Shown here piece by piece: positions 1-64,000 of a DNA stretch of 64,000 nt. The stretch lies in contig NZ_JNIK01000017.1 in NCBI RefSeq assembly GCF_000701365.1, forward strand, positions 248,001 through 312,000. Reading direction: 5' to 3'. The notes beneath the pieces were generated by a model. The model worked only from the letters and a program-made list of their open reading frames with translations. It searched no databases and had not been told where the DNA came from. The stretch comes from Blastococcus sp. URHD0036. Its GTDB lineage: Bacteria > Actinomycetota > Actinomycetes > Mycobacteriales > Geodermatophilaceae. The position numbers and the translations under genes were made by a program. How positions within the stretch are numbered: position 1 is the stretch's first letter; the number at the start of each line of letters is the position of its first letter.

Positions 1-378
1 GAACAGCTGGCACCACACCTCGTCGCCCCGCAGCATCCGCGCCAGGTGCCGGTCGCGCTGCTCCTGCGACCCGACCTCCTGCAGCGTCGGCGCGCACATG
101 CCCAGCCCGATGAGCAGCGGCATCGTGGGGACGACGTAGGGCTCGGCCTCCTCGTTGAACGCCAGCTGGTGCGCCTGCGTCAGCCCCTGGCCGCCGTACT
201 CCTCGGGCCAGGTCAGCCCGGCGAGGCCGGCGTCGAAGAGCGCGGACTGGAACCGGCGCGCGGCGTCGACGCCCTCCAGCGACTCCGCGGACCCGCCGGT
301 CAGGTCGACGTGGGCGGCGAACCACTCGCGGACACGCACCCGGAACTCGGCGAGCGACTCGCTCGTGGTCTCCGTCAC
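1..378 (-). CDS. Acyl-CoA dehydrogenase, N-terminal part (cut by window start)
   Basis: Acyl-CoA dehydrogenases remove two hydrogens from the alpha and beta carbons of an acyl-CoA, using FAD. Only the first 126 residues are inside the window. They show the helical N-terminal domain with a segment reading LAGLTWPEEYGGQG, the usual region before the active-site channel, and end at VWCQLF, which in the family directly precedes the S-E-P-x-A-G-S-D flavin-binding motif. The GTG at 378 is chosen as start because it gives a normal N-terminus. The antiporter gene is divergent 108 bases away. The family is clear; the substrate cannot be told from this fragment, and the gene continues beyond base 1. 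Confidence 0.85.
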   Translation of the reverse strand, partial: MTETTSESLAEFRVRVREWFAAHVDLTGGSAESLEGVDAARRFQSALFDAGLAGLTWPEEYGGQGLTQAHQLAFNEEAEPYVVPTMPLLIGLGMCAPTLQEVGSQEQRDRHLARMLRGDEVWCQLF

Positions 379-486
379 ATCCGGAAGCTAGCGACGGTCC
401 GCCGTCGTCGTCCAGCCGGGTCCTGCTGGAACCCCCGACAGCCGCTGCCACCCACCTGACACAACCGCGGCCTACTGTCCAAGACC

Positions 487-2052
487 GTGCTGCCGCTGGT
501 CGTCATCGTCGTCTTCTGCCTCTGCGTCATCGTCGGCCAGACGATCGGCGCGCGGTACAGCGTCGCCCCGCCGGTGCTGCTCATCGTGTTCGGCGCGGCC
601 CTCGGCCTGATCCCCGCGATCGGCGACGTGGAGCTCGAACCCGACGTCGTCCTGCTGCTGTTCCTCCCGGCGATCCTCTACTGGGAGAGCCTCAACGTCA
701 GCATCCGCGAGATCCGCGCGAACTTCCGGGTGATCATCCTGTCCGCGGTCGTCCTGGTCATCGTGACCGCGGCGGCCGTCGCGGGGGTCGCGATGTCGCT
801 GGGCATGGACCCGCACGCCGCCTGGGTGCTCGGCGCCGTGCTCGCCCCGACCGACGCCGCCGCCATCGCCGGCCTGGCCAAGAAGATGCCGCGCCGCACC
901 CTCACCACGCTGCGCGCCGAGAGCCTCATCAACGACGGCACCGCGCTCGTGCTGTTCGCGGTGACCGTCTCCGTCGCGACCGGCGAGGCCGACCCGGGCC
1001 CGTGGGAGATCGGCTGGCGGTTCCTCGGCTCCTACGGCGGGGGCATCGCCGCGGGCGCGCTGGTCGGCTTCGCGGTGATCGGCGTGCGCCGCCGCCTCGA
1101 CGAGCCGCTGCGCGAGGGGGCGCTGAGCGTCGTCACCCCGTTCGCCGCCTTCCTGCTCGCCGAGCTCGTGCACGCCAGCGGCGTGGTCGCCGTCGTCACC
1201 GCCGGGCTGCTGCTGACCACCGCCGGACCGCGGGTGATCCGCGCGCGCTCGCGGGTGCAGGCCTACGCCTTCTGGGACCTGGCGACCTTCCTGATCAACG
1301 GCTCGCTGTTCGTGCTCGTCGGCGTGCAGGTCCCGGGCGTGGTCGACGACCTCGAGGACGGCCGCAAGATGCACGCCCTCTGGGTCGCCCTCGTGCTGAC
1401 CGCGGTCGTCGTCGGCACCCGGCTGATCTGGGTGCACGCCATGACCGGCGTCATCCGCACGCTCGACCGGCGGCCGTCCCAGCGACTGCGCCGGGCGACC
1501 TGGCGCGCCCGGACGGCGACCGGCTGGGCGGGCTTCCGCGGCGCCGTCTCGCTCGCCGCCGCACTGGCCGTCCCGGCGTCCGTGCCCGACCGCGACCTCA
1601 TCGTGTTCACCACGATCGTGGTCATCCTGCTCACGATCATCGTGCAGGGCACCACGCTGCCGGCCGTCGTCCGCTGGGCCCGGCTGCCCGAGGACACCGC
1701 CCGCGGCGAGGAGATCCGCCTGGCCCGGGTCGCCGCGTCCGAGGCGGCGCTCGACGCCCTCCCCCGCGTCGCCGAGCAGCTGGACATCGACGGCGACCTG
1801 CTGCAGCGCATCCGCGCCGAGTACGAGGACCACGCCCGCGACCTGAAGGCCGAGTACTCCGACGACGGCGACGGCGGAGCCGACCTGCGGGAGCAGGACC
1901 GGCAGCTCCGCCTCGGCCTGCTCGGCTACAAGCGGCAGGCGATCATCGCGCTGCGCGACGGCCGGCAGATCGACGACATCGTGCTCCGGGAGATCCAGTC
2001 GCAGCTCGACATCGAGGAGGTCCGGCTGCTCGGCCCGGCCCCCGCGGACTAG
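487..2052 (+). CDS. Na+/H+ antiporter, CPA1 family
   Basis: A cytoplasmic-membrane cation/proton antiporter that exports Na+ (or K+) in exchange for protons, serving pH and salt balance. The 521-residue protein has about twelve hydrophobic segments in its first 400 residues. The motif LAPTDAAAIAGL near residue 120 and ESLINDGTALVLF near residue 141 contain the N-D acid pair that binds the cation in CPA1 proteins. A charged cytoplasmic tail of about 120 residues follows, as in bacterial NhaP-like proteins. It starts with GTG about 12 bases after a TACTGT sequence that could be a -10 element, so the message may have almost no leader. The stop is three bases from the stop of the convergent DUF4407 gene. 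Confidence 0.9.
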   Translation: MLPLVVIVVFCLCVIVGQTIGARYSVAPPVLLIVFGAALGLIPAIGDVELEPDVVLLLFLPAILYWESLNVSIREIRANFRVIILSAVVLVIVTAAAVAGVAMSLGMDPHAAWVLGAVLAPTDAAAIAGLAKKMPRRTLTTLRAESLINDGTALVLFAVTVSVATGEADPGPWEIGWRFLGSYGGGIAAGALVGFAVIGVRRRLDEPLREGALSVVTPFAAFLLAELVHASGVVAVVTAGLLLTTAGPRVIRARSRVQAYAFWDLATFLINGSLFVLVGVQVPGVVDDLEDGRKMHALWVALVLTAVVVGTRLIWVHAMTGVIRTLDRRPSQRLRRATWRARTATGWAGFRGAVSLAAALAVPASVPDRDLIVFTTIVVILLTIIVQGTTLPAVVRWARLPEDTARGEEIRLARVAASEAALDALPRVAEQLDIDGDLLQRIRAEYEDHARDLKAEYSDDGDGGADLREQDRQLRLGLLGYKRQAIIALRDGRQIDDIVLREIQSQLDIEEVRLLGPAPAD

Positions 2053-2055
2053 TGC

Positions 2056-3450
2056 CTAGGCCGGGACGCCGGGACGGCGGGTCGCGGTGCGCACCGTCCG
2101 GGCGGCGCTGCGGGCGAGCCGGATCGGGCCGGTGTCCCAGAGGGCGCGCAGCGAGTCGTCGCCGCCCGCCGCCGGGGCCTCGGCCGGCGCGGCCGCCGGT
2201 GCGGTCGTGGTGGCCTGCTGCACCGCCGAGGCGAGTGCCGCCCGACGGCGGGCCAGGATCGCCTGCTTCTGCCGGTCGACGCGTTCCTTCTCGGCCATCA
2301 CCAGGAGCTCTTCCTGGGCCTGGGCGATGTCGACGCGCGACTGCTTCTGCAGCTCCTCGACCTCGATGTCGCCCCGGTCGCGGAGCGCGGCGAGCTCGTC
2401 GTAGGCCGACGGCGGGCCGAAGTTCAGCAGCAGCTTGACCAGCACCGGGAGCATCTCGACGCAGAGGAAGAGCAGCGACAGCATCGTCTTGGCCGCCCAC
2501 AGCGTGCTGTTGCGGTCGCTGAGCCGGTCCAGCGCCTCGAGCCGGAGCAGGATGCCGCCGGAGCCCTCGTTGGCGGCGTCGAACTGGGCCTGCAGCCGGT
2601 CCTGGTCGGCGGTGAGCCGCTCCAGCTGGGCGGTGTCGGTGGCCAGGGAGGTCTGCGCCAGCGCGAGGCTCCGCTGTTCGGCCTCGGTCGCGGTGTCGCG
2701 GGCGTCGTCGAGCGCGGTCCGGGCGGCGGCCACGGAGGCGGTGGCGGCGTCGGCGGCCGCGGCGGCCGACTGGTACGCCGTCCCCTGGCCGGCCTCGCCG
2801 GTGCCGCAGGTGCCGTCCAGCTCGCACTGGGCGCGGGCCTGCAACTGCTGGTGGGTGGCCATCGCCTGGTCGAGGGCGGTCTGCTTGGCGGCGACGTCGG
2901 CCTGCACGCCGACCAGCGCCGGGTCGGCGGCGCCGCCGGTGGCGACGATCTGCTCCTCGAGCGCGACCTTCTGGGTCAGGTCGGGGAGGCCGGCGAAGCG
3001 GGTGTCGGTGTCCAGGGAGGCCCGATACTCGTCGGCGGCCTCGGCCTGCATCGTGACGATCTCGGTGTCGATCTCCTTGTGGAATACCTGCAGCGTCAGC
3101 GGCGTCGCGATGACGACGCCGAGCACGAGCGCGAGGCCCAGCCGCGGGATCGCCAGCGCGATGTTGCGCCCGACGGAGGCGTCGTGGGCCATGCCGACGA
3201 GCAGCATCCGGTCCAGGTTGACGACGACGAAGCCCCAGCCCAGCCCCACGAGGAGCGCGACCGGCCACCAGACGCCGAGCGCCATCGCGACGGCGAAGGC
3301 CATGGAGACCACGGCCAGCCCGCCGGTGCTCAGCAGCACCCCGCCGAGTGCGACGAACCGCGGGCGGGAGCCGGGGGACGCCTCCAGCAACTCGGGGCGG
3401 GCTCCGCCGAGAGTCGCGAGGCCGTCCCCGATGCGCCGTCGTCTCGCCAT
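2056..3450 (-). CDS. DUF4407 membrane protein with coiled coil
   Basis: Unknown function. The 464-residue protein has the DUF4407 layout: two or three membrane segments around residues 45-90, a further one near 110-125, then about 190 residues rich in Ala, Gln, Asp and Glu that are predicted to form a long coiled coil outside the membrane. A returning membrane segment near residue 340 reads MLSLLFLCVEMLPVLVKLLL, which is typical of the family, and a charged C-terminal cytoplasmic tail follows. The start ATG encodes MARRRR, a positive-inside N-terminus. It is convergent with the antiporter gene. DUF4407 proteins are widespread in actinobacteria, and I know of no established function for them. 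Confidence 0.85.
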   Translation of the reverse strand: MARRRRIGDGLATLGGARPELLEASPGSRPRFVALGGVLLSTGGLAVVSMAFAVAMALGVWWPVALLVGLGWGFVVVNLDRMLLVGMAHDASVGRNIALAIPRLGLALVLGVVIATPLTLQVFHKEIDTEIVTMQAEAADEYRASLDTDTRFAGLPDLTQKVALEEQIVATGGAADPALVGVQADVAAKQTALDQAMATHQQLQARAQCELDGTCGTGEAGQGTAYQSAAAAADAATASVAAARTALDDARDTATEAEQRSLALAQTSLATDTAQLERLTADQDRLQAQFDAANEGSGGILLRLEALDRLSDRNSTLWAAKTMLSLLFLCVEMLPVLVKLLLNFGPPSAYDELAALRDRGDIEVEELQKQSRVDIAQAQEELLVMAEKERVDRQKQAILARRRAALASAVQQATTTAPAAAPAEAPAAGGDDSLRALWDTGPIRLARSAARTVRTATRRPGVPA

Positions 3451-3497
3451 GTCCTCTACATCGGCACCCGGAGGCGGTCACGGGAAGGTGACGGGGG

Positions 3498-4523
3498 CTA
3501 CTCGCGGCTGGCGAGGACGCGCTCGGTCTCCCGACCGGTCCTCGGGTTGCGGACGCCCGCCCGTGAACCCGCGAGCTTCGCCGTCAGGTGCTCCTCGACG
3601 GTCACCGGCTCGTAGCGGTCGGGGTGCTCCGCGTCGACGCACTGCGGCAGCGTGGCCACGACCGCGTCGAGGTCGCCGTCGCAGAAGAAGGCCGCCGACC
3701 GGCGCCGGCGGATCGTCCCGTCGACGACCGGCGGCTGCACGCGGTGCAGCGTCGACAGCCAGCGGTCGTTGGTCCAGCGACCGGTGAGGTCGCCGAGGTT
3801 GACCAGCAGCGCACCGTCGGCCGGCTGGACGTCGTGCCACGACCCGTCGCCGCCGAGCACCTGCAGCCCGGGCACCTGGTCGGCCCACAGCACGGTGACG
3901 ATCCCGTAGTCGGTATGCGCGCCCATCCCGGTCGGCTCGCCGGTCACCGTGCCGGGCGGGAGGGCGTAGTCGTTCATCCGGAGGACGTCGACCGAGTGGT
4001 CGAGGTAGGCGTCGAAGAACCCCTCGGCGAGGCCGAGCGCGTCGGCGGCGACCCGGGTGAGCGTGCGGGCGACCCGGCGCGCCTCGAGGAAGTAGGTCCA
4101 CACCCGGGCCTCGAAGCCGGGGACCTCGGCCGGCCAGAGGTTCTCCGCGTAGTGGTCGGCGGGCAGGTCGTCGCGGCCGTAGGTCGACCGGGCGGCGCCG
4201 ACGTTGAACGCCTCGAAGAAGTCGTTGCCGGCGGCCGCGTCCACCCCGAGGGAGAGCGACAGCGACTCCGACTTCGGCGGGCTGTAGCCGCGGTTGATCT
4301 CCGGCGGCGTCCGGTAGCCCTTCTTCGTCTCCATGTCGAGGGCGAAGAACCCGTCCATCGCCGTGGTCAGCCCGCCGATCACCGCGTCGGGCACCCCGTG
4401 CCCGGTGACCTGGACGAACCCGACCTCGCGGCAGGCGGCGTCGAACGCGGCCGCCGCCGCGGCCCGGTCTCCTTCGCCGGTGACGTAGGGACTGATGTCG
4501 ACGGTCGGCACCCGGAAGCTCAC
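3498..4523 (-). CDS. Isopenicillin N synthase-family 2-oxoglutarate/Fe(II) dioxygenase
   Basis: A non-haem iron oxygenase that probably hydroxylates or desaturates a small molecule using 2-oxoglutarate and O2. The N-terminal DIOX_N domain begins VPTVDISPYV. The iron-binding H-x-D lies in GAHTDYGIVTVL near residue 202, the distal histidine is in STLHRV near residue 260, and the 2-oxoglutarate-binding R-x-S is in RRRRSAAFF about ten residues later, so the active site is complete. The length, 341 residues, is normal. I chose the GTG at 4523 because residues upstream of it in the open frame do not resemble the family. A 255-base gap with two hairpins separates it from the upstream gene. The substrate is unknown. 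Confidence 0.88.
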   Translation of the reverse strand: MSFRVPTVDISPYVTGEGDRAAAAAAFDAACREVGFVQVTGHGVPDAVIGGLTTAMDGFFALDMETKKGYRTPPEINRGYSPPKSESLSLSLGVDAAAGNDFFEAFNVGAARSTYGRDDLPADHYAENLWPAEVPGFEARVWTYFLEARRVARTLTRVAADALGLAEGFFDAYLDHSVDVLRMNDYALPPGTVTGEPTGMGAHTDYGIVTVLWADQVPGLQVLGGDGSWHDVQPADGALLVNLGDLTGRWTNDRWLSTLHRVQPPVVDGTIRRRRSAAFFCDGDLDAVVATLPQCVDAEHPDRYEPVTVEEHLTAKLAGSRAGVRNPRTGRETERVLASRE

Positions 4524-4592
4524 GCCCGCCGACGCTAGGCCGGTGGCGTTACGCCGCCGTGTCGCCGGCGGCACAGGTGCCTCCGCGGACTG

Positions 4593-4626
4593 TCGTGCTC
4601 TGCCCACATATCTGGGCAGAGCACGA
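4593..4626. repeat. Perfect 14-bp inverted repeat, core shared with 13955-14009
   Basis: Left arm 4593-4606 and right arm 4613-4626 are exact reverse complements around a six-base loop. The arm contains GTGCTCTGCCCA, which also forms the centre of the larger palindrome at 13955-14009. It lies 70 bases upstream of the dioxygenase start. It could be part of a terminator for the upstream gene, a protein-binding site, or a small dispersed repeat. Confidence 0.75.
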
Positions 4627-4651
4627 GCGTGCGGCGGAGTACCTGCCGGCT

Positions 4652-4690
4652 GCTCCGAGATTGCCCAGTGGGGCGGGGCAATGTCGGAGC
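4652..4690 (-). terminator. Hairpin downstream of the LLM oxidoreductase gene
   Basis: Arms 4652-4666 and 4676-4690 pair over 15 bases with one G-G mismatch, around a nine-base loop. It lies about 90 bases beyond the stop at 4779, a plausible terminator position for that gene. No T run follows, which is usual in high-GC actinobacteria. Confidence 0.5.
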
Positions 4691-4778
4691 GCGCGGGGGG
4701 CGGTGCGGGCCGCCGATCAGGCCGGCGGGATCCGGCGCCCGCACCTGCCCACGTGCGCGGCAGCCAGGGCATCCCCGG

Positions 4779-5756
4779 TCACCCCGGGACCCCCGGCCGC
4801 TCGGTGAACGCCGGGAGGACGTGCTCCGCGATCCAGTGCAGACCCTCCAGGTGCCCCTCGAGGCTGTCGGGGGCGTCGGCGAGGGAGGGCACGCTGGTGT
4901 GGGTGACCCCGAGGCCGGCGAGCCGGCCGCACTCGTCGACGATCTGCTGCGCGCTGGTGGGCTGGAACGACGCGGGCTGCACCGTGTGGTTCGGCCCGAT
5001 CCGCGGCTGCATGAGCGGGTAGTTGACGTCCAGAGGCCGCCCGTCCCGGAGCTCGGCCACCTGCTCCAGCATCCCGGGCAACTGCTCGGGCTCCTCCAGC
5101 CACGGCCCCTTCCCCAGCAGCCCGCCCGCCGGCGCCCAGCCGTCACCCTCGCGCGCGGCCCGGCGCAGCGACACCAGCGACCGGCCGCCGAACCACAGCG
5201 GCGGGTGCGGGCTCTGCACCGGCTTCGGCTCGAAGACGACGTCCTCGAACCGCACCCACTCCCCCGCGAACGACGGCGACTCCGCGGTCCACAGCTCCTT
5301 CATCACCGCGACGTACTCGTCCATGACCGCGCCCCGGTGCTCGAACGGCACGCCCAGCGCGGCGAACTCCCCCGGCGCCATGCCCACGCCGAAGGTCAGC
5401 GTGACCCGCCCGCCGGACAGGACGTCGAGGGTCGACACGGCCTTCGCGAAGTCCACGGGGTGGTGGTACGGCAGCACGATCACCGCCGAGTTCACCCGGA
5501 TCCGCGTCGTCGCGCCGGCCAGGAACGCCATCGCGGTGAACGCGTGCGGCCAGTGCGCGCCCATGTTCGCCGTCAGCGACGTGGGGACGACGATGTGCTC
5601 CGACACCGAGATCGAGTCGAACCCGAGCTCGTCGGCGGTGCGGGCGATCCGCTGGAAGTCCGGCGTCGTCAGCCGCGCCTGCCACGGCTCGGTGTCCCCG
5701 GCGTACCGGCTCGGCGGATAGCGGTCGAGGCCGGGGAGCCCCGTCGAGAACCTCAT
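4779..5756 (-). CDS. LLM-class (F420-dependent type) oxidoreductase
   Basis: Member of the bacterial luciferase-like monooxygenase superfamily; most actinobacterial versions use coenzyme F420, some use FMN. The 325-residue TIM-barrel protein carries the landmarks of the group: GFDSISVSEHI near residue 48, TRIRVNSAVIVLPYHHP near residue 84, and LSGGRVTLTFGVG near residue 113. The last two are the standard LLM beta-strand motifs. The start ATG has GGAG upstream. Only 20 bases separate it from the divergent zinc alcohol dehydrogenase, so the two may share a control region and act on related substrates, although nothing else shows this. The substrate is unknown. Confidence 0.85.
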   Translation of the reverse strand: MRFSTGLPGLDRYPPSRYAGDTEPWQARLTTPDFQRIARTADELGFDSISVSEHIVVPTSLTANMGAHWPHAFTAMAFLAGATTRIRVNSAVIVLPYHHPVDFAKAVSTLDVLSGGRVTLTFGVGMAPGEFAALGVPFEHRGAVMDEYVAVMKELWTAESPSFAGEWVRFEDVVFEPKPVQSPHPPLWFGGRSLVSLRRAAREGDGWAPAGGLLGKGPWLEEPEQLPGMLEQVAELRDGRPLDVNYPLMQPRIGPNHTVQPASFQPTSAQQIVDECGRLAGLGVTHTSVPSLADAPDSLEGHLEGLHWIAEHVLPAFTERPGVPG

Positions 5757-5776
5757 CGTGTGCTCTCCTTCACGGC

Positions 5777-6817
5777 GTGCTGACCACCAGCCTCGACGCC
5801 GCGCGCACCGTATCGGTCCGTGAGGTGGCCGAGCCGGTCGTCGTGCGGCCCACCGACGCCGTCGTCCGCGTCACCGCGACCTGCATCTGCGGGTCCGACC
5901 TGCACTCCTACCGCGGCGCCGGCGCCCCGCTGCCGATGCTCATGGGCCACGAGTTCCTCGGCGTCGTCACCGCCGTCGGTGCCGCGGTCACCACCGTCGC
6001 CCCGGGCGACCTCGTCGTCCCGCACTTCGCGGTGGTCTGCGGCACCTGTGCCAGCTGCCGGCGCGGCGTCCCCGGGTCGTGCGTACGGCTGTCCTTCTAC
6101 GGGCAGCCGGACGCCGACGGCCTGCCCACGGTGGGCGGCCAGTCCGAGCTCGTCCGCGTGCCCCTGGCCGACGGCACCCTGCTGCGCGTGGGCGACCGCC
6201 CCGCCGACGTCACCGACGCCGACCTGCTGGCGCTCTCCGACGTCATGGGCACCGGCCACCACGCGGCCGTCGCCGCCGGGGTGGGCCACGGGTCGACGGT
6301 CGTGGTGGTCGGCGACGGCGCGGTGGGACTGTCCGCTGTCCTCGCCGCCCGCCGGCTCGGCGCCGAACGGGTCGTGGCCCTGTCCCGGTACCCGGACCGC
6401 GCCGCCCTCGCCCGGGAGCTCGGCGCCACCGACGTCGTCGCCGAGCGCGGCCGGGACGGCGTGGCCGCGGTCCGCGAGCTGCTGGGCCGCGACGGCGCCG
6501 ACGCGGTGTGCGAGTGCGTCGGCAGCCAGGACGCCGTCGACACCGCGGTCGCCGTCACCCGGCCCGGTGGAGCCGTCGGCTTCGTCGGCGCACCGCAGGC
6601 GGTCCTGCCGTTCCGCCGCCTGTTCATGAGGAACGTGCGGGCCGGCGGCGGTGTGGCACCGGTGCGCGCCTACCTGCCGGAGCTGCTCGACGCGGTGCTG
6701 ACCGGCGGCCTGCGCCCCGGCCGGGTGTTCGACCGCGAGCTGCCGCTGGCCGACGTCGCCGAGGGCTACCGGGCGATGGACGCGCGCGAGGCCGTCAAGG
6801 TGCTGCTGCGCCCCTAG
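5777..6817 (+). CDS. Zinc-dependent alcohol dehydrogenase (MDR family)
   Basis: Medium-chain NAD(P)-dependent dehydrogenase that probably oxidises an alcohol or polyol. The catalytic zinc ligands are seen in CICGSDLHS near residue 38 and in MGHEFLG near residue 57. The four-cysteine structural zinc site is in CGTCASCRRGVPGSC near residues 89-103. The Rossmann motif is VVVVGDGAVGLSA near residue 173. The length, 346 residues, is standard. The GTG start lies only 20 bases from the start of the divergent LLM gene, and no Shine-Dalgarno is obvious. The stop overlaps the stop of the convergent enoyl-CoA hydratase gene by four bases. Confidence 0.88.
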   Translation: MLTTSLDAARTVSVREVAEPVVVRPTDAVVRVTATCICGSDLHSYRGAGAPLPMLMGHEFLGVVTAVGAAVTTVAPGDLVVPHFAVVCGTCASCRRGVPGSCVRLSFYGQPDADGLPTVGGQSELVRVPLADGTLLRVGDRPADVTDADLLALSDVMGTGHHAAVAAGVGHGSTVVVVGDGAVGLSAVLAARRLGAERVVALSRYPDRAALARELGATDVVAERGRDGVAAVRELLGRDGADAVCECVGSQDAVDTAVAVTRPGGAVGFVGAPQAVLPFRRLFMRNVRAGGGVAPVRAYLPELLDAVLTGGLRPGRVFDRELPLADVAEGYRAMDAREAVKVLLRP

Positions 6818-7569
6818 CCCTTCTCCGCCTGGCGCCGCATGGACCACATCTGGGCCGGGCGCTCGAACTGGGTCGCGATCTCCCACGACACCGCCGTCGC
6901 CGTCTCCTTGCGGAAGTTGCCCACGGTCACCCGCGCCAGCTCGGGGTCGGCGGCGACGCGGGCGGCCAGCTCGCGGGCGCGGCCCTCGACGGCGTCGGCG
7001 TCCACGGCCTCCCAGGCCAGTCCGAGCTCGACGGCCTTGGCCCCGCTGATCTCCTCGCCGAACAGCACCATCGCCGCCGCGGCCTCGCGGCCGATCAGCC
7101 GGGACAGGATGACGAAGTGCCCGCCGCCGGGGTGCATGCCGCGCTTGAGGAAGCCGGCCAGCAGCCGGGCGTCGGTCGCCACCACGCGCAGGTCGGTGGC
7201 CAGCAGCATGTTCATGCCGGCGCCGACCGCCGAGCCGCGCACGGCCGCGATGGTCGGCACCGTGACCTGGCCCAGCCGGTAGAAGGAGTCGTAGATCGCC
7301 GACATGCCCTCGTAGAGGTCGGGGGCGGCCGGGTCCTCGCCCGCGGCCTTGAGCGTCGCGACGTCGCCGCCGGCGCAGAACGACTTGCCGACGGCGGTGA
7401 TGACGAGTGCGCCGACCTCCGGCCGGGCGTCGACCTCCTCGAGCACCCCGGTCAGCTCGCGGGCCATCGCCGGCGTGAGCGCGTTGCGCCGGTCGGGCGC
7501 GTTCAGCGTCACCACCGCGACACCGCCGTCGATCTCGAGCAGGACCTCACCGGAGCCGGACTCAGCCAC
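6814..7569 (-). CDS. Enoyl-CoA hydratase/isomerase family protein
   Basis: Crotonase-fold enzyme acting on a 2-enoyl-CoA or a related acyl-CoA, most likely in fatty acid or side-chain degradation. The 251-residue protein shows GGVAVVTLNAPDRRNAL near residue 13, the oxyanion-hole region KSFCAGGDVATL near residue 60, and AAVRGSAVGAGMNM near residue 100. The position of the first catalytic Glu of true hydratases reads GAGMNMLLATD, so the second oxyanion loop is present but the usual acidic pair cannot be confirmed by eye. The reaction could therefore be isomerase- or hydrolase-like. I chose the GTG at 7569 because AAGAGG lies seven bases upstream. The 3' end overlaps the convergent dehydrogenase by four bases. 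Confidence 0.85.
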   Translation of the reverse strand: MAESGSGEVLLEIDGGVAVVTLNAPDRRNALTPAMARELTGVLEEVDARPEVGALVITAVGKSFCAGGDVATLKAAGEDPAAPDLYEGMSAIYDSFYRLGQVTVPTIAAVRGSAVGAGMNMLLATDLRVVATDARLLAGFLKRGMHPGGGHFVILSRLIGREAAAAMVLFGEEISGAKAVELGLAWEAVDADAVEGRARELAARVAADPELARVTVGNFRKETATAVSWEIATQFERPAQMWSMRRQAEKG

Positions 7570-7624
7570 GACCACACCTCTTCGTGTCGACGAACATCTC
7601 TTCGCAGGAATCACACCACGAGGG

Positions 7625-8509
7625 TCACAGCACGCTCTCCACGGCGTCGGCGAGCAGCCGCTGCCCCTCCAGCGTCGGGTGCACGTCGTCGGGCAGCACC
7701 AGCCCGGCCGCGATGGAGCTGCCGCCGGCCTCCTCGGCGACCGGCCGGAACAGCTCGGTGGAGTCGGCGTACTCGGCGTCGTTGGCCTCCGCCGCGGCCG
7801 ACAGCGCCTCGTTGAGCCCGTCGCTGCCGGCGATCGACACCGGGTCGCCGTAGTCGAGCGAGTAGTAGCCGACGACGACGATCTGCCCGTCGTACCCGCC
7901 CTCGTCGCGCAGCGCGGAGAGGATCCCGTCGACGTTCTCCTGCAGCCGGCCGGTCAGCGCCTCGAGCCCCGCGGCGTCGTCGCACTCGCCGCCGGCCCGG
8001 CAGAGGAACCCGTCGTTGGCGCCGATCTGCAGGGTGACCAGTTCGACGTCGTCGGTCTCCTGCAGCACCTGGATCGCCTCCTCCAGCTGCGTGCCGTCGT
8101 AGTCGACGTGCAGCGGGAACGCGTCGCGGTAGCCGGGGTCGCGCCCCTGGACGTTCGTGCAGCCGAAGCTGACCGCGGTGAGATCGACGAAGCTCGTGGT
8201 GGTCTCACCGGGGCAGGTCGCGTTGACGACGTCCAGCCCGCGGTCCTCGCCGATCAGCTCCGGATATCCGACGAAGGCGTCCTCGTCCTGGTACCCGCCC
8301 GGGTTGTCGTCGATGTAGCCGAAGGGCACCGAGTCGCCGAGCGCGAGGTAGGTCCCGCCGCCGTCGTCGTCCACCGCACTGCTGCCGGCCGCCGGGGTGT
8401 CGTCGGCCGCGTCGTCCCCGGAGTCGCCGGAGTCGCCGGAGCTGCAGGCGGCCAGGGCCAGGGCGGTCAGGGCAGCGAGCAGGGCGGAGCGGCCCCGGGG
8501 CGTGCGCAT
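7625..8509 (-). CDS. SGNH/GDSL hydrolase-type lipoprotein
   Basis: Probably an extracellular, membrane-anchored esterase or lipase. The first 25 residues form a lipoprotein signal ending in the lipobox LAAC, followed by a Ser/Gly/Asp-rich linker. The catalytic serine is in the block I motif LALGDSVPFG near residue 58. The block III Asn is in QIGANDGF near residue 160, and the C-terminal Asp-His pair is in PDDVHPTLEG near residue 269. All four SGNH blocks are therefore represented. The total is 294 residues. The ATG at 8509 is used because it places the basic N-terminus of the signal peptide correctly. The TIGR03086-type gene ends 17 bases upstream, so the two may be cotranscribed. Confidence 0.85.
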   Translation of the reverse strand: MRTPRGRSALLAALTALALAACSSGDSGDSGDDAADDTPAAGSSAVDDDGGGTYLALGDSVPFGYIDDNPGGYQDEDAFVGYPELIGEDRGLDVVNATCPGETTTSFVDLTAVSFGCTNVQGRDPGYRDAFPLHVDYDGTQLEEAIQVLQETDDVELVTLQIGANDGFLCRAGGECDDAAGLEALTGRLQENVDGILSALRDEGGYDGQIVVVGYYSLDYGDPVSIAGSDGLNEALSAAAEANDAEYADSTELFRPVAEEAGGSSIAAGLVLPDDVHPTLEGQRLLADAVESVL

Positions 8510-8526
8510 GGCCCCATCATCACGGG

Positions 8527-9111
8527 TCAGCCGGCCGGCGGCCGCCACCCCGGGTCACGGCCCGTCCGGCCCAGCAGCCGGTCGAAGGCGGGCGCCTCGG
8601 CGGGGACGTCCACGGGCGGGCCGAACAACCCCTCCACCGGCGGTCCCTCACCCGTCGCGGCGAACACGAACCCCGTGGCCACCTCGGTCGCGCCGGGGTC
8701 CGCACGGTAGGGCGCGCCGACGGCGACGGCGAGGTCCCAGCCGTGCACCAGGACCTCGTCCACCGCGACGGCGGCCATCGCCTGGGCCGGCATCGTCACC
8801 CCACCCGCCTCCGCGTCGCCCTCCCACGCCGCCGGATCGCGCCAGGCGGCCGCCAGCGCCGCCAGCCGCTGCGGGATCCGGGTCCGCCAGTCGGGGGTGA
8901 GGGCGTCGGCCGAGGCGCTCGCCGTGCCGCCCACCCGCTTCTCCGCGGCCAGCCGGAAGGCCAGCGTCAGACCGTCGAGGTGGTCGAGCAGGGCGGCGAC
9001 CGGCGTGTCCGCGCAGGGTGTGGCGGCGGGGAGCTGGTCGTCACGGATCGCGGTGACCACGCGCGCCGTCTCGGTGGCCGCGGCGGCGAGGGCCTGCTGC
9101 ATCGTCTCCAT
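8527..9111 (-). CDS. TIGR03086-type / DinB-like putative metal-binding protein
   Basis: Belongs to the four-helix DinB/maleylpyruvate isomerase-like superfamily, whose actinobacterial members are often mycothiol-dependent or simply metal-binding; the function is unknown. The 194-residue protein shows LPAATPCADTPVAALLDHL near residue 26, the typical first helix with the family's conserved PC and H, then DEVLVHGWDLAVAVG near residue 136, whose H-x-W-D-L is characteristic of the family. Those histidines are the likely metal ligands. It starts at the ATG at 9111; a second ATG at 9102 is possible. The divergent gene at 9214 begins 102 bases away. Confidence 0.8.
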   Translation of the reverse strand: METMQQALAAAATETARVVTAIRDDQLPAATPCADTPVAALLDHLDGLTLAFRLAAEKRVGGTASASADALTPDWRTRIPQRLAALAAAWRDPAAWEGDAEAGGVTMPAQAMAAVAVDEVLVHGWDLAVAVGAPYRADPGATEVATGFVFAATGEGPPVEGLFGPPVDVPAEAPAFDRLLGRTGRDPGWRPPAG

Positions 9112-9213
9112 GGAGGGTCGACCGCCGGAGCGGCCGGAACTCAGCGGTCCGACCGGCCGGACCAGCCGACCGTGGGTACCGTCGGCGGGACGCCGACGTC
9201 GGAGGGGGAGCCG

Positions 9214-9972
9214 ATGGACGCCGCACTCCTGCTGCCCAGCGCCGGTCCGGAGCCGATCGGCGCGGACGACGCGCTGGCCGCCGTCGTCGGGTACGCCCTG
9301 GGCCGCCGGCCGCTGCGCTTCCGGGCGCCCAACGCCCGCGAGGGGCGCTGGGTCCGGGTCCGCGCGTTCGCGTTCGAGCGCTTCGACCGCCAGCCGCCGG
9401 AGACCTCGGCCCGGATGACCGACCGCGACGTCCTGCTCGCCGAGGGCCTGCACGGACGGCTCGACCCCGACGGCTGGACGGCGGTGCGGACCGCGCTCGA
9501 CGGGGCGCTGCCGGGAGCCGAGGCGGCGGTGCGTGGCGCCGCCGGCCGGGCGTTCTGGGAGCTGCCGGAGGAGCAGACCAGCGTCCTCGCCGAGCCCGGC
9601 ACGGTGGGCGCGGCGCTGCGCGGCCTGGCCGGCGGACCACACGGCACCTACGTGCTCGCCGCGCTGCACCACCGCCGGCCGGACCTCTTCCCGCTGCTGG
9701 ACGGCGTCACCCGACGGCAGCTGTGGCCGCACACCGCGGAGGGCGACAGCGGCGTGCACGCCGTCGTGCTCCGGGAGCTGCGGGCCAACGCGGCCGCCTT
9801 CGCCCTCCTCGAGGCCCGGGTCCGCGCCGTGCTCGGGATCCGGCTGACCCGGCTGCGCCTGCACGACGTGCTGCTCTGGCTCTCCGCCTCGCTGCGCTGG
9901 GACACCGCCGTCGCGTGGGGACGGGACTCCGAGGAGGCCGGCCCGCTCGCGGTCGCCGCCGCGGCCCGCTGA
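9214..9972 (+). CDS. Hypothetical protein, 252 residues
   Basis: I do not recognise this protein with confidence. It is soluble, with no signal peptide or membrane segment. Two halves are visible: an N-terminal stretch ending around residue 80 with many Arg residues, and a helical C-terminal half with THRRPDLFPLLDGV-like sequence (LHHRRPDLFPLLDGVTRRQL near residue 150) and a final LHDVLLWLSASLRWDTA. The latter pattern recalls actinobacterial DUF families in which a conserved H-x-K/R-P-x-L-x-P-x-L-D segment forms a helix hairpin, but I cannot name one. The ATG at 9214 has GGAGGGGGAG just upstream, a strong ribosome site, so the gene is real. The next gene starts 138 bases downstream. Confidence 0.75.
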   Translation: MDAALLLPSAGPEPIGADDALAAVVGYALGRRPLRFRAPNAREGRWVRVRAFAFERFDRQPPETSARMTDRDVLLAEGLHGRLDPDGWTAVRTALDGALPGAEAAVRGAAGRAFWELPEEQTSVLAEPGTVGAALRGLAGGPHGTYVLAALHHRRPDLFPLLDGVTRRQLWPHTAEGDSGVHAVVLRELRANAAAFALLEARVRAVLGIRLTRLRLHDVLLWLSASLRWDTAVAWGRDSEEAGPLAVAAAAR

Positions 9973-10048
9973 CCACCTGAACGGGCGACCTGGACACGGA
10001 CGGGGTCCCTCGGGAGGGGCAGGAACGGCCCGGGCCACCCCGCCGCCG

Positions 10049-10076
10049 GTGACGCACGGTCATGCTCCGCCGTCAC
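10049..10076. promoter_or_regulatory. Inverted repeat upstream of the amidoligase-like operon
   Basis: GTGACG at 10049-10054 and CGTCAC at 10071-10076 form a spaced inverted repeat, 35 to 62 bases before the first start codon of the operon at 10111. It could be an operator. Support is only the symmetry and the position. Confidence 0.25.
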
Positions 10077-10110
10077 ACGCCCGGGTCCCGGGCCGTCAGG
10101 TGGAGGAACC

Positions 10111-10422
10111 ATGGGCGAGAAGGGCAACTGGGCTCCCGGGCCTGCCGCGAGCGACGTCCTCGGCAAGGGGACGGGCAGCCTCCCGGCCACAGCCGACGGC
10201 AAGGGCTTCGAGACCGCGTTCGACAGCAAGGGCCTGTCGGCCCCTGCGGACGCGGCCAAGGGCGCGGCCTCTCCCGCGGACGCCGCGAAGGGGTTCTCGT
10301 CCGCCTCGGACGCCGCCAAGGGCACCGGAGGCGACGGCCGGTCCGCCGGACTGCCTCCGCTCGGCGGCGTCCTCCGCCGGCGGGACGGCGGGGACGGGCC
10401 CGGCTCCGGTCCGGAGAGCTGA
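10111..10422 (+). CDS. Small repeat protein, every lysine in a K-G motif (candidate substrate peptide)
   Basis: A 103-residue hydrophilic, low-complexity protein with no signal peptide or membrane segment; I know no family for it. Its striking feature is lysine placement. It has exactly seven Lys, all followed by Gly, and each preceded within one to four residues by an acidic residue: EKG, DVLGKG, DGKG, DSKG, then DAAKG three times at ten-residue spacing (about residues 48-73). The only Trp and Asn are near the N-terminus, and the tail is Gly/Arg/Asp-rich. GGAGG lies five bases before the ATG, so translation is well supported. The membrane protein gene starts five bases after the stop and an amidoligase-like gene follows, so this may be a substrate, but that is inference. 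Confidence 0.75.
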   Translation: MGEKGNWAPGPAASDVLGKGTGSLPATADGKGFETAFDSKGLSAPADAAKGAASPADAAKGFSSASDAAKGTGGDGRSAGLPPLGGVLRRRDGGDGPGSGPES

Positions 10423-10427
10423 CGCCG

Positions 10428-11216
10428 GTGACCTCGCCCCGACTGCCGCGCGGCCGGGACCTCGCCCGCACGGGGGGTCCCGTCCTGTCCGACCGTCCGC
10501 CCGGCCGGGGCGTCACCCTCCCGGCCGAGCGCGACCCCGTCACGGGGAAGTGGTTGTCCGGCGACCCCGCCGGCCGGGCCGACAAGGGACGGCAGAGCGT
10601 TCCGCACCGGCCACCGGTGGCAGCGCTCGTCACGGCGGGCGCGCTGCTCGTCGCCGGCGCCGTGGCACTGGTCGTCCTCCTCGGCGGCGGGGACGACGAC
10701 CCGGCGCCGGCCGCCGCGCCCACGCCCAGCTCGGCGTCCGCCGAACCCACCCCGGAGCCGACGCCGGAGCCCACACCGGCGTTCACCGGCCCGCGGACGG
10801 TGCCGATCGTGCTCACCACCACCGAGTTCGTGTCGCCGCCCGGGTTCGGGCCCGACCCCTCGCTGGGCTCGGTGGGCGAGGTCCGGCAGCGGACGTGGGA
10901 GCTCACCGGCCCCTGCGACGGCACCGGCACGTGCACCGTCGTGCACTGCCGGGCTCCGGGGAACTGCAATCCCCCGTTCGAGGCCGCGCCCACCGGCACC
11001 GGCGAGTACGCCGCCATCTCGACGACCCCCGTGGTCTGGCAGAACCCGTCCTGCTCCGGCGGGATGGCCACGGCGACGATCACGTTCCGCGTGTCCGGGC
11101 CGCCGGAGAAGCCGACGCTGACCGGCACCTGGGTCGAGAGCGCCGACCCGGTGATCATCCCGGGGCCCGCCCTCTGCGGCGTCTACCTCGGCACCTTCAC
11201 GTTCACGTCGGCGTGA
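10428..11216 (+). CDS. Membrane-anchored extracytoplasmic protein, cysteine-containing domain
   Basis: Unknown function. The 262-residue protein has about 60 polar cytoplasmic residues containing RDPVTGKWLSGDPAG, one membrane segment (about residues 64-86, PVAALVTAGALLVAGAVALV), and a Pro-Glu-Thr linker with PTPEPTPEPTP around residue 110. An extracytoplasmic domain of about 145 residues follows with six cysteines (in GPCDGTGTC, VVHC, GNC, NPSC and PALC), an even number that suggests three disulfides. The topology is that of a type II membrane protein. It is the middle gene of a tight operon: five bases after the small K-G protein, and overlapping the amidoligase-like gene by GTGA. It may present or transport the product, but the sequence does not show this. 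Confidence 0.75.
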   Translation: MTSPRLPRGRDLARTGGPVLSDRPPGRGVTLPAERDPVTGKWLSGDPAGRADKGRQSVPHRPPVAALVTAGALLVAGAVALVVLLGGGDDDPAPAAAPTPSSASAEPTPEPTPEPTPAFTGPRTVPIVLTTTEFVSPPGFGPDPSLGSVGEVRQRTWELTGPCDGTGTCTVVHCRAPGNCNPPFEAAPTGTGEYAAISTTPVVWQNPSCSGGMATATITFRVSGPPEKPTLTGTWVESADPVIIPGPALCGVYLGTFTFTSA

Positions 11217-12379
11217 CCGCAGCGCTGGGCGGGCTGGTCGTCCCGGACCCGCGCGCCCGGTGCGGGGTCGAACAGGAGTTCGCGGTCCGCGACGCCGCCG
11301 GCCTCGCGGTCGACGTCCGGGAGCGGATCGACGGGTGGGCGCTGGGCGCCCGGTTCGACCCCGGCGACCCCCATGCCGCCCGCGGCCGCTGGGGCGGCGT
11401 GGTCACCGCCGACGGCCCCGAGGCCGAGGTGGTGACCCCGCCGGTCGTCGTCGGCCGCGGCACCGCGGCCCAGGTGCACGCCTGGGCCGCGGCCGGGCGG
11501 GACGCCCTGGCCGGCGAGCTGCCGCCGGGCTGGACGCTGGCGGGCTACTCGACGCACGTCAGCACGTCGGTCGACGACGACCTCGTGGTGCAGGCGGCGC
11601 GCCTCGTCGTCAGGCGGCTGGCGCCGGCACTCATGCTGCTGCTGGACGGCCCCGACTCCCCCGGTCTGCTGGTCCGGCCCCGGCCGGGGCGCCTGGAGAT
11701 CTGCGGCGAGTACGCCGAGGGACGGTCACTCCGGCACGCCGCCGCCGTCGCGGTCGCCGCCTCCGGACTGGCCGCCGACGCCGTCCGTTCCCGGCGCACC
11801 CGCGCCCTGCTGCCTCCCCCGCTCCGGGTCCGCACCCAGCGGGCGGTGCAGCGGTACGGCACCTACGTCGACCGGCGGGCGTTCGGTCCCGACCTCTACG
11901 CGGAGGGACGGACGGCCCGGCTGCGCTCGCGCGGCGGGACGACGACCGCGGGCGCCCACCTCGCCCGGGTCGTGGACCTCCTGGGCGACCGGCTCGCCGA
12001 GCTCCTCGACGCCGACGACCTCGCCGCCCTGCACGCCGTGACCGCCGGGGACCTGCCCCTGCCGGTCGAGCGGGACACCCCCGAGCGCGACGACGCCCCG
12101 CGTGCCACGCCCCGGCCCATGGACCTGCGTCCCCGCGCGGCGGCCCGGGTCCGGGTCGAGGTCGTGACCGCCACCTGGTGGACCTACGTGGTCCGGCTCG
12201 ACACCGCGCACCGCAGCCGCTGGCTCACCCTGCCCGGCAGCTGGATCGAGTCCTTCCTCGAGGCGCTGCACGCCGGGCGGCTCGACGACGTCCTCGCCGA
12301 CCTGGTGCCCGCGCCGGCCGGCACCGTCACCGGCGCGGCACCTCGATCCACCCGGTGGGCTGGCGCAGCGGCGCCTTGA
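11213..12379 (+). CDS. Carboxylate-amine ligase-like (amidoligase / glutamate-cysteine ligase fold) protein
   Basis: Probably an ATP-dependent enzyme joining a carboxyl group to an amine. The first 170 residues show, in order, the signatures of the glutamine synthetase-like amidoligase fold: GVEQEF at 18-23 (metal/ATP-binding E-x-E), EAEVVTPP at 70-77 (substrate E and the T/S-P-P turn), STHVST at 113-118 (H-V strand) and GRLEICGEY at 159-167 (R-x-E). The C-terminal 200 residues, rich in Arg, are not recognisable. Assignment to one subfamily (GCS2, amidoligase) is not possible by eye. It starts at the GTG overlapping the previous stop (GTGA), implying translational coupling. Its 3' end overlaps the convergent FadD-like gene by 53 bases. 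Confidence 0.6.
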   Translation: MTAALGGLVVPDPRARCGVEQEFAVRDAAGLAVDVRERIDGWALGARFDPGDPHAARGRWGGVVTADGPEAEVVTPPVVVGRGTAAQVHAWAAAGRDALAGELPPGWTLAGYSTHVSTSVDDDLVVQAARLVVRRLAPALMLLLDGPDSPGLLVRPRPGRLEICGEYAEGRSLRHAAAVAVAASGLAADAVRSRRTRALLPPPLRVRTQRAVQRYGTYVDRRAFGPDLYAEGRTARLRSRGGTTTAGAHLARVVDLLGDRLAELLDADDLAALHAVTAGDLPLPVERDTPERDDAPRATPRPMDLRPRAAARVRVEVVTATWWTYVVRLDTAHRSRWLTLPGSWIESFLEALHAGRLDDVLADLVPAPAGTVTGAAPRSTRWAGAAAP

Positions 12380-13874
12380 GCACCTTGCCGCCGGCGTTGC
12401 GCGGCAGCGGTCCGCTGAGCACCCGCACGAACTGCGGCACCTTGAAGTCCGCCAGGCGCTCGCGCGCGAACGCCGCGAGGTCGGGCACCAGCGCCGCGGG
12501 GTCGACGCCCTCCCGGGGCAGCACGACGGCGCCGACCTTCTCCCCCATCACCGGGTCCGGCACGCCGACGACCGCCACCTCGACCACGTCGGGGTGCTCG
12601 GCGAGGGCGTTCTCCACCTCGACCGAGTACACGTTCTCCCCGCCGCGGTTGATCATGTCCTTGGCGCGGTCGACGATCCGCACGATGCCCCCGGCCGGCA
12701 CCTGGTCGATCCGCGCGACGTCGCCGGTGCGCAGCCAGCCGTCGACGAACGTCTCCGCCGTGCGCGCCGGGTCGCCCCAGTAGCCGGCGACCACGTTAGG
12801 CCCGCGGACGAGCAGCGCCCCCACCCCGGTGACCGGGTCGGGCCGGTCGATCCGCACGTCGTCCACCGGCGCGGCGAAGCCGACGGCGTCGGCATGCTCG
12901 GCGGCGTACTCGTGCGGGAGGAACGTCGCCAGCGCCGTGGTCTCGCTCAGCCCGAAGCCGTTGCCCACCCGGGCACGCGGGAAGGCGTCCACCAGACGGT
13001 GGACCAGCTCCGGCGCGATCGGCGCACCGCCGTAGCTGACCGTGCGCACGGTCGAGACGTCGGTGGTCGCGGAGTCGGGGTGGCGCAGCACGAGCTCGTA
13101 GATCGTCGGCACGGTGGTGATCAGCGTGATGCCGTACTCCGGGATGGCGGCGAGGAAGTCGGCCGGCCGGAACTGCGGCATCACGACGGCGAGGCCGCCG
13201 AGCTCGACCTGGGTCATCAGCTGCGAGCAGCAGCCCGTGACGTGGAACAGCGGCACGGAGATCAGCGTGGAGTTCGCCAGCGCGGGGTCGCGGTCGAGCT
13301 CCCGGCAGCGGATGACGTTCTCGATCGTCGTCAGGAGGTTCTCGTGCGTGACCATGGCGCCCTTGGGCCGGCCGGTCGTGCCGCTCGTGTAGAAGAGCGC
13401 GGCCACGTCGGTGTGCGCGCGGTCGGCGTCCGGCGTCCCGTCCGGGTCGGCATCGGGCAGCGGCTCCCCCGGGCGGACGACGTACGCGGCGCCGCAGTCG
13501 GCCAGCACGTACTCGGCCTCGGCCTCGGCCAGCCGGGTGTTCAGGGGGACGACGACGCCGCCGGCCAGGTGCGTCCCCCAGTAGGCCAGGACCCAGTCCA
13601 GGCCGTTGCCGATCCGCAGCGCGACCCGGTCGCCGGGGCCCACGCCCGCTCCGCGCAGACCGGCCGCCACCCGGCGTCCGCGCTCGACCAGCTGCGCGTA
13701 GGTGACGCTGCCGCCGCCGAGCTCGGCGACCGCGGGGCGCTCCGGGTACCGCGCGGCGACGTCGAGGAGCAGCGCCACCACGTTGCGCCGCAGGCCCGTG
13801 TACCGCCGGATCCCGTCCGGGCCGGTCTCGATCCCGCTGGTGTCGAAGGGGTAGCTCCCCCGGTCCCGCTGCAT
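12327..13874 (-). CDS. Acyl-CoA synthetase (AMP-binding, FadD-like)
   Basis: Activates a carboxylic acid to its CoA thioester via an acyl-adenylate. The 515-residue protein has the P-loop-like motif FYTSGTTGRPKGAM near residue 160, the adenine-binding GFGLSETTALA near residue 300, WLRTGDVARID near residue 380, and the hinge plus A10 region ending in PRNAGGKVLK near residue 500, where the lysine is catalytic. The adenylating domain is a little short between residues 130 and 150, where a Pro/Asp-rich linker replaces part of the usual fold. The ATG at 13874 has GAGGAGG upstream. It is divergent from the DUF1810 gene, with a 25-bp palindrome between them. Substrate chain length cannot be judged. 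Confidence 0.88.
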   Translation of the reverse strand: MQRDRGSYPFDTSGIETGPDGIRRYTGLRRNVVALLLDVAARYPERPAVAELGGGSVTYAQLVERGRRVAAGLRGAGVGPGDRVALRIGNGLDWVLAYWGTHLAGGVVVPLNTRLAEAEAEYVLADCGAAYVVRPGEPLPDADPDGTPDADRAHTDVAALFYTSGTTGRPKGAMVTHENLLTTIENVIRCRELDRDPALANSTLISVPLFHVTGCCSQLMTQVELGGLAVVMPQFRPADFLAAIPEYGITLITTVPTIYELVLRHPDSATTDVSTVRTVSYGGAPIAPELVHRLVDAFPRARVGNGFGLSETTALATFLPHEYAAEHADAVGFAAPVDDVRIDRPDPVTGVGALLVRGPNVVAGYWGDPARTAETFVDGWLRTGDVARIDQVPAGGIVRIVDRAKDMINRGGENVYSVEVENALAEHPDVVEVAVVGVPDPVMGEKVGAVVLPREGVDPAALVPDLAAFARERLADFKVPQFVRVLSGPLPRNAGGKVLKAPLRQPTGWIEVPRR

Positions 13875-13954
13875 GCCGTCCTCCTCGACCACCGTTGCTC
13901 GTCGCAACCATCTTCCGCCTGGGTGCGAGCCCACTCGCGGGCGGCTGGTGTGCC

Positions 13955-14009
13955 CCGAGCGTCCCTGTGCTCTGCCCACGGGTGGTGGGCAGAGCACAGG
14001 GACGCTCGG
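13955..14009. repeat. Perfect 25-bp inverted repeat between divergent genes
   Basis: Arms 13955-13979 and 13985-14009 are exact reverse complements with a five-base loop. The inner part of each arm contains GTGCTCTGCCCA, the same core as the palindrome at 4593-4626. It lies between the start of the FadD-like gene (13874, minus) and the start of the DUF1810 gene (14050, plus), where no gene ends, so a normal terminator role is unlikely. Confidence 0.8.
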
Positions 14010-14049
14010 AACAGGTTGGTGGCGTCCCGGGCCGGGGCATGGAGCGGCG

Positions 14050-14469
14050 GTGAGCGATCGGTTCGACCTGCAGCGCTTCGTCGACGCGCAGTCCGGCACC
14101 TACGAGCAGGCGCTCGCGGAGCTGCGCGCCGGCGCGAAGCGGAGCCACTGGATGTGGTTCGTGTTCCCTCAGGTGGCCGGCCTGGGTCGCAGCTCCACGG
14201 CGCAGCGGTACGCGGTCCCCGGACTCGACGAGGCGCGCGCCTACCTGGCCCATCCGGTGCTGGGTCCGCGGCTGGTGGAGTGCGCCCGGGTGCTCGCCCG
14301 GCTGGAGGGGCGCACCGCCGAGCAGGTGTTCGGACCCGTCGACGCGGTGAAGCTGCGCTCGTCGATGACCCTCTTCGCTGCGGCGGCCCCCGACGAGCCG
14401 GTGTTCGGCGAGGTCCTCGACGCCTTCTTCGCCGGCGAGCGGGACGACGCCACGACGTCCCGCCTGTGA
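14050..14469 (+). CDS. DUF1810 family protein
   Basis: Unknown function. This 139-residue cytoplasmic protein matches the DUF1810 family over its whole length: FDLQRFVDAQSGTYEQALAE at the N-terminus, then SHWMWFVFPQ near residue 32, then LGRSSTAQRYAV and LRSSMTLFAAAAPDEPVFGE. These motifs and the length are all typical. It starts at a GTG; a weak GGAG lies nine bases upstream. The next gene, on the same strand, starts 43 bases after the stop and may be in the same transcript. DUF1810 proteins are often encoded near macrodomain or nucleotide-processing genes in other bacteria, which is not the case here. Confidence 0.9.
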   Translation: MSDRFDLQRFVDAQSGTYEQALAELRAGAKRSHWMWFVFPQVAGLGRSSTAQRYAVPGLDEARAYLAHPVLGPRLVECARVLARLEGRTAEQVFGPVDAVKLRSSMTLFAAAAPDEPVFGEVLDAFFAGERDDATTSRL

Positions 14470-14512
14470 GCTCGAGCGGGCGCGAGTGGCCCGCGTCGGC
14501 GAGGCTGGGGCG

Positions 14513-15553
14513 GTGAGCGAGGACAGCAACGGATCGGGCTACGTCGAGCAGGGCCGGGACTACTCCCGGGACACCAACTACATCACCGACCGGATCACCG
14601 CCGACGGATCGGGCGGGTGGAAGGTGGAACCCGGCCGGTACCGGCTCGTCGTCGCCCGGGCCTGCCCGTGGGCAAACCGGTCGACGATCGTCCGGCGGCT
14701 GCTGGGCCTGGAGCCGGTGCTGTCGATGGGCATCTGCGGCCCGACCCACGACGAGCGCAGTTGGACGTTCGACCTGGACCCCGGTGGCCGCGACCCGGTG
14801 CTGGGCTACGAGCGGCTGCAGGAGGCCTTCCTCGCCCGGGACCCCGACTACTCGCGCGGCATCACGGTCCCGGCGATGGTCGACGTGCCGACCAAGGCCG
14901 TCGTCACCAACGACTTCGCGCAGATCACCCTCGACCTCTCCACCGAGTGGACGGCGTACCACCGCGACGGCGCTCCCGACCTCTACCCCGAGCACCTGCG
15001 GGACGAGATGGACGAGGTCATGCAGCGCGTCTACACCGAGGTCAACAACGGGGTGTACCGCTGCGGGTTCGCCGGTTCGCAGCGCGCCTACGACAAGGCC
15101 TACGGGCGGCTGTTCACCGCGCTGGACTGGTTGTCGGAGCGGCTGGCCGACCGCCGCTACCTGATGGGCGACACGATCACCGAGGCCGACGTCCGGCTGT
15201 TCACCACGCTGGCCCGGTTCGACGCGGTCTACCACGGCCACTTCAAGGCCAACCGCTCGAAGCTGAGCGAGATGCCGGTGCTGTGGGGCTACGCGCGGGA
15301 CCTGTTCCAGACGCCGGGGTTCGGCGACACGACCGACTTCCCGCAGATCAAGGAGCACTACTACGTCGTCCACGCCGACATCAACCCCACCAAGATCATC
15401 CCGATGGGGCCGGACACCTCGAACTGGCTGACCCCGCACGGTCGCGAGCAGCTGGGCGGCTCGCCGTTCGGGGACGGGACGCCGCCCGGTCCGGTCGCCG
15501 CCGGCGAGGAGGTCCCGGCCGACCACGGGCCGGGGGGCATCGGCCACCGGTAG
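14513..15553 (+). CDS. Glutathionyl-hydroquinone reductase-like (GST fold) oxidoreductase
   Basis: Members of this Xi-class GST group (YqjG/PcpF) reduce thiol-conjugated hydroquinones through a catalytic cysteine. Here the motif is ACPWANR with the Cys at residue 51. Actinobacteria make mycothiol instead of glutathione, so the in vivo thiol is probably mycothiol; that is inference. The 346-residue protein also shows the C-terminal helical domain with YLMGDTITEADVRLFTTLAR near residue 220 and the family tail INPTKIIPMGP near residue 293. The start is the GTG at 14513. The C-terminal extension of about 45 residues after NWLTPHGR is Gly/Pro-rich and probably disordered. Confidence 0.88.
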   Translation: MSEDSNGSGYVEQGRDYSRDTNYITDRITADGSGGWKVEPGRYRLVVARACPWANRSTIVRRLLGLEPVLSMGICGPTHDERSWTFDLDPGGRDPVLGYERLQEAFLARDPDYSRGITVPAMVDVPTKAVVTNDFAQITLDLSTEWTAYHRDGAPDLYPEHLRDEMDEVMQRVYTEVNNGVYRCGFAGSQRAYDKAYGRLFTALDWLSERLADRRYLMGDTITEADVRLFTTLARFDAVYHGHFKANRSKLSEMPVLWGYARDLFQTPGFGDTTDFPQIKEHYYVVHADINPTKIIPMGPDTSNWLTPHGREQLGGSPFGDGTPPGPVAAGEEVPADHGPGGIGHR

Positions 15554-15562
15554 GCCCGTCGG

Positions 15563-15853
15563 TCAGTCCCCGCCGCCGCCTCCGCCGTCGCTCCCGCCGT
15601 CGGAGCCACCGTCCGAGCCGCTGTCGCTGCCGCCTGACCAGCTCCCGGGGTCGGAGTCGCGGCGGTCGCCGTAGCTCGCGCCGCCGTCGCCGGCCCATGC
15701 GGTGGAGCTGTAGTCGCCGCCTCGGTCGTCGTATCCCCGGCTCCGCCGCCGACCGGTCCGCCGCGGCCAGCGCGAGTACACGAGCGCGGCGGCGATGACG
15801 ACGACCGCCACGAACAGGGCGACGGCCAGCAGGACCGGATCGGCGTTGTCCAC
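15563..15853 (-). CDS. Small membrane protein with Gly/Ser/Asp-rich tail
   Basis: Unknown function. The 96-residue protein has one N-terminal membrane helix (about residues 6-26, DPVLLAVALFVAVVVIAAAL), a basic stop-transfer cluster RWPRRTGRRRSRG, and a tail of repeated GGSDSG / DGGSDGG units that is certainly disordered. The topology with the basic cluster puts the tail in the cytoplasm. Proteins of this kind are common in actinobacteria and often annotated only as hypothetical. The GTG at 15853 is chosen because it places the hydrophobic segment at the N-terminus. It is convergent with the upstream reductase, with nine bases between stops. Confidence 0.65.
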   Translation of the reverse strand: MDNADPVLLAVALFVAVVVIAAALVYSRWPRRTGRRRSRGYDDRGGDYSSTAWAGDGGASYGDRRDSDPGSWSGGSDSGSDGGSDGGSDGGGGGGD

Positions 15854-16183
15854 GGGCGCACCCTGCCAGGTGACGGGGAGCCGGCGGAGGACGTGCCACA
15901 CGAGCTGCACGTCCCCCGCCGGCGATGTCCCGGCCGGTGCGGAGAGACCGGGAGTTCCCGGACGCCGCGGCGTCCGTACAGCGGAACTCCAGCCCCCGTT
16001 GTCTCCCCGCCTCGTGCCCTCCGCCCGCCCCGTGACCGGCGGAGGGCACGACCGCTCTCGCGGTCGGCCGACTGCGTCGCTCGCGGAGGAGAACCAGGGA
16101 CCCGGACCGGTCGGCCGCGGCCGACCGGGGTGCGGGGAGCGTCTGATGGCCTCCTCCGGGAGCGCGCGTTCGCGCTCCTCAGG
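15854..16183. other. Intergenic stretch with hairpin, no gene seen
   Basis: No credible coding region is visible on either strand of this stretch, which with the adjoining terminator makes a 387-base gap. It holds the upstream region of the small membrane protein gene (minus strand). It also contains a 13-bp stem with arms 16013-16025 and 16038-16050. Another eight-bp hairpin spans about 16159-16178. The remainder is featureless GC-rich sequence. Confidence 0.6.
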
Positions 16184-16231
16184 CGGCCGCACCCGGCACC
16201 CGCGTGACGCGGGCACGGCCGGGTGCGGCCG
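16184..16231 (-). terminator. Extended hairpin after the PVV-repeat gene
   Basis: An outer stem pairs 16184-16197 with 16218-16231 (14 bp). Inside it a second stem pairs 16199-16204 with 16208-16213. The structure lies ten bases beyond the stop codon at 16241 of the repeat-protein gene, on its downstream side, so a terminator is the natural reading. Confidence 0.75.
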
Positions 16232-16240
16232 GGAGGAGGG

Positions 16241-17962
16241 TCAGTCGGGCGAGGTGCCCGGACCGTCGAGCACGCCGCCGGAGGAGCCGGCGGGCGCGGA
16301 GTCGACGGGCGTGGTCCCGCTCCCCGGGGTGGGGAGGACGGGGACGGGTGTCGCGTCCGGGGACGCGAACGGCGAGGCCGCCGAGGAACCCGGGGATGAC
16401 GACGCAGGTGCGGGTGCCGGCGCGGGCACCGGCGGCTGCGGGATCGCCGGGAGGGGCGACGGCGGGGCGGTGTCCGCCTGCGCCGGCGAGACGTCCGCCG
16501 CTCGACCGGCAGAGGTGGGCGTCGTGGTCAGGACGGACGCAGTCAGGACCGGCTCGACCGCAGGCGTGGGGGCGATCGCAGGGACCGGGAGCGGGGCCGG
16601 GATCGGCTGGACCGCGGAGGCGCCGGGCTCGATGTCGCTGGTCGTCGTGCTGACGGCGGGAGCCGGAGTGGTCGACAGCGGCTCGGAGGCGGGTGCGGGG
16701 CCGGGCGCCGGCGGGGTGGGCACGTCCACGACGAGCTGGACGACGGGAGCCACGATCTCGACCACCGGCTGGACGACGGGCTGGACCGCGTCCACGACCG
16801 GCACCGACACCGGAGCGACGACGTCGACCACCGGAGCCACGACCTCGACCACCGGCTGGACGACCGGAGCCACCACATCGACCACCGGGGCCACGACCTC
16901 GACCACCGGCTGGACGACCGGAGCCACCACATCGACCACCGGAGCCACGACCTCGACCACCGGCTGGACGACCGGTGCCACGATCTCGACCACCGGCTCC
17001 AGCACCGCAGGCACGACGGGAACGACCGCGTCCACGACCGGCTCGACGGCATCGACGACCGGGACGAGCACCGGCTCGACGGCATCGACCACCGGCTGGA
17101 CTACGGGCTCGATCGCATCCACGACCGGAGCCAGGACCTCGACCACCGGATCCAGCACCGCAGGCACGACGGGAACGACCGGAGCCAGGACCTCGACCAC
17201 AGGCTCCAGCACGGCAGGCACGACGGGAACGACCACGTCGACTACCGGCTCCAGCACTGTGGGCAGGACGGGCTCGACTGCGTCCACGACCGGCTCGACG
17301 GCATCAACGACATCGACGACCGGGACGAGCACCGGCTCGACGGTATCGACCACCGGCTGGACGACGGGCTCGATCGCATCCACGACCGGAGCCAGAACGT
17401 CGACCACCGGCTCCAGCACCGCAGGCACGACGGGAACGACCGGAGCCACGACCGCCTCGACCACCGGGGTCACCGTCGCCACGACCCTCTCGACCACCGG
17501 GGTCACCGTCGCCACCACCGGCTCCACCACCGCGGGCACCGTCGCCACGACCGGCTCCACCACCGCGGGCACCGTCGCCACGACCGGCTCCACCACCGCG
17601 GGCACCGTCGCCACGACCGGCTCCACCACAGCGGGCACCGACTCGACGACGGTCTCGACCACCGGGGTCACCGGCGCGACGACCGGCTCCACCACCGACG
17701 CGGCCACCGCCTCGACCGGTGCGGTCACGGTCGTGACGAGAGACCCCAGCGGTCCCGAAACGGGCGTCTCGTCGGCACGCGCAGCCGAGGAGAGGCCCAC
17801 CATGACCACCACGAGCGCGCCGAGGAACCCGACGAGCAGCAGCAGCCGGACGACCCACGGGTCCAGCCCGCCGTCCGCGGCGTCCCGGCGGCCGGGCAGC
17901 GCGAGAGGCGGACGTGACCGTCCCGCTCGGCTGACCGACTCCGCGTTCATCGGAACCGCCAT
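16241..17962 (-). CDS. Secreted Pro-Val-Val repeat protein
   Basis: Unknown function. The 573-residue protein has a basic N-terminus, a hydrophobic signal segment (about residues 36-58, VVRLLLLVGFLGALVVVMVG) and a likely signal-peptidase site after SSAARA. Residues about 75-400 are almost entirely Pro, Val, Ala, Glu and Asp, in tandem units: an 11-residue unit (VATVPAVVEPV, about four near-identical copies) and an 18-residue unit (APVVQPVVEVVAPVVDVV, about three copies), with degenerate copies between. The last 170 residues are Pro/Ala/Ser/Thr-rich. No sortase motif and no C-terminal membrane anchor is seen. Acidic residues recur on one face only, so a fibrous or wall-spanning structure is plausible. 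A second in-frame ATG at 17950 is an alternative start. Confidence 0.75.
   Translation of the reverse strand: MAVPMNAESVSRAGRSRPPLALPGRRDAADGGLDPWVVRLLLLVGFLGALVVVMVGLSSAARADETPVSGPLGSLVTTVTAPVEAVAASVVEPVVAPVTPVVETVVESVPAVVEPVVATVPAVVEPVVATVPAVVEPVVATVPAVVEPVVATVTPVVERVVATVTPVVEAVVAPVVPVVPAVLEPVVDVLAPVVDAIEPVVQPVVDTVEPVLVPVVDVVDAVEPVVDAVEPVLPTVLEPVVDVVVPVVPAVLEPVVEVLAPVVPVVPAVLDPVVEVLAPVVDAIEPVVQPVVDAVEPVLVPVVDAVEPVVDAVVPVVPAVLEPVVEIVAPVVQPVVEVVAPVVDVVAPVVQPVVEVVAPVVDVVAPVVQPVVEVVAPVVDVVAPVSVPVVDAVQPVVQPVVEIVAPVVQLVVDVPTPPAPGPAPASEPLSTTPAPAVSTTTSDIEPGASAVQPIPAPLPVPAIAPTPAVEPVLTASVLTTTPTSAGRAADVSPAQADTAPPSPLPAIPQPPVPAPAPAPASSSPGSSAASPFASPDATPVPVLPTPGSGTTPVDSAPAGSSGGVLDGPGTSPD
16805..16975 (-). 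repeat. 54-bp tandem coding repeats (18-residue unit)
   Basis: Three nearly identical 54-base units encode the 18-residue Pro-Val-Val module of the secreted repeat protein. Differences are a few single bases, so the copies are recent duplications or kept alike by gene conversion. Edges are approximate. Confidence 0.7.
17515..17645 (-). repeat. 33-bp tandem coding repeats (11-residue unit)
   Basis: About four 33-base units encode VATVPAVVEPV in tandem within the secreted repeat protein, close to its N-terminus. They are almost identical in DNA sequence, so copy number is likely to vary between strains. Edges are approximate. Confidence 0.7.
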
Positions 17963-18058
17963 GCCCCGTTAGCGACGCACTCACGCACGACGCACGGCGT
18001 TTCCTGCGAGCAGATCCCGGCCGTGCCACCCGGCCTGCGCAGCGGCATGCTGCCTCCT

Positions 18059-18712
18059 GTGAGTGCTCCCGTTCCCGACGACCTCCTGGACCGGGTCGCC
18101 ACCCTGGTCAAGCGCCGGCCGCGGGTGCTGCTGGGCATCGCCGGGGCGCCGGCCGCGGGCAAGTCGACGCTGGCCACCTGGCTCGTGTCCCGGCTGTGCG
18201 CACGCGGCCTCCCGGCCGTCGGCGTCCCCATGGACGGCTTCCACCTCGCCGACTCCGCCCTCGACGCCCTCGGCCGCCGCGACCGCAAGGGCGCCGTCGA
18301 CACCTTCGACGGGCACGGCTACCTCGCCCTGCTGCGCCGGCTGCGGGCCGAGCAAGAGACGACGGTCTACGCGCCGGCCTTCGAGCGCGACCTCGAGCAG
18401 CCGGTCGCCGGCAGCATCGCCGTCCCGCCGGGGACGCGAATCGTCGTCTCCGAGGGCAACTACCTGCTCCTCGAGGAGCCCCCGTGGCCCGACGTGTGGG
18501 GCGCGCTGGACGAGGTCTGGTACGTCGGCCTGGACGACGCCACCCGCCGCGCCCGACTGCTCGACCGGCACGTCCGTTTCGGCAAGTCCCCCGACGCCGC
18601 GCGCGCCTGGGTCGCGGCCGTCGACGACCCGAACGCCGAGCTCATCGCGGCCACCTCCGGCCGGGCCGACCTCTGCCTCGACACCTCCGGGCTCGACCTC
18701 CGCACCGACTGA
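18059..18712 (+). CDS. Nucleoside/nucleotide kinase family protein (P-loop, PRK/uridine kinase-like)
   Basis: P-loop kinase of the phosphoribulokinase/uridine kinase/pantothenate kinase-like group; the acceptor is unknown. Walker A is GIAGAPAAGKSTLA near residue 27. The substrate-binding VPMDGFHLAD near residue 58 carries the catalytic Asp typical of this group, and GNYLLLEEPPW near residue 134 and LLDRHVRFGKSP near residue 170 complete the fold. The length is 217 residues. Relatives are annotated as fructose-transport-linked or generic nucleoside kinases. The GTG at 18059 is used, but the in-frame ATG at 18047 is equally possible since neither has a clear ribosome site. It is divergent from the repeat-protein gene. 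Confidence 0.82.
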   Translation: MSAPVPDDLLDRVATLVKRRPRVLLGIAGAPAAGKSTLATWLVSRLCARGLPAVGVPMDGFHLADSALDALGRRDRKGAVDTFDGHGYLALLRRLRAEQETTVYAPAFERDLEQPVAGSIAVPPGTRIVVSEGNYLLLEEPPWPDVWGALDEVWYVGLDDATRRARLLDRHVRFGKSPDAARAWVAAVDDPNAELIAATSGRADLCLDTSGLDLRTD

Positions 18713-18816
18713 CCGCACGGGGTCGGAGGTCCCTGTCCCCCGCGGGGCCGCGCGAGGACGGTGGGCGACGCGGCGGCGCCGCACGGGCGCCGCCGCGCCC
18801 CGTGAGGAGGAGCGGC

Positions 18817-19437
18817 ATGTACGCACGGACGACGACCGTCCACGGCGACCCCACGCGCGTGGACGACGGGATCGCGCACGTACGCGACCGGGTCATGCCC
18901 GCCGTCATGGACATGGACGGCTGCGTGGGTCTGTCGATGCTGGCCGACCGGGAGTCCGGCCGCTGCATCGTCACCGCCGCCTGGACGGACGAGCAGGCCA
19001 TGAGGGCCAGCGCCGACGGCGTGAAGACGATGCGGGAGCAGGCCCGCGAGATCATGGGCGGCGAGATGGAGGTGCACGAGTACGAGATCGCCGTCATGCA
19101 CCGCCGCCACGAGGCCCCCGAGGGTGCCTGCACACGGGTGATCTGGAGCCGGGCGGACACCGGGCAGATCGACCGCGTCCTCGACGCCTACCGGATGACG
19201 ATGGTCCCGCAGTTCGACGAGCTCCCCGGCTTCTGCAGCGTCAGCCTGATGATCGACCGGGAGACCGGCCGCGCGGCCTCCGCGGTGACCTTCGACGACC
19301 GCGCCTCCATGGAGGCCAGCCGCGAGGACGCCATGCGCATGCGGGACACCTTCGTCTCGGCGATGGAGGTCACCATCACCGACGTCGCCGAGTTCGACCT
19401 CGTGCTGGCCCACCTGCGGGTGCCCGAGATGGCCTGA
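18817..19437 (+). CDS. Tandem antibiotic-biosynthesis-monooxygenase-like (ABM fold) protein
   Basis: Probably two dimeric alpha/beta-barrel (ABM-like) domains in one 206-residue chain; the function is unknown. The halves are internally similar: residues 18-95 contain MPAVMDMDGCVGLSMLADRE followed by ESGRCIVTAAWTDEQAMRAS, and residues 120-200 contain MVPQFDELPGFCSVSLMIDR followed by ETGRAASAVTFDDRASMEAS. Such domains occur in haem-degrading, quinone and stress-related monooxygenases. No haem or substrate ligand can be assigned by eye. The ATG has GAGGAGG upstream. A 12-bp terminator hairpin follows, shared with the convergent acyl-CoA dehydrogenase gene. Confidence 0.75.
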   Translation: MYARTTTVHGDPTRVDDGIAHVRDRVMPAVMDMDGCVGLSMLADRESGRCIVTAAWTDEQAMRASADGVKTMREQAREIMGGEMEVHEYEIAVMHRRHEAPEGACTRVIWSRADTGQIDRVLDAYRMTMVPQFDELPGFCSVSLMIDRETGRAASAVTFDDRASMEASREDAMRMRDTFVSAMEVTITDVAEFDLVLAHLRVPEMA

Positions 19438-19443
19438 GCGGCC

Positions 19444-19471
19444 GGGGCGGGTCCGGCACCGGACCCGCCCC
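19444..19471. terminator. Bidirectional terminator hairpin
   Basis: Arms 19444-19455 and 19460-19471 are a perfect 12-bp GC-rich inverted repeat with a four-base loop. It lies between two convergent stop codons (19437 plus and 19477 minus), so it can serve both genes. Confidence 0.8.
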
Positions 19472-19476
19472 GATGC

Positions 19477-20550
19477 TCAGCCGAGCCGGGTGAGCGTCCC
19501 CCAGAGACCGTCCGGGCCGTCGGCCAGCACGCCCGCACCGAGGAACCGCGACCACGTCGCCTCGTTGCCGGCCTCGTCCCGCCACGACCAGCAGCGCCGG
19601 GTGAGGTGGTGCAGCCGGTACTCCTGGGTGAAGCCGATCGCGCCGTGCACCTGGTGCGCGAGCCGGGCCACCACCTCGACCGCCGCACCCGCCCGCACCT
19701 TCGCGGCGGCGGCCAGCAGCGGCAGCTCCGGCGAGCCCCGCTCCAGGCCCTGGACGGCGGCGTCGACGATCGCCGTCACCGCGGTCACCTCGCCGGCCAT
19801 CTCGGCCAGCTCCATCTGGATGGCCTGGAACTTCGCCAGCGGACGGCCGAACTGCTGCCGCTCACCGGCGTACTGCACGGTCCACGCCAGCACCTGCTCC
19901 AGGGCCGCGGCCAGCTGCACCGACCGGGCCAGGGCGTACCGGGCGCGCAGGTGGGCCGCCTGTTCCGGCCGCAGCAGCGCACCGGACGCCGGGACGCCGT
20001 CGAGCACCAGCGACCCCCGCGGCTCGCCGGCGAGGTTCACCGCCCGGGTCGTGGTCAGCCCCGTGGCGTCGACCAGGGCGAGCACCGAGCCCTCGATCCC
20101 GGCCGGTGCCGCGGCCAGCACCGCGACGTGCCGGGCCACCCCGGCCCACGGGACGTCGGTCGCCGTGCCGCTCAGCGTCCAGCGGCCGGGGCCGTCGCCG
20201 TCGTCGGAGGGCTCGGCGGTCACGGCGTCGGCGACCGCGAACGTCAGCGGCTCCTCGGGGGCGGGTAGGTCGAGGTCGGCCGCGACCACCGCGGGCGCCG
20301 CCACGAGCAGCTGCTCGGCGACCGGCACCGCCCCGGCTCCGGCGGCGAGTGTGCGCACGATCGCCACGGCGTCGGCGAGCTCACCGCCGGACCCGCCGGC
20401 CTCCTCGGCGATGCCCACACCGGTCAGCCCGGCCTCCGCCAGCGCCGTCCAGAGGCCGGCGTCCCACTGCTGCTCGGCGTCCAGCAGCAGCGGCTCGTGC
20501 CCGGCGAGGATGTCCCGGACGGTCTCGACCACCAGGTCCTGATCGCTCAT
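19477..20550 (-). CDS. Acyl-CoA dehydrogenase, smaller subunit of a probable heteromer
   Basis: Flavin-dependent acyl-CoA dehydrogenase-fold protein of 357 residues. It keeps the C-terminal helical domain with VQYAGERQQFGRPLAKFQAI near residue 228, the standard FAD/CoA motif, and LAHQVHGAIGFTQEYRLHHL near residue 300. The N-terminal and beta domains are divergent, with a Thr/Ala-rich middle replacing the usual flavin-binding strands. Paired mycobacterial FadE proteins (FadE26/27, FadE28/29) that form alpha2-beta2 enzymes for steroid side chains look like this. Its ATG overlaps the stop of the upstream FadE by four bases (ATGA), so subunits are probably made together. The heteromer is inference. 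Confidence 0.82.
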   Translation of the reverse strand: MSDQDLVVETVRDILAGHEPLLLDAEQQWDAGLWTALAEAGLTGVGIAEEAGGSGGELADAVAIVRTLAAGAGAVPVAEQLLVAAPAVVAADLDLPAPEEPLTFAVADAVTAEPSDDGDGPGRWTLSGTATDVPWAGVARHVAVLAAAPAGIEGSVLALVDATGLTTTRAVNLAGEPRGSLVLDGVPASGALLRPEQAAHLRARYALARSVQLAAALEQVLAWTVQYAGERQQFGRPLAKFQAIQMELAEMAGEVTAVTAIVDAAVQGLERGSPELPLLAAAAKVRAGAAVEVVARLAHQVHGAIGFTQEYRLHHLTRRCWSWRDEAGNEATWSRFLGAGVLADGPDGLWGTLTRLG

Positions 20551-21710
20551 CGCAGTCCCAGCCCTCGTGCCACGATCCCGCGCAGGATCTCGTTGGTCCC
20601 ACCGCGCAACGTGTAGCCCGGTGCGTGCAGCTGCGCCTCGGCCAGCGCCCGCCCGAGTGGATCCGGGGAGTCCAGCGACGCCGGCACGTCCACCACCCGC
20701 CGCACCTCGTCGACCACGTCGGCCTCGAAGGTGGTGCCGACGTCCTTGACCAGGGCGGCGGCGATGTTGGGCAGCTCCCCGCGGTCCAGCGCCGCCGCGA
20801 TCCGCAACGACAGCTGCCGCAGCGCCAGCAGCCGCGCCGACAACCGGCCCAACGCCGCCAGCTGCGCGGCATCCCCCGTCGAAGCGGCCCGGCGACCGAA
20901 CTCCGCTAGTAGCGGATAGGTGGACAGGAACCGCTCCGGCCCGCTGCGCTCGAAGGCCAGCTCCGCGGTCACCTGGTGCCAGCCCGCGCCCTCCTCACCC
21001 AGCAACATGTCGCCGGGCACGACCACGTCGTCGAACACCACCTCGTTGAAGTGGTGCCCGCCGTCAAGGATCCGGATCGGGTTGATCGCGATGCCCGGCA
21101 ACGACAGGTCGACCAGTAGCTGGCTCAGGCCCGCGTGCCGGTTGGCCGGATCCGCCGGCGAGGTCCGCACCAGCACGATCCCGTAGTGCGAGTGGTGCGC
21201 GTTCGACGTCCACACCTTCGCCCCGGTGACCAACCAGTCGCCGTTCGCGTCCCGCGACGCCTTCGTCCGGATCGAGGCCAGGTCCGAGCCCGAGTCCGGC
21301 TCCGACATGCCGATCACGAAGAAGCACTCACCCGCCGCGATCCTCGGCAGGATCTCCTGCCGCTGCTTCTCGGTGCCGTAGCGCAGCAGGTTCGGGCCGG
21401 ACTGCCGGTCGGCGATCCAGTGCGCCGCCACCGGCGCCCCGGCCGCGAGCAGTTCCTCCGTGACGGCGTAGCGCTCCATCGCGGTCCGCTCGTGCCCGCC
21501 GTACTCCTTCGGCCAGGTCATCCCCAGCCAGCCCCGCTCCCCCAGCTTCCGGGAGAAGTCGGGGTCCACCCCCGACAGCCAGGTGTCCACGTGCGTGCTG
21601 AACGAGCCCGCGGCCAGCTCGGCGGCCAGGAACTCGCGCACCTCCGCCCGCACCTGCTCGGCCGCCTCGGACCGCGGCGCGGGCGCCAGGGTCAGTGCAT
21701 CGCTGCTCAT
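20547..21710 (-). CDS. Acyl-CoA dehydrogenase, larger subunit of a probable heteromer
   Basis: 387 residues with the full acyl-CoA dehydrogenase layout: WLGMTWPKEYGGHERTAME near residue 61, the flavin motif FFVIGMSEPDSGSDLASIRT near residue 118, the strand GAKVWTSNAHHSHYGIVLVR near residue 155, and PGYTLRGGTNEILRGIVAR at the C-terminus. In medium-chain enzymes the catalytic Glu precedes the G-T of the last motif; here that position is Gly (RGGTNE), so the base must lie elsewhere, as in isovaleryl-CoA- or FadE29-like enzymes. The ATG at 21710 is used; residues upstream in the frame are non-conserved. It overlaps the next FadE by four bases. Confidence 0.87.
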   Translation of the reverse strand: MSSDALTLAPAPRSEAAEQVRAEVREFLAAELAAGSFSTHVDTWLSGVDPDFSRKLGERGWLGMTWPKEYGGHERTAMERYAVTEELLAAGAPVAAHWIADRQSGPNLLRYGTEKQRQEILPRIAAGECFFVIGMSEPDSGSDLASIRTKASRDANGDWLVTGAKVWTSNAHHSHYGIVLVRTSPADPANRHAGLSQLLVDLSLPGIAINPIRILDGGHHFNEVVFDDVVVPGDMLLGEEGAGWHQVTAELAFERSGPERFLSTYPLLAEFGRRAASTGDAAQLAALGRLSARLLALRQLSLRIAAALDRGELPNIAAALVKDVGTTFEADVVDEVRRVVDVPASLDSPDPLGRALAEAQLHAPGYTLRGGTNEILRGIVARGLGLR

Positions 21711-21796
21711 GGTCGCCGATCTCCCCACATCGGTGTGGTGCTGTCCGCTCCGGTTGTACCTGCCCGCGGCCGATGTCACCCGCGCGGGGACCGACC

Positions 21797-24061
21797 TCAC
21801 ACGCGGGCGACCGCCAGGAGGGCGACGTCATCGGCGCGGTGGTCGCCGGTCAGCTCGGCCAGCAGCCGGTCGCACAGCTCGTCCGGGCCCGCACCACTGG
21901 CCGCCCGCGCCACGTCCCGCAGCGCCGCCAGGCCCGCGTCGATGTCGGCGGTGCGGCTCTCGACCAGCCCGTCGGTGAAGAGGACCAGCGTGGCGCCCAC
22001 CGGGAGGACGCCGGCCCACTCCACGGCCGGCGCCGGTGCCGGCGGGGCGCCGAGCATCCGGCTGGGCCGCACGTCCAGGTACTCGACGCGGTCGCCGGTG
22101 ATCAGGAGCGGGCTGAGGTGGCCCGCCGAGGCCAGCCGCAGCTGACCGGTCGCCGGGTCGAGCCGGCCGAACAGCGCCGTCGCCATGCGCTGCAGCCCGA
22201 GCAGGCCCCAGCCGGCCTGGAAGCGGTCGATGATCGCGCTGGGCGACGGCCGCTCGGCCAGCAGCACCCGGTGGACGCTGCGCAGCTGCCCCATGACCGC
22301 CGCGGCCGTGATGTCGTGCCCGACCACGTCGCCGACGGCGAGCGCGACCGTGCCGTCGGCCGGCAGCGGCACCACGTCGTAGAAGTCACCGCCCACGTCG
22401 GCGCCCTGGCTGGCCGCCATGTACCGCACCGCCACGGCCAGCCCGGGCACCGGCGGCGGCGCCGGCGGCAGCAGGTTGGCCTGCAGCGCGTGCGAGGTCC
22501 GGGTCTCCAGCTCCAGCCGCTGCGCCTTGTCCACCACCTGGGAGACCTGCAGCGCCAGCTGCTCGGCGACCTCGACGTCGGCCGCGGTGAACGGCCCGCG
22601 CTGCCGGCTGCTGCCCAGGGTCAGGACGCCGAGGAGCCGGCCCTCGGCCATCAGCGGGACGGCGACCAGCCCGGTCAGCCGCAACTCGTGGAGCACCGCG
22701 AGGTGCCGGTCGTCCTGCGCGATGCGGGCCATCCAGGCGTCGGTGACCTCGCGCACCCACACCGTGCGCCCGCCGTCCGCGGCCTGCACGCTCGGGTGCG
22801 CACCGCCCGACGGCGGCAGGTGCACGTCCCGCAGCCGGTCGGCCAGGTGCTGGAGCGCCGGATCGGCGTGCCGCGCGGCCGGGCGGGTCCAGCCGTGCTC
22901 GGTCATGAGGTCGATCAGGCACAGGTCGGCCAGCCGGGGGACGGCGAGCAGGGCCAGCCGCTCCACCGTCTCCGCCACCCCCGCGGCCGCCGACATCAGC
23001 CTGGCTGCGTCGAGGAGGAACGCCGAGCGGGCCGCCTGCCGCGCCGTCTCCTCGTACAGCCACACCCGCTCCAGCGCCTGCCCGGCCTGCCGGCCGAGGG
23101 TCCGGAGCAGGTCGGCGTCGGCCACGGCGAGGTCCCCGCCGGTCCCGGGTTCGGTGAGGCTGATCAGCTCGCCGCCGCCCTCGCCGTCCGCGGACCGGAC
23201 GAGCACCAGCAGCCCGCGCGGGCGTCCCTCGGCGGTCACGGGCACCAGGACCAGCGCGTCCACCCGTTCCGCGGCCATCACCGCGGCCAGCCCCGGCTCC
23301 TGGCGCTCGAGGTCGGGGCCGAGCGGCACGACCCGGACCCCGCCGGGCCGCACCAGCCGGGTCGCCCGCGCGCCGAGCCGCTCCAGCTCGGCCCGCAGCG
23401 GAGCCGAGATGCCCGCCTGGGCCAGCAACCGCGGTGGGGTGCGGCCCGGTCGCCGGCCGGGCGCCTCCTCCGCGGGGAACAGCCACAGCCCCCCGCCGTC
23501 CGCGGCGACCGCGGCCCGTGCGCCCTCGACCAGCACCACCGCGACGTCGTGCACCGACACCGCCGCGGCCAGCTCCGACACCGCTTGGTGCAGCGCGCGC
23601 GACCGCGTCTCCGACTCGGCCGCGGTGCGCTGCGCTGCCAGCAGGGCCCGCTCGTACCGGCGGCGGGAGGTGGCCTCGAACAGCGTCGCCCGCACCAGCA
23701 CCGGGGCGCCGGCGTCGTCCCGCAGCTCGACCGCGTTGACCAGGCACGGCAGCGTCGTGCCGTCGGGCAGGGCGAGGTCGAGGGCGACCTCGCGGACCGC
23801 GCCCTGCATGCGCAGCAGCGGGGTGAAGTGGGTCTCGTGGAACACCCGCCCGCCCACCGTGAGCAGCTCCGGGAACGAGGCGCCGAGCAGCTCCTCGGCC
23901 GAGCGGCGCGACCACTGGGCGAAGGTGCGGTTCACCTTGATGATCCGCCCACCGGGCAGCATCGACAGGTAGCCGCAGGGGGCGTTCTCGTACAGGTCGG
24001 CCGGGTCGTCCTCGATGAGCCGGCCGAGCTCGGCCGGCCCGGCGCCGGGCGCGTCCTCCAC
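21797..24061 (-). CDS. rsbP: RsbP-like PAS-GAF-GAF-PP2C (SpoIIE) protein phosphatase
   Basis: A sensor phosphatase expected to dephosphorylate a STAS-domain anti-sigma antagonist and so release an alternative sigma factor. Domain order in 754 residues: PAS (about 20-135, with ENAPCGYLSMLPGGRIIKVN), GAF (about 160-340), second GAF (about 355-525), then PP2C/SpoIIE (about 535-754). The metal-binding motifs are GADVGGDFYDVV, GDVVGHDITAA, LFTDGLVESR and HRADDVALLAV, so the phosphatase should be active. Bacillus RsbP is only PAS-PP2C; the two GAF domains are extra. The GTG start lies five bases after the stop of an RsbQ-like gene, which supports the RsbP assignment. The name reflects context rather than close sequence identity. 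Confidence 0.82.
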   Translation of the reverse strand: MEDAPGAGPAELGRLIEDDPADLYENAPCGYLSMLPGGRIIKVNRTFAQWSRRSAEELLGASFPELLTVGGRVFHETHFTPLLRMQGAVREVALDLALPDGTTLPCLVNAVELRDDAGAPVLVRATLFEATSRRRYERALLAAQRTAAESETRSRALHQAVSELAAAVSVHDVAVVLVEGARAAVAADGGGLWLFPAEEAPGRRPGRTPPRLLAQAGISAPLRAELERLGARATRLVRPGGVRVVPLGPDLERQEPGLAAVMAAERVDALVLVPVTAEGRPRGLLVLVRSADGEGGGELISLTEPGTGGDLAVADADLLRTLGRQAGQALERVWLYEETARQAARSAFLLDAARLMSAAAGVAETVERLALLAVPRLADLCLIDLMTEHGWTRPAARHADPALQHLADRLRDVHLPPSGGAHPSVQAADGGRTVWVREVTDAWMARIAQDDRHLAVLHELRLTGLVAVPLMAEGRLLGVLTLGSSRQRGPFTAADVEVAEQLALQVSQVVDKAQRLELETRTSHALQANLLPPAPPPVPGLAVAVRYMAASQGADVGGDFYDVVPLPADGTVALAVGDVVGHDITAAAVMGQLRSVHRVLLAERPSPSAIIDRFQAGWGLLGLQRMATALFGRLDPATGQLRLASAGHLSPLLITGDRVEYLDVRPSRMLGAPPAPAPAVEWAGVLPVGATLVLFTDGLVESRTADIDAGLAALRDVARAASGAGPDELCDRLLAELTGDHRADDVALLAVARV

Positions 24062-24066
24062 GGGGC

Positions 24067-24882
24067 TCAGGCTCGCACCCGTCCGGCCGGCTCGCGCAGC
24101 CAGGCCCGGATCGCCTCGACGGTCTCCTCCGGCGCGCTCAGGTGCGGGCAGTGGCCGGTCGCGGCCAGCTGGACGAACGTGCTGCCCGGTACCTGCTCGT
24201 GGACGAAGCGCCCCACCGCGTCGGGGGCGATCGCGTCGTCGGAGCACTGCAGCACCAGCGTCGGCACGCTCACCGCGGGGAGGTCGGCGCGGTTGTCGGA
24301 GAGGAAGGTGACCCGCGCGAACTGGCGGGCGATGTCGGGATCGGTCCGGCAGAAGCTGTTGGTCAGCTCCTCGGTCAGCTCCGGCTGCCCGGGGCCCATG
24401 ATCACCGGGGCCATCGCGGCCGACCAGCCGAGGTGGTTGGCGTCGAGGGAGTCCAGCAGCCCGGCGATGTCGGCGCGGGTGAAGCCGCCGGTGTAGTCGC
24501 CGTCGTCGACGTAGCGCGGGTTGGGCCCGACCATCACCAGCGCCCCGAACAGCTCCGGCGCGGCGCGCACCGCGAGGACGCCGATCATCGCGCTGACCGA
24601 GTGGCCCACGAGGACGACGTCGCTGAGGTCCAGCTCCCGGCAGATCTGCACCAGGTCGTCGGCGTAGCCCTGCAGCGAGCCGTAGCGCGCCGGGTCGTAG
24701 GCCGAGAGATCGGAGCCCCCGGCGCCGACGTGGTCGAACAGGACGACGCGGTGGTCGGCCTCGAAGGCCGGCGCCACGAGCCGCCACATCGTCTGGTCGC
24801 AGCCGAAGCCGTGGGCGAACAGGATCGGCCGTCCGGTGGGGACACCACTGATCCGCACCCGGTTGCGAAGCACCACCGACAC
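24067..24882 (-). CDS. rsbQ: RsbQ-like alpha/beta hydrolase (sigma-B energy-stress partner)
   Basis: RsbQ is a small alpha/beta hydrolase required with RsbP for the energy-stress branch of the Bacillus general stress response; plant KAI2/D14 receptors share its fold. This 271-residue protein follows Bacillus RsbQ closely, as I recall that sequence: FAHGFGCDQTMWRLVAPAF at 22-40, GHSVSAMIG with the catalytic Ser at 95, LQCSDDAIAP with the Asp at 215 or 216, and ATGHCPHLS with His at 244. The length is nearly the same as RsbQ (269). I chose the GTG at 24882, since earlier codons in the frame give non-homologous residues. It is followed five bases later by the phosphatase gene. Confidence 0.88.
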   Translation of the reverse strand: MSVVLRNRVRISGVPTGRPILFAHGFGCDQTMWRLVAPAFEADHRVVLFDHVGAGGSDLSAYDPARYGSLQGYADDLVQICRELDLSDVVLVGHSVSAMIGVLAVRAAPELFGALVMVGPNPRYVDDGDYTGGFTRADIAGLLDSLDANHLGWSAAMAPVIMGPGQPELTEELTNSFCRTDPDIARQFARVTFLSDNRADLPAVSVPTLVLQCSDDAIAPDAVGRFVHEQVPGSTFVQLAATGHCPHLSAPEETVEAIRAWLREPAGRVRA

Positions 24883-25048
24883 GGCCGCGAACCTACGTGA
24901 GACCGCGTGGTCCGGCACCCCTCCGCCGCCCGCAGGTGCCCGGCCGGGGCGGGACGGAAAACCCTGGCGCCCGGGACCGCCGCGGCCCTAGCGTCCCCGC
25001 CATCCCGAGCCGCTCCCGGGCCCGGTCCGCTCCCGCATCGAGGTCGCC

Positions 25049-25780
25049 ATGCCCACCGCCGCGGTCCGTCCTCCCGTCTCCCCTCCCGGGTCCGCTCCGG
25101 TGGCCCCCGCGACGCCGTGCCGGGCCACGGCGCACCAGCTCGTCGTCCACCGGCTGGTGCGCCGCGAGTTCCGCGTCCTCACCCGGCTGGCCACCTGGGC
25201 CGCCCCGGACGACCCCGCCCGCACCACGGCGCTGGCCGCGCACGCCGACCTCGTCGGCCGGGTCCTCCTCCAGCACCACGCGCTCGAGCGCGACCTCATC
25301 TGGCCCACGCTGCTGCGCGCCCTGCCGGCGGAGGACGCCGATCGGGCGCGGGGCCGGATCGCCGACTGGACCGCGCGCACCGCCCGGGTGGACCGGCTGC
25401 TGCGCGACGTCGGCACCGCCGCCCGGCAGTGGTCGGTCACGGGGACCGCCGCCGCCCGGGACTCGTTCGCGATGGCCTGCCTGGTCCTGGCCGGCACCCT
25501 CGACGGGCAGACCGCCGAGGAGGAGCGGGCGCTGCTGCCCCTCCTGGCCGTCCTGCCCGCCGAGCAGTGGTCGGCGATCACGGCCGCGGCCGGCTGCGCT
25601 CTCTCGGCGAGGGAGCAGATGTTCGTGCTCGGCCTCGCCCTGGAGGACGCCGGCCCCGGCGAGCAGGCGCGGTTGCTCGCCGCCCTGACCCCGGCCACCC
25701 GGACCGCCTGGCGGCTGAACGGCCGGCGTCGCTACCGCGCGGCGGTCATCCGGCTGCGCGGCGAGCCGCCCGCGGCCTGA
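25049..25780 (+). CDS. Hemerythrin-like HHE-domain protein
   Basis: A 243-residue, mostly helical protein of the HHE cation-binding/hemerythrin-like type, which may bind a di-iron centre for sensing oxygen or oxidative stress. Metal-ligand candidates are LVVHRLVRREFRVL near residue 31, LLQHHALERDLIWP near residue 73 and EERALLPLL near residue 165. The spacing is close to the family pattern, though one His is replaced. An N-terminal Pro/Ala-rich extension of 25 residues and a C-terminal tail rich in Arg are additional. ATG has GAGG five bases upstream. The divergent RsbQ-like gene starts 166 bases away, so a stress link is possible but unproven. Confidence 0.7.
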   Translation: MPTAAVRPPVSPPGSAPVAPATPCRATAHQLVVHRLVRREFRVLTRLATWAAPDDPARTTALAAHADLVGRVLLQHHALERDLIWPTLLRALPAEDADRARGRIADWTARTARVDRLLRDVGTAARQWSVTGTAAARDSFAMACLVLAGTLDGQTAEEERALLPLLAVLPAEQWSAITAAAGCALSAREQMFVLGLALEDAGPGEQARLLAALTPATRTAWRLNGRRRYRAAVIRLRGEPPAA

Positions 25781-25798
25781 CGCCGCGTCGTCCCGCCC

Positions 25799-25933
25799 TC
25801 AGTGGCGGGACGTGCCGCAGTCGGCGCAGCGCTTGCGGTGGGCGCGGCTCTCGCCCGAGCAGTTCGGGCAGGTCCAGGTGGCCTGCTCGACGGTGCTGGT
25901 GGTCGGTCGCTCGATGGTGCTGGTGGCGCTCAT
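25799..25933 (-). CDS. 44-residue zinc-ribbon microprotein
   Basis: A very small protein: about 17 Ser/Thr-rich residues, then WTCPNCSGESRAHRKRCADC. The four cysteines in two C-x2-C pairs are arranged as in a zinc ribbon, and the spacer is basic, which could favour nucleic acid binding. The ATG at 25933 has GGGGGAGG just upstream, a strong ribosome site, so the gene is likely real although below the length most gene finders accept. The open frame extends further upstream only as antisense of the Asp-rich repeat gene. Its stop is 19 bases from that of the convergent hemerythrin-like gene. No function can be named. Confidence 0.6.
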   Translation of the reverse strand: MSATSTIERPTTSTVEQATWTCPNCSGESRAHRKRCADCGTSRH

Positions 25934-26152
25934 GGCCTCCCCCTCTGGTGCGGTGACGGCCGCGGGTCTCGCAGCGTCCCGATCGACGGTAGGCACGCCA
26001 GATGACGCGGAGGTGACCTCCCGGTTGCGCTCCCGGACGGGCCGGGTGAGCCCGCTCACCTGCACCTTTCCGGGCTTCAGCGGTCCTTCAGCGGCCTCCG
26101 TCACGGTCCTCGCATCGGAGCCGACCGGCTCCCTCGTCCGAGGAGACCAGCC

Positions 26153-26860
26153 ATGACCCGCACCCGCCTGACCCGCACCCTGCTCCGCAGCACCGTCCCC
26201 GCCGCGGCCGTCGTCGCCCTGGCCGTGACCGGCGCCGGCACCGCGTCGGCCGACACGACCGCCTTCATCGCCTACGACACCGACGCCAACGGCTACTACG
26301 ACACCTACGGCTTCGACGGCGACTCCGACGGCTACGAGGACACCTACGGCTACGACTACGACGAGGACGGCTACCTCGAGCAGATCGGCACCGACACCGA
26401 CGGCGACGGCTGGGAGGACACCTGGGCCTTCGACGAGGACCAGGACGGCTACGTCGAGGCCGTCGGCGTCGACACGACGGACAACGGCGCGCCGGACGTG
26501 TGGGGGGCCGACGACGATCTCGACGGCTACGTCGACACCCTCTACTACGACGTCGACGACGACGGCTACGCGGACTGGTCCGAGGCGGCCGGCGACTACT
26601 CCTACGCCTACGCCTACGAGGCGGTGACCTTCGCGTTCGTCGAGTCCGACGGGTGGGTCTACTGGGAGGCCACCTACGAGTACGGCGCCGGCTACGACTA
26701 CTTGTCGGCCGGGGACGACGCCCCGTCCGCCGGGGACCCCACCGAGGCAGCGACGGCGGCACCGTCCCTGGAGGCCGCGGCCGTGGACTCCTCGACCGGT
26801 GCGCCGGACACCGTCCGCGAGGTCGCGGCCGACCTGTTCGGCTCCCTCTTCGCCGGATGA
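26153..26860 (+). CDS. Secreted Asp/Tyr-rich calcium-loop repeat protein
   Basis: Function unknown; probably an exported calcium-binding protein. The first 32 residues form a signal peptide ending TGAGTASA. Residues about 38-150 contain seven or eight units of 14-17 residues, each built on an acidic loop such as DTDANGYYD, DGDSDGYED, DYDEDGYLE, DTDGDGWED, DEDQDGYVE or DVDDDGYAD. These D-x-D-x-D-G patterns resemble the loops of EF-hands, dockerins or thrombospondin type 3 repeats, without flanking EF helices. The C-terminal 80 residues are Ala/Ser/Thr-rich. No anchor motif is visible. GAGGAGACC precedes the ATG as ribosome site. Confidence 0.78.
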   Translation: MTRTRLTRTLLRSTVPAAAVVALAVTGAGTASADTTAFIAYDTDANGYYDTYGFDGDSDGYEDTYGYDYDEDGYLEQIGTDTDGDGWEDTWAFDEDQDGYVEAVGVDTTDNGAPDVWGADDDLDGYVDTLYYDVDDDGYADWSEAAGDYSYAYAYEAVTFAFVESDGWVYWEATYEYGAGYDYLSAGDDAPSAGDPTEAATAAPSLEAAAVDSSTGAPDTVREVAADLFGSLFAG

Positions 26861-26900
26861 CGGCCGGCACGAGGGCCGGTGCGCCGGCCGGGCGCCGGGG

Positions 26901-28301
26901 TCACGCCGAGGCGAGGCCCAGCACGCGGGCCCGCTCGGCGAGGGCCGGCACCCGGCCCGGCCCCCCGTCCGGCGCACCGAACCGCCGGCACAGGACCGGC
27001 ACCACCGCGATCACCCGCTCCACCGGCAGTCCGAGGGCCTCGGCGAGCAGCTCCTCGGGCCGCCCGCCGGTGAACCCGCCGGCCGGGACGGCGAGCACCG
27101 TGGCCAGCACGTCCTGCTCCTCGGGCGAGAGGCCGGCGAGCAGCCGGACCGGCGCCTCCGCGGTCGCCAGTGCGGTCTCCGGAGCCGTCGCCGGCCGGGC
27201 CGAGACGGCGGAGCGGAACAGCAGGACCGTCTCCCCGATCCGCAGGACCGCCCCGTCGCGCAGCAGCCGCCGGCCGCCCCGGACCAGCACGCCGTCCACC
27301 AGCGAGCCGTTGCGCGAGACGTCGACGAGCACCCAGCCCAGCCGGCTCCACTCCAGGCGGGCGTGGACGCGGGAGACCTCGCGGTCCCAGACGAGCGCCA
27401 CCGGGTTCTCCGGCGCGCGGCCGATCGTGACGGGGCTGCGGGCGGGGTCCAGCGGCTCGGCCCGCTGCGCGCCGGTCGCGTCCTGGTGGAGCAGGAACGG
27501 CATGCTCTCGCGCTCCAGTCCGCGCAGGTCCTCGGCGTCCAGGACGGCGCGCTCGAGGTCGCGCAGCTCGGCGCCGGGGTCGGCGCCGAGCTCCTCGGCC
27601 AGCACCCGGCGACCGGCCCGGAGGACGCCGAGCGCGTCGGCGGCCCGCCCGGCCCGGTAGAGGCCCCGGACCAGCAGCGCCCGCAGGTGCTCGTGCAGCG
27701 GGTGCTCGGCGACCAGCTCGGTCAGCTCGGCGACCAGCGACACCGACGGGCCGAGGGCGAGGTGGGCCTCCGCGCGGCTGGCCACGGCGGCGAGCCGGTC
27801 CTCCTCCAGGGCACGCAGCTCGGCGGCCAGCCCCGGCTCGTCGGCCAGGTCGGCCAGTGGGGGCCCGGCCCAGAGCTGCAGGGCGGTGTCCAGGGCCGGG
27901 ACCGCCGCGTCCGGCCGTCCCTCCCGCAGCGCCGTCCGGCCCTCCTCGACCGCGCCGCGGAACCGGGCCAGGTCCAGGTCGGCACCGGCGAGGTCGACGG
28001 CGTAGCCGGGGTCGCGGCGCACCACCGCCGGCGCCCCGGCCTGGCCCAGGGCCCGGCGCAACCCGGAGACGTGCGCCTGCAGGGTGTTGCGCGCCGTCGA
28101 GGGCGCGTCGTCGCCCCACAGCACGTCGACCAGGCGGTCGGCCGAGACGGGACGGCCCCCGGCGAGCAGGAGCGTGGCGAGCACCAGCCGCTGCTTGCGC
28201 CCGCCGAGGGGCAGTGGCCAGCCACCGGCACGGACCTCGAGCGGGCCCAGGACCCGGCACTCCACGCGACCGGGGGCGAGAGGGACGGGCACGGCCGGCA
28301 C
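26901..28301 (-). CDS. SARP-family regulator with BTAD and FHA domains (EmbR-like)
   Basis: Probably a transcription activator. An OmpR-type winged helix covers about residues 12-95 (CRVLGPLEVRAGG, GRKQRLVLATLLL and ADRLVDVLWG), a bacterial transcriptional activation (BTAD) domain about 100-250, and an FHA domain about 285-365 with VTIGRAPENP, SRVHARLEW and VSRNGSLVDG, which binds phosphothreonine. The same three-domain order is found in Mycobacterium EmbR, which is controlled by the kinase PknH. A further 95 residues after the FHA domain, including FTGGRPEELLAEALGLPVER, have no counterpart in EmbR. No kinase gene is nearby. The start is uncertain: GTG at 28301 or 28292. The hydrolase gene at 28336 is divergent. 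Confidence 0.85.
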   Translation of the reverse strand: MPAVPVPLAPGRVECRVLGPLEVRAGGWPLPLGGRKQRLVLATLLLAGGRPVSADRLVDVLWGDDAPSTARNTLQAHVSGLRRALGQAGAPAVVRRDPGYAVDLAGADLDLARFRGAVEEGRTALREGRPDAAVPALDTALQLWAGPPLADLADEPGLAAELRALEEDRLAAVASRAEAHLALGPSVSLVAELTELVAEHPLHEHLRALLVRGLYRAGRAADALGVLRAGRRVLAEELGADPGAELRDLERAVLDAEDLRGLERESMPFLLHQDATGAQRAEPLDPARSPVTIGRAPENPVALVWDREVSRVHARLEWSRLGWVLVDVSRNGSLVDGVLVRGGRRLLRDGAVLRIGETVLLFRSAVSARPATAPETALATAEAPVRLLAGLSPEEQDVLATVLAVPAGGFTGGRPEELLAEALGLPVERVIAVVPVLCRRFGAPDGGPGRVPALAERARVLGLASA

Positions 28302-28335
28302 GCCGGCATGCTGCCACCGGAGGGGCCCGCTGCCG

Positions 28336-29001
28336 ATGAGTTCGCGCGCGCTGCCCGGTCCTCCTCCCGTGCTCCCCACCTTCGTCCTCGTCCCCGGTGC
28401 CGGCGGCTCGGCCTGGTACTGGCACCGGCTCGTGCCCGAGCTGCGCTCCCGGGGGGCCGAGGCGGTGGCCGTGGACCTCCCGGCCGACGACGACACCGCC
28501 GGGCTGGCCGCCTACGCCGACGCCGTCGTCGCCGCCGCCGGGGACGCCCGCGACGTCGTCCTCGTGGCGCAGTCGATGGGCGGGCTGACCGCGCCGCTGG
28601 TCTGCGACCGGCTCCGGGCGCGTCTGCTGGTCCTGCTCAACGCGATGGTGCCCCTCCCCGGCGAGACCGGCGGCGACTGGTGGGCCGCGACCGGTCAGGA
28701 CGTGCCGGCGTCGGACGAGGTGTTCCTGCACGACGTCCCCGCCGAGGTGCTGGCGACCGCGCCGCCGCAGCGGGACCAGTCGGGGCGGCCGTTCGCCGAC
28801 CCCTGGCCGCTGGCCGCGTGGCCCGACGTCCCGACCGTCGTCCTGGCCGGCCGCGACGACCGGTTCTTCCCGCCGGACTTCCAGCGGCGGGTCGCCGCCG
28901 ACCGGCTCGGCCTCGAGGTCGAGGAGGTGCCGGGCGGGCACCTGGCCGCGCTGTCGCGTCCGGCCGAGCTCGCCGAACGGCTGGTGGCCCTCGCCGGGTG
29001 A
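28336..29001 (+). CDS. Alpha/beta hydrolase
   Basis: A 221-residue esterase-like hydrolase of unknown substrate. The oxyanion region is FVLVPGAGGSAWYWHRLVPE near residue 15, the nucleophile elbow is AQSMGGL (Ser near residue 80), the acid is in VLAGRDDRFFPPDF near residue 175, and the histidine is in PGGHLAALSRP near residue 199. The triad is therefore complete. The G-A-W-x-W signature after the first strand resembles plant methylesterase-type hydrolases. The ATG at 28336 is used; the GTG at 28369 would shorten the protein by 11 residues. It is divergent from the SARP-FHA gene with only 34 bases between starts. Confidence 0.82.
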   Translation: MSSRALPGPPPVLPTFVLVPGAGGSAWYWHRLVPELRSRGAEAVAVDLPADDDTAGLAAYADAVVAAAGDARDVVLVAQSMGGLTAPLVCDRLRARLLVLLNAMVPLPGETGGDWWAATGQDVPASDEVFLHDVPAEVLATAPPQRDQSGRPFADPWPLAAWPDVPTVVLAGRDDRFFPPDFQRRVAADRLGLEVEEVPGGHLAALSRPAELAERLVALAG

Positions 29002-29074
29002 GCCGCGGCCCCCTGCCGGTCGCGAACGCGCACAATGGTCGGTCCGTCCCGACGACCCGACCCCGAGGAGCGCG

Positions 29075-31378
29075 TTGACGACCACCCGGTCCGATGTCGT
29101 CCCCGACTCCGAGCTGGCCACCGAGCAGGAGTACGTCACCGATCTGTACCGGCGCCTGGACGCCGCGCGCGACCACGCCGCCCACCGGCTGCGCCAGGCG
29201 ATCACCTCACCGGCGGTGTCCCCGCAGGACCTGCAGGAGCGCGACGCGACCGTGCGCTTCCAGTCCGAGCGGGTCACCGCCCTCGACGCCGCCGAGCCCG
29301 GCCTCGTCGTCGGCCGGATCGACCGCACCGAGGACGGCGCGCTCTACGTCGGCCGGATCGGGCTGGCCGCCGACGACGCCACCACCGACCCGGCGCTCGT
29401 CGACTGGCGGGCGCCCGCGGCCCGGCCGTTCTACACCGCCACCCCCATGCACCCGCTCGGCATCGTCCGGCGCCGGCACATCCGCACCCGCGGCCGCACG
29501 GTCACCCGGATCGACGACGAGCTGATCGACGCCGTGACGGCCGCCGACACCGACGGGCTGCAGATCACCGGCGAGGCCGCGCTGCTGGCCGCCCTCGGCG
29601 CCTCGCGCACCGGCCGGATGACCGACATCGTCCGCACCATCCAGGCCGAGCAGGACCGGATCATCCGCGCCGACGCCAACGGCGTGCTGGTCGTGCAGGG
29701 CGGGCCGGGCACCGGCAAGACCGCCGTCGCCCTGCACCGCGCCGCCTACCTGCTCTACACCCACCGCGAGCGCCTGGCCCGGCGCGGACTGCTGGTGGTC
29801 GGGCCGACGCCGACGTTCCTGCGCTACATCGCCGACGTGCTGCCCTCCCTCGGCGAGACCGGCGTGCTGCTGTCGGGGCTCGGGCAGCTGCGGCCGGGCA
29901 TCGACGCCCGGGCCGCGGAGTCGCCGCAGGCCGCCGCCGTCAAGGGCCGGCTGGAGATGGTCGAGGTGCTGGAGCGGGCGGTCCGCGCCCGCCAGGTCGT
30001 GCCCCAGGCGCCGGTGCAGGTGGTCATCGACGGGACGCCGCTGCGGCTGCGCCCGGTCGACGTCGCGCGCACCGGCAGCGCGGCCCGCCGGGCCGCCCGG
30101 CTGCACAACCTGGCCCGGGCCGAGTTCGCCCGCCGCCTGGTCGACCTGCTCGCCAAGCGCCTGGCGGAGAAGCTCGGCGAGGGCATCGACGGCGCCCGCG
30201 ACCTCTTCGGCTCCGACGACCTCAGCTCGCTTCGGCGCGAGGTGGCCGGCGACCCGGGCGTGCGGGCGCTGACCCAGCAACTGTGGCCGCGGCTGACCCC
30301 GGAGGGCTTCCTGCGCGAGCTCTACGCCGACCCCGCTGCGATCGCCGCCGCCACCCCCGGGTGGAGCGAGGCCGACCGCGCGCTCCTGCACCGGCCGGCC
30401 GGGGACTGGACCCCGGCCGACGTCCCGCTGCTGGAGGAGGCCGACGAGCTGCTGGGCACCGACGACTCGGCCGAGCGCGGCCGCGCCGGCCGGGACCGCC
30501 GCCGCCGGCTCGCCGAGGCCCAGGCGACGCTGGACCTGCTGCACGGCTCCCGCTCCACCGACCTGGAGGACGGCGAGGAGGGCGAGGTGCTCAGCGCCGG
30601 CGACCTGCTCACCGCCGAGCGGCTGGCCGACCGGCAGCAGGAGCTCGACCTGCGCACCACCGCCGAGCGCGCCGCCGCCGACCGCACCTGGACCTTCGGC
30701 CACGTCGTCGTCGATGAGGCCCAGGAGCTGTCGCCGATGGCGTGGCGGCTGCTGGTCCGCCGCTGCCCCACCCGGTCGATGACCGTCGTGGGCGACGTCG
30801 CGCAGACCGGGTCGCTGGCCGGTGCCGACCGCTGGGCCGAGGTCCTCGACCCGCACGCGCAGGGGCTGTGGCGGCTGGAGGAGCTGACCGTCAACTACCG
30901 GACGCCGGCCGAGATCATGGCCGTCGCGGCGGACGTCCTGGCGGCGGGCGGCACCGGGCTGACCCCGCCGCGGTCGGTCCGCGAGGGCGGCGAGCCGCCG
31001 TGGGCCGCGCGGGTCGGGGAGTCCGACCTGGCCGGCCGGGCCGCCGCGTGCGCGGCCGAGTGGAACGGGCACGAGGGGACGCTCGCGGTGATCGTCCCGC
31101 CGAGCCGCGTCGCCGCGGTGACCGCCGGGCTGGCGGCCGCGTTGCCCGCGGTCACCTCCGGGCCGGAGGCGGACTCGGCGGCCGGCCCGGTGGTGCTCAC
31201 ACCGACCGAGGCGAAGGGGCTGGAGTTCGACTCGGTGCTCGTCGTCGATCCGCAGGGCGTGCTCGACGAGGGGGTGCGCGGTCGCAACGATCTCTACGTC
31301 GCGCTCACCCGCGCCACCCAGCGGCTCGGCGCCCTCACCCCCGGCGAGCTGCCCGCGGAGCTGAGCCGGCTGGCCTGA
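29075..31378 (+). CDS. helR: HelD/HelR-type RNA polymerase recycling ATPase (UvrD-like helicase)
   Basis: Superfamily 1 motor of the HelD group that binds stalled RNA polymerase and frees it from nucleic acid; the HelR subgroup described in actinobacteria also displaces rifamycins. The 767-residue protein has an N-terminal coiled-coil arm with EQEYVTDLYRRLDAAR, Walker A QGGPGTGKTAVALHRAAYL near residue 208, Walker B VVDEAQELSPMAW near residue 550, GDVAQTGSLAG, and the late motifs TPTEAKGLEFDSVLVVDP and NDLYVALTRATQRLG. It starts with TTG preceded by GAGGAGCG. No rifamycin-associated promoter element of the described palindromic type was recognised upstream. HelR rather than class I HelD is based on overall resemblance; sure of HelD-like, less of subgroup. 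Confidence 0.85.
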   Translation: MTTTRSDVVPDSELATEQEYVTDLYRRLDAARDHAAHRLRQAITSPAVSPQDLQERDATVRFQSERVTALDAAEPGLVVGRIDRTEDGALYVGRIGLAADDATTDPALVDWRAPAARPFYTATPMHPLGIVRRRHIRTRGRTVTRIDDELIDAVTAADTDGLQITGEAALLAALGASRTGRMTDIVRTIQAEQDRIIRADANGVLVVQGGPGTGKTAVALHRAAYLLYTHRERLARRGLLVVGPTPTFLRYIADVLPSLGETGVLLSGLGQLRPGIDARAAESPQAAAVKGRLEMVEVLERAVRARQVVPQAPVQVVIDGTPLRLRPVDVARTGSAARRAARLHNLARAEFARRLVDLLAKRLAEKLGEGIDGARDLFGSDDLSSLRREVAGDPGVRALTQQLWPRLTPEGFLRELYADPAAIAAATPGWSEADRALLHRPAGDWTPADVPLLEEADELLGTDDSAERGRAGRDRRRRLAEAQATLDLLHGSRSTDLEDGEEGEVLSAGDLLTAERLADRQQELDLRTTAERAAADRTWTFGHVVVDEAQELSPMAWRLLVRRCPTRSMTVVGDVAQTGSLAGADRWAEVLDPHAQGLWRLEELTVNYRTPAEIMAVAADVLAAGGTGLTPPRSVREGGEPPWAARVGESDLAGRAAACAAEWNGHEGTLAVIVPPSRVAAVTAGLAAALPAVTSGPEADSAAGPVVLTPTEAKGLEFDSVLVVDPQGVLDEGVRGRNDLYVALTRATQRLGALTPGELPAELSRLA

Positions 31379-31387
31379 CGCGGCGAC

Positions 31388-31467
31388 GATCAGGTCCCCT
31401 GATCACGAAGCGTCCTCCCTCACGTGCTGCGGTGAGGGAGGACGCTCGATGATCAGGGGACCTGATC
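31388..31467. terminator. Two-tier inverted repeat between convergent genes
   Basis: Outer arms 31388-31405 and 31450-31467 pair over 18 bases, inner arms 31410-31423 and 31432-31445 over 14 bases, with a short unpaired junction and an eight-base loop. Each outer arm is itself a small palindrome (GATCAGG...CCTGATC). It lies between two stop codons (31378 plus, 31479 minus), so it can terminate transcription from both sides. Confidence 0.8.
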
Positions 31468-31478
31468 CTGGCGGGCGC

Positions 31479-32216
31479 TCAGATGCGGTCCCACACCTCG
31501 TCGCGCATCCGGAAGACGATCACGCCGGCCCAGGCCAGCCCGATCGCGGCCAGGCCCGTGCCGATCGAGGGCAGCCACGCGTCGCCGGAGAAGAACGTGA
31601 ACACGACCCAGCCGACGATGCTGAGGACGACGGGGTAGACCGGGATCGCCCGTGCCCACCAGGCCGCGAACACCGCGAGGTTGGTGCCGACCGCGAGGCC
31701 GAGGATCGCCGGCGCGACGATCAGCGCGCCCTGCCCGTAGCTGCCGGCCAGGTCGAAGATGCGCAGGGCCTCGTCCTGGGGCAGGCCGTTGGCGAGGGCG
31801 ACGTCGTAGAAGTCGACGACGATCACGCCGGAGAGTGCGGCGCCCATCCCCGCGAGGACCATCGCGATCGTCGACAGCTTCCGGGCACCCCGGCGGGCGA
31901 CGTGCACGAGCGTGAGCGCGGCCGGCAGGAGCAGCAGGTAGCCGTAGTGCAGCACCACGGCCGCCCACAGGATGTTGCTCTGGTGGTCGACGCCGGTCTG
32001 CAGGTACGCCTCCTCCGTCTGGTTCTCGTACGGGATCATCAGCAGGCTGGCGAAGACCAGGGTCCCCGAGGTGACCAGCGACAACGCGCCGCCGATGCGG
32101 CGGAACCGGGCGCCGGGCCGCAGCCCGCCCTGGACGTCGGTCGGGATCTGCGGCGCGGGCGGCTCCTGCACGGGGAGGCCGATCTGCGGGGCGGGGGCGG
32201 CGGGCGGGGTGCTCAT
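31479..32216 (-). CDS. Multi-pass membrane protein of unknown function
   Basis: The 245-residue protein begins with a Pro/Gln-rich cytoplasmic tail of about 38 residues and then has six to seven hydrophobic segments, for example ALSLVTSGTLVFASLLMIP, WAAVVLHYGYLLLLPAALTL, AMVLAGMGAALSGVIVVDFY and VVLSIVGWVVFTFF. The acidic FYDVALANGLPQDEALRIFD loop lies between the third and fourth. I do not recognise the family; it resembles generic actinobacterial DUF4386-like or rhomboid-free membrane proteins only by topology. The start ATG at 32216 has GGAGG seven bases upstream. The neighbouring helicase gene is convergent and the histidine kinase is divergent. Confidence 0.7.
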   Translation of the reverse strand: MSTPPAAPAPQIGLPVQEPPAPQIPTDVQGGLRPGARFRRIGGALSLVTSGTLVFASLLMIPYENQTEEAYLQTGVDHQSNILWAAVVLHYGYLLLLPAALTLVHVARRGARKLSTIAMVLAGMGAALSGVIVVDFYDVALANGLPQDEALRIFDLAGSYGQGALIVAPAILGLAVGTNLAVFAAWWARAIPVYPVVLSIVGWVVFTFFSGDAWLPSIGTGLAAIGLAWAGVIVFRMRDEVWDRI

Positions 32217-32392
32217 GGTGTCCTCCGGGTGCGGTGTGTGAGTCGTCCGGTGCTGGCGACGACGGTCCGGCGCCCCGCGTCCCGGACCCCAGGGCAGCGC
32301 GTCCCGTCTTCCCGGGCACCGGCCCCCGGGCGGGCGGCCGCCCGGTTCCGGGGGGTCTGCGTCCCTCCCCTCCGGGACGTCGGCGCGGCACC

Positions 32393-34426
32393 ATGTCCCC
32401 CGTGCCGGGCCCGACCGTCGTCCGCACCCCCGCCGCCGGGACCCGCTCCCGGCTGCCGGGGCTCCTCGCGCTGACCGGCGTGCTGTGCACCCTGGCCGCC
32501 GTCGCCGTCGGGGCCTGGTTCGGCGGCACCCCCGTCTACGGCGCGGACGCCGTGATGGGCCTGCTCTACCCGCCGGTCGCCGCACTGGTCCTGCGCCGCC
32601 AGCCGGGCAACCGGGTGGGGTGGCTGCTGCTGACCACCGCCGTGTTCGGTCCCTACCTCCTGGCCGGGCAGTTCGCGCAGGGCCCGGCGCTGGAGCACGG
32701 CTGGTCCGGGCCGCTCGCCGGCGCCGCGATCTGGCTGACGGCCTGGGGGTTCACCCCCTACTTCGTCGTCCTGGCCCTCGTGCCGCTCTACTTCCCCACC
32801 GGCGTCCTGCCCTCGCCGCGGTGGCGGCCGTTCGCCGGGGTGCTCACCACCGTCGTGGCCGTCACGGTGCTGGCCACGATGGTGCGCGGGCACTCGGACC
32901 TCACCGACGCGCTGGACAACCCGCTGTCGGTCACCTCCACGGAGCTCCCGGAGTACGTCCTCGCGGCCGGCAGCACGGTGATCTTCGTGCTGGGCGCCCC
33001 CGCCGGGGTGCTCGCCCTGGTGCTGCGCATGCGCCGGTCGCGCGGGGTGGAGCGGACCCGGCTGCAGTGGCTGGTGCTGGGCGCCACCACCCTCGTGCTG
33101 TCGACGCTCGCGACCCTCGTCCTGGGCAGCACCCCGGTCACGGACGCCGTCTTCGCCGTCGGGTTCGCCGCGGTGCCGGTGAGCGTGGGGATCGCCGTGC
33201 TGCGGCTCGGGCTGTTCGACGTGGGTCAGGTGGTGGGCCGCGCCGTCGTCTTCACCCTGCTCTCCGCCCTGCTGCTCGTCGCCTACGCGGTCGTCGTCGC
33301 CCTGGTCGGCGAGTTCGGCGCCGGCGAGCGCCGGATCGCGGTGGCCGCCGCCGCGGTGGCCGCCCTGGGAGCCGCCGCGGGCTGGGAGCGGGCGCAGCGC
33401 GGGGTCGACCGGCTCCTGTACGGCGAGCGCCGGGACCCGCTGGCCGTCGCCAGCCGCGTGGGCAGCTCGCTGGACCTGGCCGGCGGCCCGGTCGACGCCC
33501 TGCAGGCGCTGGTGGACGAGGTCGCGCGGGCGCTGCGGCTGCCGCGGGTGGCCGTCGTCCCGGCCGATCCCCGCCTGGGGCCGGTCGTGTCGGCCGGCGC
33601 GCCACCGGAGATGGACGTCGAGGTGCTGCCGCTCACCGCCCTCGGCACCGGCGTCGGCGAGCTGCGGATCTGCCACCGCTCCCCCGGCGAGCACTGGCGC
33701 CGCACCGAGCGGGCCGCGTTCGACGACGTCGCCCGCCGGGCCGCCGTGCTGGTGTGGGCGGCGGGGCTGGTGGCCGACCTCCAGGTCAGCCGCGAGCGGA
33801 TCGTGGTCAGCCGCGAGGAGGAACGCCGCCGGCTGCGCAACGACCTGCACGACGGCGTCGGACCGGAACTGGCCGGCATGGCGCTGCAGCTGGAGCGGCT
33901 GGCCGGACAGCTCGCCGGGTCCGACGACGCCGCGGCCCTCGCCGGCCGGCTGCGCGACCAGATGCGCCGGACGGTGGCGGCCGTGCGCCGCGCCGTCGAC
34001 GACCTCCGGCCCCCCGCCCTGGACGAGCTGGGCCTGGTCGGGGCGCTGCGGGAGCACGTCGCCGCGTACCGGATGGCCGCGTCGGGCGGCCCCGGCGACG
34101 CGCCCGTCACGGTGGTCGCCGCCGAACTCCCCCCGCTGCGCGCCGCGGTCGAGGTGGCCGCCTACCGGATCGCGACCGAGGCCGTCGCGAACGCCGTCCG
34201 CCATGCGGGCGCGGCCGGCTGCCGGGTCTGCCTGGCCGTCGAGGGCGACGACCTGCTGGTCGAGGTCAGCGACGACGGCGCCGGGATCGACCCCGGCGCG
34301 GTGCCGGGCGTGGGGTCGACCAGCATGCGTGAGCGTGCCGCCGAGCTCGGCGGCACGCTGGAGATCGAGACCGCTCCCGGCGAAGGGACGACCGTGCGCA
34401 CCCGCCTCCCGTTGGCCACCTCGTGA
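32393..34426 (+). CDS. NarL-type sensor histidine kinase
   Basis: Membrane sensor of a two-component system. The N-terminal 310 residues carry about eight membrane segments and no recognisable extracellular sensor, so the signal is probably sensed within the membrane. A GAF-like region (about 370-450) follows, then the HisKA_3 dimerisation helix RRRLRNDLHDGVGPELAGMA near residue 480 with the phospho-acceptor His, and an HATPase_c domain with VSDDGAGIDPGAVPGVGS near residue 625. The length is 677 residues. The last four bases overlap the start of the response regulator (GTGA), which makes them partners. The ATG at 32393 is used; a GTG nine bases later is possible. Confidence 0.88.
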   Translation: MSPVPGPTVVRTPAAGTRSRLPGLLALTGVLCTLAAVAVGAWFGGTPVYGADAVMGLLYPPVAALVLRRQPGNRVGWLLLTTAVFGPYLLAGQFAQGPALEHGWSGPLAGAAIWLTAWGFTPYFVVLALVPLYFPTGVLPSPRWRPFAGVLTTVVAVTVLATMVRGHSDLTDALDNPLSVTSTELPEYVLAAGSTVIFVLGAPAGVLALVLRMRRSRGVERTRLQWLVLGATTLVLSTLATLVLGSTPVTDAVFAVGFAAVPVSVGIAVLRLGLFDVGQVVGRAVVFTLLSALLLVAYAVVVALVGEFGAGERRIAVAAAAVAALGAAAGWERAQRGVDRLLYGERRDPLAVASRVGSSLDLAGGPVDALQALVDEVARALRLPRVAVVPADPRLGPVVSAGAPPEMDVEVLPLTALGTGVGELRICHRSPGEHWRRTERAAFDDVARRAAVLVWAAGLVADLQVSRERIVVSREEERRRLRNDLHDGVGPELAGMALQLERLAGQLAGSDDAAALAGRLRDQMRRTVAAVRRAVDDLRPPALDELGLVGALREHVAAYRMAASGGPGDAPVTVVAAELPPLRAAVEVAAYRIATEAVANAVRHAGAAGCRVCLAVEGDDLLVEVSDDGAGIDPGAVPGVGSTSMRERAAELGGTLEIETAPGEGTTVRTRLPLATS

Positions 34427-35085
34427 CCCGCCCCATCCGCGTGCTCGTCGTCGACGACCACCCCGTGTACCGGGACGGTGTCGCCGACGCCCTCGGCGAC
34501 GAGGCGGACCTCGAGGTCGTGGGCACCGCCGCCGACGGCGAGGCCGCCGTGGCCGAGGCCGCCCGGCTACGCCCCGACGTCGTGCTGATGGACCTGCGGA
34601 TGCCGGGCATCGGCGGGGTGCCGGCGACCGCACGGATCGCCGCGGCGCAGCCGGAGACGTCGGTGGTCGTGCTGACCATGAGCGACGACGACGACTCCGT
34701 GTTCGCGGCCCTGCGCGCCGGCGCCCGCGGCTACCTGCTGAAGGAGTCCGAGGCCGGCGACATCGCCCGGGCGGTGCGCGCCGCGGCCCGGTCCGAGGCG
34801 GTGTTCGGCCCGCGGATCGCCGACCGGGTGCTGGCGTTCTTCGCCTCGTCGCGGGCGCGCGCGGCCGCCGTCCCGTTCCCGGAGCTCACCGACCGCGAGC
34901 GCGAGGTGCTCGACCTGGTCGCGCACGGGCTCCCCAACGCGGCGATCGCCGCGCGGCTGTACCTGTCGGAGAAGACGGTCCGCAACCGGGTGTCCGACGT
35001 CCTCGCGAAGCTGCACGCGGCCAGCCGGGCCGAGGCCGTGGCGCTGGCCCGCGACGCCGGCCTGGGCCCCGCGCCCGCGAGCTGA
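34423..35085 (+). CDS. NarL/FixJ-family response regulator
   Basis: Cytoplasmic transcription factor activated by the adjacent histidine kinase. The receiver domain (residues 1-120) has the acidic pair in VLVVDDHPVYRDG, the phospho-acceptor Asp in DVVLMDLRMPGIGG near residue 53, and the Thr/Lys switch positions VLTMSD and LKES. The C-terminal LuxR-type helix-turn-helix reads LTDREREVLDLVAHGLPNA, then IAARLYLSEKTVRNRVSDVL, about residues 147-200. At 220 residues it is normal. The GTG start overlaps the kinase stop. The targets are unknown; the small divergent-strand membrane protein next door is only a candidate. Confidence 0.92.
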   Translation: MTRPIRVLVVDDHPVYRDGVADALGDEADLEVVGTAADGEAAVAEAARLRPDVVLMDLRMPGIGGVPATARIAAAQPETSVVVLTMSDDDDSVFAALRAGARGYLLKESEAGDIARAVRAAARSEAVFGPRIADRVLAFFASSRARAAAVPFPELTDREREVLDLVAHGLPNAAIAARLYLSEKTVRNRVSDVLAKLHAASRAEAVALARDAGLGPAPAS

Positions 35086-35090
35086 GCGGT

Positions 35091-35324
35091 TCAGCGGGTG
35101 CGGGCCGCCGGGGCGCGGCGCGCGGGTGTCCGGTCCGCCGGCCGGTGGGCCGCCGCGTACTCGGCGAGACCCACGGCGGCGCCGGAGAGCACGAGGCCGA
35201 CGACGCCCCAGAGGACCATCGACACCCCGGCCGTCGTCGCCCGGTCGGTCTCGGCCCGCAGCAGACCGACGAAGAGGAGGAGCAGCGACACGGCTGCTCC
35301 CAGCGGAGCGATCCATCGGGTCAT
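35091..35324 (-). CDS. Small two-helix membrane protein
   Basis: A 77-residue protein with two membrane segments (IAPLGAAVSLLLLFVGLLRA and MVLWGVVGLVLSGAAVGLAE) and a basic Arg-rich tail, suggesting both ends are cytoplasmic. No family is recognised. The ATG at 35324 has GAGGAGG eight bases upstream, which decides the start; the open frame continues further upstream only through unrelated residues. It is convergent with the response regulator gene, with five bases between the stop codons. It lies 121 bases after the P450 gene stop on the same strand, in the gap. Confidence 0.65.
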   Translation of the reverse strand: MTRWIAPLGAAVSLLLLFVGLLRAETDRATTAGVSMVLWGVVGLVLSGAAVGLAEYAAAHRPADRTPARRAPAARTR

Positions 35325-35445
35325 CGCGGCACCTCCTCGTGCGGTCGTCGCGACCACGTTCCCGCACATGTGTGCGACCGGCCACGACCGCGGAGGGCGC
35401 GCCGGTCGCGCCCTCGCGCTGCGTGACCTCCTCGACCACAGCACG

Positions 35446-36675
35446 TCACGACGCCACCCGCAACACCACGCCGCTCGCCGGGCGGGCCGGGATCCGCCGC
35501 AGCGAGATGGTCAGGTCCTGCTGCGGCGCCTCGGCGTCCAGCCGGGCCAGCCGCGGCGCGAGGGCCGCCAGCAGCCCGACGGTGATCTGCTCGCCCGGGC
35601 AGCGGTGGTTGGTGCGCGGATCTCCTCCGCCCTGCGGCACGAACTCGAACGCGCCGATCTCGCGGTCGAGGAAGCGCTCGGGCCGGAATGCGTAGGGGTC
35701 TCCCCACAGCTCGGGGTCGTGGTTGGTGCCCCAGAGATCGAGCAGCACCATCGAGTTCTCCGGGATCCGGACGCCGTCCCACTCGGTCGCCTGCGGTGCG
35801 CGGCCCCCGATGAACGGCGCGAACGGGTAGAACCGGCGGACCTCGTGCGCCCAGGCCTCCGCGTACGCCGGGTCGCCGCCCGCCAGCCGCGCGCGGTGCT
35901 GCGGCCAGCTGATCAGCGCGTGCCCGGAGTAGGCGAGGAACCAGGCGACGGCGGTGGTCGGCCGGATGATGTTGAGCAGCTCGACGGCGGCCGTGTGCCC
36001 GTCCAACTGCTCGCCGTCTGCGTCGCGGTGATGGGCGACGACGTCGACGGCCGAACCGGTGGGGACGCTGCGCCTCCCGGCGCGGACGTCGTCGACCAGC
36101 GCGGCGAGCCACGCCTCGCGCCGGCCGCGGGCCCGCCGGGCGCGCCAGTGCCGGGGGCCGCCGGTGGCGAAGCCGTCGACCATCGCGGTCAGGTCGGCCG
36201 CCAGGGACGGGACCTCGTCATCGGTCACCGGGATGCCGGCCCACCGGGTCACGGACCCCGCCAGCACCTGGGCCGCCTCGTCGAACAGGACGATCTCGCG
36301 GCCGGCCCAGGTGGCTGCCGCGTCGTCCCAGGCCTGCGCGGTGCGCTCGACGAGGGCGGTGGCGCCGCCGCCCTGGGGGCCGTCCTCCATGAGCAGGGCG
36401 ACGAACATGGCCTTGCGCATCCGGTGCAGGTCGCCGTCGAGGGTGTGCACCGCACCCTTGCCGAAGAGCGTGCCCTGCACCGGCTCGGGGAGGGCGTGCG
36501 ACCGGCGCACGTGGGCCTCGTCGTAGAGGAAGCGGCCCGCGTCGGTGCCCACGATGCCGGTCGCCGGCAGCCCGCCGAGCCGGACGCCGACGGTGCGGCG
36601 CCCCCGCGCGCGGCGGGCGTCGGGCAGCCAGCCGTATCCCTTGGCGAACAGCAGCGGGGAGTTCTCCAGGCGCAT
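35446..36675 (-). CDS. CYP152-family P450 fatty acid peroxygenase, OleT-like
   Basis: Haem-thiolate enzyme using hydrogen peroxide to hydroxylate or decarboxylate fatty acids. CYP152 hallmarks are all present in 409 residues: the haem ligand Cys at 359 in TNHRCPGEQ, the carboxylate-binding Arg-Pro at 238-239 in NIIRPTTAVAWFLAYSGHAL, and the FEFVPQGGGDPRTNHRC insert before the haem loop. The active-site residue that is His85 in the alkene-forming OleT and Gln in the hydroxylating BSbeta is His here (residue 77, GKGAVHTLDG). That points toward decarboxylation to terminal alkenes, but family members with His can also hydroxylate. No redox partner gene is adjacent, consistent with peroxide use. 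Confidence 0.88.
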   Translation of the reverse strand: MRLENSPLLFAKGYGWLPDARRARGRRTVGVRLGGLPATGIVGTDAGRFLYDEAHVRRSHALPEPVQGTLFGKGAVHTLDGDLHRMRKAMFVALLMEDGPQGGGATALVERTAQAWDDAAATWAGREIVLFDEAAQVLAGSVTRWAGIPVTDDEVPSLAADLTAMVDGFATGGPRHWRARRARGRREAWLAALVDDVRAGRRSVPTGSAVDVVAHHRDADGEQLDGHTAAVELLNIIRPTTAVAWFLAYSGHALISWPQHRARLAGGDPAYAEAWAHEVRRFYPFAPFIGGRAPQATEWDGVRIPENSMVLLDLWGTNHDPELWGDPYAFRPERFLDREIGAFEFVPQGGGDPRTNHRCPGEQITVGLLAALAPRLARLDAEAPQQDLTISLRRIPARPASGVVLRVAS

Positions 36676-36793
36676 GGGTGCGGTCTGCCCAGGGCGCTTC
36701 CACCTGACACGGGTTGTTCGTCAAGGGCTCATCGGAATCTGTGGACAGGTCGCTGAGCTGGGGAAATGCCTCGGTCGCCATGCTCCGATCCGT

Positions 36794-36814
36794 TAGAATC
36801 GAACACACATTCGA
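36794..36814 (+). promoter_or_regulatory. LexA (SOS) box-like site overlapping a -10 element
   Basis: The stretch TCGAACACACATTCGA at 36799-36814 has TCGAA and TTCGA arms six bases apart. The actinobacterial SOS box, as I recall it, is TCGAAC, four bases, GTTCGA; this site matches 11 of its 12 fixed positions. A TAGAAT sequence at 36794-36799 overlaps its left edge and is a plausible -10 element, so LexA binding here would block the promoter of the HNH gene 18 bases downstream. Confidence 0.6.
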
Positions 36815-36831
36815 AGCGGTCAGGAGGGGTC

Positions 36832-38049
36832 ATGGGTGAGCTGCAGTCGGCACTGGACGCCCTGTCCGGCGTGGACCTGGACGAGCTCTCCGACGGGCCG
36901 CTGCTGGACCACGTGCGGGAGCTGGTCGTCGCGCGGAACCGGATCACCGCCGCGCTGACCCGTGCCGTCCGTCGTGCCGATGTCCGGGCCGCGTGCGAGC
37001 ACGACGGCGCGAAGACGATGCAGTCCTGGCTGCGCGGGCACCTGCGGATGGCGGCCCCGGCCGCCGGGCGGCTCGTCGGCCAGGGCCGGGCGCTGGACTG
37101 CCTGCCGCTGACCGAGGGCCTGTTCACCGACGGAGAACTGGACGCCGACTCCGTCGAGGTGATCGCGGCGATCACCGAGCCCAGGAACCGGGACAAGGCC
37201 GCCGCCCAGGGCATCGACCTGGCCTCGGTCGAGGCCGCGCTGCTGCTCGTCGCCACCCACGGCAGCCACCGGGACCTGCGCATCGCCGTGGCCGACTACC
37301 TGGCCAAGCTCGACCCCGACGGGCCCGAACCCGACCCCACCGAGGAACGCGCGTTCACGATGGTCCAGCACCCCGACGGCACCTGGACCGTGCACGGCAC
37401 CCTCGACCCCGTCGGCGGGCAGAAGCTCGCCACCGCCCTGGAATCCACCTCTGCCGCCAGCCGCTGCGCCGGCGACACCCGCAGCCGCGCCCAGCGCGAC
37501 GGCGACGCCCTCGTCCAGCTCGCTGACAACGCGCTGGCCACCGGGCAGCTCCCGGTGCTGCGCACCGTCAAGCCGCACGTGATCGTCACCATCGGCATCG
37601 ACGACCTCGTCGACCCCGCCACCTGCCCCGGCGCCGCCACCACCGGTCTCGGCGCCACCATCTCCGCCGCCCGCGCCCGCTGGGCCGCGTGCGACTCCAC
37701 GATCACCCGGATCGTGCTGGACCCCGACGGACTGCCCATCGACGTCGGCCGCGACCACCGCGTCGTCCCCGCCCACATCCGCAAAGCCGTCGAACTGCGC
37801 GACAAGAAATGCGTGTTCGCCGGCTGCGAAGCACCCCGCTGGTACTGCGACGTCCACCACATCATCGAGTGGATGAACGGCGGCCGAACCTCGGTCGGGA
37901 ACTCCGCGCTGCTGTGCGAACGCCACCACGGCAAGGTCCACCACGGCTACCGCATCGAACGCGACGACACCGCCCCACCCGGCCGGCGATGGCGCACCTA
38001 CCGCCCCGACGGCACCGAGATCCTCATCCGGACTCCGCTCCTGACCTGA
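36832..38049 (+). CDS. DUF222 / HNH endonuclease-domain protein (13E12-like)
   Basis: Probable DNA-acting nuclease of the actinobacterial DUF222-HNH family, whose Mycobacterium members are the 13E12 repeat proteins. The 405-residue protein has DUF222 over about residues 10-290 and a C-terminal HNH motif at about 322-370: KKCVFAGCEAPRWYCDVHHI, then LLCERHHGKVHHGY. The metal-binding Cys pairs and the H-H are all present, so the nuclease domain looks intact. ATG has AGGAGGGG five bases upstream. A LexA-box-like site just upstream suggests DNA-damage induction. The P450 gene is divergent. The family often occurs in many near-identical genomic copies; only one is here. Confidence 0.88.
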   Translation: MGELQSALDALSGVDLDELSDGPLLDHVRELVVARNRITAALTRAVRRADVRAACEHDGAKTMQSWLRGHLRMAAPAAGRLVGQGRALDCLPLTEGLFTDGELDADSVEVIAAITEPRNRDKAAAQGIDLASVEAALLLVATHGSHRDLRIAVADYLAKLDPDGPEPDPTEERAFTMVQHPDGTWTVHGTLDPVGGQKLATALESTSAASRCAGDTRSRAQRDGDALVQLADNALATGQLPVLRTVKPHVIVTIGIDDLVDPATCPGAATTGLGATISAARARWAACDSTITRIVLDPDGLPIDVGRDHRVVPAHIRKAVELRDKKCVFAGCEAPRWYCDVHHIIEWMNGGRTSVGNSALLCERHHGKVHHGYRIERDDTAPPGRRWRTYRPDGTEILIRTPLLT

Positions 38050-38086
38050 ACCCGCACCGGACCTGACACACCCCGACAACGCCACA

Positions 38087-38112
38087 CCCCGCGGCCACAC
38101 CCGGCCGCGGGG
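38087..38112 (+). terminator. Terminator hairpin after the HNH gene
   Basis: Arms 38087-38096 and 38103-38112 are a perfect ten-bp GC-only inverted repeat with a six-base loop, 37 bases after the stop codon of the HNH gene. Confidence 0.7.
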
Positions 38113-38191
38113 CACCGGCGCGCGCCCGCCCCGTCCTCCCATCGGTCCACGGGAGGGTGCACCGCCGAGCACCGGGGTCACGGTCCGCACC

Positions 38192-38461
38192 ATGGCGGAC
38201 GACTCCTCCTGGTCGGGCGTGCGGGCCAGGGCGCTACCGGCTCTCGTGGTCGGGCTAGTGGCCGCTGTCGGCCTGCGGGTGGCCGACGACCGGATCGGCA
38301 CAGCGGCTCTGATCGCCGTATCCGTCCTCACGTTCCTGACCGCCACCCTCCTTCCGGCGCGATCGAGCCAGCGAGACCGCAGCGGGTGGCCGAGGCGGGC
38401 CAGGTCCAGGCAGACGCCGTCGGGCATCACGCGGCGACGATCTCCCGGGGGTCGAAGGTGA
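38192..38461 (+). CDS. Possible small membrane protein, 89 residues
   Basis: The first 60 residues look like a real protein: a polar N-terminus and two hydrophobic helices (ALPALVVGLVAAVGLRVA and GTAALIAVSVLTFLTATLLP). The last 30 residues are Arg/Ser-rich and lie partly opposite the next gene, overlapping its 3' end by 35 bases, as expected of chance coding. No Shine-Dalgarno is evident before the ATG. A genuine small gene with a ragged end and a chance open frame are both possible. No family is recognised. Confidence 0.35.
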   Translation: MADDSSWSGVRARALPALVVGLVAAVGLRVADDRIGTAALIAVSVLTFLTATLLPARSSQRDRSGWPRRARSRQTPSGITRRRSPGGRR

Positions 38462-38777
38462 CGCGGATGCGCGCGATCCGCCCACCGGACAGGTGCATCC
38501 AGTTGGCCACGGGGGTGGGCGGCGCGACGGTGGTCCGCAGCTCGAACCAGGTGAGGACGTCGTCCCCGTCGATCCAGCGGTGCAGCACGGCGACGTCGTC
38601 CAGGATGCGGGCCATCCCCACCAGGCCCGCGACACAGGCGTCCACACCTTCGGCGGTGCCCAGGGGGCCGGCGAAGTCGGCGTCGGGTGCCAGCACCGAG
38701 CGCAGGCCCTGCTCGTCGCGGGCGACCCAGGAGCGGAAGTACGTATCGGCCAGCGTGGCCGGATCGGACGTGCTCAT
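38427..38777 (-). CDS. SnoaL-like / NTF2-fold protein
   Basis: A 116-residue protein of the SnoaL/NTF2 cone-shaped fold, with LADTYFRSWVARDEQGLRSV near residue 9, LAPDADFAGPLGTAEGVDA near residue 30, and the C-terminal strands LTWFELRTTVAPPTPVANW and SGGRIARIRVTFDPREIVA. Such proteins are small isomerases, cyclases, dehydratases or binding proteins; the sequence does not distinguish. The ATG at 38777 is used, with GGAGG close upstream. The divergent LysR-type regulator begins 70 bases away, so this gene is the usual candidate for its target. Confidence 0.8.
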   Translation of the reverse strand: MSTSDPATLADTYFRSWVARDEQGLRSVLAPDADFAGPLGTAEGVDACVAGLVGMARILDDVAVLHRWIDGDDVLTWFELRTTVAPPTPVANWMHLSGGRIARIRVTFDPREIVAA

Positions 38778-38847
38778 GCCTCCACCCTCGGCCGCCACGA
38801 GGCAGAAGTCCAAGACGCGCTCACTACCCGTTGCATAACCTGACGTT

Positions 38848-39738
38848 GTGGAACTCCAGCAGCTGCGCTACGTCGTCGCCGTGGCCGAGGAGGGCAGCTT
38901 CACGGGCGCCGCGGCGCGCGAGCGGGTCGCCCAGCCGGCGGTGAGCGCTGCGGTCCGCCGACTGGAGCGGGAGCTCGGTCTGCCGCTGTTCGAGCGGGGA
39001 CGGCACGGCGCCCGGACGACGTCCGCGGGCGCCGCGGTGGTCACCCGCGCCCGGGAGGCCCTGGCCGCCGTCGACGGCGTGCGCACGGCAGCCGGGGAGC
39101 TGACCGGGCTGCTCACCGGTCGGGTGGTCGTCGGCATGGTCGTCGGCTGCGTCTCCGAGGTGCTGGCCGACCTGCTCGCCGCATTCGCCCGCACCCACCC
39201 CGGGGTGGAGGTGGCGCTGGAGGAGGGCACCAGCTCCGGCCTGCTCGACCGCCTGGCCGACGGCACGCTGGACCTCGCCTGGGTCGGCCGCGCCGCACCT
39301 CCGCCGCCCGGCGTCGCCACAGCGGTCCTGCACGAGGAGGAGCAGGTCGCCGTCGTCCCCGCGGACGACCCGCACCGCGGGGACGTCCTGACGCTCGACG
39401 AGCTGCGCACGAGACGGCTGATCGCACTCCCCCGCGGCACCGGCGGCCGGACGGCGCTGGACGAGGCGTGCGCCCGCTCCGGCACGGCACCGACGGTCGC
39501 CCTCGAGGCGACCGGGCTGGACATGGTGCTGCGGCTGGCCGCCCGCGGGCTCGGCACCGGCCTCGTGCCCGCGTCGATGGCGGCCGCCGCGACGGTCCCG
39601 GTCCGGGTCCTCCGGATCGAACCGCCCGTGCGCTCGCGGATCGAGCTGGCCTGGCGGGCCACCGGCCCCCCATCACCCGCCGGGCGGGCGCTGCTGGCCA
39701 TCGCCCGCGAGCACGTCAGCCGCGCGTCCGAGGTCTGA
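38848..39738 (+). CDS. LysR-family transcriptional regulator
   Basis: DNA-binding regulator with the standard LysR architecture. The winged helix-turn-helix is residues 1-60: MELQQLRYVVAVAEEGSFTG, then ERVAQPAVSAAVRRLERELG and LPLFERG. The periplasmic-binding-protein-like effector domain follows to residue 296. It starts with GTG and sits divergently next to the SnoaL-like gene with a 70-base gap. That gap contains an AT-rich stretch at about 38830-38845 that could hold the LysR site and a -10 region; the start may be almost leaderless. The effector is unknown. The following gene is convergent, with nine bases between stops. Confidence 0.9.
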   Translation: MELQQLRYVVAVAEEGSFTGAAARERVAQPAVSAAVRRLERELGLPLFERGRHGARTTSAGAAVVTRAREALAAVDGVRTAAGELTGLLTGRVVVGMVVGCVSEVLADLLAAFARTHPGVEVALEEGTSSGLLDRLADGTLDLAWVGRAAPPPPGVATAVLHEEEQVAVVPADDPHRGDVLTLDELRTRRLIALPRGTGGRTALDEACARSGTAPTVALEATGLDMVLRLAARGLGTGLVPASMAAAATVPVRVLRIEPPVRSRIELAWRATGPPSPAGRALLAIAREHVSRASEV

Positions 39739-39747
39739 CGGCGGCGC

Positions 39748-40398
39748 TCAGCTCAGGACGCCGCAGCCCCCGCCGGAGCAGGCGCAGCCGGCGCACCCGG
39801 CGGCCTGCGGCTTCGGCGGCACCGGGCGGGACGCCGCGGCCCTCAGCCCGGCGGACCCGGTCACCAGGACGACGCCGAACACCGCCACGAGGATCGCGGC
39901 CACCGAGGTCGCGCCGTTCCGCGCCCGCTCCCAGTCGGCGCCGAACCCGGTGCCGACGAGCAGCAGCGTCACCAGCGCCGACCACACGAGCGCGATGACC
40001 CCACCACGACGGGCCACCGGCCCGCGGGACAGCAGCGCGAGCGATCCGGCGAGGAGCCCGAGCGGAGCGACGACCAGCAGCACCCAGCCGGCCAGCGCCC
40101 CGGGCACCGCGGCGACCGCCAGCGCGGCGACGCCTGCCACGGCCGTGCCGATGCCGACCGTGCGCATCCGGCGGTCCCCACCGTCCCGGCCGGCGTCGCG
40201 GACCACGACCGCTCCGCGCACCGCGCCGAACAGCCCGACCGCGCCCAGCAGCAGCCGCGCACCGCCGTCGCTCCAGAAGGCGGCGACCGCCGCGACCCCC
40301 ACGAGGGCCACCCCGAGCGCCAGCCACCGGGGCCAGGCCCGCCGGGCCACCTCCGGATCCGCCTGCGCCATCGTCATCGTCGCCGTACCGCTCGCCAC
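39748..40398 (-). CDS. Multi-pass membrane protein with C-terminal cysteine cluster
   Basis: Unknown function. The 216-residue protein has five or six membrane helices, for example WLALGVALVGVAAVAAFW, VGIGTAVAGVAALAVAAVPG, LLVVAPLGLLAGSLALL, VIALVWSALVTLLLVGTG and VAAILVAVFGVVLVTGSAG. It ends with ASRPVPPKPQAAGCAGCACS and a last Cys four residues further, giving C-x2-C-x-C-x4-C in the last 18 residues. Such a terminal cluster could bind a metal or form disulfides on the cytoplasmic side. The GTG at 40398 is used; ATG codons at 40377 and 40371 are alternatives with equal support. I cannot name a family, although the helix pattern resembles HdeD/DUF308. Confidence 0.65.
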   Translation of the reverse strand: MASGTATMTMAQADPEVARRAWPRWLALGVALVGVAAVAAFWSDGGARLLLGAVGLFGAVRGAVVVRDAGRDGGDRRMRTVGIGTAVAGVAALAVAAVPGALAGWVLLVVAPLGLLAGSLALLSRGPVARRGGVIALVWSALVTLLLVGTGFGADWERARNGATSVAAILVAVFGVVLVTGSAGLRAAASRPVPPKPQAAGCAGCACSGGGCGVLS

Positions 40399-40535
40399 GG
40401 AGCCAGTGTCCCCCACCGAGCGGCCGGCAGCGGCGCCGCCACCCGCCCGGATGGTCCGGCCGCGTCCAGCGGGCGTGACGATCACCGCTGTGCCAGATTC
40501 GACGCACACGGGGGCCTGAGATGAGGGGTACCGGG

Positions 40536-41372
40536 ATGACAGTCGGGTCACCGATGAACGCGGCCGACCGAGCGGGCTCCAGCGACACCCTGGAGAACCT
40601 CGCCCGGGTCGGCCTGATCTCCTACGGCGTCGTCCACCTGCTGATCGCGTGGCTGGCGCTGCAACTGGCATGGGGTGGGGGCGGCGGCTCGGCCGACCAG
40701 TCCGGCGCCATGGCCACCGTCGCCGACTCCCCCGTCGGCAAGCCGCTGCTGTGGCTGATCGCCGTCGGCATGATCGCGCTGGCGGTCTGGCAGCTGGCCG
40801 AGGTGCTGCGCTGGCGACAGGGGCTGTCGGCCTCCGGCGACCAGCGGAAGAAGGCGGTGCAGAAGACGGCGAAGTCGATCGGCAAGGCGGTCGTCTACAT
40901 CGCCCTCGCCGTCCTCGCGATCCGCTTCGCGACCGGGTCGGGCAGCTCCAGCTCCCAGCAACAGCAGCAGACGACCGCCGGCGTCTTCGGCTGGCCGGGT
41001 GGCCGCTGGTGGGTCGCCCTGGCCGGGCTGGCGCTCGTCGGGTCCGGGGTCTACCACGTCTACAAGGGCGTCTCGAAGAAGTTCCTCAAGCAGATCGACC
41101 TCGGGTCCGCCTCGCCCGGGACCCGTCGGCTGGTGGAGCGGGTCGGCCTCGTGGGCTTTCCCGGCAAGGGGGTCGCGCTCGCCCTGGTCGGCGGGCTGCT
41201 GGTCTACGCGGCCGTCACCTTCGACCCGGAGAAGGCGAGCGGGCTCGACGGCGCCATGCACACCCTGCTCGACGCACCGTTCGGCCGGTTCCTGCTGACC
41301 CTGGTGGCGCTGGGCATCGCGGCGTTCGGTGTCTTCTGCCTGATCCGGGCGCGGTACCCCGAGCGCACCTGA
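40536..41372 (+). CDS. DUF1206 membrane protein, copy 1
   Basis: DUF1206 proteins carry three repeats of a two-helix unit; the function is unknown. This 278-residue copy shows the units LENLARVGLISYGVVHLLIA near residue 20, then AVQKTAKSIGKAVVYIALAV near residue 108, then RLVERVGLVGFPGKGVALAL near residue 190. It ends with FGVFCLIRARYPERT, the family terminus. A Gln/Ser-rich loop (SSSSQQQQQTT) lies between units. The ATG at 40536 has GAGGGG seven bases upstream; an upstream in-frame ATG at 40521 is possible. A second DUF1206 gene follows 23 bases downstream on the same strand. Confidence 0.87.
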   Translation: MTVGSPMNAADRAGSSDTLENLARVGLISYGVVHLLIAWLALQLAWGGGGGSADQSGAMATVADSPVGKPLLWLIAVGMIALAVWQLAEVLRWRQGLSASGDQRKKAVQKTAKSIGKAVVYIALAVLAIRFATGSGSSSSQQQQQTTAGVFGWPGGRWWVALAGLALVGSGVYHVYKGVSKKFLKQIDLGSASPGTRRLVERVGLVGFPGKGVALALVGGLLVYAAVTFDPEKASGLDGAMHTLLDAPFGRFLLTLVALGIAAFGVFCLIRARYPERT

Positions 41373-41395
41373 GCGGCGGCCCGCAGGATCGGGGG

Positions 41396-42262
41396 GTGCC
41401 CGTCGCCCGTGCCCTGCTCGATCGCGTCACCGGCGCGGTCGAGCGGGCACGGGACGTCACCGACCACCCCGTCCTCGAGGCGTTCGCCCGCGCCGGACTG
41501 GTCGCCTACGGACTGCTGCACCTGCTCATCGCCTGGCTGGCGGTCCGGCTGGCCGCCGGGGTGGGCGGGGCCGACGCCGACCAGACCGGCGCGCTGCAGA
41601 CGGTCGCGGACGGCCCCGGCGGGCGGGTGCTCCTGTGGGTCATCGGCCTCGGGCTGCTGTCGCTGGCGCTGTGGCAGGCCGGCGAGGTGCTGTTGTGGTG
41701 GCGCGGCCTGCTCGATCCCCGACGCCGGCGGCGGACGGCGTTCGTGTGCGCGAAGTGCCTGGCCAAGGCCACGGTCTACGCGGCGCTCGGCGTCACCGGG
41801 CTGCTGTTCGCCGCCGGCGCGGGCTACGAGGCCGACGACCGGCTGCGCGACCTCACCGACGACGCGCTCGAGATCCCCGGCGGCACCCTCGCCGTCGAGA
41901 CGGTCGCCGTCGCGGTGCTGGCACTCGGGCTCTACACGCTGTCCCGCGGGGTGACCGGCGGGTTCATGCGCGACATCGACCTGCCCGCTGCGCCCGACCG
42001 GTGGGAGCCCGTGATCGAGGTGGTCGGCCGGATCGGCTACCTCGCGAAGGGCGTGGCCTTCGGCCTCGTGGGCGTCTTGCTGTGGCGGGCCGCGCACTCG
42101 GCCGACGTCTCGACCGCCACCGGCCTCGACGGCGCCATGACGGCGATCGCGGGGGTGGAGGCCGGCCCGTGGCTGCTGGGCGCGGTCGCGGCCGGGTTCG
42201 CGGCGTTCGGGCTGTACGCCCTGGCCCGCGCGCGGTATCCCGACCGCGACCCCTCGAGCTAG
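41396..42262 (+). CDS. DUF1206 membrane protein, copy 2
   Basis: A paralogue of the preceding gene with the same three two-helix units: VLEAFARAGLVAYGLLHLLI near residue 23, VCAKCLAKATVYAALGVTGL near residue 118, and VIEVVGRIGYLAKGVAFGLV near residue 202, ending FGLYALARARYPDRDPSS. The 288 residues include a V-C-A-K-C pair of cysteines absent from copy 1. The GTG at 41396 sits directly in GGGGGG, so the ribosome site is weak and coupling with copy 1 is likely. Its stop overlaps the stop of the convergent FabG-like gene by four bases. Function unknown. Confidence 0.85.
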   Translation: MPVARALLDRVTGAVERARDVTDHPVLEAFARAGLVAYGLLHLLIAWLAVRLAAGVGGADADQTGALQTVADGPGGRVLLWVIGLGLLSLALWQAGEVLLWWRGLLDPRRRRRTAFVCAKCLAKATVYAALGVTGLLFAAGAGYEADDRLRDLTDDALEIPGGTLAVETVAVAVLALGLYTLSRGVTGGFMRDIDLPAAPDRWEPVIEVVGRIGYLAKGVAFGLVGVLLWRAAHSADVSTATGLDGAMTAIAGVEAGPWLLGAVAAGFAAFGLYALARARYPDRDPSS

Positions 42263-43020
42263 GCCTTCGGGCCACCCGCGACGTAGAGCACCTGACCGGA
42301 CACGAAGCCGGCGCCCTCGCTGACGAAGAACGAGACGGCGTGGGCGATGTCCTCGCCCTGGCCGACGCGCGCCACCGGGATGGCCTGGGCCCGCTCGGCG
42401 GCGTAGTCGTCCCACGACCGGCCGAGGCGCTCGGCGGTGGCCCGGGTCATCTCGGTCTCGATGAGGCCCGGTGCGATCGAGTTGGCGGTGACGCCGAACT
42501 TGCCGAGCTCGATGGCGAGGGTCTTGGTGAAGCCCTGCAGGCCCGCCTTGGCCGCCGCGTAGTTCGCCTGGCCGCGGTTGCCCAGCGCCGAGGTCGACGA
42601 GAGGTTGACGATCCGGCCCCACTTCGCGTCGATCATGTGCTTCTGCGCCGCCCGGGACATGAGGAACGACCCGCGCAGGTGCACCGCCATGACGACGTCC
42701 CAGTCGGACTCGGTCATCTTGAACAGCAGGTTGTCGCGGGTCACGCCGGCGTTGTTGACCAGCACCAGCGGCGGGCCGAGCTCGGCGGCGATCCGGTCGA
42801 CGGCGGACTGGACCTGCTCGGCGTCGCTGACGTCGGCCCCCACGCCCAGGGCGCGGCCGCCGGCGGCCTCGATGGCCTCGACGGTGCCCTTGGTGGCCGC
42901 CTCGTCGAGGTCGACCACGGCGACGGCGAAGCCGTCCGTGGCCAGGCGCTTCGCCGTCGCCGCGCCGATGCCCCGTGCCGCACCCGTGACGATGGCGACG
43001 CGCTGGGAGGACTCGCTCAT
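42259..43020 (-). CDS. 3-oxoacyl-[ACP/CoA] reductase FabG-like SDR
   Basis: Short-chain dehydrogenase that probably interconverts 3-oxoacyl- and 3-hydroxyacyl-thioesters with NAD(P)H. The 253-residue protein has the cofactor motif TGAARGIG near residue 12, LVNNAGVTRDNLLFKM near residue 86, and the catalytic tetrad with Ser in LSSTSALGNRGQANYAAAK and Tyr/Lys in that same stretch near residues 153-157. The ending SGQVLYVAGG is typical of FabG. The ATG has AAGGAG seven bases upstream. The thiolase gene lies upstream on the same strand, and such pairs are common in mycobacterial acyl-CoA beta-oxidation. Direction of the reaction is not known. Confidence 0.9.
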   Translation of the reverse strand: MSESSQRVAIVTGAARGIGAATAKRLATDGFAVAVVDLDEAATKGTVEAIEAAGGRALGVGADVSDAEQVQSAVDRIAAELGPPLVLVNNAGVTRDNLLFKMTESDWDVVMAVHLRGSFLMSRAAQKHMIDAKWGRIVNLSSTSALGNRGQANYAAAKAGLQGFTKTLAIELGKFGVTANSIAPGLIETEMTRATAERLGRSWDDYAAERAQAIPVARVGQGEDIAHAVSFFVSEGAGFVSGQVLYVAGGPKA

Positions 43021-43064
43021 GCTGGCTCCTTCTCTCTCAAAGACAACACTAATGGACGCGCAGC

Positions 43065-43121
43065 GGGCCCCGGTGCAGGGTCCCGCCGCGAGCTTGCGAG
43101 CGGTGGGGGGCAGCGGGGCCC
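43065..43121 (-). terminator. Stem-loop between thiolase and FabG genes
   Basis: An eight-bp stem (43065-43072 with 43114-43121) encloses a GC-rich loop with further partial pairing near 43085-43105. It lies just past the thiolase stop at 43126, so it may end part of the thiolase transcript or stabilise its 3' end; the FabG gene lies beyond. Confidence 0.45.
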
Positions 43122-43125
43122 TTCG

Positions 43126-44337
43126 TCAGACGCGCTCGAACAGCGCCGCAAGACCCTGGCCGCCACCGATGCACATCGTCTCCAGGCCGTAGCGGGCCTC
43201 GCGACGCGCCATCTCGCGGGTCAGCGTGGCGAGGATCCGCCCGCCCGTCGCGCCGACGGGGTGGCCGAGGGAGATGCCCGAGCCGTTGACGTTCATCCGC
43301 TCGAAGTCGCTCTCGGTGAAGCCCCACTCGCGGGTGCAGGCCAGCACCTGGCTGGCGAAGGCCTCGTTGAGCTCGATGAGGTCGACGTCGGAGAGCTTCA
43401 GGTCGGCCTGGGCGAGCGCCTTGGCCGTGGCCGGGACCGGGCCGATGCCCATCGTCCTCGGCGGGACCCCGGCCACGGCCCAGGACACCAGCCGGGCCAG
43501 CGGGCGCAGGCCCAGCTCGGCGGCCTTCTCCGGCGAGGTGACGATGCAGACCGCCGCGCCGTCGTTCTGGCCGCTGGCGTTGCCGGCGGTGACGGTGGCC
43601 TCCGCGTCCTGCTTGCCCATGATCGGCCGCAGCTTGGCGAGGGTCTCGACGCTCGCGTCGGGGCGGATGTGCTCGTCGCGGTCGACGACGGTGTCGCCCT
43701 TCCGGCCCGTCACGGTGACCGGGACGATCTCGTCGGCGAACCGGCCGGCCTCGGTGGCCGCGGCGGCCTTCTGGTGGGAGCGGACGGCGAACTCGTCCTG
43801 CTCCTCACGGGAGATCTTGTACTCGGCGCGCAGGTTCTCGGCGGTCTCGATCATCCCGCCGGGCACCGGGTGGTTCACTCCGCCGGCGGTGACCCGGCCG
43901 CGGGCCAGGCCGTCCTGCAGCAGGACGCCCGGACCGGCCTTGACGCCCCAGCGCATGGCGGTCGAGTAGAACGGCGCGTTGCTCATCGACTCCGCGCCGC
44001 CGGCCAGCACGAGCTCCGCGGCCCCGGTCTGCACCGACATGGCCGCGTAGAGGACCGCCTGCAGGCCGGAACCGCAGCGCCGGTCGATCTGCAGGCCCGA
44101 GGCGGTGACCGGCAGGCCGGCGTCGAGTGCGGCGACCCGGCCGATCGCCGGGGCCTCCATCGTCGGGTAGCAGTTGCCGAGCAGGACGTCGTCCACCGAC
44201 TCCGGCGGCAGGCCGGTCCGCTCGATCAGCGCCCGGACCACCGTGCTGGCGAGGTCCTGCACGGGGACGTCGCGCAACGACCCGCCGAAGCCCCCGACGG
44301 GGGTCCGCAGGGGCTCACAGATGACGGCATCACGCAC
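43126..44337 (-). CDS. Acetyl-CoA acetyltransferase / thiolase
   Basis: Cleaves 3-oxoacyl-CoA with CoA (or condenses two acyl-CoA). The catalytic nucleophile is the Cys in [20 protein letters not shown] near residue 88, the catalytic His is in [17 protein letters not shown] near residue 355, and the second Cys is in [16 protein letters not shown] near residue 389. Other motifs are [10 protein letters not shown] near residue 117 and [10 protein letters not shown]. At 403 residues it is a full-length thiolase. It starts with GTG, with GAGGAGG eight bases upstream. A FabG-like gene follows 105 bases downstream, and no acyl-CoA dehydrogenase is adjacent; the pair fits beta-oxidation or short-chain metabolism. 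Confidence 0.92.
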
Positions 44338-44448
44338 GGGAGGACCTCCTCGACTGCGGCGACGCAGTCGGTCGCCTCGGCGACCCGAGTGTCCACCGGG
44401 CGGTCCGCGGCGCGGCGCCGGGTACCCGCGGCGCCGTGCTCGGAGGGG

Positions 44449-44814
44449 TCAGGCGGCGCCGGTCTCGGCGCCGGGCTGGACCCGCTCGACGCCGAGGAGG
44501 TCCTCCAGGCCGGTGACCTGGATGGGACGCAGGACCGCGCGGGTGGCGACGAGTACGCGCATCGGGACGCCGATCCGGCCGGCGTGCGCGTGGGCGGTGA
44601 CGAGGGCGTGCAGGCCGGCGGAGTCCAGGAAGGAGACCTCGGTGAGGTCGATGACGAGCTCGGCCGGCGCGGACGCCAGCTCGGAGTCGAGGCAGGCGGT
44701 CAGCCGGGGGGCGGTCGAGCAGTCGACCTCACCGGCGACGGCGACGCGGCCGTCGCCGGAGGAGGTGATCGAGACGAGTTCGGGAGGGGATGTGCCGATC
44801 CAGGTTGCGGTCAC
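44449..44814 (-). CDS. STAS-domain anti-sigma factor antagonist-like protein
   Basis: A single STAS domain of 121 residues. Such proteins bind anti-sigma factors when unphosphorylated. The conserved phosphorylation segment is DLTEVSFLDSAGLHALVTAH near residue 62, with the Ser directly after Asp as in RsbV and SpoIIAA. The N-terminal half has VAVAGEVDCSTAPRLTACLD, the usual first strands. The GTG at 44814 is preferred; residues upstream in the frame do not resemble the family. No anti-sigma kinase is adjacent. The RsbP-like phosphatase at 21.8-24.1 kb is a possible partner, but no sequence evidence connects them. Confidence 0.8.
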   Translation of the reverse strand: MTATWIGTSPPELVSITSSGDGRVAVAGEVDCSTAPRLTACLDSELASAPAELVIDLTEVSFLDSAGLHALVTAHAHAGRIGVPMRVLVATRAVLRPIQVTGLEDLLGVERVQPGAETGAA

Positions 44815-45024
44815 GAGACGCCTAACGAGGGGCGGGCCCGTACGGAGAACCGTCACCCTCGTGGGGCGCGGCGCGGCGAGGAGCTCGGCTGCGATGCAGC
44901 GGCTGACTGTTGAACCGCGGAACCCAGGCTACGGCCGGATCTGCGGGCTTTCAAGGCCGGCCGCCGCTGGTCACCCGTCCGACACCGGCCGGACACCGAC
45001 CGCGACGGGACGATACTGGAGGTC

Positions 45025-45327
45025 GTGAACAAGCGCCTGGTGCCCGCCGTGGTGGTGTGGGCGGCCGTCACGGGAGCCGCCTTCCTCCTCCTCGACCCCG
45101 TCCTCGCCGCCGCCGTCGCGATCTTCGGGGGCGCTCTGGCGGGCCTCGTCGTCCTCGCCGCCGACTGGGACCAGCACTCCACCTACGAGGACCGGGAGAT
45201 GGCCCGCACCCTGCGGCGCAAGGAGAAGTGGGTCCGCAACGCCGACGTCCGCGCCCGCGACCGCGCGCGGTGGGAGGCCCACCAGGCGCGCCAGGCCGGA
45301 CGGACCGATCCCGGCGAGCAGAGCTAG
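45025..45327 (+). CDS. Small membrane protein with charged C-terminal tail
   Basis: A 100-residue protein with two adjacent membrane helices (VPAVVVWAAVTGAAFLLLDP and AAVAIFGGALAGLVVLAADW) and a hydrophilic, Arg/Lys/Glu-rich helical tail of about 50 residues on the cytoplasmic side (YEDREMARTLRRKEKWVRNA). No family is recognised. The GTG start has GGAGG three bases upstream. A nine-bp hairpin terminator follows at 45341-45362. It is divergent from the STAS gene. The amphipathic tail could contact another protein, which is a guess. Confidence 0.7.
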   Translation: MNKRLVPAVVVWAAVTGAAFLLLDPVLAAAVAIFGGALAGLVVLAADWDQHSTYEDREMARTLRRKEKWVRNADVRARDRARWEAHQARQAGRTDPGEQS

Positions 45328-45340
45328 CTCGAAATCCGGT

Positions 45341-45362
45341 GGACGCGGCGGGAGCCGCGTCC
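45341..45362 (+). terminator. Terminator hairpin
   Basis: Perfect nine-bp inverted repeat (45341-45349 with 45354-45362, four-base loop), 13 bases after the stop of the small membrane protein gene. Confidence 0.65.
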
Positions 45363-45516
45363 CTACCGTCTCCTCCATGCGCTCCTGAGTCCCTCCCGGC
45401 AGCTCCCGCGGGTCGAGCACCGCTCCCCGCCGTCGCGTTCCGCGCGTCCCCCGCTCCTCGCATCCCCCCGTCGCCGGCTGCCCAGGCACCGGCGCGCACC
45501 TCCCCGGGAGGTCCCC

Positions 45517-45882
45517 TTGTCACGCCCTCTGCACGAACTCCCACCCGCCGCCACGGCCGCCCGCGACGGCCTGCCCGCCGCCGAGACCGCCGACTTCGAG
45601 CGCCTCGTGCACGCGGTGCTGTCCGCGCCGTCGCCCGCTCTGGGCCCGGTGCTCCGCGCCCAGCTGCCCGGCAACGCCGGGGTCCGCTGGCTCGCCTCGG
45701 TGGGGCTCTCCCCCACCACGCGCGTGTCCGCGCTGACGCCGGAGCTCTGGCTCTCGCTGCACCGCTGCTGGCAGGGCACCGCCCGGGTGCCCTCCGGCGG
45801 GCCCGGCGGCCGGCGGGGTGGCGGCCGGCCGGCCACCCACGGCCACGCGCCCGGCGCGCACGCCATCCCGCGCTGGCAGTAG
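45517..45882 (+). CDS. Hypothetical protein, 121 residues
   Basis: A soluble protein of unknown function. The first 85 residues look folded and helical, with AARDGLPAAETADFERLVHA near residue 15 and LSPTTRVSALTPELWLSLHR near residue 64; the last 35 residues are Gly/Arg/Pro-rich and probably disordered, ending HAIPRWQ. It starts with TTG, five bases after GGGAGG, which supports this start. The convergent 997-residue gene ends 55 bases away, with a hairpin between. I recognise no family. Confidence 0.6.
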   Translation: MSRPLHELPPAATAARDGLPAAETADFERLVHAVLSAPSPALGPVLRAQLPGNAGVRWLASVGLSPTTRVSALTPELWLSLHRCWQGTARVPSGGPGGRRGGGRPATHGHAPGAHAIPRWQ

Positions 45883-45898
45883 ACCCGCTACCGAGGGA

Positions 45899-45929
45899 CA
45901 CCCTCCCGGCTCCAGGAGCCGGGAGGGTG
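45899..45929. terminator. Bidirectional terminator hairpin
   Basis: Arms 45899-45911 and 45917-45929 form a perfect 13-bp GC-rich stem with a five-base loop between the convergent stops at 45882 and 45938. Confidence 0.75.
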
Positions 45930-45937
45930 CTCGCGTC

Positions 45938-48931
45938 TCAGACGCCGTCCTCCGCGGCCAGGGCGTCGGCCCGGTCGGGCTCGGCGAACGCCTCGGCCAG
46001 GGCCTGCCGCAGCGGCCACGCACCCGCGCGCCAGGCCAGCGCGCGGCCGAGCGCGGCGGGGCTCCCGTCGATGTGATCGACCCCGTCGTCGCCGGGCCAC
46101 CAGGGGATCGGGCGGCCCCCGGCGGTGAGCCGGTCGTGCACCGCCACCCGCCCGGTCAGCTCCGGGACCCCCAGCCGGGCCGCGGCGAGGGCCGCACCCG
46201 GCAGGTCCGCCCAGCGCAGCACCCGCGTCGGGGGGGCGTCGACCGCGGCCGACACCTCCTCGCCGGCCAGCGGGAGGTCGAGGAGGTCGGCGACCGGGCC
46301 CGGCGCACCCCCGGCCGGCACCAGTGCGGCGGTCACGAGTGGGTACAGCCACGGCACGTCGAGGACCAGCACCGGCTCGCGGCGCGGATCGGCCACCCGA
46401 TCCGGCGCGACGCGCACCCCGACCGGGGGCGGCACGTCGAGGCCGTCCAGCGCTCCCGCCAGGCGCGCGTAGACGGTGCGGAGGACGTCGGTCCGCACCG
46501 TCCGACCCGGGTCCCCGAGCCGCTCGAGCAGCTCGGCCGCGGCCTCCGGATCCGCCAGGACGTCGGCCACGGTCGCCGCCGGCGCGAGCAGCTCCAGCAC
46601 GTCCGGGGGCGCCTGCGCCGGTTCGTACAGTCCCTGTAACTCCGTGCTGCCGGGGGCCCGCAGCCGGTCCGGCCGGCGCCCGCCCAGGACGGGGTGGGTG
46701 CGCAGCCACCACCGCAGGTAGCCGGGCACGACGGTGTCGCCGAGCGGCACGTCCGCCCGGGCCTCCGCCGGCAGCGCGGCCAGCATCGGCAGCGCCCGGG
46801 CCCAGTCGGTGACCAGTTCGAGGTCTCGGACGGCGACCACCGGCGGCCACAGCGGCGGCGGCCCCGGCGGCAGCCGGTCGAGGACGGCGTCCAGCCAGTC
46901 CTCGACCCCGTCGACGTCGAGGTCCTCGGGATCCTCGGCGCGGACGACGGCGAAGGAGTCGAGCACCCCCACCGCCCGCAGGACGGCGGGGTCGTGCGCC
47001 GTCGCCGTCCCGGGGTCGAGCACCCCGAGCGCGCCCGGCTGGACGACCTCGGCGAACGGGGACCCGGGGAGCAGCAGCTCACCGGCGGGCGCCCAGCCGC
47101 CGGCCGCGTCGGGCAGCGCGAGGTCCGCCAGCCACGCCAGCTCGCCGGGCGCGGGTGACGCCGCGGCCACGAGGGCGAGCACGGCGTCGGCCAGCGGACC
47201 GGGGTCGCCGTCGATCTCCTCTGCCGCGTCGACCGACGCCTCGACGGCGGCCCGCACGGCCGGGTCGGCGAGCACCTGCGCCGCGGTGGCCGGCCGCGCA
47301 CCGAGCCGTTCGAGCAGCCGCCGGGCCGCGGGCGGGCCCGCCACTGCCGGATCGGCCAGCCGCAGTCGCAGGGGGGCCAGTGCCGCCACCGGCAGGCCGG
47401 GCTCGGGCAGCAGGACGCCCGCCGGCCCGGGCGCCGTCCGGCCGTCCGCCAGCGGCACCGGCAGCGCGCCGAGCTCCTCGCGCGGCGCTCCGTCGAGCGC
47501 CGCGTACAGCTGCGCCCACCACGCGGCCGGACGGTCGATGCCGGTGACGGCGTCGGCGACCTCGGCCGTGTCCACCCGCCGCACGCCGAGCGCGGCCAGC
47601 GCCGGGGCGGCCGGCCGCCGCGACCAGGCGTCCGGCAGCAGCCCGGGGACCACCTCGGCCAGGGCGGCGACCCGCTCGGGCGTCGGCTCGGCGAGCACCG
47701 CGGCCCGGTCGGCCGGCTGCCGGTCGGCGGGCGCGGCGGCCACGGGGAGCCAGTCGGTCGCGCGCAGCCGGCCGAGCACCGCGGTGCCCAGCGCGGCGTC
47801 GAGCTCACCGCCGGCCAGCCCGACCCGCGGCACGAGCGCCAGGACCGCTTCTCCCCCCACCCGCCCGTCAGCCAGGCCGCCCACCAGGTCGGCATAGGCG
47901 TCGGCGGCGGCGTCCACCAGCGCGTCCGTGACCGGGCCGGGCAGCACGTGCCGGCGGTCCGGACCGAGCGGGAAGGGCGCGAGGAGCCGCACCGGCAGCG
48001 ACAGCGGCTCGTCGCTGGGCGTCGGGGCATGCACCGCCTGCGGGAGGGGCAGGGGCGCCGGCGACCCGTCGTCGTCCAGCGGCACCGCCCAGGTGACGGT
48101 GAAGGTGCGCCGATCCCGTTCCTCGACGGCGCGGTCCAGGTCCGGCGGCAGCTCGCCGGAACGCTCGGCCAGCCGCCACGTCGTCGTCCGTCCGGCGTCG
48201 GTGAGGCGGGCGGTGTCGCCGTCGCGGGCGCAGGAGAGGGTGCGCCGTCCGCCGGCGACCACCTCGATCTCCGCGAGACCGGGGAGGGCGAGCAGCAGCT
48301 CGGGGGCCAGCGCGTCGAGCGCGGTCCGCACCGGCCCCCGGGTGCCGGCGCGCAGCGGCAGCACGACCTCGGTGTCGAAGCCGGGCGGGGGCGCCCCGCC
48401 GGCCGGCCACGGCAGCCGCAGCACCGGCACGCCGCCGTCGCGCCGCGCCACCTCCTCGGCCAGGACCGGGACGGTGAGCGCCTCGGCCCGGGTCCCGGCC
48501 GCGCTGAACCGCACCCCGCCGGAGGTGGAGACGACGGCCGGCTCGTCGGAGACCGCCAGCACCGCGGCGAACCCGACCCCGAACCGGCCGACGCTGCCCG
48601 GCTGATCCCGCTTGGCCGAGGCGCGCAGGGTGGCCAGGCCCTCCACCCCCGCCGCGTCCAGCGGGGCGCCGGTGTTCGCCGCCCGCAGCACCTCGCCGTC
48701 CGGTCCGTCGGTCAGCTCCAGCCGCAGCCGGCCGGGGACGCCGGCCCGGACCGCCGCGTCGGCGGCGTTCTGGGCGAGCTCCACCAGCAGCCGGTCGCGG
48801 TAGCCGCCGCGGACCAGGTCCTCCTCGGCGTTGGCGTCCTCGCGGAACCGGGCGGGCGAGGCCGACCACGCGGTGAGCACCCGCTCCCGGAGCTCGGCGG
48901 TCGCGAAGGGGTCGGGCACGCGGGTCAGCAT
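45938..48931 (-). CDS. Sacsin N-terminal-like / Hsp90-type ATPase-domain protein
   Basis: A large cytoplasmic protein of 997 residues. The N-terminal 250 residues hold a GHKL ATPase of the sacsin/Hsp90 type: the E-x-x-x-N motif in LVELAQNAADAAVRAG near residue 50, LRAANTGAPLDAAGVEGL in place of the usual D-x-G-x-G near residue 83, and GSVGRFGVGFAAVLAVSD near residue 111. The next 750 residues are Ala/Leu/Pro-rich repeats with no domain I can name. Such proteins are annotated in actinobacteria as sacsin N-terminal ATP-binding-like proteins of unknown role. It starts at ATG with a weak ribosome site. A divergent PPK2 gene starts 45 bases away. Confidence 0.75.
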   Translation of the reverse strand: MLTRVPDPFATAELRERVLTAWSASPARFREDANAEEDLVRGGYRDRLLVELAQNAADAAVRAGVPGRLRLELTDGPDGEVLRAANTGAPLDAAGVEGLATLRASAKRDQPGSVGRFGVGFAAVLAVSDEPAVVSTSGGVRFSAAGTRAEALTVPVLAEEVARRDGGVPVLRLPWPAGGAPPPGFDTEVVLPLRAGTRGPVRTALDALAPELLLALPGLAEIEVVAGGRRTLSCARDGDTARLTDAGRTTTWRLAERSGELPPDLDRAVEERDRRTFTVTWAVPLDDDGSPAPLPLPQAVHAPTPSDEPLSLPVRLLAPFPLGPDRRHVLPGPVTDALVDAAADAYADLVGGLADGRVGGEAVLALVPRVGLAGGELDAALGTAVLGRLRATDWLPVAAAPADRQPADRAAVLAEPTPERVAALAEVVPGLLPDAWSRRPAAPALAALGVRRVDTAEVADAVTGIDRPAAWWAQLYAALDGAPREELGALPVPLADGRTAPGPAGVLLPEPGLPVAALAPLRLRLADPAVAGPPAARRLLERLGARPATAAQVLADPAVRAAVEASVDAAEEIDGDPGPLADAVLALVAAASPAPGELAWLADLALPDAAGGWAPAGELLLPGSPFAEVVQPGALGVLDPGTATAHDPAVLRAVGVLDSFAVVRAEDPEDLDVDGVEDWLDAVLDRLPPGPPPLWPPVVAVRDLELVTDWARALPMLAALPAEARADVPLGDTVVPGYLRWWLRTHPVLGGRRPDRLRAPGSTELQGLYEPAQAPPDVLELLAPAATVADVLADPEAAAELLERLGDPGRTVRTDVLRTVYARLAGALDGLDVPPPVGVRVAPDRVADPRREPVLVLDVPWLYPLVTAALVPAGGAPGPVADLLDLPLAGEEVSAAVDAPPTRVLRWADLPGAALAAARLGVPELTGRVAVHDRLTAGGRPIPWWPGDDGVDHIDGSPAALGRALAWRAGAWPLRQALAEAFAEPDRADALAAEDGV

Positions 48932-48976
48932 GCCGGGATGAGGTGGCCGACGCCCGTGCGCGGGTACGCCTGCCCC

Positions 48977-49927
48977 GTGACCCCGACCGCGCCCTCCCTC
49001 GCCTCCGCCCTCGACCTGTCGCAGTACCGGCTGCAGGCCCTGCCCGAGGAGGGCTCCGACGAGGACTGGGACGACGACGGCGAGCTGTACGGCCCCGACG
49101 GGCGGCGGGTCGAGACCTGGCGGGAGGACTACCCCTACGACGAGCGGCTGGCCCGCCCGGAGTACGACCGGGAGAAGCGCCGGCTGCAGATCGAGCTGCT
49201 GCGCTTCCAGTACTGGGTGAAGGAGACCGGCCAGCAGGTCGTCGTCGTCTTCGAGGGGCGCGACGCCGCGGGCAAGGGCGGCACGATCAAGCGCTTCACC
49301 GAGCACCTCAACCCGCGCGGCGCGCGGGTGGTCGCGCTGGACAAGCCCTCGGAGCGCGAGCAGACGCAGTGGTACTTCCAGCGGTACGTCAGCCACCTGC
49401 CGGCCGCCGGCGAGATCGTGCTGTTCGACCGCTCCTGGTACAACCGCGCCGGCGTCGAGCGGGTGATGGGCTACGCGTCCGAGGAGCAGTACCAGCGGTT
49501 CATGCGCCAGGCGCCGGAGTTCGAGCGGATGCTCGTCGACAGCGGCATCACGCTGGTCAAGTTCTGGTTCTCGGTCTCCCGGCGCGAGCAGCGCACCCGG
49601 TTCGTCGTCCGGCAGCTGGACCCGGTGCGGCAGTGGAAGCTCTCCCCCACCGACCTGGCCTCCCTGGACCGGTGGGACGACTACACCGCCGCCAAGGAGG
49701 CGATGTTCGCCGCCACCGACACCCCGTGGGCGCCGTGGACGGTGATCAAGAGCAACGACAAGAAGCGGGCCCGGCTGGCGGCGATGCGCTTCCTGCTGTT
49801 CCGGTCGGACTACGACGGCAAGGACGACGCCGTCGTCGGCCGGCCGGACCCGGCGATCGTGGTCGCCGCCGCCGACGTGCTGGAGGCCGACCGTCAGGCG
49901 CTGGAGGCCGAGCCGGCCGCCGGCTGA
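48977..49927 (+). CDS. ppk2: Polyphosphate kinase 2
   Basis: Transfers phosphate between polyphosphate and nucleotides, usually making GTP or ATP from polyphosphate. The 316-residue single-domain protein has Walker A EGRDAAGKGGTIKRF near residue 93, the lid and Walker B region with VLFDRSWYNRAGVERVMGYA near residue 155, and TPWAPWTVIKSNDKKRARL near residue 255. These are class I PPK2 features. It starts with GTG at 48977; an upstream in-frame ATG at 48938 would add 13 residues that look unrelated. Its stop is immediately next to the stop of the convergent SDR gene, with no spacer. Confidence 0.93.
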   Translation: MTPTAPSLASALDLSQYRLQALPEEGSDEDWDDDGELYGPDGRRVETWREDYPYDERLARPEYDREKRRLQIELLRFQYWVKETGQQVVVVFEGRDAAGKGGTIKRFTEHLNPRGARVVALDKPSEREQTQWYFQRYVSHLPAAGEIVLFDRSWYNRAGVERVMGYASEEQYQRFMRQAPEFERMLVDSGITLVKFWFSVSRREQRTRFVVRQLDPVRQWKLSPTDLASLDRWDDYTAAKEAMFAATDTPWAPWTVIKSNDKKRARLAAMRFLLFRSDYDGKDDAVVGRPDPAIVVAAADVLEADRQALEAEPAAG

Positions 49928-50785
49928 TCAGCCCGGGGCGCCCGACGTCGACATGCCCAGGAGCGCGCCGGCCTCGACCTTGAGCTGCAGGCCGGTGACG
50001 TAGCGGGAGGCGTCCGAGGCCAGGAAGAGCACGGCCTCGCTGATGTCGTTGGCGTCGAGCGTGGTCACCGGCATCTTGTGCATCGAGGCGAAGCCGGGCT
50101 CGGCGTCGGCCCGGGTCGGGTTCTCCAGGTCCGGCCGGAACATCTTGTACATCATCTCGTTCTGCAGCATCGGGGTGTCGATGTTGCCGGGGTGGACGGC
50201 GTTGACCCGGATGCTCTGCGGGGCCAGCTCGGCGGCCAGGTCGTGCACGAACCGGGCGACCTCGCGCTTGGCGAACGCGTAGCCCGCGCCGCCACCACCG
50301 CCGGAACCCACGCCGCCCATCATCGCGGCCATCGAGCCGGTGCAGATGATGGAGGCGCCGGCGGAGAGGTGGTCGAAGGCCACCTCCACGGTGGTGATGA
50401 CCCCGACGAGGTCGACGGTGACCGCGTCGAACCAGGCCCGCGAGCCGTGGCTCGCGCCCAGCGGACTGATCCCGGCGTTGGCGACGACGACGTCGAGCCG
50501 CCCCAGCTCGGCGACGCCCGCGTCGACCGCGGTGGCAAGCTGCGCGCGGTCCCGGACGTCGGCCACCCGGGTGACCACCCGCCGGTCGAGGGCCTCGACC
50601 TGCCGCGCGGTCTCCGCGAGGTCGGCCTCGGTCGCCATCGGGTAGTCCACGGACCCCATCTGCGCGCAGATGTCCACGGCGATGACGTCGGCGCCCTCCC
50701 GTGCCAGCCGGACGGCGTGGCTGCGGCCCTGCCCCCGCGCCGCTCCGGTGATGAACGCGACCTTGCCCTGCAGGCTGCCCGCCAT
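49928..50785 (-). CDS. Mycofactocin-type SDR oxidoreductase
   Basis: Short-chain dehydrogenase of the group whose NAD is tightly bound and recycled by mycofactocin (TIGR03971 type). Diagnostic is FITGAARGQGRSHAVRLARE near residue 11. The catalytic Tyr-Lys is in GYAFAKREVARFVHD near residue 168, preceded by a Gly-rich stretch GGVGSGGGGGAG that is longer than usual. The C-terminus has YVTGLQLKVEAGALL. At 285 residues it is slightly long, as typical for the group. No mycofactocin biosynthesis gene is in this window. It is followed upstream by a TetR regulator on the same strand, with 43 bases between, suggesting cotranscription and a role in alcohol oxidation. Confidence 0.85.
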   Translation of the reverse strand: MAGSLQGKVAFITGAARGQGRSHAVRLAREGADVIAVDICAQMGSVDYPMATEADLAETARQVEALDRRVVTRVADVRDRAQLATAVDAGVAELGRLDVVVANAGISPLGASHGSRAWFDAVTVDLVGVITTVEVAFDHLSAGASIICTGSMAAMMGGVGSGGGGGAGYAFAKREVARFVHDLAAELAPQSIRVNAVHPGNIDTPMLQNEMMYKMFRPDLENPTRADAEPGFASMHKMPVTTLDANDISEAVLFLASDASRYVTGLQLKVEAGALLGMSTSGAPG

Positions 50786-50828
50786 GGTCCGACTCCGCTC
50801 CGCTGCGTTTACGAGACGCGACGGATTG

Positions 50829-51431
50829 TTAGTCGGCGGGAATGCCGGTGTCCAGGCCCGACAGCAGCACGTCGACGAGCGCGTCGGCGTCGTCGGCGGT
50901 CATCGGGGCGGTGTGGGCCAGGGCGCGGTAGAGGAGGGCACCCACGAGGGCGTCGGCCACCGCCCCCAGCTCGGCGCCGGCCCGCAGCCGGCCCTCGGCG
51001 ACCCCCGCCGCGAGCCGGGCGACCAGCGCCGCGTGGAAGGGGCCGGTGAACTGCTCGTACAGGCGGGCGGAGTCGGTGTCCCGGTCGGAGGCGGCCGCGG
51101 CCAGCGCCCGGATCACCGCCGCCCCGCCGGGCTCGGCCAGCCAGGCGGCCGCCGCGCGCAGCCAGTCGCGCAGATCGGTGACGACGTCGCCGGTGTCGGC
51201 CGGCTCGCGCCCGGCTGGGACGAGGTGGCCCGACAGCGCGGCCTCGGCGACGACCGCGGACTTCGACGGCCACCGGCGGTAGACCGTCTGCTTGCCGACC
51301 CCGGCCCGCGCCGCGATGGCCTCCATCGTGAGGCGCTCGTAGCCTCCGGCGACCACCAGCTCGGCGGCCGCGCGGAGGATCGCCTCGTGCGCCCGCGGGC
51401 TGCGCGGCCGGCCACGCTGCTTCGCAGGCAC
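50829..51431 (-). CDS. TetR-family transcriptional regulator
   Basis: Repressor-type regulator, 200 residues. The N-terminal helix-turn-helix reads HEAILRAAAELVVAGGYERL, then TMEAIAARAGVGKQTVYRRW, then PSKSAVVAEAALSG, a near-perfect TetR_N domain. The C-terminal ligand domain is Ala-rich and not assigned, but resembles the TetR_C_33-like group seen in actinobacteria. It starts with GTG. The ALDH-GMC operon is divergent, its start 79 bases away. The intergenic region contains two copies of CGGTAAC in direct orientation (51482-51488, 51494-51500), a possible operator. It probably regulates the divergent operon and its own downstream SDR. Confidence 0.88.
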   Translation of the reverse strand: MPAKQRGRPRSPRAHEAILRAAAELVVAGGYERLTMEAIAARAGVGKQTVYRRWPSKSAVVAEAALSGHLVPAGREPADTGDVVTDLRDWLRAAAAWLAEPGGAAVIRALAAAASDRDTDSARLYEQFTGPFHAALVARLAAGVAEGRLRAGAELGAVADALVGALLYRALAHTAPMTADDADALVDVLLSGLDTGIPAD

Positions 51432-51481
51432 GGCGGGGAGCCTAGGGGTGGGCGGGCCGGTCGGTCGCCGGCCCTACGCGC

Positions 51482-51500
51482 CGGTAACTTCGGCGGTAAC
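51482..51500 (+). promoter_or_regulatory. Direct repeat CGGTAAC x2 before the ALDH gene
   Basis: Two identical seven-base units begin at 51482 and 51494, 12 bases apart (about one helical turn), nine bases before the ALDH start codon. They are a candidate binding site for the divergent TetR regulator, although TetR operators are usually inverted. Confidence 0.3.
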
Positions 51501-51509
51501 GTGCGGCAC

Positions 51510-53048
51510 ATGTCGCTCGCCGATGAGCTGGACACCGTCACCGCGTCCACCGCAGGGACTGTCGACCGGCACGCCACCGCCCAGACCTTCGAGTCCACCG
51601 ACCCGGCCACGGGCGCCGTCGTGGGGGTCTTCCCCGTCCACGACGCGGCGGCCGTCGCCGAGACCGTGGAGCGCGCCCGCCCGGCCGCCCGCGCCTGGGC
51701 CGAGCTCGGGTTCGACGGCCGGCGCACCCGGCTGGCCGCCTACCGCGGCTATCTGGCCCGGCGGATGCACGAGCTGGCCGACCTCGTGCACCGCGAGAAC
51801 GGCAAGACCCACGCCGACGCGATCCTCGAGATCACCCTCGCCATCGACCACCTGGCCTGGGCGGGCAACCACGCGAAAAAGGTGCTCGGCCCGCGTCGCG
51901 TCCCGGCCGGGATGCTGGCCGCCAACCACGCCGCCTACCTGGAGTACCAGCCCCTCGGCGTGGTCGGCGTCATCGGCCCGTGGAACTACCCGGTGTTCAC
52001 GCCGATGGGCTCCATCGCCTACTCGCTGGCCGCCGGCAACGCCGTCGTCTTCAAGCCCTCGGAGCACACCCCTGCCATCGGCGCGTGGCTGGCCGCGGCC
52101 TGGCGGGCCGCCGTCCCCGACGCCGCCGACGTCCTCCAGGTGGTCACCGGGTTCGGCGAGACCGGGGCGGCGCTGTGCGGTGCCGGCGTCGGCAAGCTCG
52201 CCTTCACCGGCTCCGCGCCGACCGGCCGCAAGGTCATGGCCGCCTGCGCCGAGACGCTGACCCCCGTGCTCATGGAGCTCGGCGGCAAGGACGCGATGAT
52301 CGTCGACGACGACGCCGACGTGGCCGCCGCCGCCGACGCCGCCGTGTGGGGAGCGATGAGCAACGCCGGGCAGACCTGCATCGGCATCGAGCGGGTCTAC
52401 GCCACCTCCGCCGTGTACGACCGCTTCGTCGCCGAGGTCACCGCCCAGGCGCGCGACCTGCGCCCCGGCTCGGACGACGACGCCGCCTACGGGCCGATGA
52501 CCATGGCCTCGCAGACCGACGTCGTCCGCCGGCACCTGGCCGACGCGACGTCCACGGGTGGACGGGTGCTGGTCGGCGGGACGGTCGACGGGCGCTACGT
52601 CTCCCCCACCGTGATCGTCGACGCCCCCGAGGACTCCGCCGCCGTCCGTGAGGAGACGTTCGGGCCGACCATCACCATCACGCGGGTCCGCGACGCCGAG
52701 GAGGCGCTGGAGCTCACCAACGCCAACGCCCACGGCCTGGCCGGCTCCGTCTACTCCGGCTCGCGGGCGAAGGCGATGGACCTCGCCCGCCGGATGAGAA
52801 GCGGCATGACCTCGATCAACTCGGTGCTGACCTTCGCCTCGGTGCCGGCACTGCCCTTCGGCGGCGTCGGCGAGAGCGGCTTCGGCCGGATCCACGGCGA
52901 GGACGGGCTCAAGGAGTTCACCCGCGCCAAGGCGATCACCCGCAAGCGGTTCTCGCTGCCGGTCGACCTCATGAGCTTCGGCCGGCCGGCGCAGGCCACC
53001 GACGCGCTCGCGCGGGTCATGGGCATGGTGCACGGACGGCACCGGTGA
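51510..53048 (+). CDS. Aldehyde dehydrogenase (ALDH superfamily)
   Basis: NAD(P)-dependent oxidation of an aldehyde to an acid. The catalytic Cys is in WGAMSNAGQTCIGIERVYAT near residue 293, the general-base Glu is in VLMELGGKDAMIVDDD near residue 255, and the cofactor-binding segments are VGVIGPWNYPVFTPMG near residue 152 and FKPSEHTP near residue 180. The 512-residue length is normal. The C-terminal GFGRIHGEDGLKEFT is typical of the group related to succinate-semialdehyde and long-chain aldehyde enzymes. The last four bases overlap the start of the GMC oxidoreductase gene (GTGA), so the two products probably act in sequence: alcohol to aldehyde to acid. Confidence 0.9.
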   Translation: MSLADELDTVTASTAGTVDRHATAQTFESTDPATGAVVGVFPVHDAAAVAETVERARPAARAWAELGFDGRRTRLAAYRGYLARRMHELADLVHRENGKTHADAILEITLAIDHLAWAGNHAKKVLGPRRVPAGMLAANHAAYLEYQPLGVVGVIGPWNYPVFTPMGSIAYSLAAGNAVVFKPSEHTPAIGAWLAAAWRAAVPDAADVLQVVTGFGETGAALCGAGVGKLAFTGSAPTGRKVMAACAETLTPVLMELGGKDAMIVDDDADVAAAADAAVWGAMSNAGQTCIGIERVYATSAVYDRFVAEVTAQARDLRPGSDDDAAYGPMTMASQTDVVRRHLADATSTGGRVLVGGTVDGRYVSPTVIVDAPEDSAAVREETFGPTITITRVRDAEEALELTNANAHGLAGSVYSGSRAKAMDLARRMRSGMTSINSVLTFASVPALPFGGVGESGFGRIHGEDGLKEFTRAKAITRKRFSLPVDLMSFGRPAQATDALARVMGMVHGRHR

Positions 53049-54646
53049 GGAACCTGACCGCCGAGTACGACGTCGTCGTCGTCGGGGCCGGGTCGGCCGG
53101 CTGCGCGCTCGCCGGGCGGCTGACCGAGGACCCGTCGCTGCGGGTGCTGGTGCTCGAGGCGGGCGGGTCCGACGACGTCCTCGAGGTGCAGATCCCCGCC
53201 GCGCTCTACAAGGTCTGGCGCACCCGGCGGGACTGGAACTACACGACCGAGCCGCAGCCGGGTCTGGGCGGCCGACGGCTGTTCTGGCCGCGCGGGAAGC
53301 TGCTCGGCGGCTCCTCGTCGATCAACGCGATGATCTACATCCGCGGTGCTGCGGCCGACTACGACGAGTGGGCGCAGCTGACCGGCGACCCGTCGTGGTC
53401 CTACGAGTCGGTGCTCCCGCTGTTCCGCCGGATGGAGGACAACTCCCGCGGCGCCGACGCCTTCCACGGCGCCGGCGGACCGCTGCGCGTCGAGGACCCC
53501 CGCTCGCCGCACGCCTGGTCGCGAGCGGCGGTCGAGTCGGCCGTGGCCGCCGGGTACCCGCGCAACGCCGACTTCAACGGCGCCGACCAGGAGGGCGTGG
53601 GCCTCTACCAGCTCACCCAGAAGCGCGGCCGGCGCTGGTCGGCGGCCGACGCCTACCTGCACCCGGTCATCGACCGCCCCAACCTGACGGTGCTGACGGG
53701 AGCGATGACCACCCGGGTGCTGGTCTCCGGCGGCCGGGCCACCGGCGTCGAGTACCGCCGGGGCGGGCAGCTGCACAGCGTGCACGCGGCCGCCGAGGTC
53801 GTGCTCGCCGGCGGGGCGACCAACTCCCCGCAGCTGCTCATGCTCTCGGGGATCGGACCGGGTGGGCATCTGCGCGACGTCGGCGTCGACGTGGTGCACG
53901 ACCTGCCCGGCGTCGGCAGCGGTCTGCAGGACCACCCGCTGGTGCCCACGATCTGGCACACCCGGCACGGCAAGTCGCTGTTCCGGGCGGAGTCGCCGTC
54001 GGGGTACGCGAAGTGGTTCGGCGCCCGCCGCGGTCCGCTCACCTCCAACCTCGCCGAGGCCGGCCTGTTCACCCGGTCCCGGCCGGACCTCGACGCCCCG
54101 GACCTGCAGTACCACTTCCTGCCGGTCAAGTTCTGGCGCCAGGCGGAGGTCGACCCCGACGTCGACGCGTTCACCGCCGCGGCCGTGCTGGTGAGGGTTC
54201 ACTCGCGGGGCTCGGTGCGGCTGCGTTCGGCCGACCCCACGTGGGCGCCGGCCATCGACGCGGGTTACCTCACCGACGAGCGCGACCTCGACGCGCTGGT
54301 GTGCGGCGTCGAGAAGGCCCGCGAGATCGCCGCGACCGGGCCGCTGGCCGACGTCCTCGCCGACGAGTGGTCGCCCGGGCCCGCCGTCCGGTCGAGGGAG
54401 GCGCTGCGGCAGTCGGTCCGCGACACCCTCGAGTCGCTGTACCACCCGGTGTCCTCGTGCCGGATGGGCACCGACGACCAGTCCGTCGTCGACCCGCAGC
54501 TGCGGGTCCACGGGGTCGAGGGGCTGCGGGTGGTCGACGCCTCGGTCATGCCGACGCTGGTCCGGGGGAACACCAACGCTCCGACGATCATGATCGCCGA
54601 GCGGGCGGCCGACCTTATCGCCGACCGCACCCTCACCCCCGCCTGA
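53045..54646 (+). CDS. GMC-family oxidoreductase (choline/alcohol dehydrogenase-like)
   Basis: FAD-dependent alcohol oxidase or dehydrogenase. The nucleotide-binding motif is DVVVVGAGSAGCALAGRLTE at 9-28. GMC signature 1 is in WPRGKLLGGSSSINAMIYIR near residue 81, signature 2 is in VVLAGGATNSPQLLMLSGIG near residue 255, and the catalytic His region is LYHPVSSCRMG with His near residue 475 and NTNAPTIMIAE at the end. At 533 residues it is like BetA, but the neighbours (an ALDH, no choline transporter) do not prove choline as substrate; a long-chain or cyclic alcohol is equally likely. It starts with GTG overlapping the ALDH stop. Confidence 0.88.
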   Translation: MRNLTAEYDVVVVGAGSAGCALAGRLTEDPSLRVLVLEAGGSDDVLEVQIPAALYKVWRTRRDWNYTTEPQPGLGGRRLFWPRGKLLGGSSSINAMIYIRGAAADYDEWAQLTGDPSWSYESVLPLFRRMEDNSRGADAFHGAGGPLRVEDPRSPHAWSRAAVESAVAAGYPRNADFNGADQEGVGLYQLTQKRGRRWSAADAYLHPVIDRPNLTVLTGAMTTRVLVSGGRATGVEYRRGGQLHSVHAAAEVVLAGGATNSPQLLMLSGIGPGGHLRDVGVDVVHDLPGVGSGLQDHPLVPTIWHTRHGKSLFRAESPSGYAKWFGARRGPLTSNLAEAGLFTRSRPDLDAPDLQYHFLPVKFWRQAEVDPDVDAFTAAAVLVRVHSRGSVRLRSADPTWAPAIDAGYLTDERDLDALVCGVEKAREIAATGPLADVLADEWSPGPAVRSREALRQSVRDTLESLYHPVSSCRMGTDDQSVVDPQLRVHGVEGLRVVDASVMPTLVRGNTNAPTIMIAERAADLIADRTLTPA

Positions 54647-54648
54647 GT

Positions 54649-54687
54649 GGAGTGCCACAGCGCAGGTTTCCTGCGCTGCGGCACTCC
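54649..54687. terminator. Bidirectional terminator hairpin
   Basis: Arms 54649-54666 and 54670-54687 pair over 18 bases with a single mismatch and a TTT loop. It begins three bases after the GMC stop and ends four bases before the stop of the convergent MFS gene. Confidence 0.85.
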
Positions 54688-54690
54688 GCT

Positions 54691-56046
54691 TCAGCCGTGG
54701 GCCTGGTCGGCGGCGGCGGTCTGCGGCTCGCTCGGCAGGGTCGAGGGGACGGCGGCGGGCGGCGGGATAGCGCGGGTGATCGACACCGACATCAGCGCCG
54801 CGGCCAGGCACAGTCCGCCGGCCAGCACCCAGGCCAGATCGTAGGAGCCGGTGACGTCGCGGATGACGCCGCCGCCGAAGGCCGCGAACGCCGAGCCGAT
54901 CTGGTGCGAGGCGAACACCCACCCGAACACCACCGGCGCGCGGGACCCGAAGTTCTCCCGGCACAGCGCCAGCGTGGGCGGCACGGTGGCCACCCAGTCC
55001 AGGCCGTAGAAGACGATGAACACGACCATGCTCGCGTGCAGGTCCGGCCCGAACAGCGCCGGCAGCAGGAAGAGCGAGGCACCGCGCAGGCCGTAGTAGG
55101 CCAGCAGCAGCATCCGCGGGTCGACCCGGTCGGTGAGCCAGCCCGAGAAGATCGTGCCGGCGATGTCGAAGACCCCGACCACGGCGAGCAGCCCGGCCGC
55201 CGTGGTCACCGGCATCCCGTGGTCGTGCGCCGCCGGGATGAAGTGCGGCTGAACCAGCCCGTTGGTCGACAGCCCGCAGATGAAGAAGCCGCCGGCCAGC
55301 AGCCAGAAGACCCGCGACCGGGACGCCGCCACCAGCCCCTGGACGGCGGTGCGCGCGGCGCCGGAGCGGACCGGGTCGACGTCGTCGGCGGCGGTCCCGC
55401 CGTAGGGGACGGCACCGACGTCGCGCGGGCGGTCGCGCAGCAGCCACGCCACCAGCGGGACGACGGCCAGCGCCGCGGCGGTCGTGCCCAGCGATGCCGC
55501 GCGCCAGCCCCAGGTGCCGTCGATCCAAGCGACCAGCGGCAGGAAGACCAGCTGCCCGGCCGCGCCACCGGCGGTGAGGACGCCGGACACCAGCCCGCGT
55601 CGGGCGACGAACCACCGCCCGGTCACGGTCGCGACCAGCGAGAGCGCCATCGACCCGGCGCCGAGGCCGACCAGCACGCCCCACAGCAGCACCAGCTGCC
55701 AGCTCGCGGTCATGAAGACGGTCAGCCCGCTGCCGAGCGCGACCAGCAGCAGCGCGCAGATCACCACCCGGCGGATGCCGAACTTCTCCATCAGCGCGGC
55801 CGCGAACGGCGCGGTGAGCCCGTACAGCGCCATGTTCACCGCGACCGCGGCGGAGATCGTCGAGACCGACCAGCCGAACTCGTCGCGCAGGGGGTCGATG
55901 AGCACGCCGGGCACCGCGCGGAACGCGGCCGCCCCGACCAGCGCGAGGAAGGTGACCGCGGCGACCCCCCACGCGGGGTGGATGCGGCGGGAGGCCCGGA
56001 CGGGGGCGATCGGGGGCAGGGCGGTGCTGGTCACGCCGGAGAGCAT
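54691..56046 (-). CDS. MFS transporter
   Basis: A 451-residue secondary transporter with twelve membrane segments, including the loop GLTAPFAAALMEKFGIRRVV between helices 2 and 3 and WLTDRVDPRMLLL in the second half, the A-type MFS motifs. The sequence RGLVSGVLTAGGAAGQLVFL (helix 5) carries the G-x-x-G pattern of many anion or drug antiporters. The Pro/Thr/Ala-rich C-terminal tail is cytoplasmic. The substrate is unknown; neighbours suggest an organic acid or alcohol product. It starts at ATG, 59 bases from the divergent GlxA-type regulator, which may control it. Confidence 0.88.
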   Translation of the reverse strand: MLSGVTSTALPPIAPVRASRRIHPAWGVAAVTFLALVGAAAFRAVPGVLIDPLRDEFGWSVSTISAAVAVNMALYGLTAPFAAALMEKFGIRRVVICALLLVALGSGLTVFMTASWQLVLLWGVLVGLGAGSMALSLVATVTGRWFVARRGLVSGVLTAGGAAGQLVFLPLVAWIDGTWGWRAASLGTTAAALAVVPLVAWLLRDRPRDVGAVPYGGTAADDVDPVRSGAARTAVQGLVAASRSRVFWLLAGGFFICGLSTNGLVQPHFIPAAHDHGMPVTTAAGLLAVVGVFDIAGTIFSGWLTDRVDPRMLLLAYYGLRGASLFLLPALFGPDLHASMVVFIVFYGLDWVATVPPTLALCRENFGSRAPVVFGWVFASHQIGSAFAAFGGGVIRDVTGSYDLAWVLAGGLCLAAALMSVSITRAIPPPAAVPSTLPSEPQTAAADQAHG

Positions 56047-56105
56047 GACCGCCGGGGGGCGGTCCGACGAGTGGCCCGACAGCCAACATGTGCAAACATC
56101 CGGCC

Positions 56106-57128
56106 ATGACCCCAGGCCCGAGTCCGGCCATGACAGGAACGCCGGCGCCGGAGCGGCACGAGGTCGTCGTCCTCGCCCTGCCGAACTGCGTGGCCTTCGA
56201 GCTCGGACTGCCCCACCGGCTGCTCGGCTCCGCCGTCGACGCCGACGAGCGCCCGCTCTACCGCGTGCGGGTCGCGACCCTCGACGGCGGCCCCGTCCGC
56301 ACCTCGGCCGGCTTCAGCGTGCTGCCCGAGCACGACGCCACGGCGCTGGCGACCGCGCGGACCGTCGTCATCCCCGGGGTCTACGGCGGCCCGGCCATGA
56401 CCGAGGGCCGGGTGTCCGAGGAGCTCGGCTCCGCACTGCGCGACGCGGCGGCCCGCGGCGCCCGCCTGATGTCGATCTGCACCGGCGCCTTCGTGCTCGC
56501 CGCCGCCGGGCTGCTCGACGACCGGCCCGCCACCACGCACTGGATGCACGCCGACGCCTTCCGCCGGCACTACCCCGGCGTGCGGCTGGACCCCGGCGTG
56601 CTGTTCGTCGACGACGGCGACGTGCTCACCTCCGCCGGCAACGCCGCGGGCATCGACCTGCTCCTGCACCTCGTCCGGCGCGACCACGGCAGCGAGGTCG
56701 CCAACCGTGCCGCCCGGCGCAACGTCGTCGCCCCGTGGCGCGAGGGCGGGCAGTCGCAGTTCGTCGAGCGGCCCCTCCCCGAGCCCGGCGGCGCCGGCAC
56801 CGCGGCCACCCGGGCCTGGGCGGGCGAGCACCTCGGCGAGCCGCTCACCCTGGCCGAGCTCGCCGCCCACGCGCGGATGAGCGTCCGGACCTTCACCCGG
56901 CGCTTCCGCGAGGAGACCGGCGTCTCGCCGCTGCGCTGGCTGGCCGCCCAGCGGCTGGCGCTGGCCCGTCAGCTGCTGGAGTCCACCGACGCCTCGGTGG
57001 ACCGGGTCGCCGCCGACGCAGGGTTCGGCACGCCGGCGTCCCTGCGCCAGCACCTCAGGGCGGCGATCGGCGTCGCCCCGCACGCCTACCGGCGCACCTA
57101 CCGCGGCGCGACCGCCGGCGACATGTGA
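56106..57128 (+). CDS. GlxA-family transcriptional regulator (DJ-1/PfpI + AraC HTH)
   Basis: Transcription factor with an N-terminal DJ-1/PfpI-like ligand domain (residues about 15-190, with RHEVVVLALPNCVAFELGLP and SICTGAFVLAAAGLLDDRPA containing the nucleophile-elbow Cys) and a C-terminal AraC-type double helix-turn-helix (about 220-340, with LAAHARMSVRTFTRRFREET and DRVAADAGFGTPASLRQHLR). This is the GlxA/FtrA architecture. The start could be at ATG 56088, 56106 or 56130; none has a clear ribosome site. It is divergent from the MFS transporter gene, the likely target. The ligand is unknown. Confidence 0.85.
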   Translation: MTPGPSPAMTGTPAPERHEVVVLALPNCVAFELGLPHRLLGSAVDADERPLYRVRVATLDGGPVRTSAGFSVLPEHDATALATARTVVIPGVYGGPAMTEGRVSEELGSALRDAAARGARLMSICTGAFVLAAAGLLDDRPATTHWMHADAFRRHYPGVRLDPGVLFVDDGDVLTSAGNAAGIDLLLHLVRRDHGSEVANRAARRNVVAPWREGGQSQFVERPLPEPGGAGTAATRAWAGEHLGEPLTLAELAAHARMSVRTFTRRFREETGVSPLRWLAAQRLALARQLLESTDASVDRVAADAGFGTPASLRQHLRAAIGVAPHAYRRTYRGATAGDM

Positions 57129-57379
57129 CCGGACACTCCCCCGTCCGGGGGACGCGCTCGCGGCCCCGTCTGGTTGAGTAGGGGTATCCGGCGCCGATCC
57201 GCCGCCCAACCGGGGCAGCAGGATGCGACGTCGGGCCGAGGCTGCGCCACCGAGGTGCGCCCGGTCGTCCGACGTCCCGCTGAAGTCGTTCGCGCCGCCC
57301 TGCTCTCCGCAGGTGAGCCGGCGCGCGCCTCCCGCCGGGGATGTCGTGCGGCCACTCGATCGTCGAGGACACCGCTTCC
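57129..57379 (+). other. Leader region of the helicase gene, no coding seen
   Basis: The 251 bases before the DEAD-box helicase hold no credible gene. A TTGAGT-like element near 57173 could be a -35 box, and GAGGA near 57365 is the ribosome site. RNA helicase genes often have long leaders that control their cold induction; here no specific structure is recognised. Confidence 0.4.
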
Positions 57380-59008
57380 ATGAGCTCCCCCCAGAACACC
57401 CCCGCCCCCACCGGCTCCGCCGGGGACGGCCGCCCGCGCCGTCGCCGCGGCGGCCGCGGCCGCGGCACCCGCCCGGCCGGCGACCAGCCGCAGGGCACCA
57501 CGACCACCGCGACCCAGGCCCCGCGCCCGGTGGCCGCGCCCGCACCCGCTCCCGTCGCGCCCGTCGTCCCCGTGGGTGACGTCGCCACCGTGCTGCCCAC
57601 CGACACCACCTTCGCCGAGCTCGGCGTGCCCGCTCCGCTGGTCGAGGTCCTGACCGCCAGCGGCATCACCGCGCCGTTCCCGATCCAGGTCGCCACGCTG
57701 CCCGACACCCTCGCCGGGCGCGACGTGCTCGGCCGCGGCCGCACCGGCTCGGGCAAGACCCTCGCCTTCAGCCTGCCGCTGGTGGCCCGGCTCGCCGCCT
57801 CCGACAGCCGCCGGGCGCCGAGGAGGCCCCGGGCGCTGATCCTCGTGCCGACCCGCGAGCTGGCCAACCAGGTCGCCGCCGTCGTGAACCCGCTGGCCAC
57901 CGCGCTGGGCATGCGCACGACCGTCGTCTTCGGCGGCGTGGGCCAGAACCCGCAGGTGCAGGCGCTGTCGGCCGGAGTCGACGTGCTCATCGCCTGCCCG
58001 GGCCGGCTCGAGGACCTCATCGGCCAGGGCCACGCCGACCTCTCCGCCGTCGAGATCACCATCCTCGACGAGGCCGACCACATGGCCGACCTGGGCTTCC
58101 TGCCCGGCGTCAAGCGGCTCCTGGACCGGACGCCGAAGGTCGGCCAGCGGCTGCTGTTCTCCGCCACGCTGGACAACGGCGTCGACGTCCTGGTCAAGCG
58201 CTACCTGTCCAGCCCGACGACGCACTCGGTCGACCCCGCGGTCGCGCCGGTGTCGACGATGACCCACCACGTCTTCCGGGTCGACGCCGCCGACAAGGGC
58301 GAGGTCGTCAAGCAGCTCGCGTCCGGCGAGGGCCGCAGCGTGCTGTTCATGCGCACGAAGCACCAGGCGAAGAAGCTCGCCAAGCAGCTCACCGCCGCCG
58401 GGATCCCGGCGGTCGACCTGCACGGCAACCTCAGCCAGAACGCCCGCGAGCGCAACCTCGAGGCCTTCAGCACCGGCGAGACCCGCGTGCTCGTCGCCAC
58501 GGACATCGCCGCCCGCGGCATCCACGTCGACGACGTCGCGCTGGTCGTGCACGTCGACCCGCCGGCCGAGCACAAGGCCTACCTGCACCGCTCGGGCCGC
58601 ACCGCCCGCGCCGGTGCCGGCGGCATCGTCGTCACCATCGCCACCCCCGACCAGGCCGGTGAGGTGCGGATGCTGACCCGCCAGGCCGGGATCACCCCCG
58701 AGGTGGCGGCCATCAAGCCCGGCGCCCGAGAGATCACCGCGCTGACCGGGCCGGCCGCGCCCTACGTGGAGCCGGCCCCCGCGCCGGCTCCCCAGCCCCA
58801 GGGCCAGGGCGGCGGCCGTCGCCGCCGTTCCGGCGGGGGCACCGGGACCACCTCCTCGGCCACGCCGGCCGGGGGCCGGGGCGGTTCCGCCCGGACCGGC
58901 GGCTCTGCCCGGAGCGCCGGACCGGCGCGCACCCGCGCCGAGCTGGCCGCCCGCGCGGGCACGCACTCGGCCGCGGCGGTCAGCAGCCGCTCGCGCCGCG
59001 CCCGCTGA
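57380..59008 (+). CDS. DEAD-box RNA helicase
   Basis: ATP-dependent RNA helicase that remodels structured RNA or ribosome precursors. The 542-residue protein has an N-terminal Arg/Gly-rich tail ([13 protein letters not shown]), then the Q motif region FAELGVPAPLVEVLTASG, Walker A GRGRTGSGKTLAF near residue 120, PTREL, the DEAD box ILDEADHMADLGF near residue 232, SAT in LFSATLD, and HRSGRTARAG near residue 408. A disordered C-terminal tail of about 90 residues rich in Gly, Ser and Arg follows, which may bind RNA. The ATG at 57380 is preferred over an upstream in-frame ATG at 57341. A DoxX-like gene follows 113 bases on. Confidence 0.93.
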   Translation: MSSPQNTPAPTGSAGDGRPRRRRGGRGRGTRPAGDQPQGTTTTATQAPRPVAAPAPAPVAPVVPVGDVATVLPTDTTFAELGVPAPLVEVLTASGITAPFPIQVATLPDTLAGRDVLGRGRTGSGKTLAFSLPLVARLAASDSRRAPRRPRALILVPTRELANQVAAVVNPLATALGMRTTVVFGGVGQNPQVQALSAGVDVLIACPGRLEDLIGQGHADLSAVEITILDEADHMADLGFLPGVKRLLDRTPKVGQRLLFSATLDNGVDVLVKRYLSSPTTHSVDPAVAPVSTMTHHVFRVDAADKGEVVKQLASGEGRSVLFMRTKHQAKKLAKQLTAAGIPAVDLHGNLSQNARERNLEAFSTGETRVLVATDIAARGIHVDDVALVVHVDPPAEHKAYLHRSGRTARAGAGGIVVTIATPDQAGEVRMLTRQAGITPEVAAIKPGAREITALTGPAAPYVEPAPAPAPQPQGQGGGRRRRSGGGTGTTSSATPAGGRGGSARTGGSARSAGPARTRAELAARAGTHSAAAVSSRSRRAR

Positions 59009-59121
59009 TCGCCGGTCGACCCCCCGGTGCTCCACCGGGGGGTTGACCAGCGGGCCCCGGGGCACAGCACGGTCGGCCGGGCCGCACGGCCCGCCGTCCG
59101 ACTGATCAGCGAGGTGCCCCC

Positions 59122-59634
59122 ATGGGTCTGCCCATCACCCTGTCCGAGATCGGCCCGCGGATCTCCGCCGGCGCCTTCATCCTCAACAGCGGGCTCGGCA
59201 AGCGCGGCGCCGACGAGGCGACCGCCGCCGGCCTGCACGGGTTCGCGGCCGGGACCTATCCGTTCCTCAAGAAGGTCGAGCCGGCGCAGTTCGCGCAGGG
59301 CCTGGCCGCGGCCGAGATCGGCATCGGCGCGGCGCTGCTGACGCCGTTCGTGCCGACGTTCCTCGCCGGCGCACTGCTCACCGGCTTCTCCGGCGGGCTG
59401 CTCGGGCTGTACCTGAACACGCCGGGCCTGCGGAAGGAAGGCAGCCTCGCGCCGACGCAGGAGGGGCTGGCCGTCGCCAAGGACGTGTGGCTGCTCGGCA
59501 TCGGCGTCGGACTGCTCACCCGCGGCGCGATCGAGCGGAAGCCGCGGATCACGGTGAAGAAGGCGCGCAAGCAGGCGGACAAGCAGGCCAAGCAGGCCGC
59601 CCGCGAGGCCCGGCGCGCCGCCCGCGCGGCCTGA
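59122..59634 (+). CDS. DoxX-like membrane protein
   Basis: A 170-residue membrane protein with about four hydrophobic segments (PRISAGAFILNSGLG, LAAAEIGIGAALLTPFVPTF, AGALLTGFSGGLLGLYLN and VWLLGIGVGLLTRGAI) and a Lys/Arg/Ala-rich tail (KKARKQADKQAKQAAREARR). The pattern of a re-entrant FILNSGLGK followed by three helices resembles actinobacterial DoxX-family proteins, which belong to small quinone-linked membrane complexes. The basic tail is cytoplasmic. ATG has GAGGTG seven bases upstream. A terminator hairpin follows at 59641. The assignment is by pattern, so it is moderate in certainty. Confidence 0.65.
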   Translation: MGLPITLSEIGPRISAGAFILNSGLGKRGADEATAAGLHGFAAGTYPFLKKVEPAQFAQGLAAAEIGIGAALLTPFVPTFLAGALLTGFSGGLLGLYLNTPGLRKEGSLAPTQEGLAVAKDVWLLGIGVGLLTRGAIERKPRITVKKARKQADKQAKQAAREARRAARAA

Positions 59635-59640
59635 CGCCGC

Positions 59641-59665
59641 ACCCCGGGTCGAACCGTCCCGGGGT
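59641..59665 (+). terminator. Terminator hairpin
   Basis: Arms 59641-59648 and 59658-59665 form a perfect eight-bp stem around a nine-base loop, seven bases after the stop of the DoxX-like gene. Confidence 0.6.
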
Positions 59666-59779
59666 CGGCCGCCGAAGACCGGGTGACACCGAGGTGCTGC
59701 CTCCCGGATGATCGGCTGGACCGGACCCCGGTCTCGGCGAGGTCACGAGCTCCTGGGAGAACCCTGGACGAGGGTTCCG

Positions 59780-59798
59780 GCAACTGTTTCAAGGTTGC
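59780..59798. promoter_or_regulatory. Inverted repeat upstream of the cupredoxin gene
   Basis: GCAAC at 59780-59784 and GTTGC at 59794-59798 flank a nine-base centre in the only AT-richer part of the 225-base gap, 62 bases before the start codon. It may be an operator or part of a promoter; symmetry alone supports it. Confidence 0.25.
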
Positions 59799-59859
59799 AG
59801 GATCTCGGTGGGACGGATGCCGCCCGGCATCCCGTCCGCCGTCCACGAGGAGGAACCCC

Positions 59860-60357
59860 GTGACCCGTCCGACCGGCAGCACCCGCCGAGCCCGCCGCGC
59901 GGGCGTCGGCCTGATCGCCGCCGCCCTCGTCACCCTCTCCGCCTGCGGGAGCGACGACGACGGGGGCGGCGGCGACGACAGCGCGGCGACGAGCAGCAGC
60001 TCGTCCTCCGGCGCCGGCTCGTCCTCCAGCCCCAGCGAGACCGCCAGCGGCGCGCCCGGCGCCGGCGCGACCGACGCCGTGCAGACCCTCGCCGTCACCT
60101 CCGTGGACTTCGACTTCGAGCTGGACTCGACCGACCTCGCGGCCGGCGACTACACGATCGAGCTCACCAACGGCGGCAGTGCCACCCACGACCTCGTGGT
60201 CGAACGCGACGGCGAGGACGTCGCCAAGACCGAGAACGTGAGTCCTGGACAGTCCAGCGCCGTCACCGTCACGCTGGAGCCCGGCGAGTACGTCTTCTAC
60301 TGCTCGATCGGCAACCACCGCGCCATGGGCATGGAGGTGACGGTGACCGTCACGTGA
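59860..60357 (+). CDS. Cupredoxin-domain lipoprotein
   Basis: Probably a blue-copper electron carrier or copper-binding protein on the outer face of the membrane. A lipoprotein signal ends in the lipobox LSAC near residue 25; a Ser/Gly linker follows. The cupredoxin domain shows the ligand set: His in SATHDLVVER near residue 107, and Cys, His and Met in FYCSIGNHRAMGMEVTVTV near residue 148. The 165-residue length fits. GAGGAGGAACCCC before the GTG gives a strong ribosome site and decides the start. The next gene overlaps by four bases (GTGA), so a membrane partner is produced together. Confidence 0.88.
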   Translation: MTRPTGSTRRARRAGVGLIAAALVTLSACGSDDDGGGGDDSAATSSSSSSGAGSSSSPSETASGAPGAGATDAVQTLAVTSVDFDFELDSTDLAAGDYTIELTNGGSATHDLVVERDGEDVAKTENVSPGQSSAVTVTLEPGEYVFYCSIGNHRAMGMEVTVTVT

Positions 60358-60785
60358 GCGTGCCGGTGGCCGAGCGCCGCGGCAGCGGCGCCGCCGTCGC
60401 ACTCCTGCGGATAGCCGGCGCCGGGCTGCTCCTCGCGATCGCCGGCATCCACCTGTACCTCTGGCAGGACGGTTACCGCGACATCCCGGACATCGGCAAC
60501 GCATTCATGGCGCAGGCCGTGCTCGGGATCGGCGGAGCGCTGCTGCTCCTGGTCTCTCCGGCGCGCTTCGTGCGGGGCGCGGCCGTCCTCGGAGCTCTCT
60601 TCTCCGCCGGATCGCTGCTGGCGCTGTTGCTGTCGAGCGTGAAGCTCTTCGGACGCGACCCCGGGATGTTCGACTTCGTGGAGTCCCCGGCAGCGAACCT
60701 GTGGGGCGAGACGGTCCTGGTCGAGGTGGCTGGACTGGTGGTCCTCACGGTGCTCGCGGTCGTCGCTCCTCGACTGCGGCGGTGA
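60354..60785 (+). CDS. Small membrane protein coupled to the cupredoxin gene
   Basis: A 143-residue protein with four membrane helices, for example VALLRIAGAGLLLAIAGIHL, AVLGIGGALLLLVSP, VLGALFSAGSLLALLL and VEVAGLVVLTVLAVVAP. The first helix is followed by YLWQDGYRDIP, which is recognisable in small actinobacterial membrane proteins of unknown role. A His in the first helix and an acidic loop are the only polar landmarks. Start GTG overlaps the stop of the cupredoxin gene. It may anchor or exchange electrons with the copper protein; that is inference from position only. Confidence 0.75.
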   Translation: MSVPVAERRGSGAAVALLRIAGAGLLLAIAGIHLYLWQDGYRDIPDIGNAFMAQAVLGIGGALLLLVSPARFVRGAAVLGALFSAGSLLALLLSSVKLFGRDPGMFDFVESPAANLWGETVLVEVAGLVVLTVLAVVAPRLRR

Positions 60786-60789
60786 GCCA

Positions 60790-60825
60790 GGGGGATCCGC
60801 CGGGTCGGGTACCGGCGGATCCCCC
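60790..60825. terminator. Bidirectional terminator hairpin
   Basis: Arms 60790-60803 and 60812-60825 form a perfect 14-bp stem around an eight-base loop, between the stop at 60785 (plus) and the stop at 60831 (minus). Confidence 0.85.
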
Positions 60826-60830
60826 GGCCG

Positions 60831-61838
60831 TCAGTTGCCGCTGGAGAACGCGGCGTCGAAGGCCGCGGCCGGCGGGTCGAAGGCCAGCCGGCGGACGAAG
60901 GCCAGCGCCTCGGGCGCGCCGACCAGGCGGTCCATGCCGGCGTCCTCCCACTCCACCGAGATCGGGCCGTCGTAGCCGATCGTGTTGAGCATCCGGAAGC
61001 AGGCCTCCCACGGAACGTCGCCGTGTCCGGTGGAGACGAAGTCCCAACCGCGCCGGGGGTCGGCCCACGGCAGGTGCGAGCCCATCCGGCCGTTGCGGCC
61101 GTTGCCCACCTGCTTCTTCGCGTCCTTGCAGTCGACGTGGTAGATCCGGTCGCGGAAGTCCCACATGAACCCGACCGGGTCGAGGTCCTGCCAGACGAAG
61201 TGGCTCGGGTCCCAGTTCAGCCCGAACGCCTCGCGGTGGCCGATGGCCTCCATCGTGCGGACCGTCGTCCAGTAGTCGTAGGCGATCTCCGACGGGTGCA
61301 CCTCGTGGGCGAACCGCACGCCGACCTCGTCGAAGACGTCGAGGATCGGGTTCCAGCGGGCCGCGAAGTCGGCGTACCCGTCGTCGATCATCGACTCCGG
61401 CACGGGCGGGAACATCGCCACGGTCTTCCAGATCTTGGACCCGGTGAAGCCGACGACGGTCTTCACGCCGAGCCGCGCGGCGGCGCGGGCGGTGGCCTCC
61501 ATCTCGCGGGCGGCCCGCTGCCGGACGCCCTCGGGGTCACCGTCGCCCCACACCCGCGGGTTGACCATGCCGCGGTGCCGCTCGTCGATCGGGTCGTCGC
61601 AGACGGCCTGGCCGTTGAGGTGGTTGGAGATGGCCCACACCGACAGGCCGTGCTTCTCCAGCAGGCCGAGCCGGTCGGCGACGTAGGCGTCGTCCTCCGC
61701 GGCACGGACGACGTCGAGGTGGTCGCCCCAGCAGGCGATCTCCAGCCCGTCGTACCCCCAGTCGGAGGCGAGCCGGCACACCTCCTCGAAGGGCAGGTCG
61801 GCCCACTGGCCGGTGAACAGGGTGACGGGGCGGGGCAT
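60831..61838 (-). CDS. Sugar phosphate isomerase/epimerase-type TIM-barrel protein
   Basis: Xylose isomerase-like TIM barrel of the AP endonuclease 2 family. The 335-residue protein shows [20 protein letters not shown] near residue 17, [10 protein letters not shown] near residue 211 with the metal-binding Asp/His, and YHVDCKDAK near residue 236. Such proteins isomerise or epimerise sugars, keto-sugars or inositols. Ten bases separate it from the upstream Gfo/Idh/MocA dehydrogenase gene, so they are an operon. ATG has GGAG five bases upstream. The substrate cannot be deduced, but the set resembles operons for inositol, levoglucosan or keto-sugar use. Confidence 0.83.
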
Positions 61839-61848
61839 CGATGCTCCT

Positions 61849-63024
61849 TCAGATCCGGGTGAAGACGGAGTCGTTCGCGGCGCTGCGCTCGACGGCGTCG
61901 AGCACCCGCTGCACCTGCAGCCCGTCGGCGAACGACGGCGCCGGGTCGGCGTCCTTGGCGATGGCGGTGATCAGGTCCACGACCTGGTGGGTGAAGCCGT
62001 GCTCGTAGCCCAGGCCGTGCCCGGCCGGCCACCACGCGCCGACGTAGGGGTGCTCGGGTTCGGTGACGATGATCCGCCGGAACCCGGCCGTCTCCGCGGG
62101 CTCGGTGCCGTCGTAGAACTCCAGGACGTTCATGTCCTCGAAGTCGAACGCCAGGCTGCCCTCGGACCCGTTGAGCTCGATGCGGATCCCGTTCTTGCGG
62201 CCCAGGGCGAAGCGGGTGGCCTCGAACGTGGCGACGGCGCCACCGGAGAAGCGGCCGAGGAACAGCGCCGCGTCGTCGACGGTCACCTCGCCCATCCCCT
62301 CCCCCGCGACGCCGGACAGCCCGCTGCCGGACGCCGCGAGCGGCCGCTCCCGGACGAAGGTCTCGGTCAGCGCGCTGACGCCGGTGATGACCTCGCCGGT
62401 GATGTGCTGGGTGAGGTCGACGATGTGCGCGCCGATGTCGCCGAGCGCGCCCGACCCCGCCTTGTCCTTCTCCAGCCGCCAGGACATCGGCGCCGAGGGG
62501 TCGGCGATCCAGTCCTGCAGGTAGGCCGCGCGGACGTGCCGGATCCGGCCGAGCCGGCCCTCGGCGACCAGCTGGCGGGCGAGCGCGACGGCCGGCACCC
62601 GCCGGTAGGTGAACCCGACCATCGACCGGACCCCCCGGGCGGCGGCGCGGGCGGCCGCCTCGGCCATGGCCTCGGCCTCGGCCACCGAGTTGGCCAGCGG
62701 CTTCTCGCAGAGCACGTGCTTGCCGGCCTCGAGCGCGGCGATGGCGATCTCGGCATGGGTGTCGCCGGGCGTGCAGACGTCGACCAGGCCGACGTCGGGC
62801 CGCTCGACGACCCGGCGCCAGTCGGTCTCCACCGACGCCCAGCCCAGGCGGGCCGCGGCGTCGGTGACCCGGGCGCGGTCGCGGCCGGCGAGGACGGTCA
62901 GCTGGGGGCGCAGGGGCAGGTCGAAGAAGTGGGGGGCGGTGCGCCACGCCTGCGAGTGGGCCGCGCCCATGAAGGCGTGACCGATCAGGCCCACGCCGAG
63001 GGTCGGGCGGTCGGACGAGGTCAT
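61849..63024 (-). CDS. Gfo/Idh/MocA-family sugar dehydrogenase
   Basis: NAD(P)-dependent sugar or polyol dehydrogenase. The 391-residue protein has the Rossmann start [40 protein letters not shown] near residue 85, and the catalytic Lys in [12 protein letters not shown] near residue 105. The C-terminal domain has [20 protein letters not shown] near residue 165, with [13 protein letters not shown] containing the catalytic His near residue 197. The Y-L-Q-D-W stretch recalls levoglucosan dehydrogenase, but I cannot confirm this. ATG has GGGAG seven bases upstream. It lies between an isomerase and a sugar-binding protein gene, so catabolism of an imported sugar is likely. Confidence 0.87.
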
Positions 63025-63046
63025 GAGGGTGCTCCCGGGGTGGGGT

Positions 63047-63085
63047 GGAGTCGCTCGGTGACGGAGACCGTCACCGAGCGACTCC
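63047..63085 (-). terminator. Terminator after the sugar-binding protein gene
   Basis: Arms 63047-63064 and 63068-63085 form a perfect 18-bp stem with a three-base AGA loop, 15 bases beyond the binding-protein stop. Some readthrough into the dehydrogenase gene is likely, as operons often keep the binding protein at a higher level in this way. Confidence 0.8.
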
Positions 63086-63100
63086 GACGACGCGGGTCGG

Positions 63101-64000
63101 TCAGGACTCGAACGCGTTGTCGATGTACTGGTCGACGTTGTCCGCGGTCACGACGGGGGCGTTGAGGACGACGGTGCGCGGCACCTCGACCTCGACCAGG
63201 TCCGACATCGCCTTGTCCTGCGCGATGAGGCGGGCCAGGCGGATGCCGTCGGCGGCCTGGGTGTGCGGGTAGATGACCGTGGCCTCCAGCACCGACTCCC
63301 CGGACTGGATCTCCCGCATGGCGTTGGCCGAGCCGGCGCCGCCGACCATGAAGAACTCGTCGCGGCCGGCGTTCTGGATCGCGGCGAGGACGCCGACACC
63401 CTGGTCGTCGTCGTGGTTCCAGATCGCGTCGATCTGCGGTGCGGCCTGCAGCAGGTTGGAGGTGACCTCCTCGCCGGACTCGACCGTGAACTCGGCCGCG
63501 ACGCGGTTGCTCACCTCGAGCCCGCAGTCGCTCAGCGCGTCGGCGAAGCCCTGGCTGCGGTCCTGGGTCAGCGGGAGGGAGTCGATGCCGGCGATCTCGG
63601 CGACCACCGCGTCGGGCTGGTCACCCAGCCGCGAGCAGATGTAGGTGCCGGCGGAGACGCCCATGCCGTAGTTGTCGCCGAGGACCGTCGCGCGGGCGGC
63701 GAACGGGCTGTCGAACTCGCGGTCGATGTTGATGACCGTGATGCCGGCCTCCATCGCCTCGAGCGCGACCGGCGTCAGGGCGGCGCCGTCGAAGGGCAGC
63801 AGCACGATCGCGTCGACGCCGTCGTTGATGAATGTCTCGACCTGGCTGATCTGGGCGGCCACGTCGTTGGTGCCCTCGGCGACCACCAGCTCGACGTCGT
63901 CGTAGTTGTCGGCCTCGGCCCGTGCGGCCTCGGTGATGCCGGCCATCCAGCCGTGGTCGGCGGCGGGTGCGGAGAACCCGATGGTGACGGTCTCGCCGGT
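63101..64000 (-). CDS. Sugar ABC transporter substrate-binding protein, C-terminal part (cut by window end)
   Basis: Periplasmic-binding-protein type 1 of the ribose/inositol/multi-sugar group (Peripla_BP_4). Within the window are about 299 residues: GFSAPAADHGWMAGITEAAR at the cut end, VETFINDGVDAIVLLPFDGA near residue 60, NIDREFDSPFAARATVLGDN near residue 91, and IDAIWNHDDDQGVGVLAAIQ near residue 185. The order is that of a full mature domain, lacking only the signal sequence and a few residues upstream. The protein ends in VDQYIDNAFES. Permease and ATPase genes presumably lie beyond base 64000, upstream in the operon. A strong hairpin follows the stop. Confidence 0.88.
   Translation of the reverse strand, partial: TGETVTIGFSAPAADHGWMAGITEAARAEADNYDDVELVVAEGTNDVAAQISQVETFINDGVDAIVLLPFDGAALTPVALEAMEAGITVINIDREFDSPFAARATVLGDNYGMGVSAGTYICSRLGDQPDAVVAEIAGIDSLPLTQDRSQGFADALSDCGLEVSNRVAAEFTVESGEEVTSNLLQAAPQIDAIWNHDDDQGVGVLAAIQNAGRDEFFMVGGAGSANAMREIQSGESVLEATVIYPHTQAADGIRLARLIAQDKAMSDLVEVEVPRTVVLNAPVVTADNVDQYIDNAFES

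Follow-up and report, generated by a model that had tools for sequence, protein, structure and literature searches.

Three open reading frames lie close together on the plus strand of the window, by which we mean the whole stretch of 64,000 nucleotides of Blastococcus sp. URHD0036 that was analysed, and they are separated by intergenic gaps of 5 and -4 bases, in agreement with the initial annotation (Table 1). They encode a small protein, whose gene starts with ATG and carries GGAGG just upstream, a membrane protein and a ligase-like enzyme. Up to E 1, Pfam had no match for any of these window proteins, and matches in NCBIfam were confined to the membrane protein, the best being CU044_5270_fam (E 1.8e-4, 21.4 bits for a cut-off of 100), which covers the transmembrane (TM) and Pro-rich part; no scanned model was matched above threshold by any component of the system.

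Table 1. Features of the locus, in positions of the window
Feature	Position	Strand	Basis
Inserted stretch, 2,356 bp	9975..12330		blastn comparison with L046 and L045, junction letters, length
Small protein of 103 aa that begins with MGEKGN, followed by window-specific K-G units	10111..10422	+	12 (M)GEK counterparts elsewhere
Constant N-terminal hexapeptide MGEKGN	10111..10128	+	residue counts across 13 small proteins
Single-pass membrane protein, 262 aa, GTG start	10428..11216	+	hydropathy and charge
Cytoplasmic segment TLPAERDPVTGKWLSGDPAGRADK of the membrane protein	10521..10592	+	alignment by eye across loci
Ligase-like enzyme, 388 aa, GTG start	11213..12379	+	motifs, homologue alignment, permuted matches

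The small protein has a conspicuous lysine pattern, which had been noted before and which we recovered in full: all seven lysines (positions 4, 19, 31, 40, 50, 60 and 70) stand directly before Gly, an acidic residue is found 1 to 4 positions ahead of each of them, and DAAKG recurs at 47, 57 and 67, with a spacing of 10 residues. All seven lysines preceded Gly in 0 of 20,000 shuffles of the 103-residue protein. The membrane protein had been described as a type II protein with six extracytoplasmic cysteines, and this description likewise stands, as hydropathy predicts a single TM segment at residues 67-85 with a cytoplasmic, net-positive N side, and the six cysteines are all located beyond it, in the ectodomain.

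The third protein had been described as carrying the four ordered motifs of the carboxylate-amine ligase type, and these were found as G18-V-E20-Q-E22, E70-A-E72-V-V-T-P-P, S113-T114-H115 and R155-P-R157-P-G-R160-L-E162. Their key residues, E20, E22, E70, E72, H115, R155, R157, R160 and E162, are invariant in 15 of 15 aligned homologues (window included), which also keep G18, D67, G216, D227 and others. The enzyme consists of a core (about residues 15-290) and a small C-terminal domain (about 310-362). This small domain of about 50-70 residues usually follows the core and is N-terminal to it in three loci (L012, L016 and L017); in G925 and G980, the genomes of L012 and L016, a profile match to it lies upstream of the core (E 3.5e-10 and 6.7e-7). 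Pfam gave KTSC for it in 1 of 13 members (E 0.025).

Motifs of the same order and kind are present in YbdK and GCS2 ligases, GCS2 being the Pfam name for YbdK-type carboxylate-amine ligases, and the pairs read GVExE / GIELE, EAEVATPP / ESMLELATD, GYSTHLNV / GQHVHVG and VRPRPGRLEI / IRPSP..TVEVR for the enzyme and the YbdK type, respectively. Using hhalign, we compared the enzyme with a YbdK-type profile of 12 proteins, namely YbdK of E. coli and 11 relatives encoded on plasmids, which gave E 0.03 and a probability of 1.7%, against E 0.38 and 0.18 for reversed controls and a probability of 22.6% for the known pair of YbdK-type and Amidoligase_2 at the same settings. BLASTP gave E 1.2, which is likewise not significant. 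When the full-length alignment of the enzyme with this profile was forced, all four motifs fell in register, the score being not significant, and, unlike YbdK and GCS2 ligases, the system has an extra small domain, a membrane partner and a small protein. Similarly, the Amidoligase_2 family (PF12224) has the same kind of ordered motifs, its members L037 and L038 carrying GFEVELL, CEVITPPL, VHLHVD and VEVRVLPG. In contrast, profile comparison of the enzyme with these two genuine members covered only 13 columns (probability 0.6%), and among 13 enzyme members Pfam gave Amidoligase_2 in one (E 0.18), among equally weak families (six in total) and below the curated cut-off (11.1 versus 22 bits). PF12224 had no match in the window's own genome, relatives of the Amidoligase_2 protein L037 were absent from the viral, plasmid and phage collections, and no PDB sequence matched the enzyme at E up to 10. 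We assign the enzyme to its class because the order and chemistry of the motifs fit, no profile score being significant; it is a putative divergent YbdK-like carboxylate-amine ligase, the fold and reaction of which we infer from these motifs.

Other Geodermatophilaceae, in which the initial annotation suggested a search for the three genes, gave none: a single-sequence search found the enzyme in 1 of 112 genomes of the family and in 1 of 59 relatives, in both cases the window's own genome. Single-sequence searches gave nothing in genome contigs, viral contigs and plasmids, and two good relatives in the 394 class genomes (G230, 48% identity; G302, 46%). A profile of three sequences (window, G230 and G302) retrieved 12 loci in genome contigs, G230 and G302 among them, and later profiles added L029 (one IMG/VR contig), L035 (genome G844) and L036 (genome G651). 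Duplicates, recognised by a common 1-kb stretch, were counted once (L003=L011, L004=L015, L030=L014, L032=L035, L033/L034=L036, L048=L019, L049=L012, L050=L016 and L052=L020). This left 16 loci with the enzyme, the window and 15 others, mostly in Actinomycetota and thinly scattered. The 12 loci from genome contigs belong by their records to Frankiaceae, Humibacillus, Acidimicrobiaceae/Acidimicrobiales/Acidimicrobiia, Actinomycetales, Knoellia, Nocardioides, an unplaced Actinomycetota MAG and one Rhodospirillales MAG. The enzyme is present in 2 of 12 genomes of G230's family, 4 of 396 genomes of the phylum draw and 1 of 66 genomes of G844's class, and is credible in 3 of 394 class genomes; in G181's family 4 of 186 genomes matched, 3 of which are credible after one relaxase-like frame had been dropped. 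Weak partial matches in the class genomes G192, G211 and G502 (E 5e-4 to 0.007), as well as the relaxase-like match in G993 (E 1.6e-4; frame judged by eye), were dropped before counting. Apart from L029 itself, viral contigs contained no enzyme of the L029 type.

The cassette on which the window genes lie is lacking at the corresponding site in each of the two congeners examined (2/2). In G002, window 9153-9974 and 12331-14481 are neighbours, 3 bases apart (L046 2442 and 2446), and in G001 window 9977 directly joins 14050, the acyl-CoA-synthetase-like gene being absent there as well. The cassette is flanked on both sides by the ends of genes that run towards each other, and the enzyme gene reaches with its last codons into DNA that G002 has as well. 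We saw no long terminal repeats at the cassette, the longest matches being 8 bases direct and 11 bases inverted. The gene set is apparently movable as a two- or three-gene module. L029 is located on an IMG/VR contig that also carries two terminase small-subunit genes and HNH genes, and the phage part of which may include the cassette.

The conserved feature of the small proteins is the N-terminal (M)GEK(GN) and not the K-G repeats stressed by the initial annotation. A small protein of 63-179 residues with this N-terminus is encoded near the enzyme in 13 of the 16 loci, with G2, E3 and K4 in 13/13 and G5 and N6 in 11/13, and at positions 7-12 no single residue occurs in more than 5 of the 13. 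Outside the window, 12 of the 15 further loci have a (M)GEK ORF of 35-200 codons no more than about 3.1 kb away from the enzyme, each of these 12 containing exactly one such ORF (183,566 bases in total), and none was found in L013, L021 and L036. Three of the 13 start with GTG, and 12 of the 13 starts are closely preceded by GGA, GAG or AGG. Throughout the (M)GEK codons Lys is AAG, while the third positions of Gly and Glu vary, so that the constancy is one at the protein level. By blastp up to E 0.01, six of the 13 bodies behind the constant head form a group, two form a pair and five stand alone. The bodies differ in their C-termini and contain no cysteine and no segment with transmembrane hydropathy, and the small proteins are polar and probably disordered.

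Taken by itself as a start pattern, MGEKGN occurs in 6 of the 394 class genomes, namely the three enzyme genomes and three others, where it opens a 506-codon ORF, an ORF that stops after six codons and a 68-codon ORF, and where no enzyme motifs were present near it in the stretch examined; the pattern read backward, used as a control, gave 3 matches in the same 394 genomes. Viral contigs gave 20 stretches with the pattern, and the DNA examined in each of them contained no enzyme motif; these matches are probably internal to longer frames, 18 of 20 being open for at least 37 codons upstream. The hexapeptide was not found in the literature searched, a mention in the 2009 amidoligase survey (Mol Biosyst 5:1636) being possible.

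The claim that the three genes form one system gains from the homologous loci in other families, in which the parts recur in several arrangements. A separate membrane-protein gene stands between small protein and enzyme in 5 of the 16 loci (window, L011, L015, L017 and L035), which thus have the same order, and enzyme, TM segment and ectodomain are fused in one frame in L014, L018, L019 and L020. The opposite strand carries the small protein, a lipoprotein-like gene and the membrane protein in L012 and L016, where they point towards the enzyme gene; in L022 the genes of small protein and membrane protein point away from it, and in L029 this holds for the small protein, the membrane protein gene coming after that of the enzyme. 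The enzyme of L036 is broken up over different frames, and the TM segment is not in frame with the part before it, so that a fusion cannot be claimed for this locus. A cytoplasmic, xPER-like segment (Table 1) recurs between enzyme and TM, as judged solely by eye; in the 14 loci with a membrane protein it has Glu in 14/14 and Glu-Arg in 12/14. Seven loci have it on the membrane protein, four on the fusion, and L022, L029 and L036 on the tail of the enzyme. Because of the fusion to the enzyme in four loci and the common cytoplasmic segment, we consider the membrane protein to be part of the same machine. That three unrelated genes with coincidental N-termini are mere neighbours is hardly credible: unrelated bodies in most small proteins and three loci without the small ORF would be in line with such a coincidence, which is contradicted by the (M)GEK ORF in 13 of 16 loci, the four fusions and the same segment in both arrangements.

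The ectodomains have an even number of cysteines in 14/14 (2, 4 or 6) and are otherwise divergent, 2 of 91 pairs being alike at E 1e-3, only L011/L015 and L012/L016, and Pfam gave at most weak matches for the proteins that carry them, e.g. DUF3558 in L015 (E 0.027). A PADLOC match of the L029 membrane protein to PD-T4-6 (E 4e-4) covers the TM segment and a Pro/Thr-rich stretch and was judged compositional. Fast divergence of both ectodomains and small-protein bodies, together with the scattered presence (1/112, 3/394, 4/396, 1/66 and 3/186 genomes), the insertion of the cassette as an islet and the one copy, L029, on a contig with terminase small-subunit genes, is what would be seen in a module for conflict or defence, be it against phages, for superinfection exclusion, for kin recognition or by means of an antibacterial peptide. 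Recognition would then fall to the ectodomain, and the small protein would act as the effector. PADLOC, however, had no model for the enzyme and gave no defence-model match for 6 of 7 proteins scanned, and homologues of the system were absent from phage and plasmid collections for the queries tried. We regard such a role as possible and somewhat unlikely. A conflict role and a modification of the small protein are compatible rather than opposed.

The K-G units had been proposed as the units on which the enzyme acts, and this proposal did not survive the comparison with the other 12 small proteins, from which they are absent: 3 of their 55 lysines after residue 6 precede Gly. As general crosslink sites the units were rejected on this ground, and, the pattern being confined to the window protein, the repeats are best seen as a local elaboration. 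A different repeat is present in the small protein of L029, where five acid-x-Ala-Lys-Ser (ENAKS-type) units follow each other at 12-residue steps (by eye). Repeats in two members, DAAKG at 10 residues and the ENAKS type at 12, could remind of a RiPP-like pathway with the hexapeptide as minimal leader and the body as core, crosslinked and then exported. In the description of graspetides (ATP-grasp RiPPs) given in PMC8939145, a constant leader is followed by a variable core, with repeated units in some, and a constant head with a variable body corresponds to this pattern. Nevertheless, no ATP-grasp, protease or transporter gene was recognised beside the window enzyme, none of the three window proteins matched an ATP-grasp family in Pfam or NCBIfam, and the small proteins share no acid-Lys or acid-Ser/Thr core pattern. 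A leader of six residues would also be very short, and we hold this pathway to be quite improbable.

The best explanation, to which we give a probability of about 0.45, is that a membrane-tethered ligase modifies or conjugates the small protein via its constant N-terminus. The linkage of the genes, the constancy of the N-terminus at the protein level, the fusion, the TM-adjacent segment, the invariant acid, His and Arg motifs, the even cysteines and the insertion argue for it, and against it stand a fold without significant profile support, the 3 of 16 loci without a (M)GEK ORF, an acid-Lys theme that is not general, and the alternative of the small protein as a subunit. In the mechanism that we propose from these sequence features, a YbdK-type ligase would work on the cytoplasmic side of the membrane, where the single-pass protein holds it, either as a tether or as part of the same chain. 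Methionine aminopeptidase cleaves Met ahead of Gly, and Met1 of the small protein is probably removed, exposing the head Gly-Glu-Lys-Gly-Asn, by which the ligase would recognise its substrate. Members of this ligase superfamily turn a carboxylate into an acyl phosphate before joining it to an amine. The small protein may be modified or joined to a partner in an ATP-dependent way, via the carboxylate of Glu3, the amine of Lys4 or the amine of the N-terminal Gly. The variable, disulfide-type ectodomain would control this reaction by sensing or binding something outside the cell.

The same constant head could also belong to a regulatory or docking subunit, which binds the tethered enzyme while this acts on a small molecule or another protein. 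YbdK-type enzymes act on free glutamate. The motifs of the enzyme resemble those of ligases of free amino acids, and largely unrelated bodies are expected if a short docking head alone matters; yet separate, variable and cysteine-free bodies are unusual for an enzyme subunit, and the near-complete invariance of Glu-Lys fits a reacting site at least as well. We regard a docking role as rather unlikely.

A modification of the small protein via its head invites comparison with pupylation, in which PafA joins Pup via carboxylate activation of the acyl-phosphate type, as described in PMC3511204. Both systems occur mostly in Actinomycetota. In contrast to Pup, the constant part is here the N-terminus, a Gly-Gly-Glu/Gln end being found in 0 of the 13 C-termini, and, different from pupylation, a membrane protein tethers the ligase, and its genes form islets of accessory DNA. 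With regard to PafA and Dop, Pfam gave no Pup ligase family for the window enzyme, nor was one among the six weak families over the 13 members. A bolder and, in our opinion, unlikely version would be an undescribed tagging system of opposite polarity to pupylation, in which small proteins are activated or joined by their heads, the ligase is part of a membrane receptor whose ectodomain is disulfide-bonded and changes fast, and the whole serves as a mobile sensing-and-conjugation module in conflicts with phages or rival cells.

Should the small proteins be what the enzyme acts on, bacteria would have, after Pup, a further case in which a carboxylate-amine ligase conjugates or modifies a small protein. 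Such a ligase system would here be coupled to the membrane, with a simple N-terminal signature by which members are easy to find. The proposed mechanism is a variant of systems consisting of a ligase and a small protein, while membrane-gated N-terminal tagging, if proven, would be a new kind. The module takes less than 2.4 kb in the window and is present in two cultured strains, Knoellia locipacati NBRC 109775 and Nocardioides islandensis KCTC 19275, which makes it directly testable.

Repeats within the (M)GEK small-protein family have a second instance in the product encoded on L029, an IMG/VR contig (1-8672) carrying one copy of the cassette, in which five acid-x-Ala-Lys-Ser units are spaced 12 residues apart. 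Neighbouring the cassette on this contig are two genes for terminase small subunits and a further two of the HNH type, and an ORF at 4540-4911 was judged by eye to be SET-domain-like.

In the enzymes of loci L012, L016 and L017, the small domain that is C-terminal elsewhere sits at the N-terminus, which is a domain permutation inside one enzyme family. In a Rhodospirillales MAG (locus L021, 7980-14918), the enzyme domain forms the N-terminal part of a 2,313-residue protein, which also gave a PKD_6 match under the family cut-off (E 0.018); an ABC-transporter-like ORF lies upstream, and no (M)GEK ORF was found within this locus.

A lipoprotein-like gene, present in L012 and L016, is possibly a fourth component of the module; scanning of the L016 copy against Pfam and NCBIfam yielded nothing over threshold. 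Genome G933 holds the module in two copies (L019 and L020), each with a separate (M)GEKGN protein, and in locus L014 a protein rich in GGxGxD-type repeats (5519-7405) is encoded immediately upstream of the small protein. The acyl-CoA-synthetase-like gene adjoining the cassette is present in congener G002 and absent from this site in congener G001, and therefore the variation at the site exceeds the cassette alone.

Coordinates of cassette-associated features
Feature	Location	Strand	Remark
Small protein	L029, 4952-5491	-	N-terminus MGEKFN
Lipoprotein-like gene	L012, about 8440-9555	-	Between small-protein and membrane-protein genes
Lipoprotein-like gene	L016, 9682-10761	-	Between small-protein and membrane-protein genes
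Acyl-CoA-synthetase-like gene	Window, 12327-14099		Adjoins cassette; corresponding site in G001, L045 2921-2922
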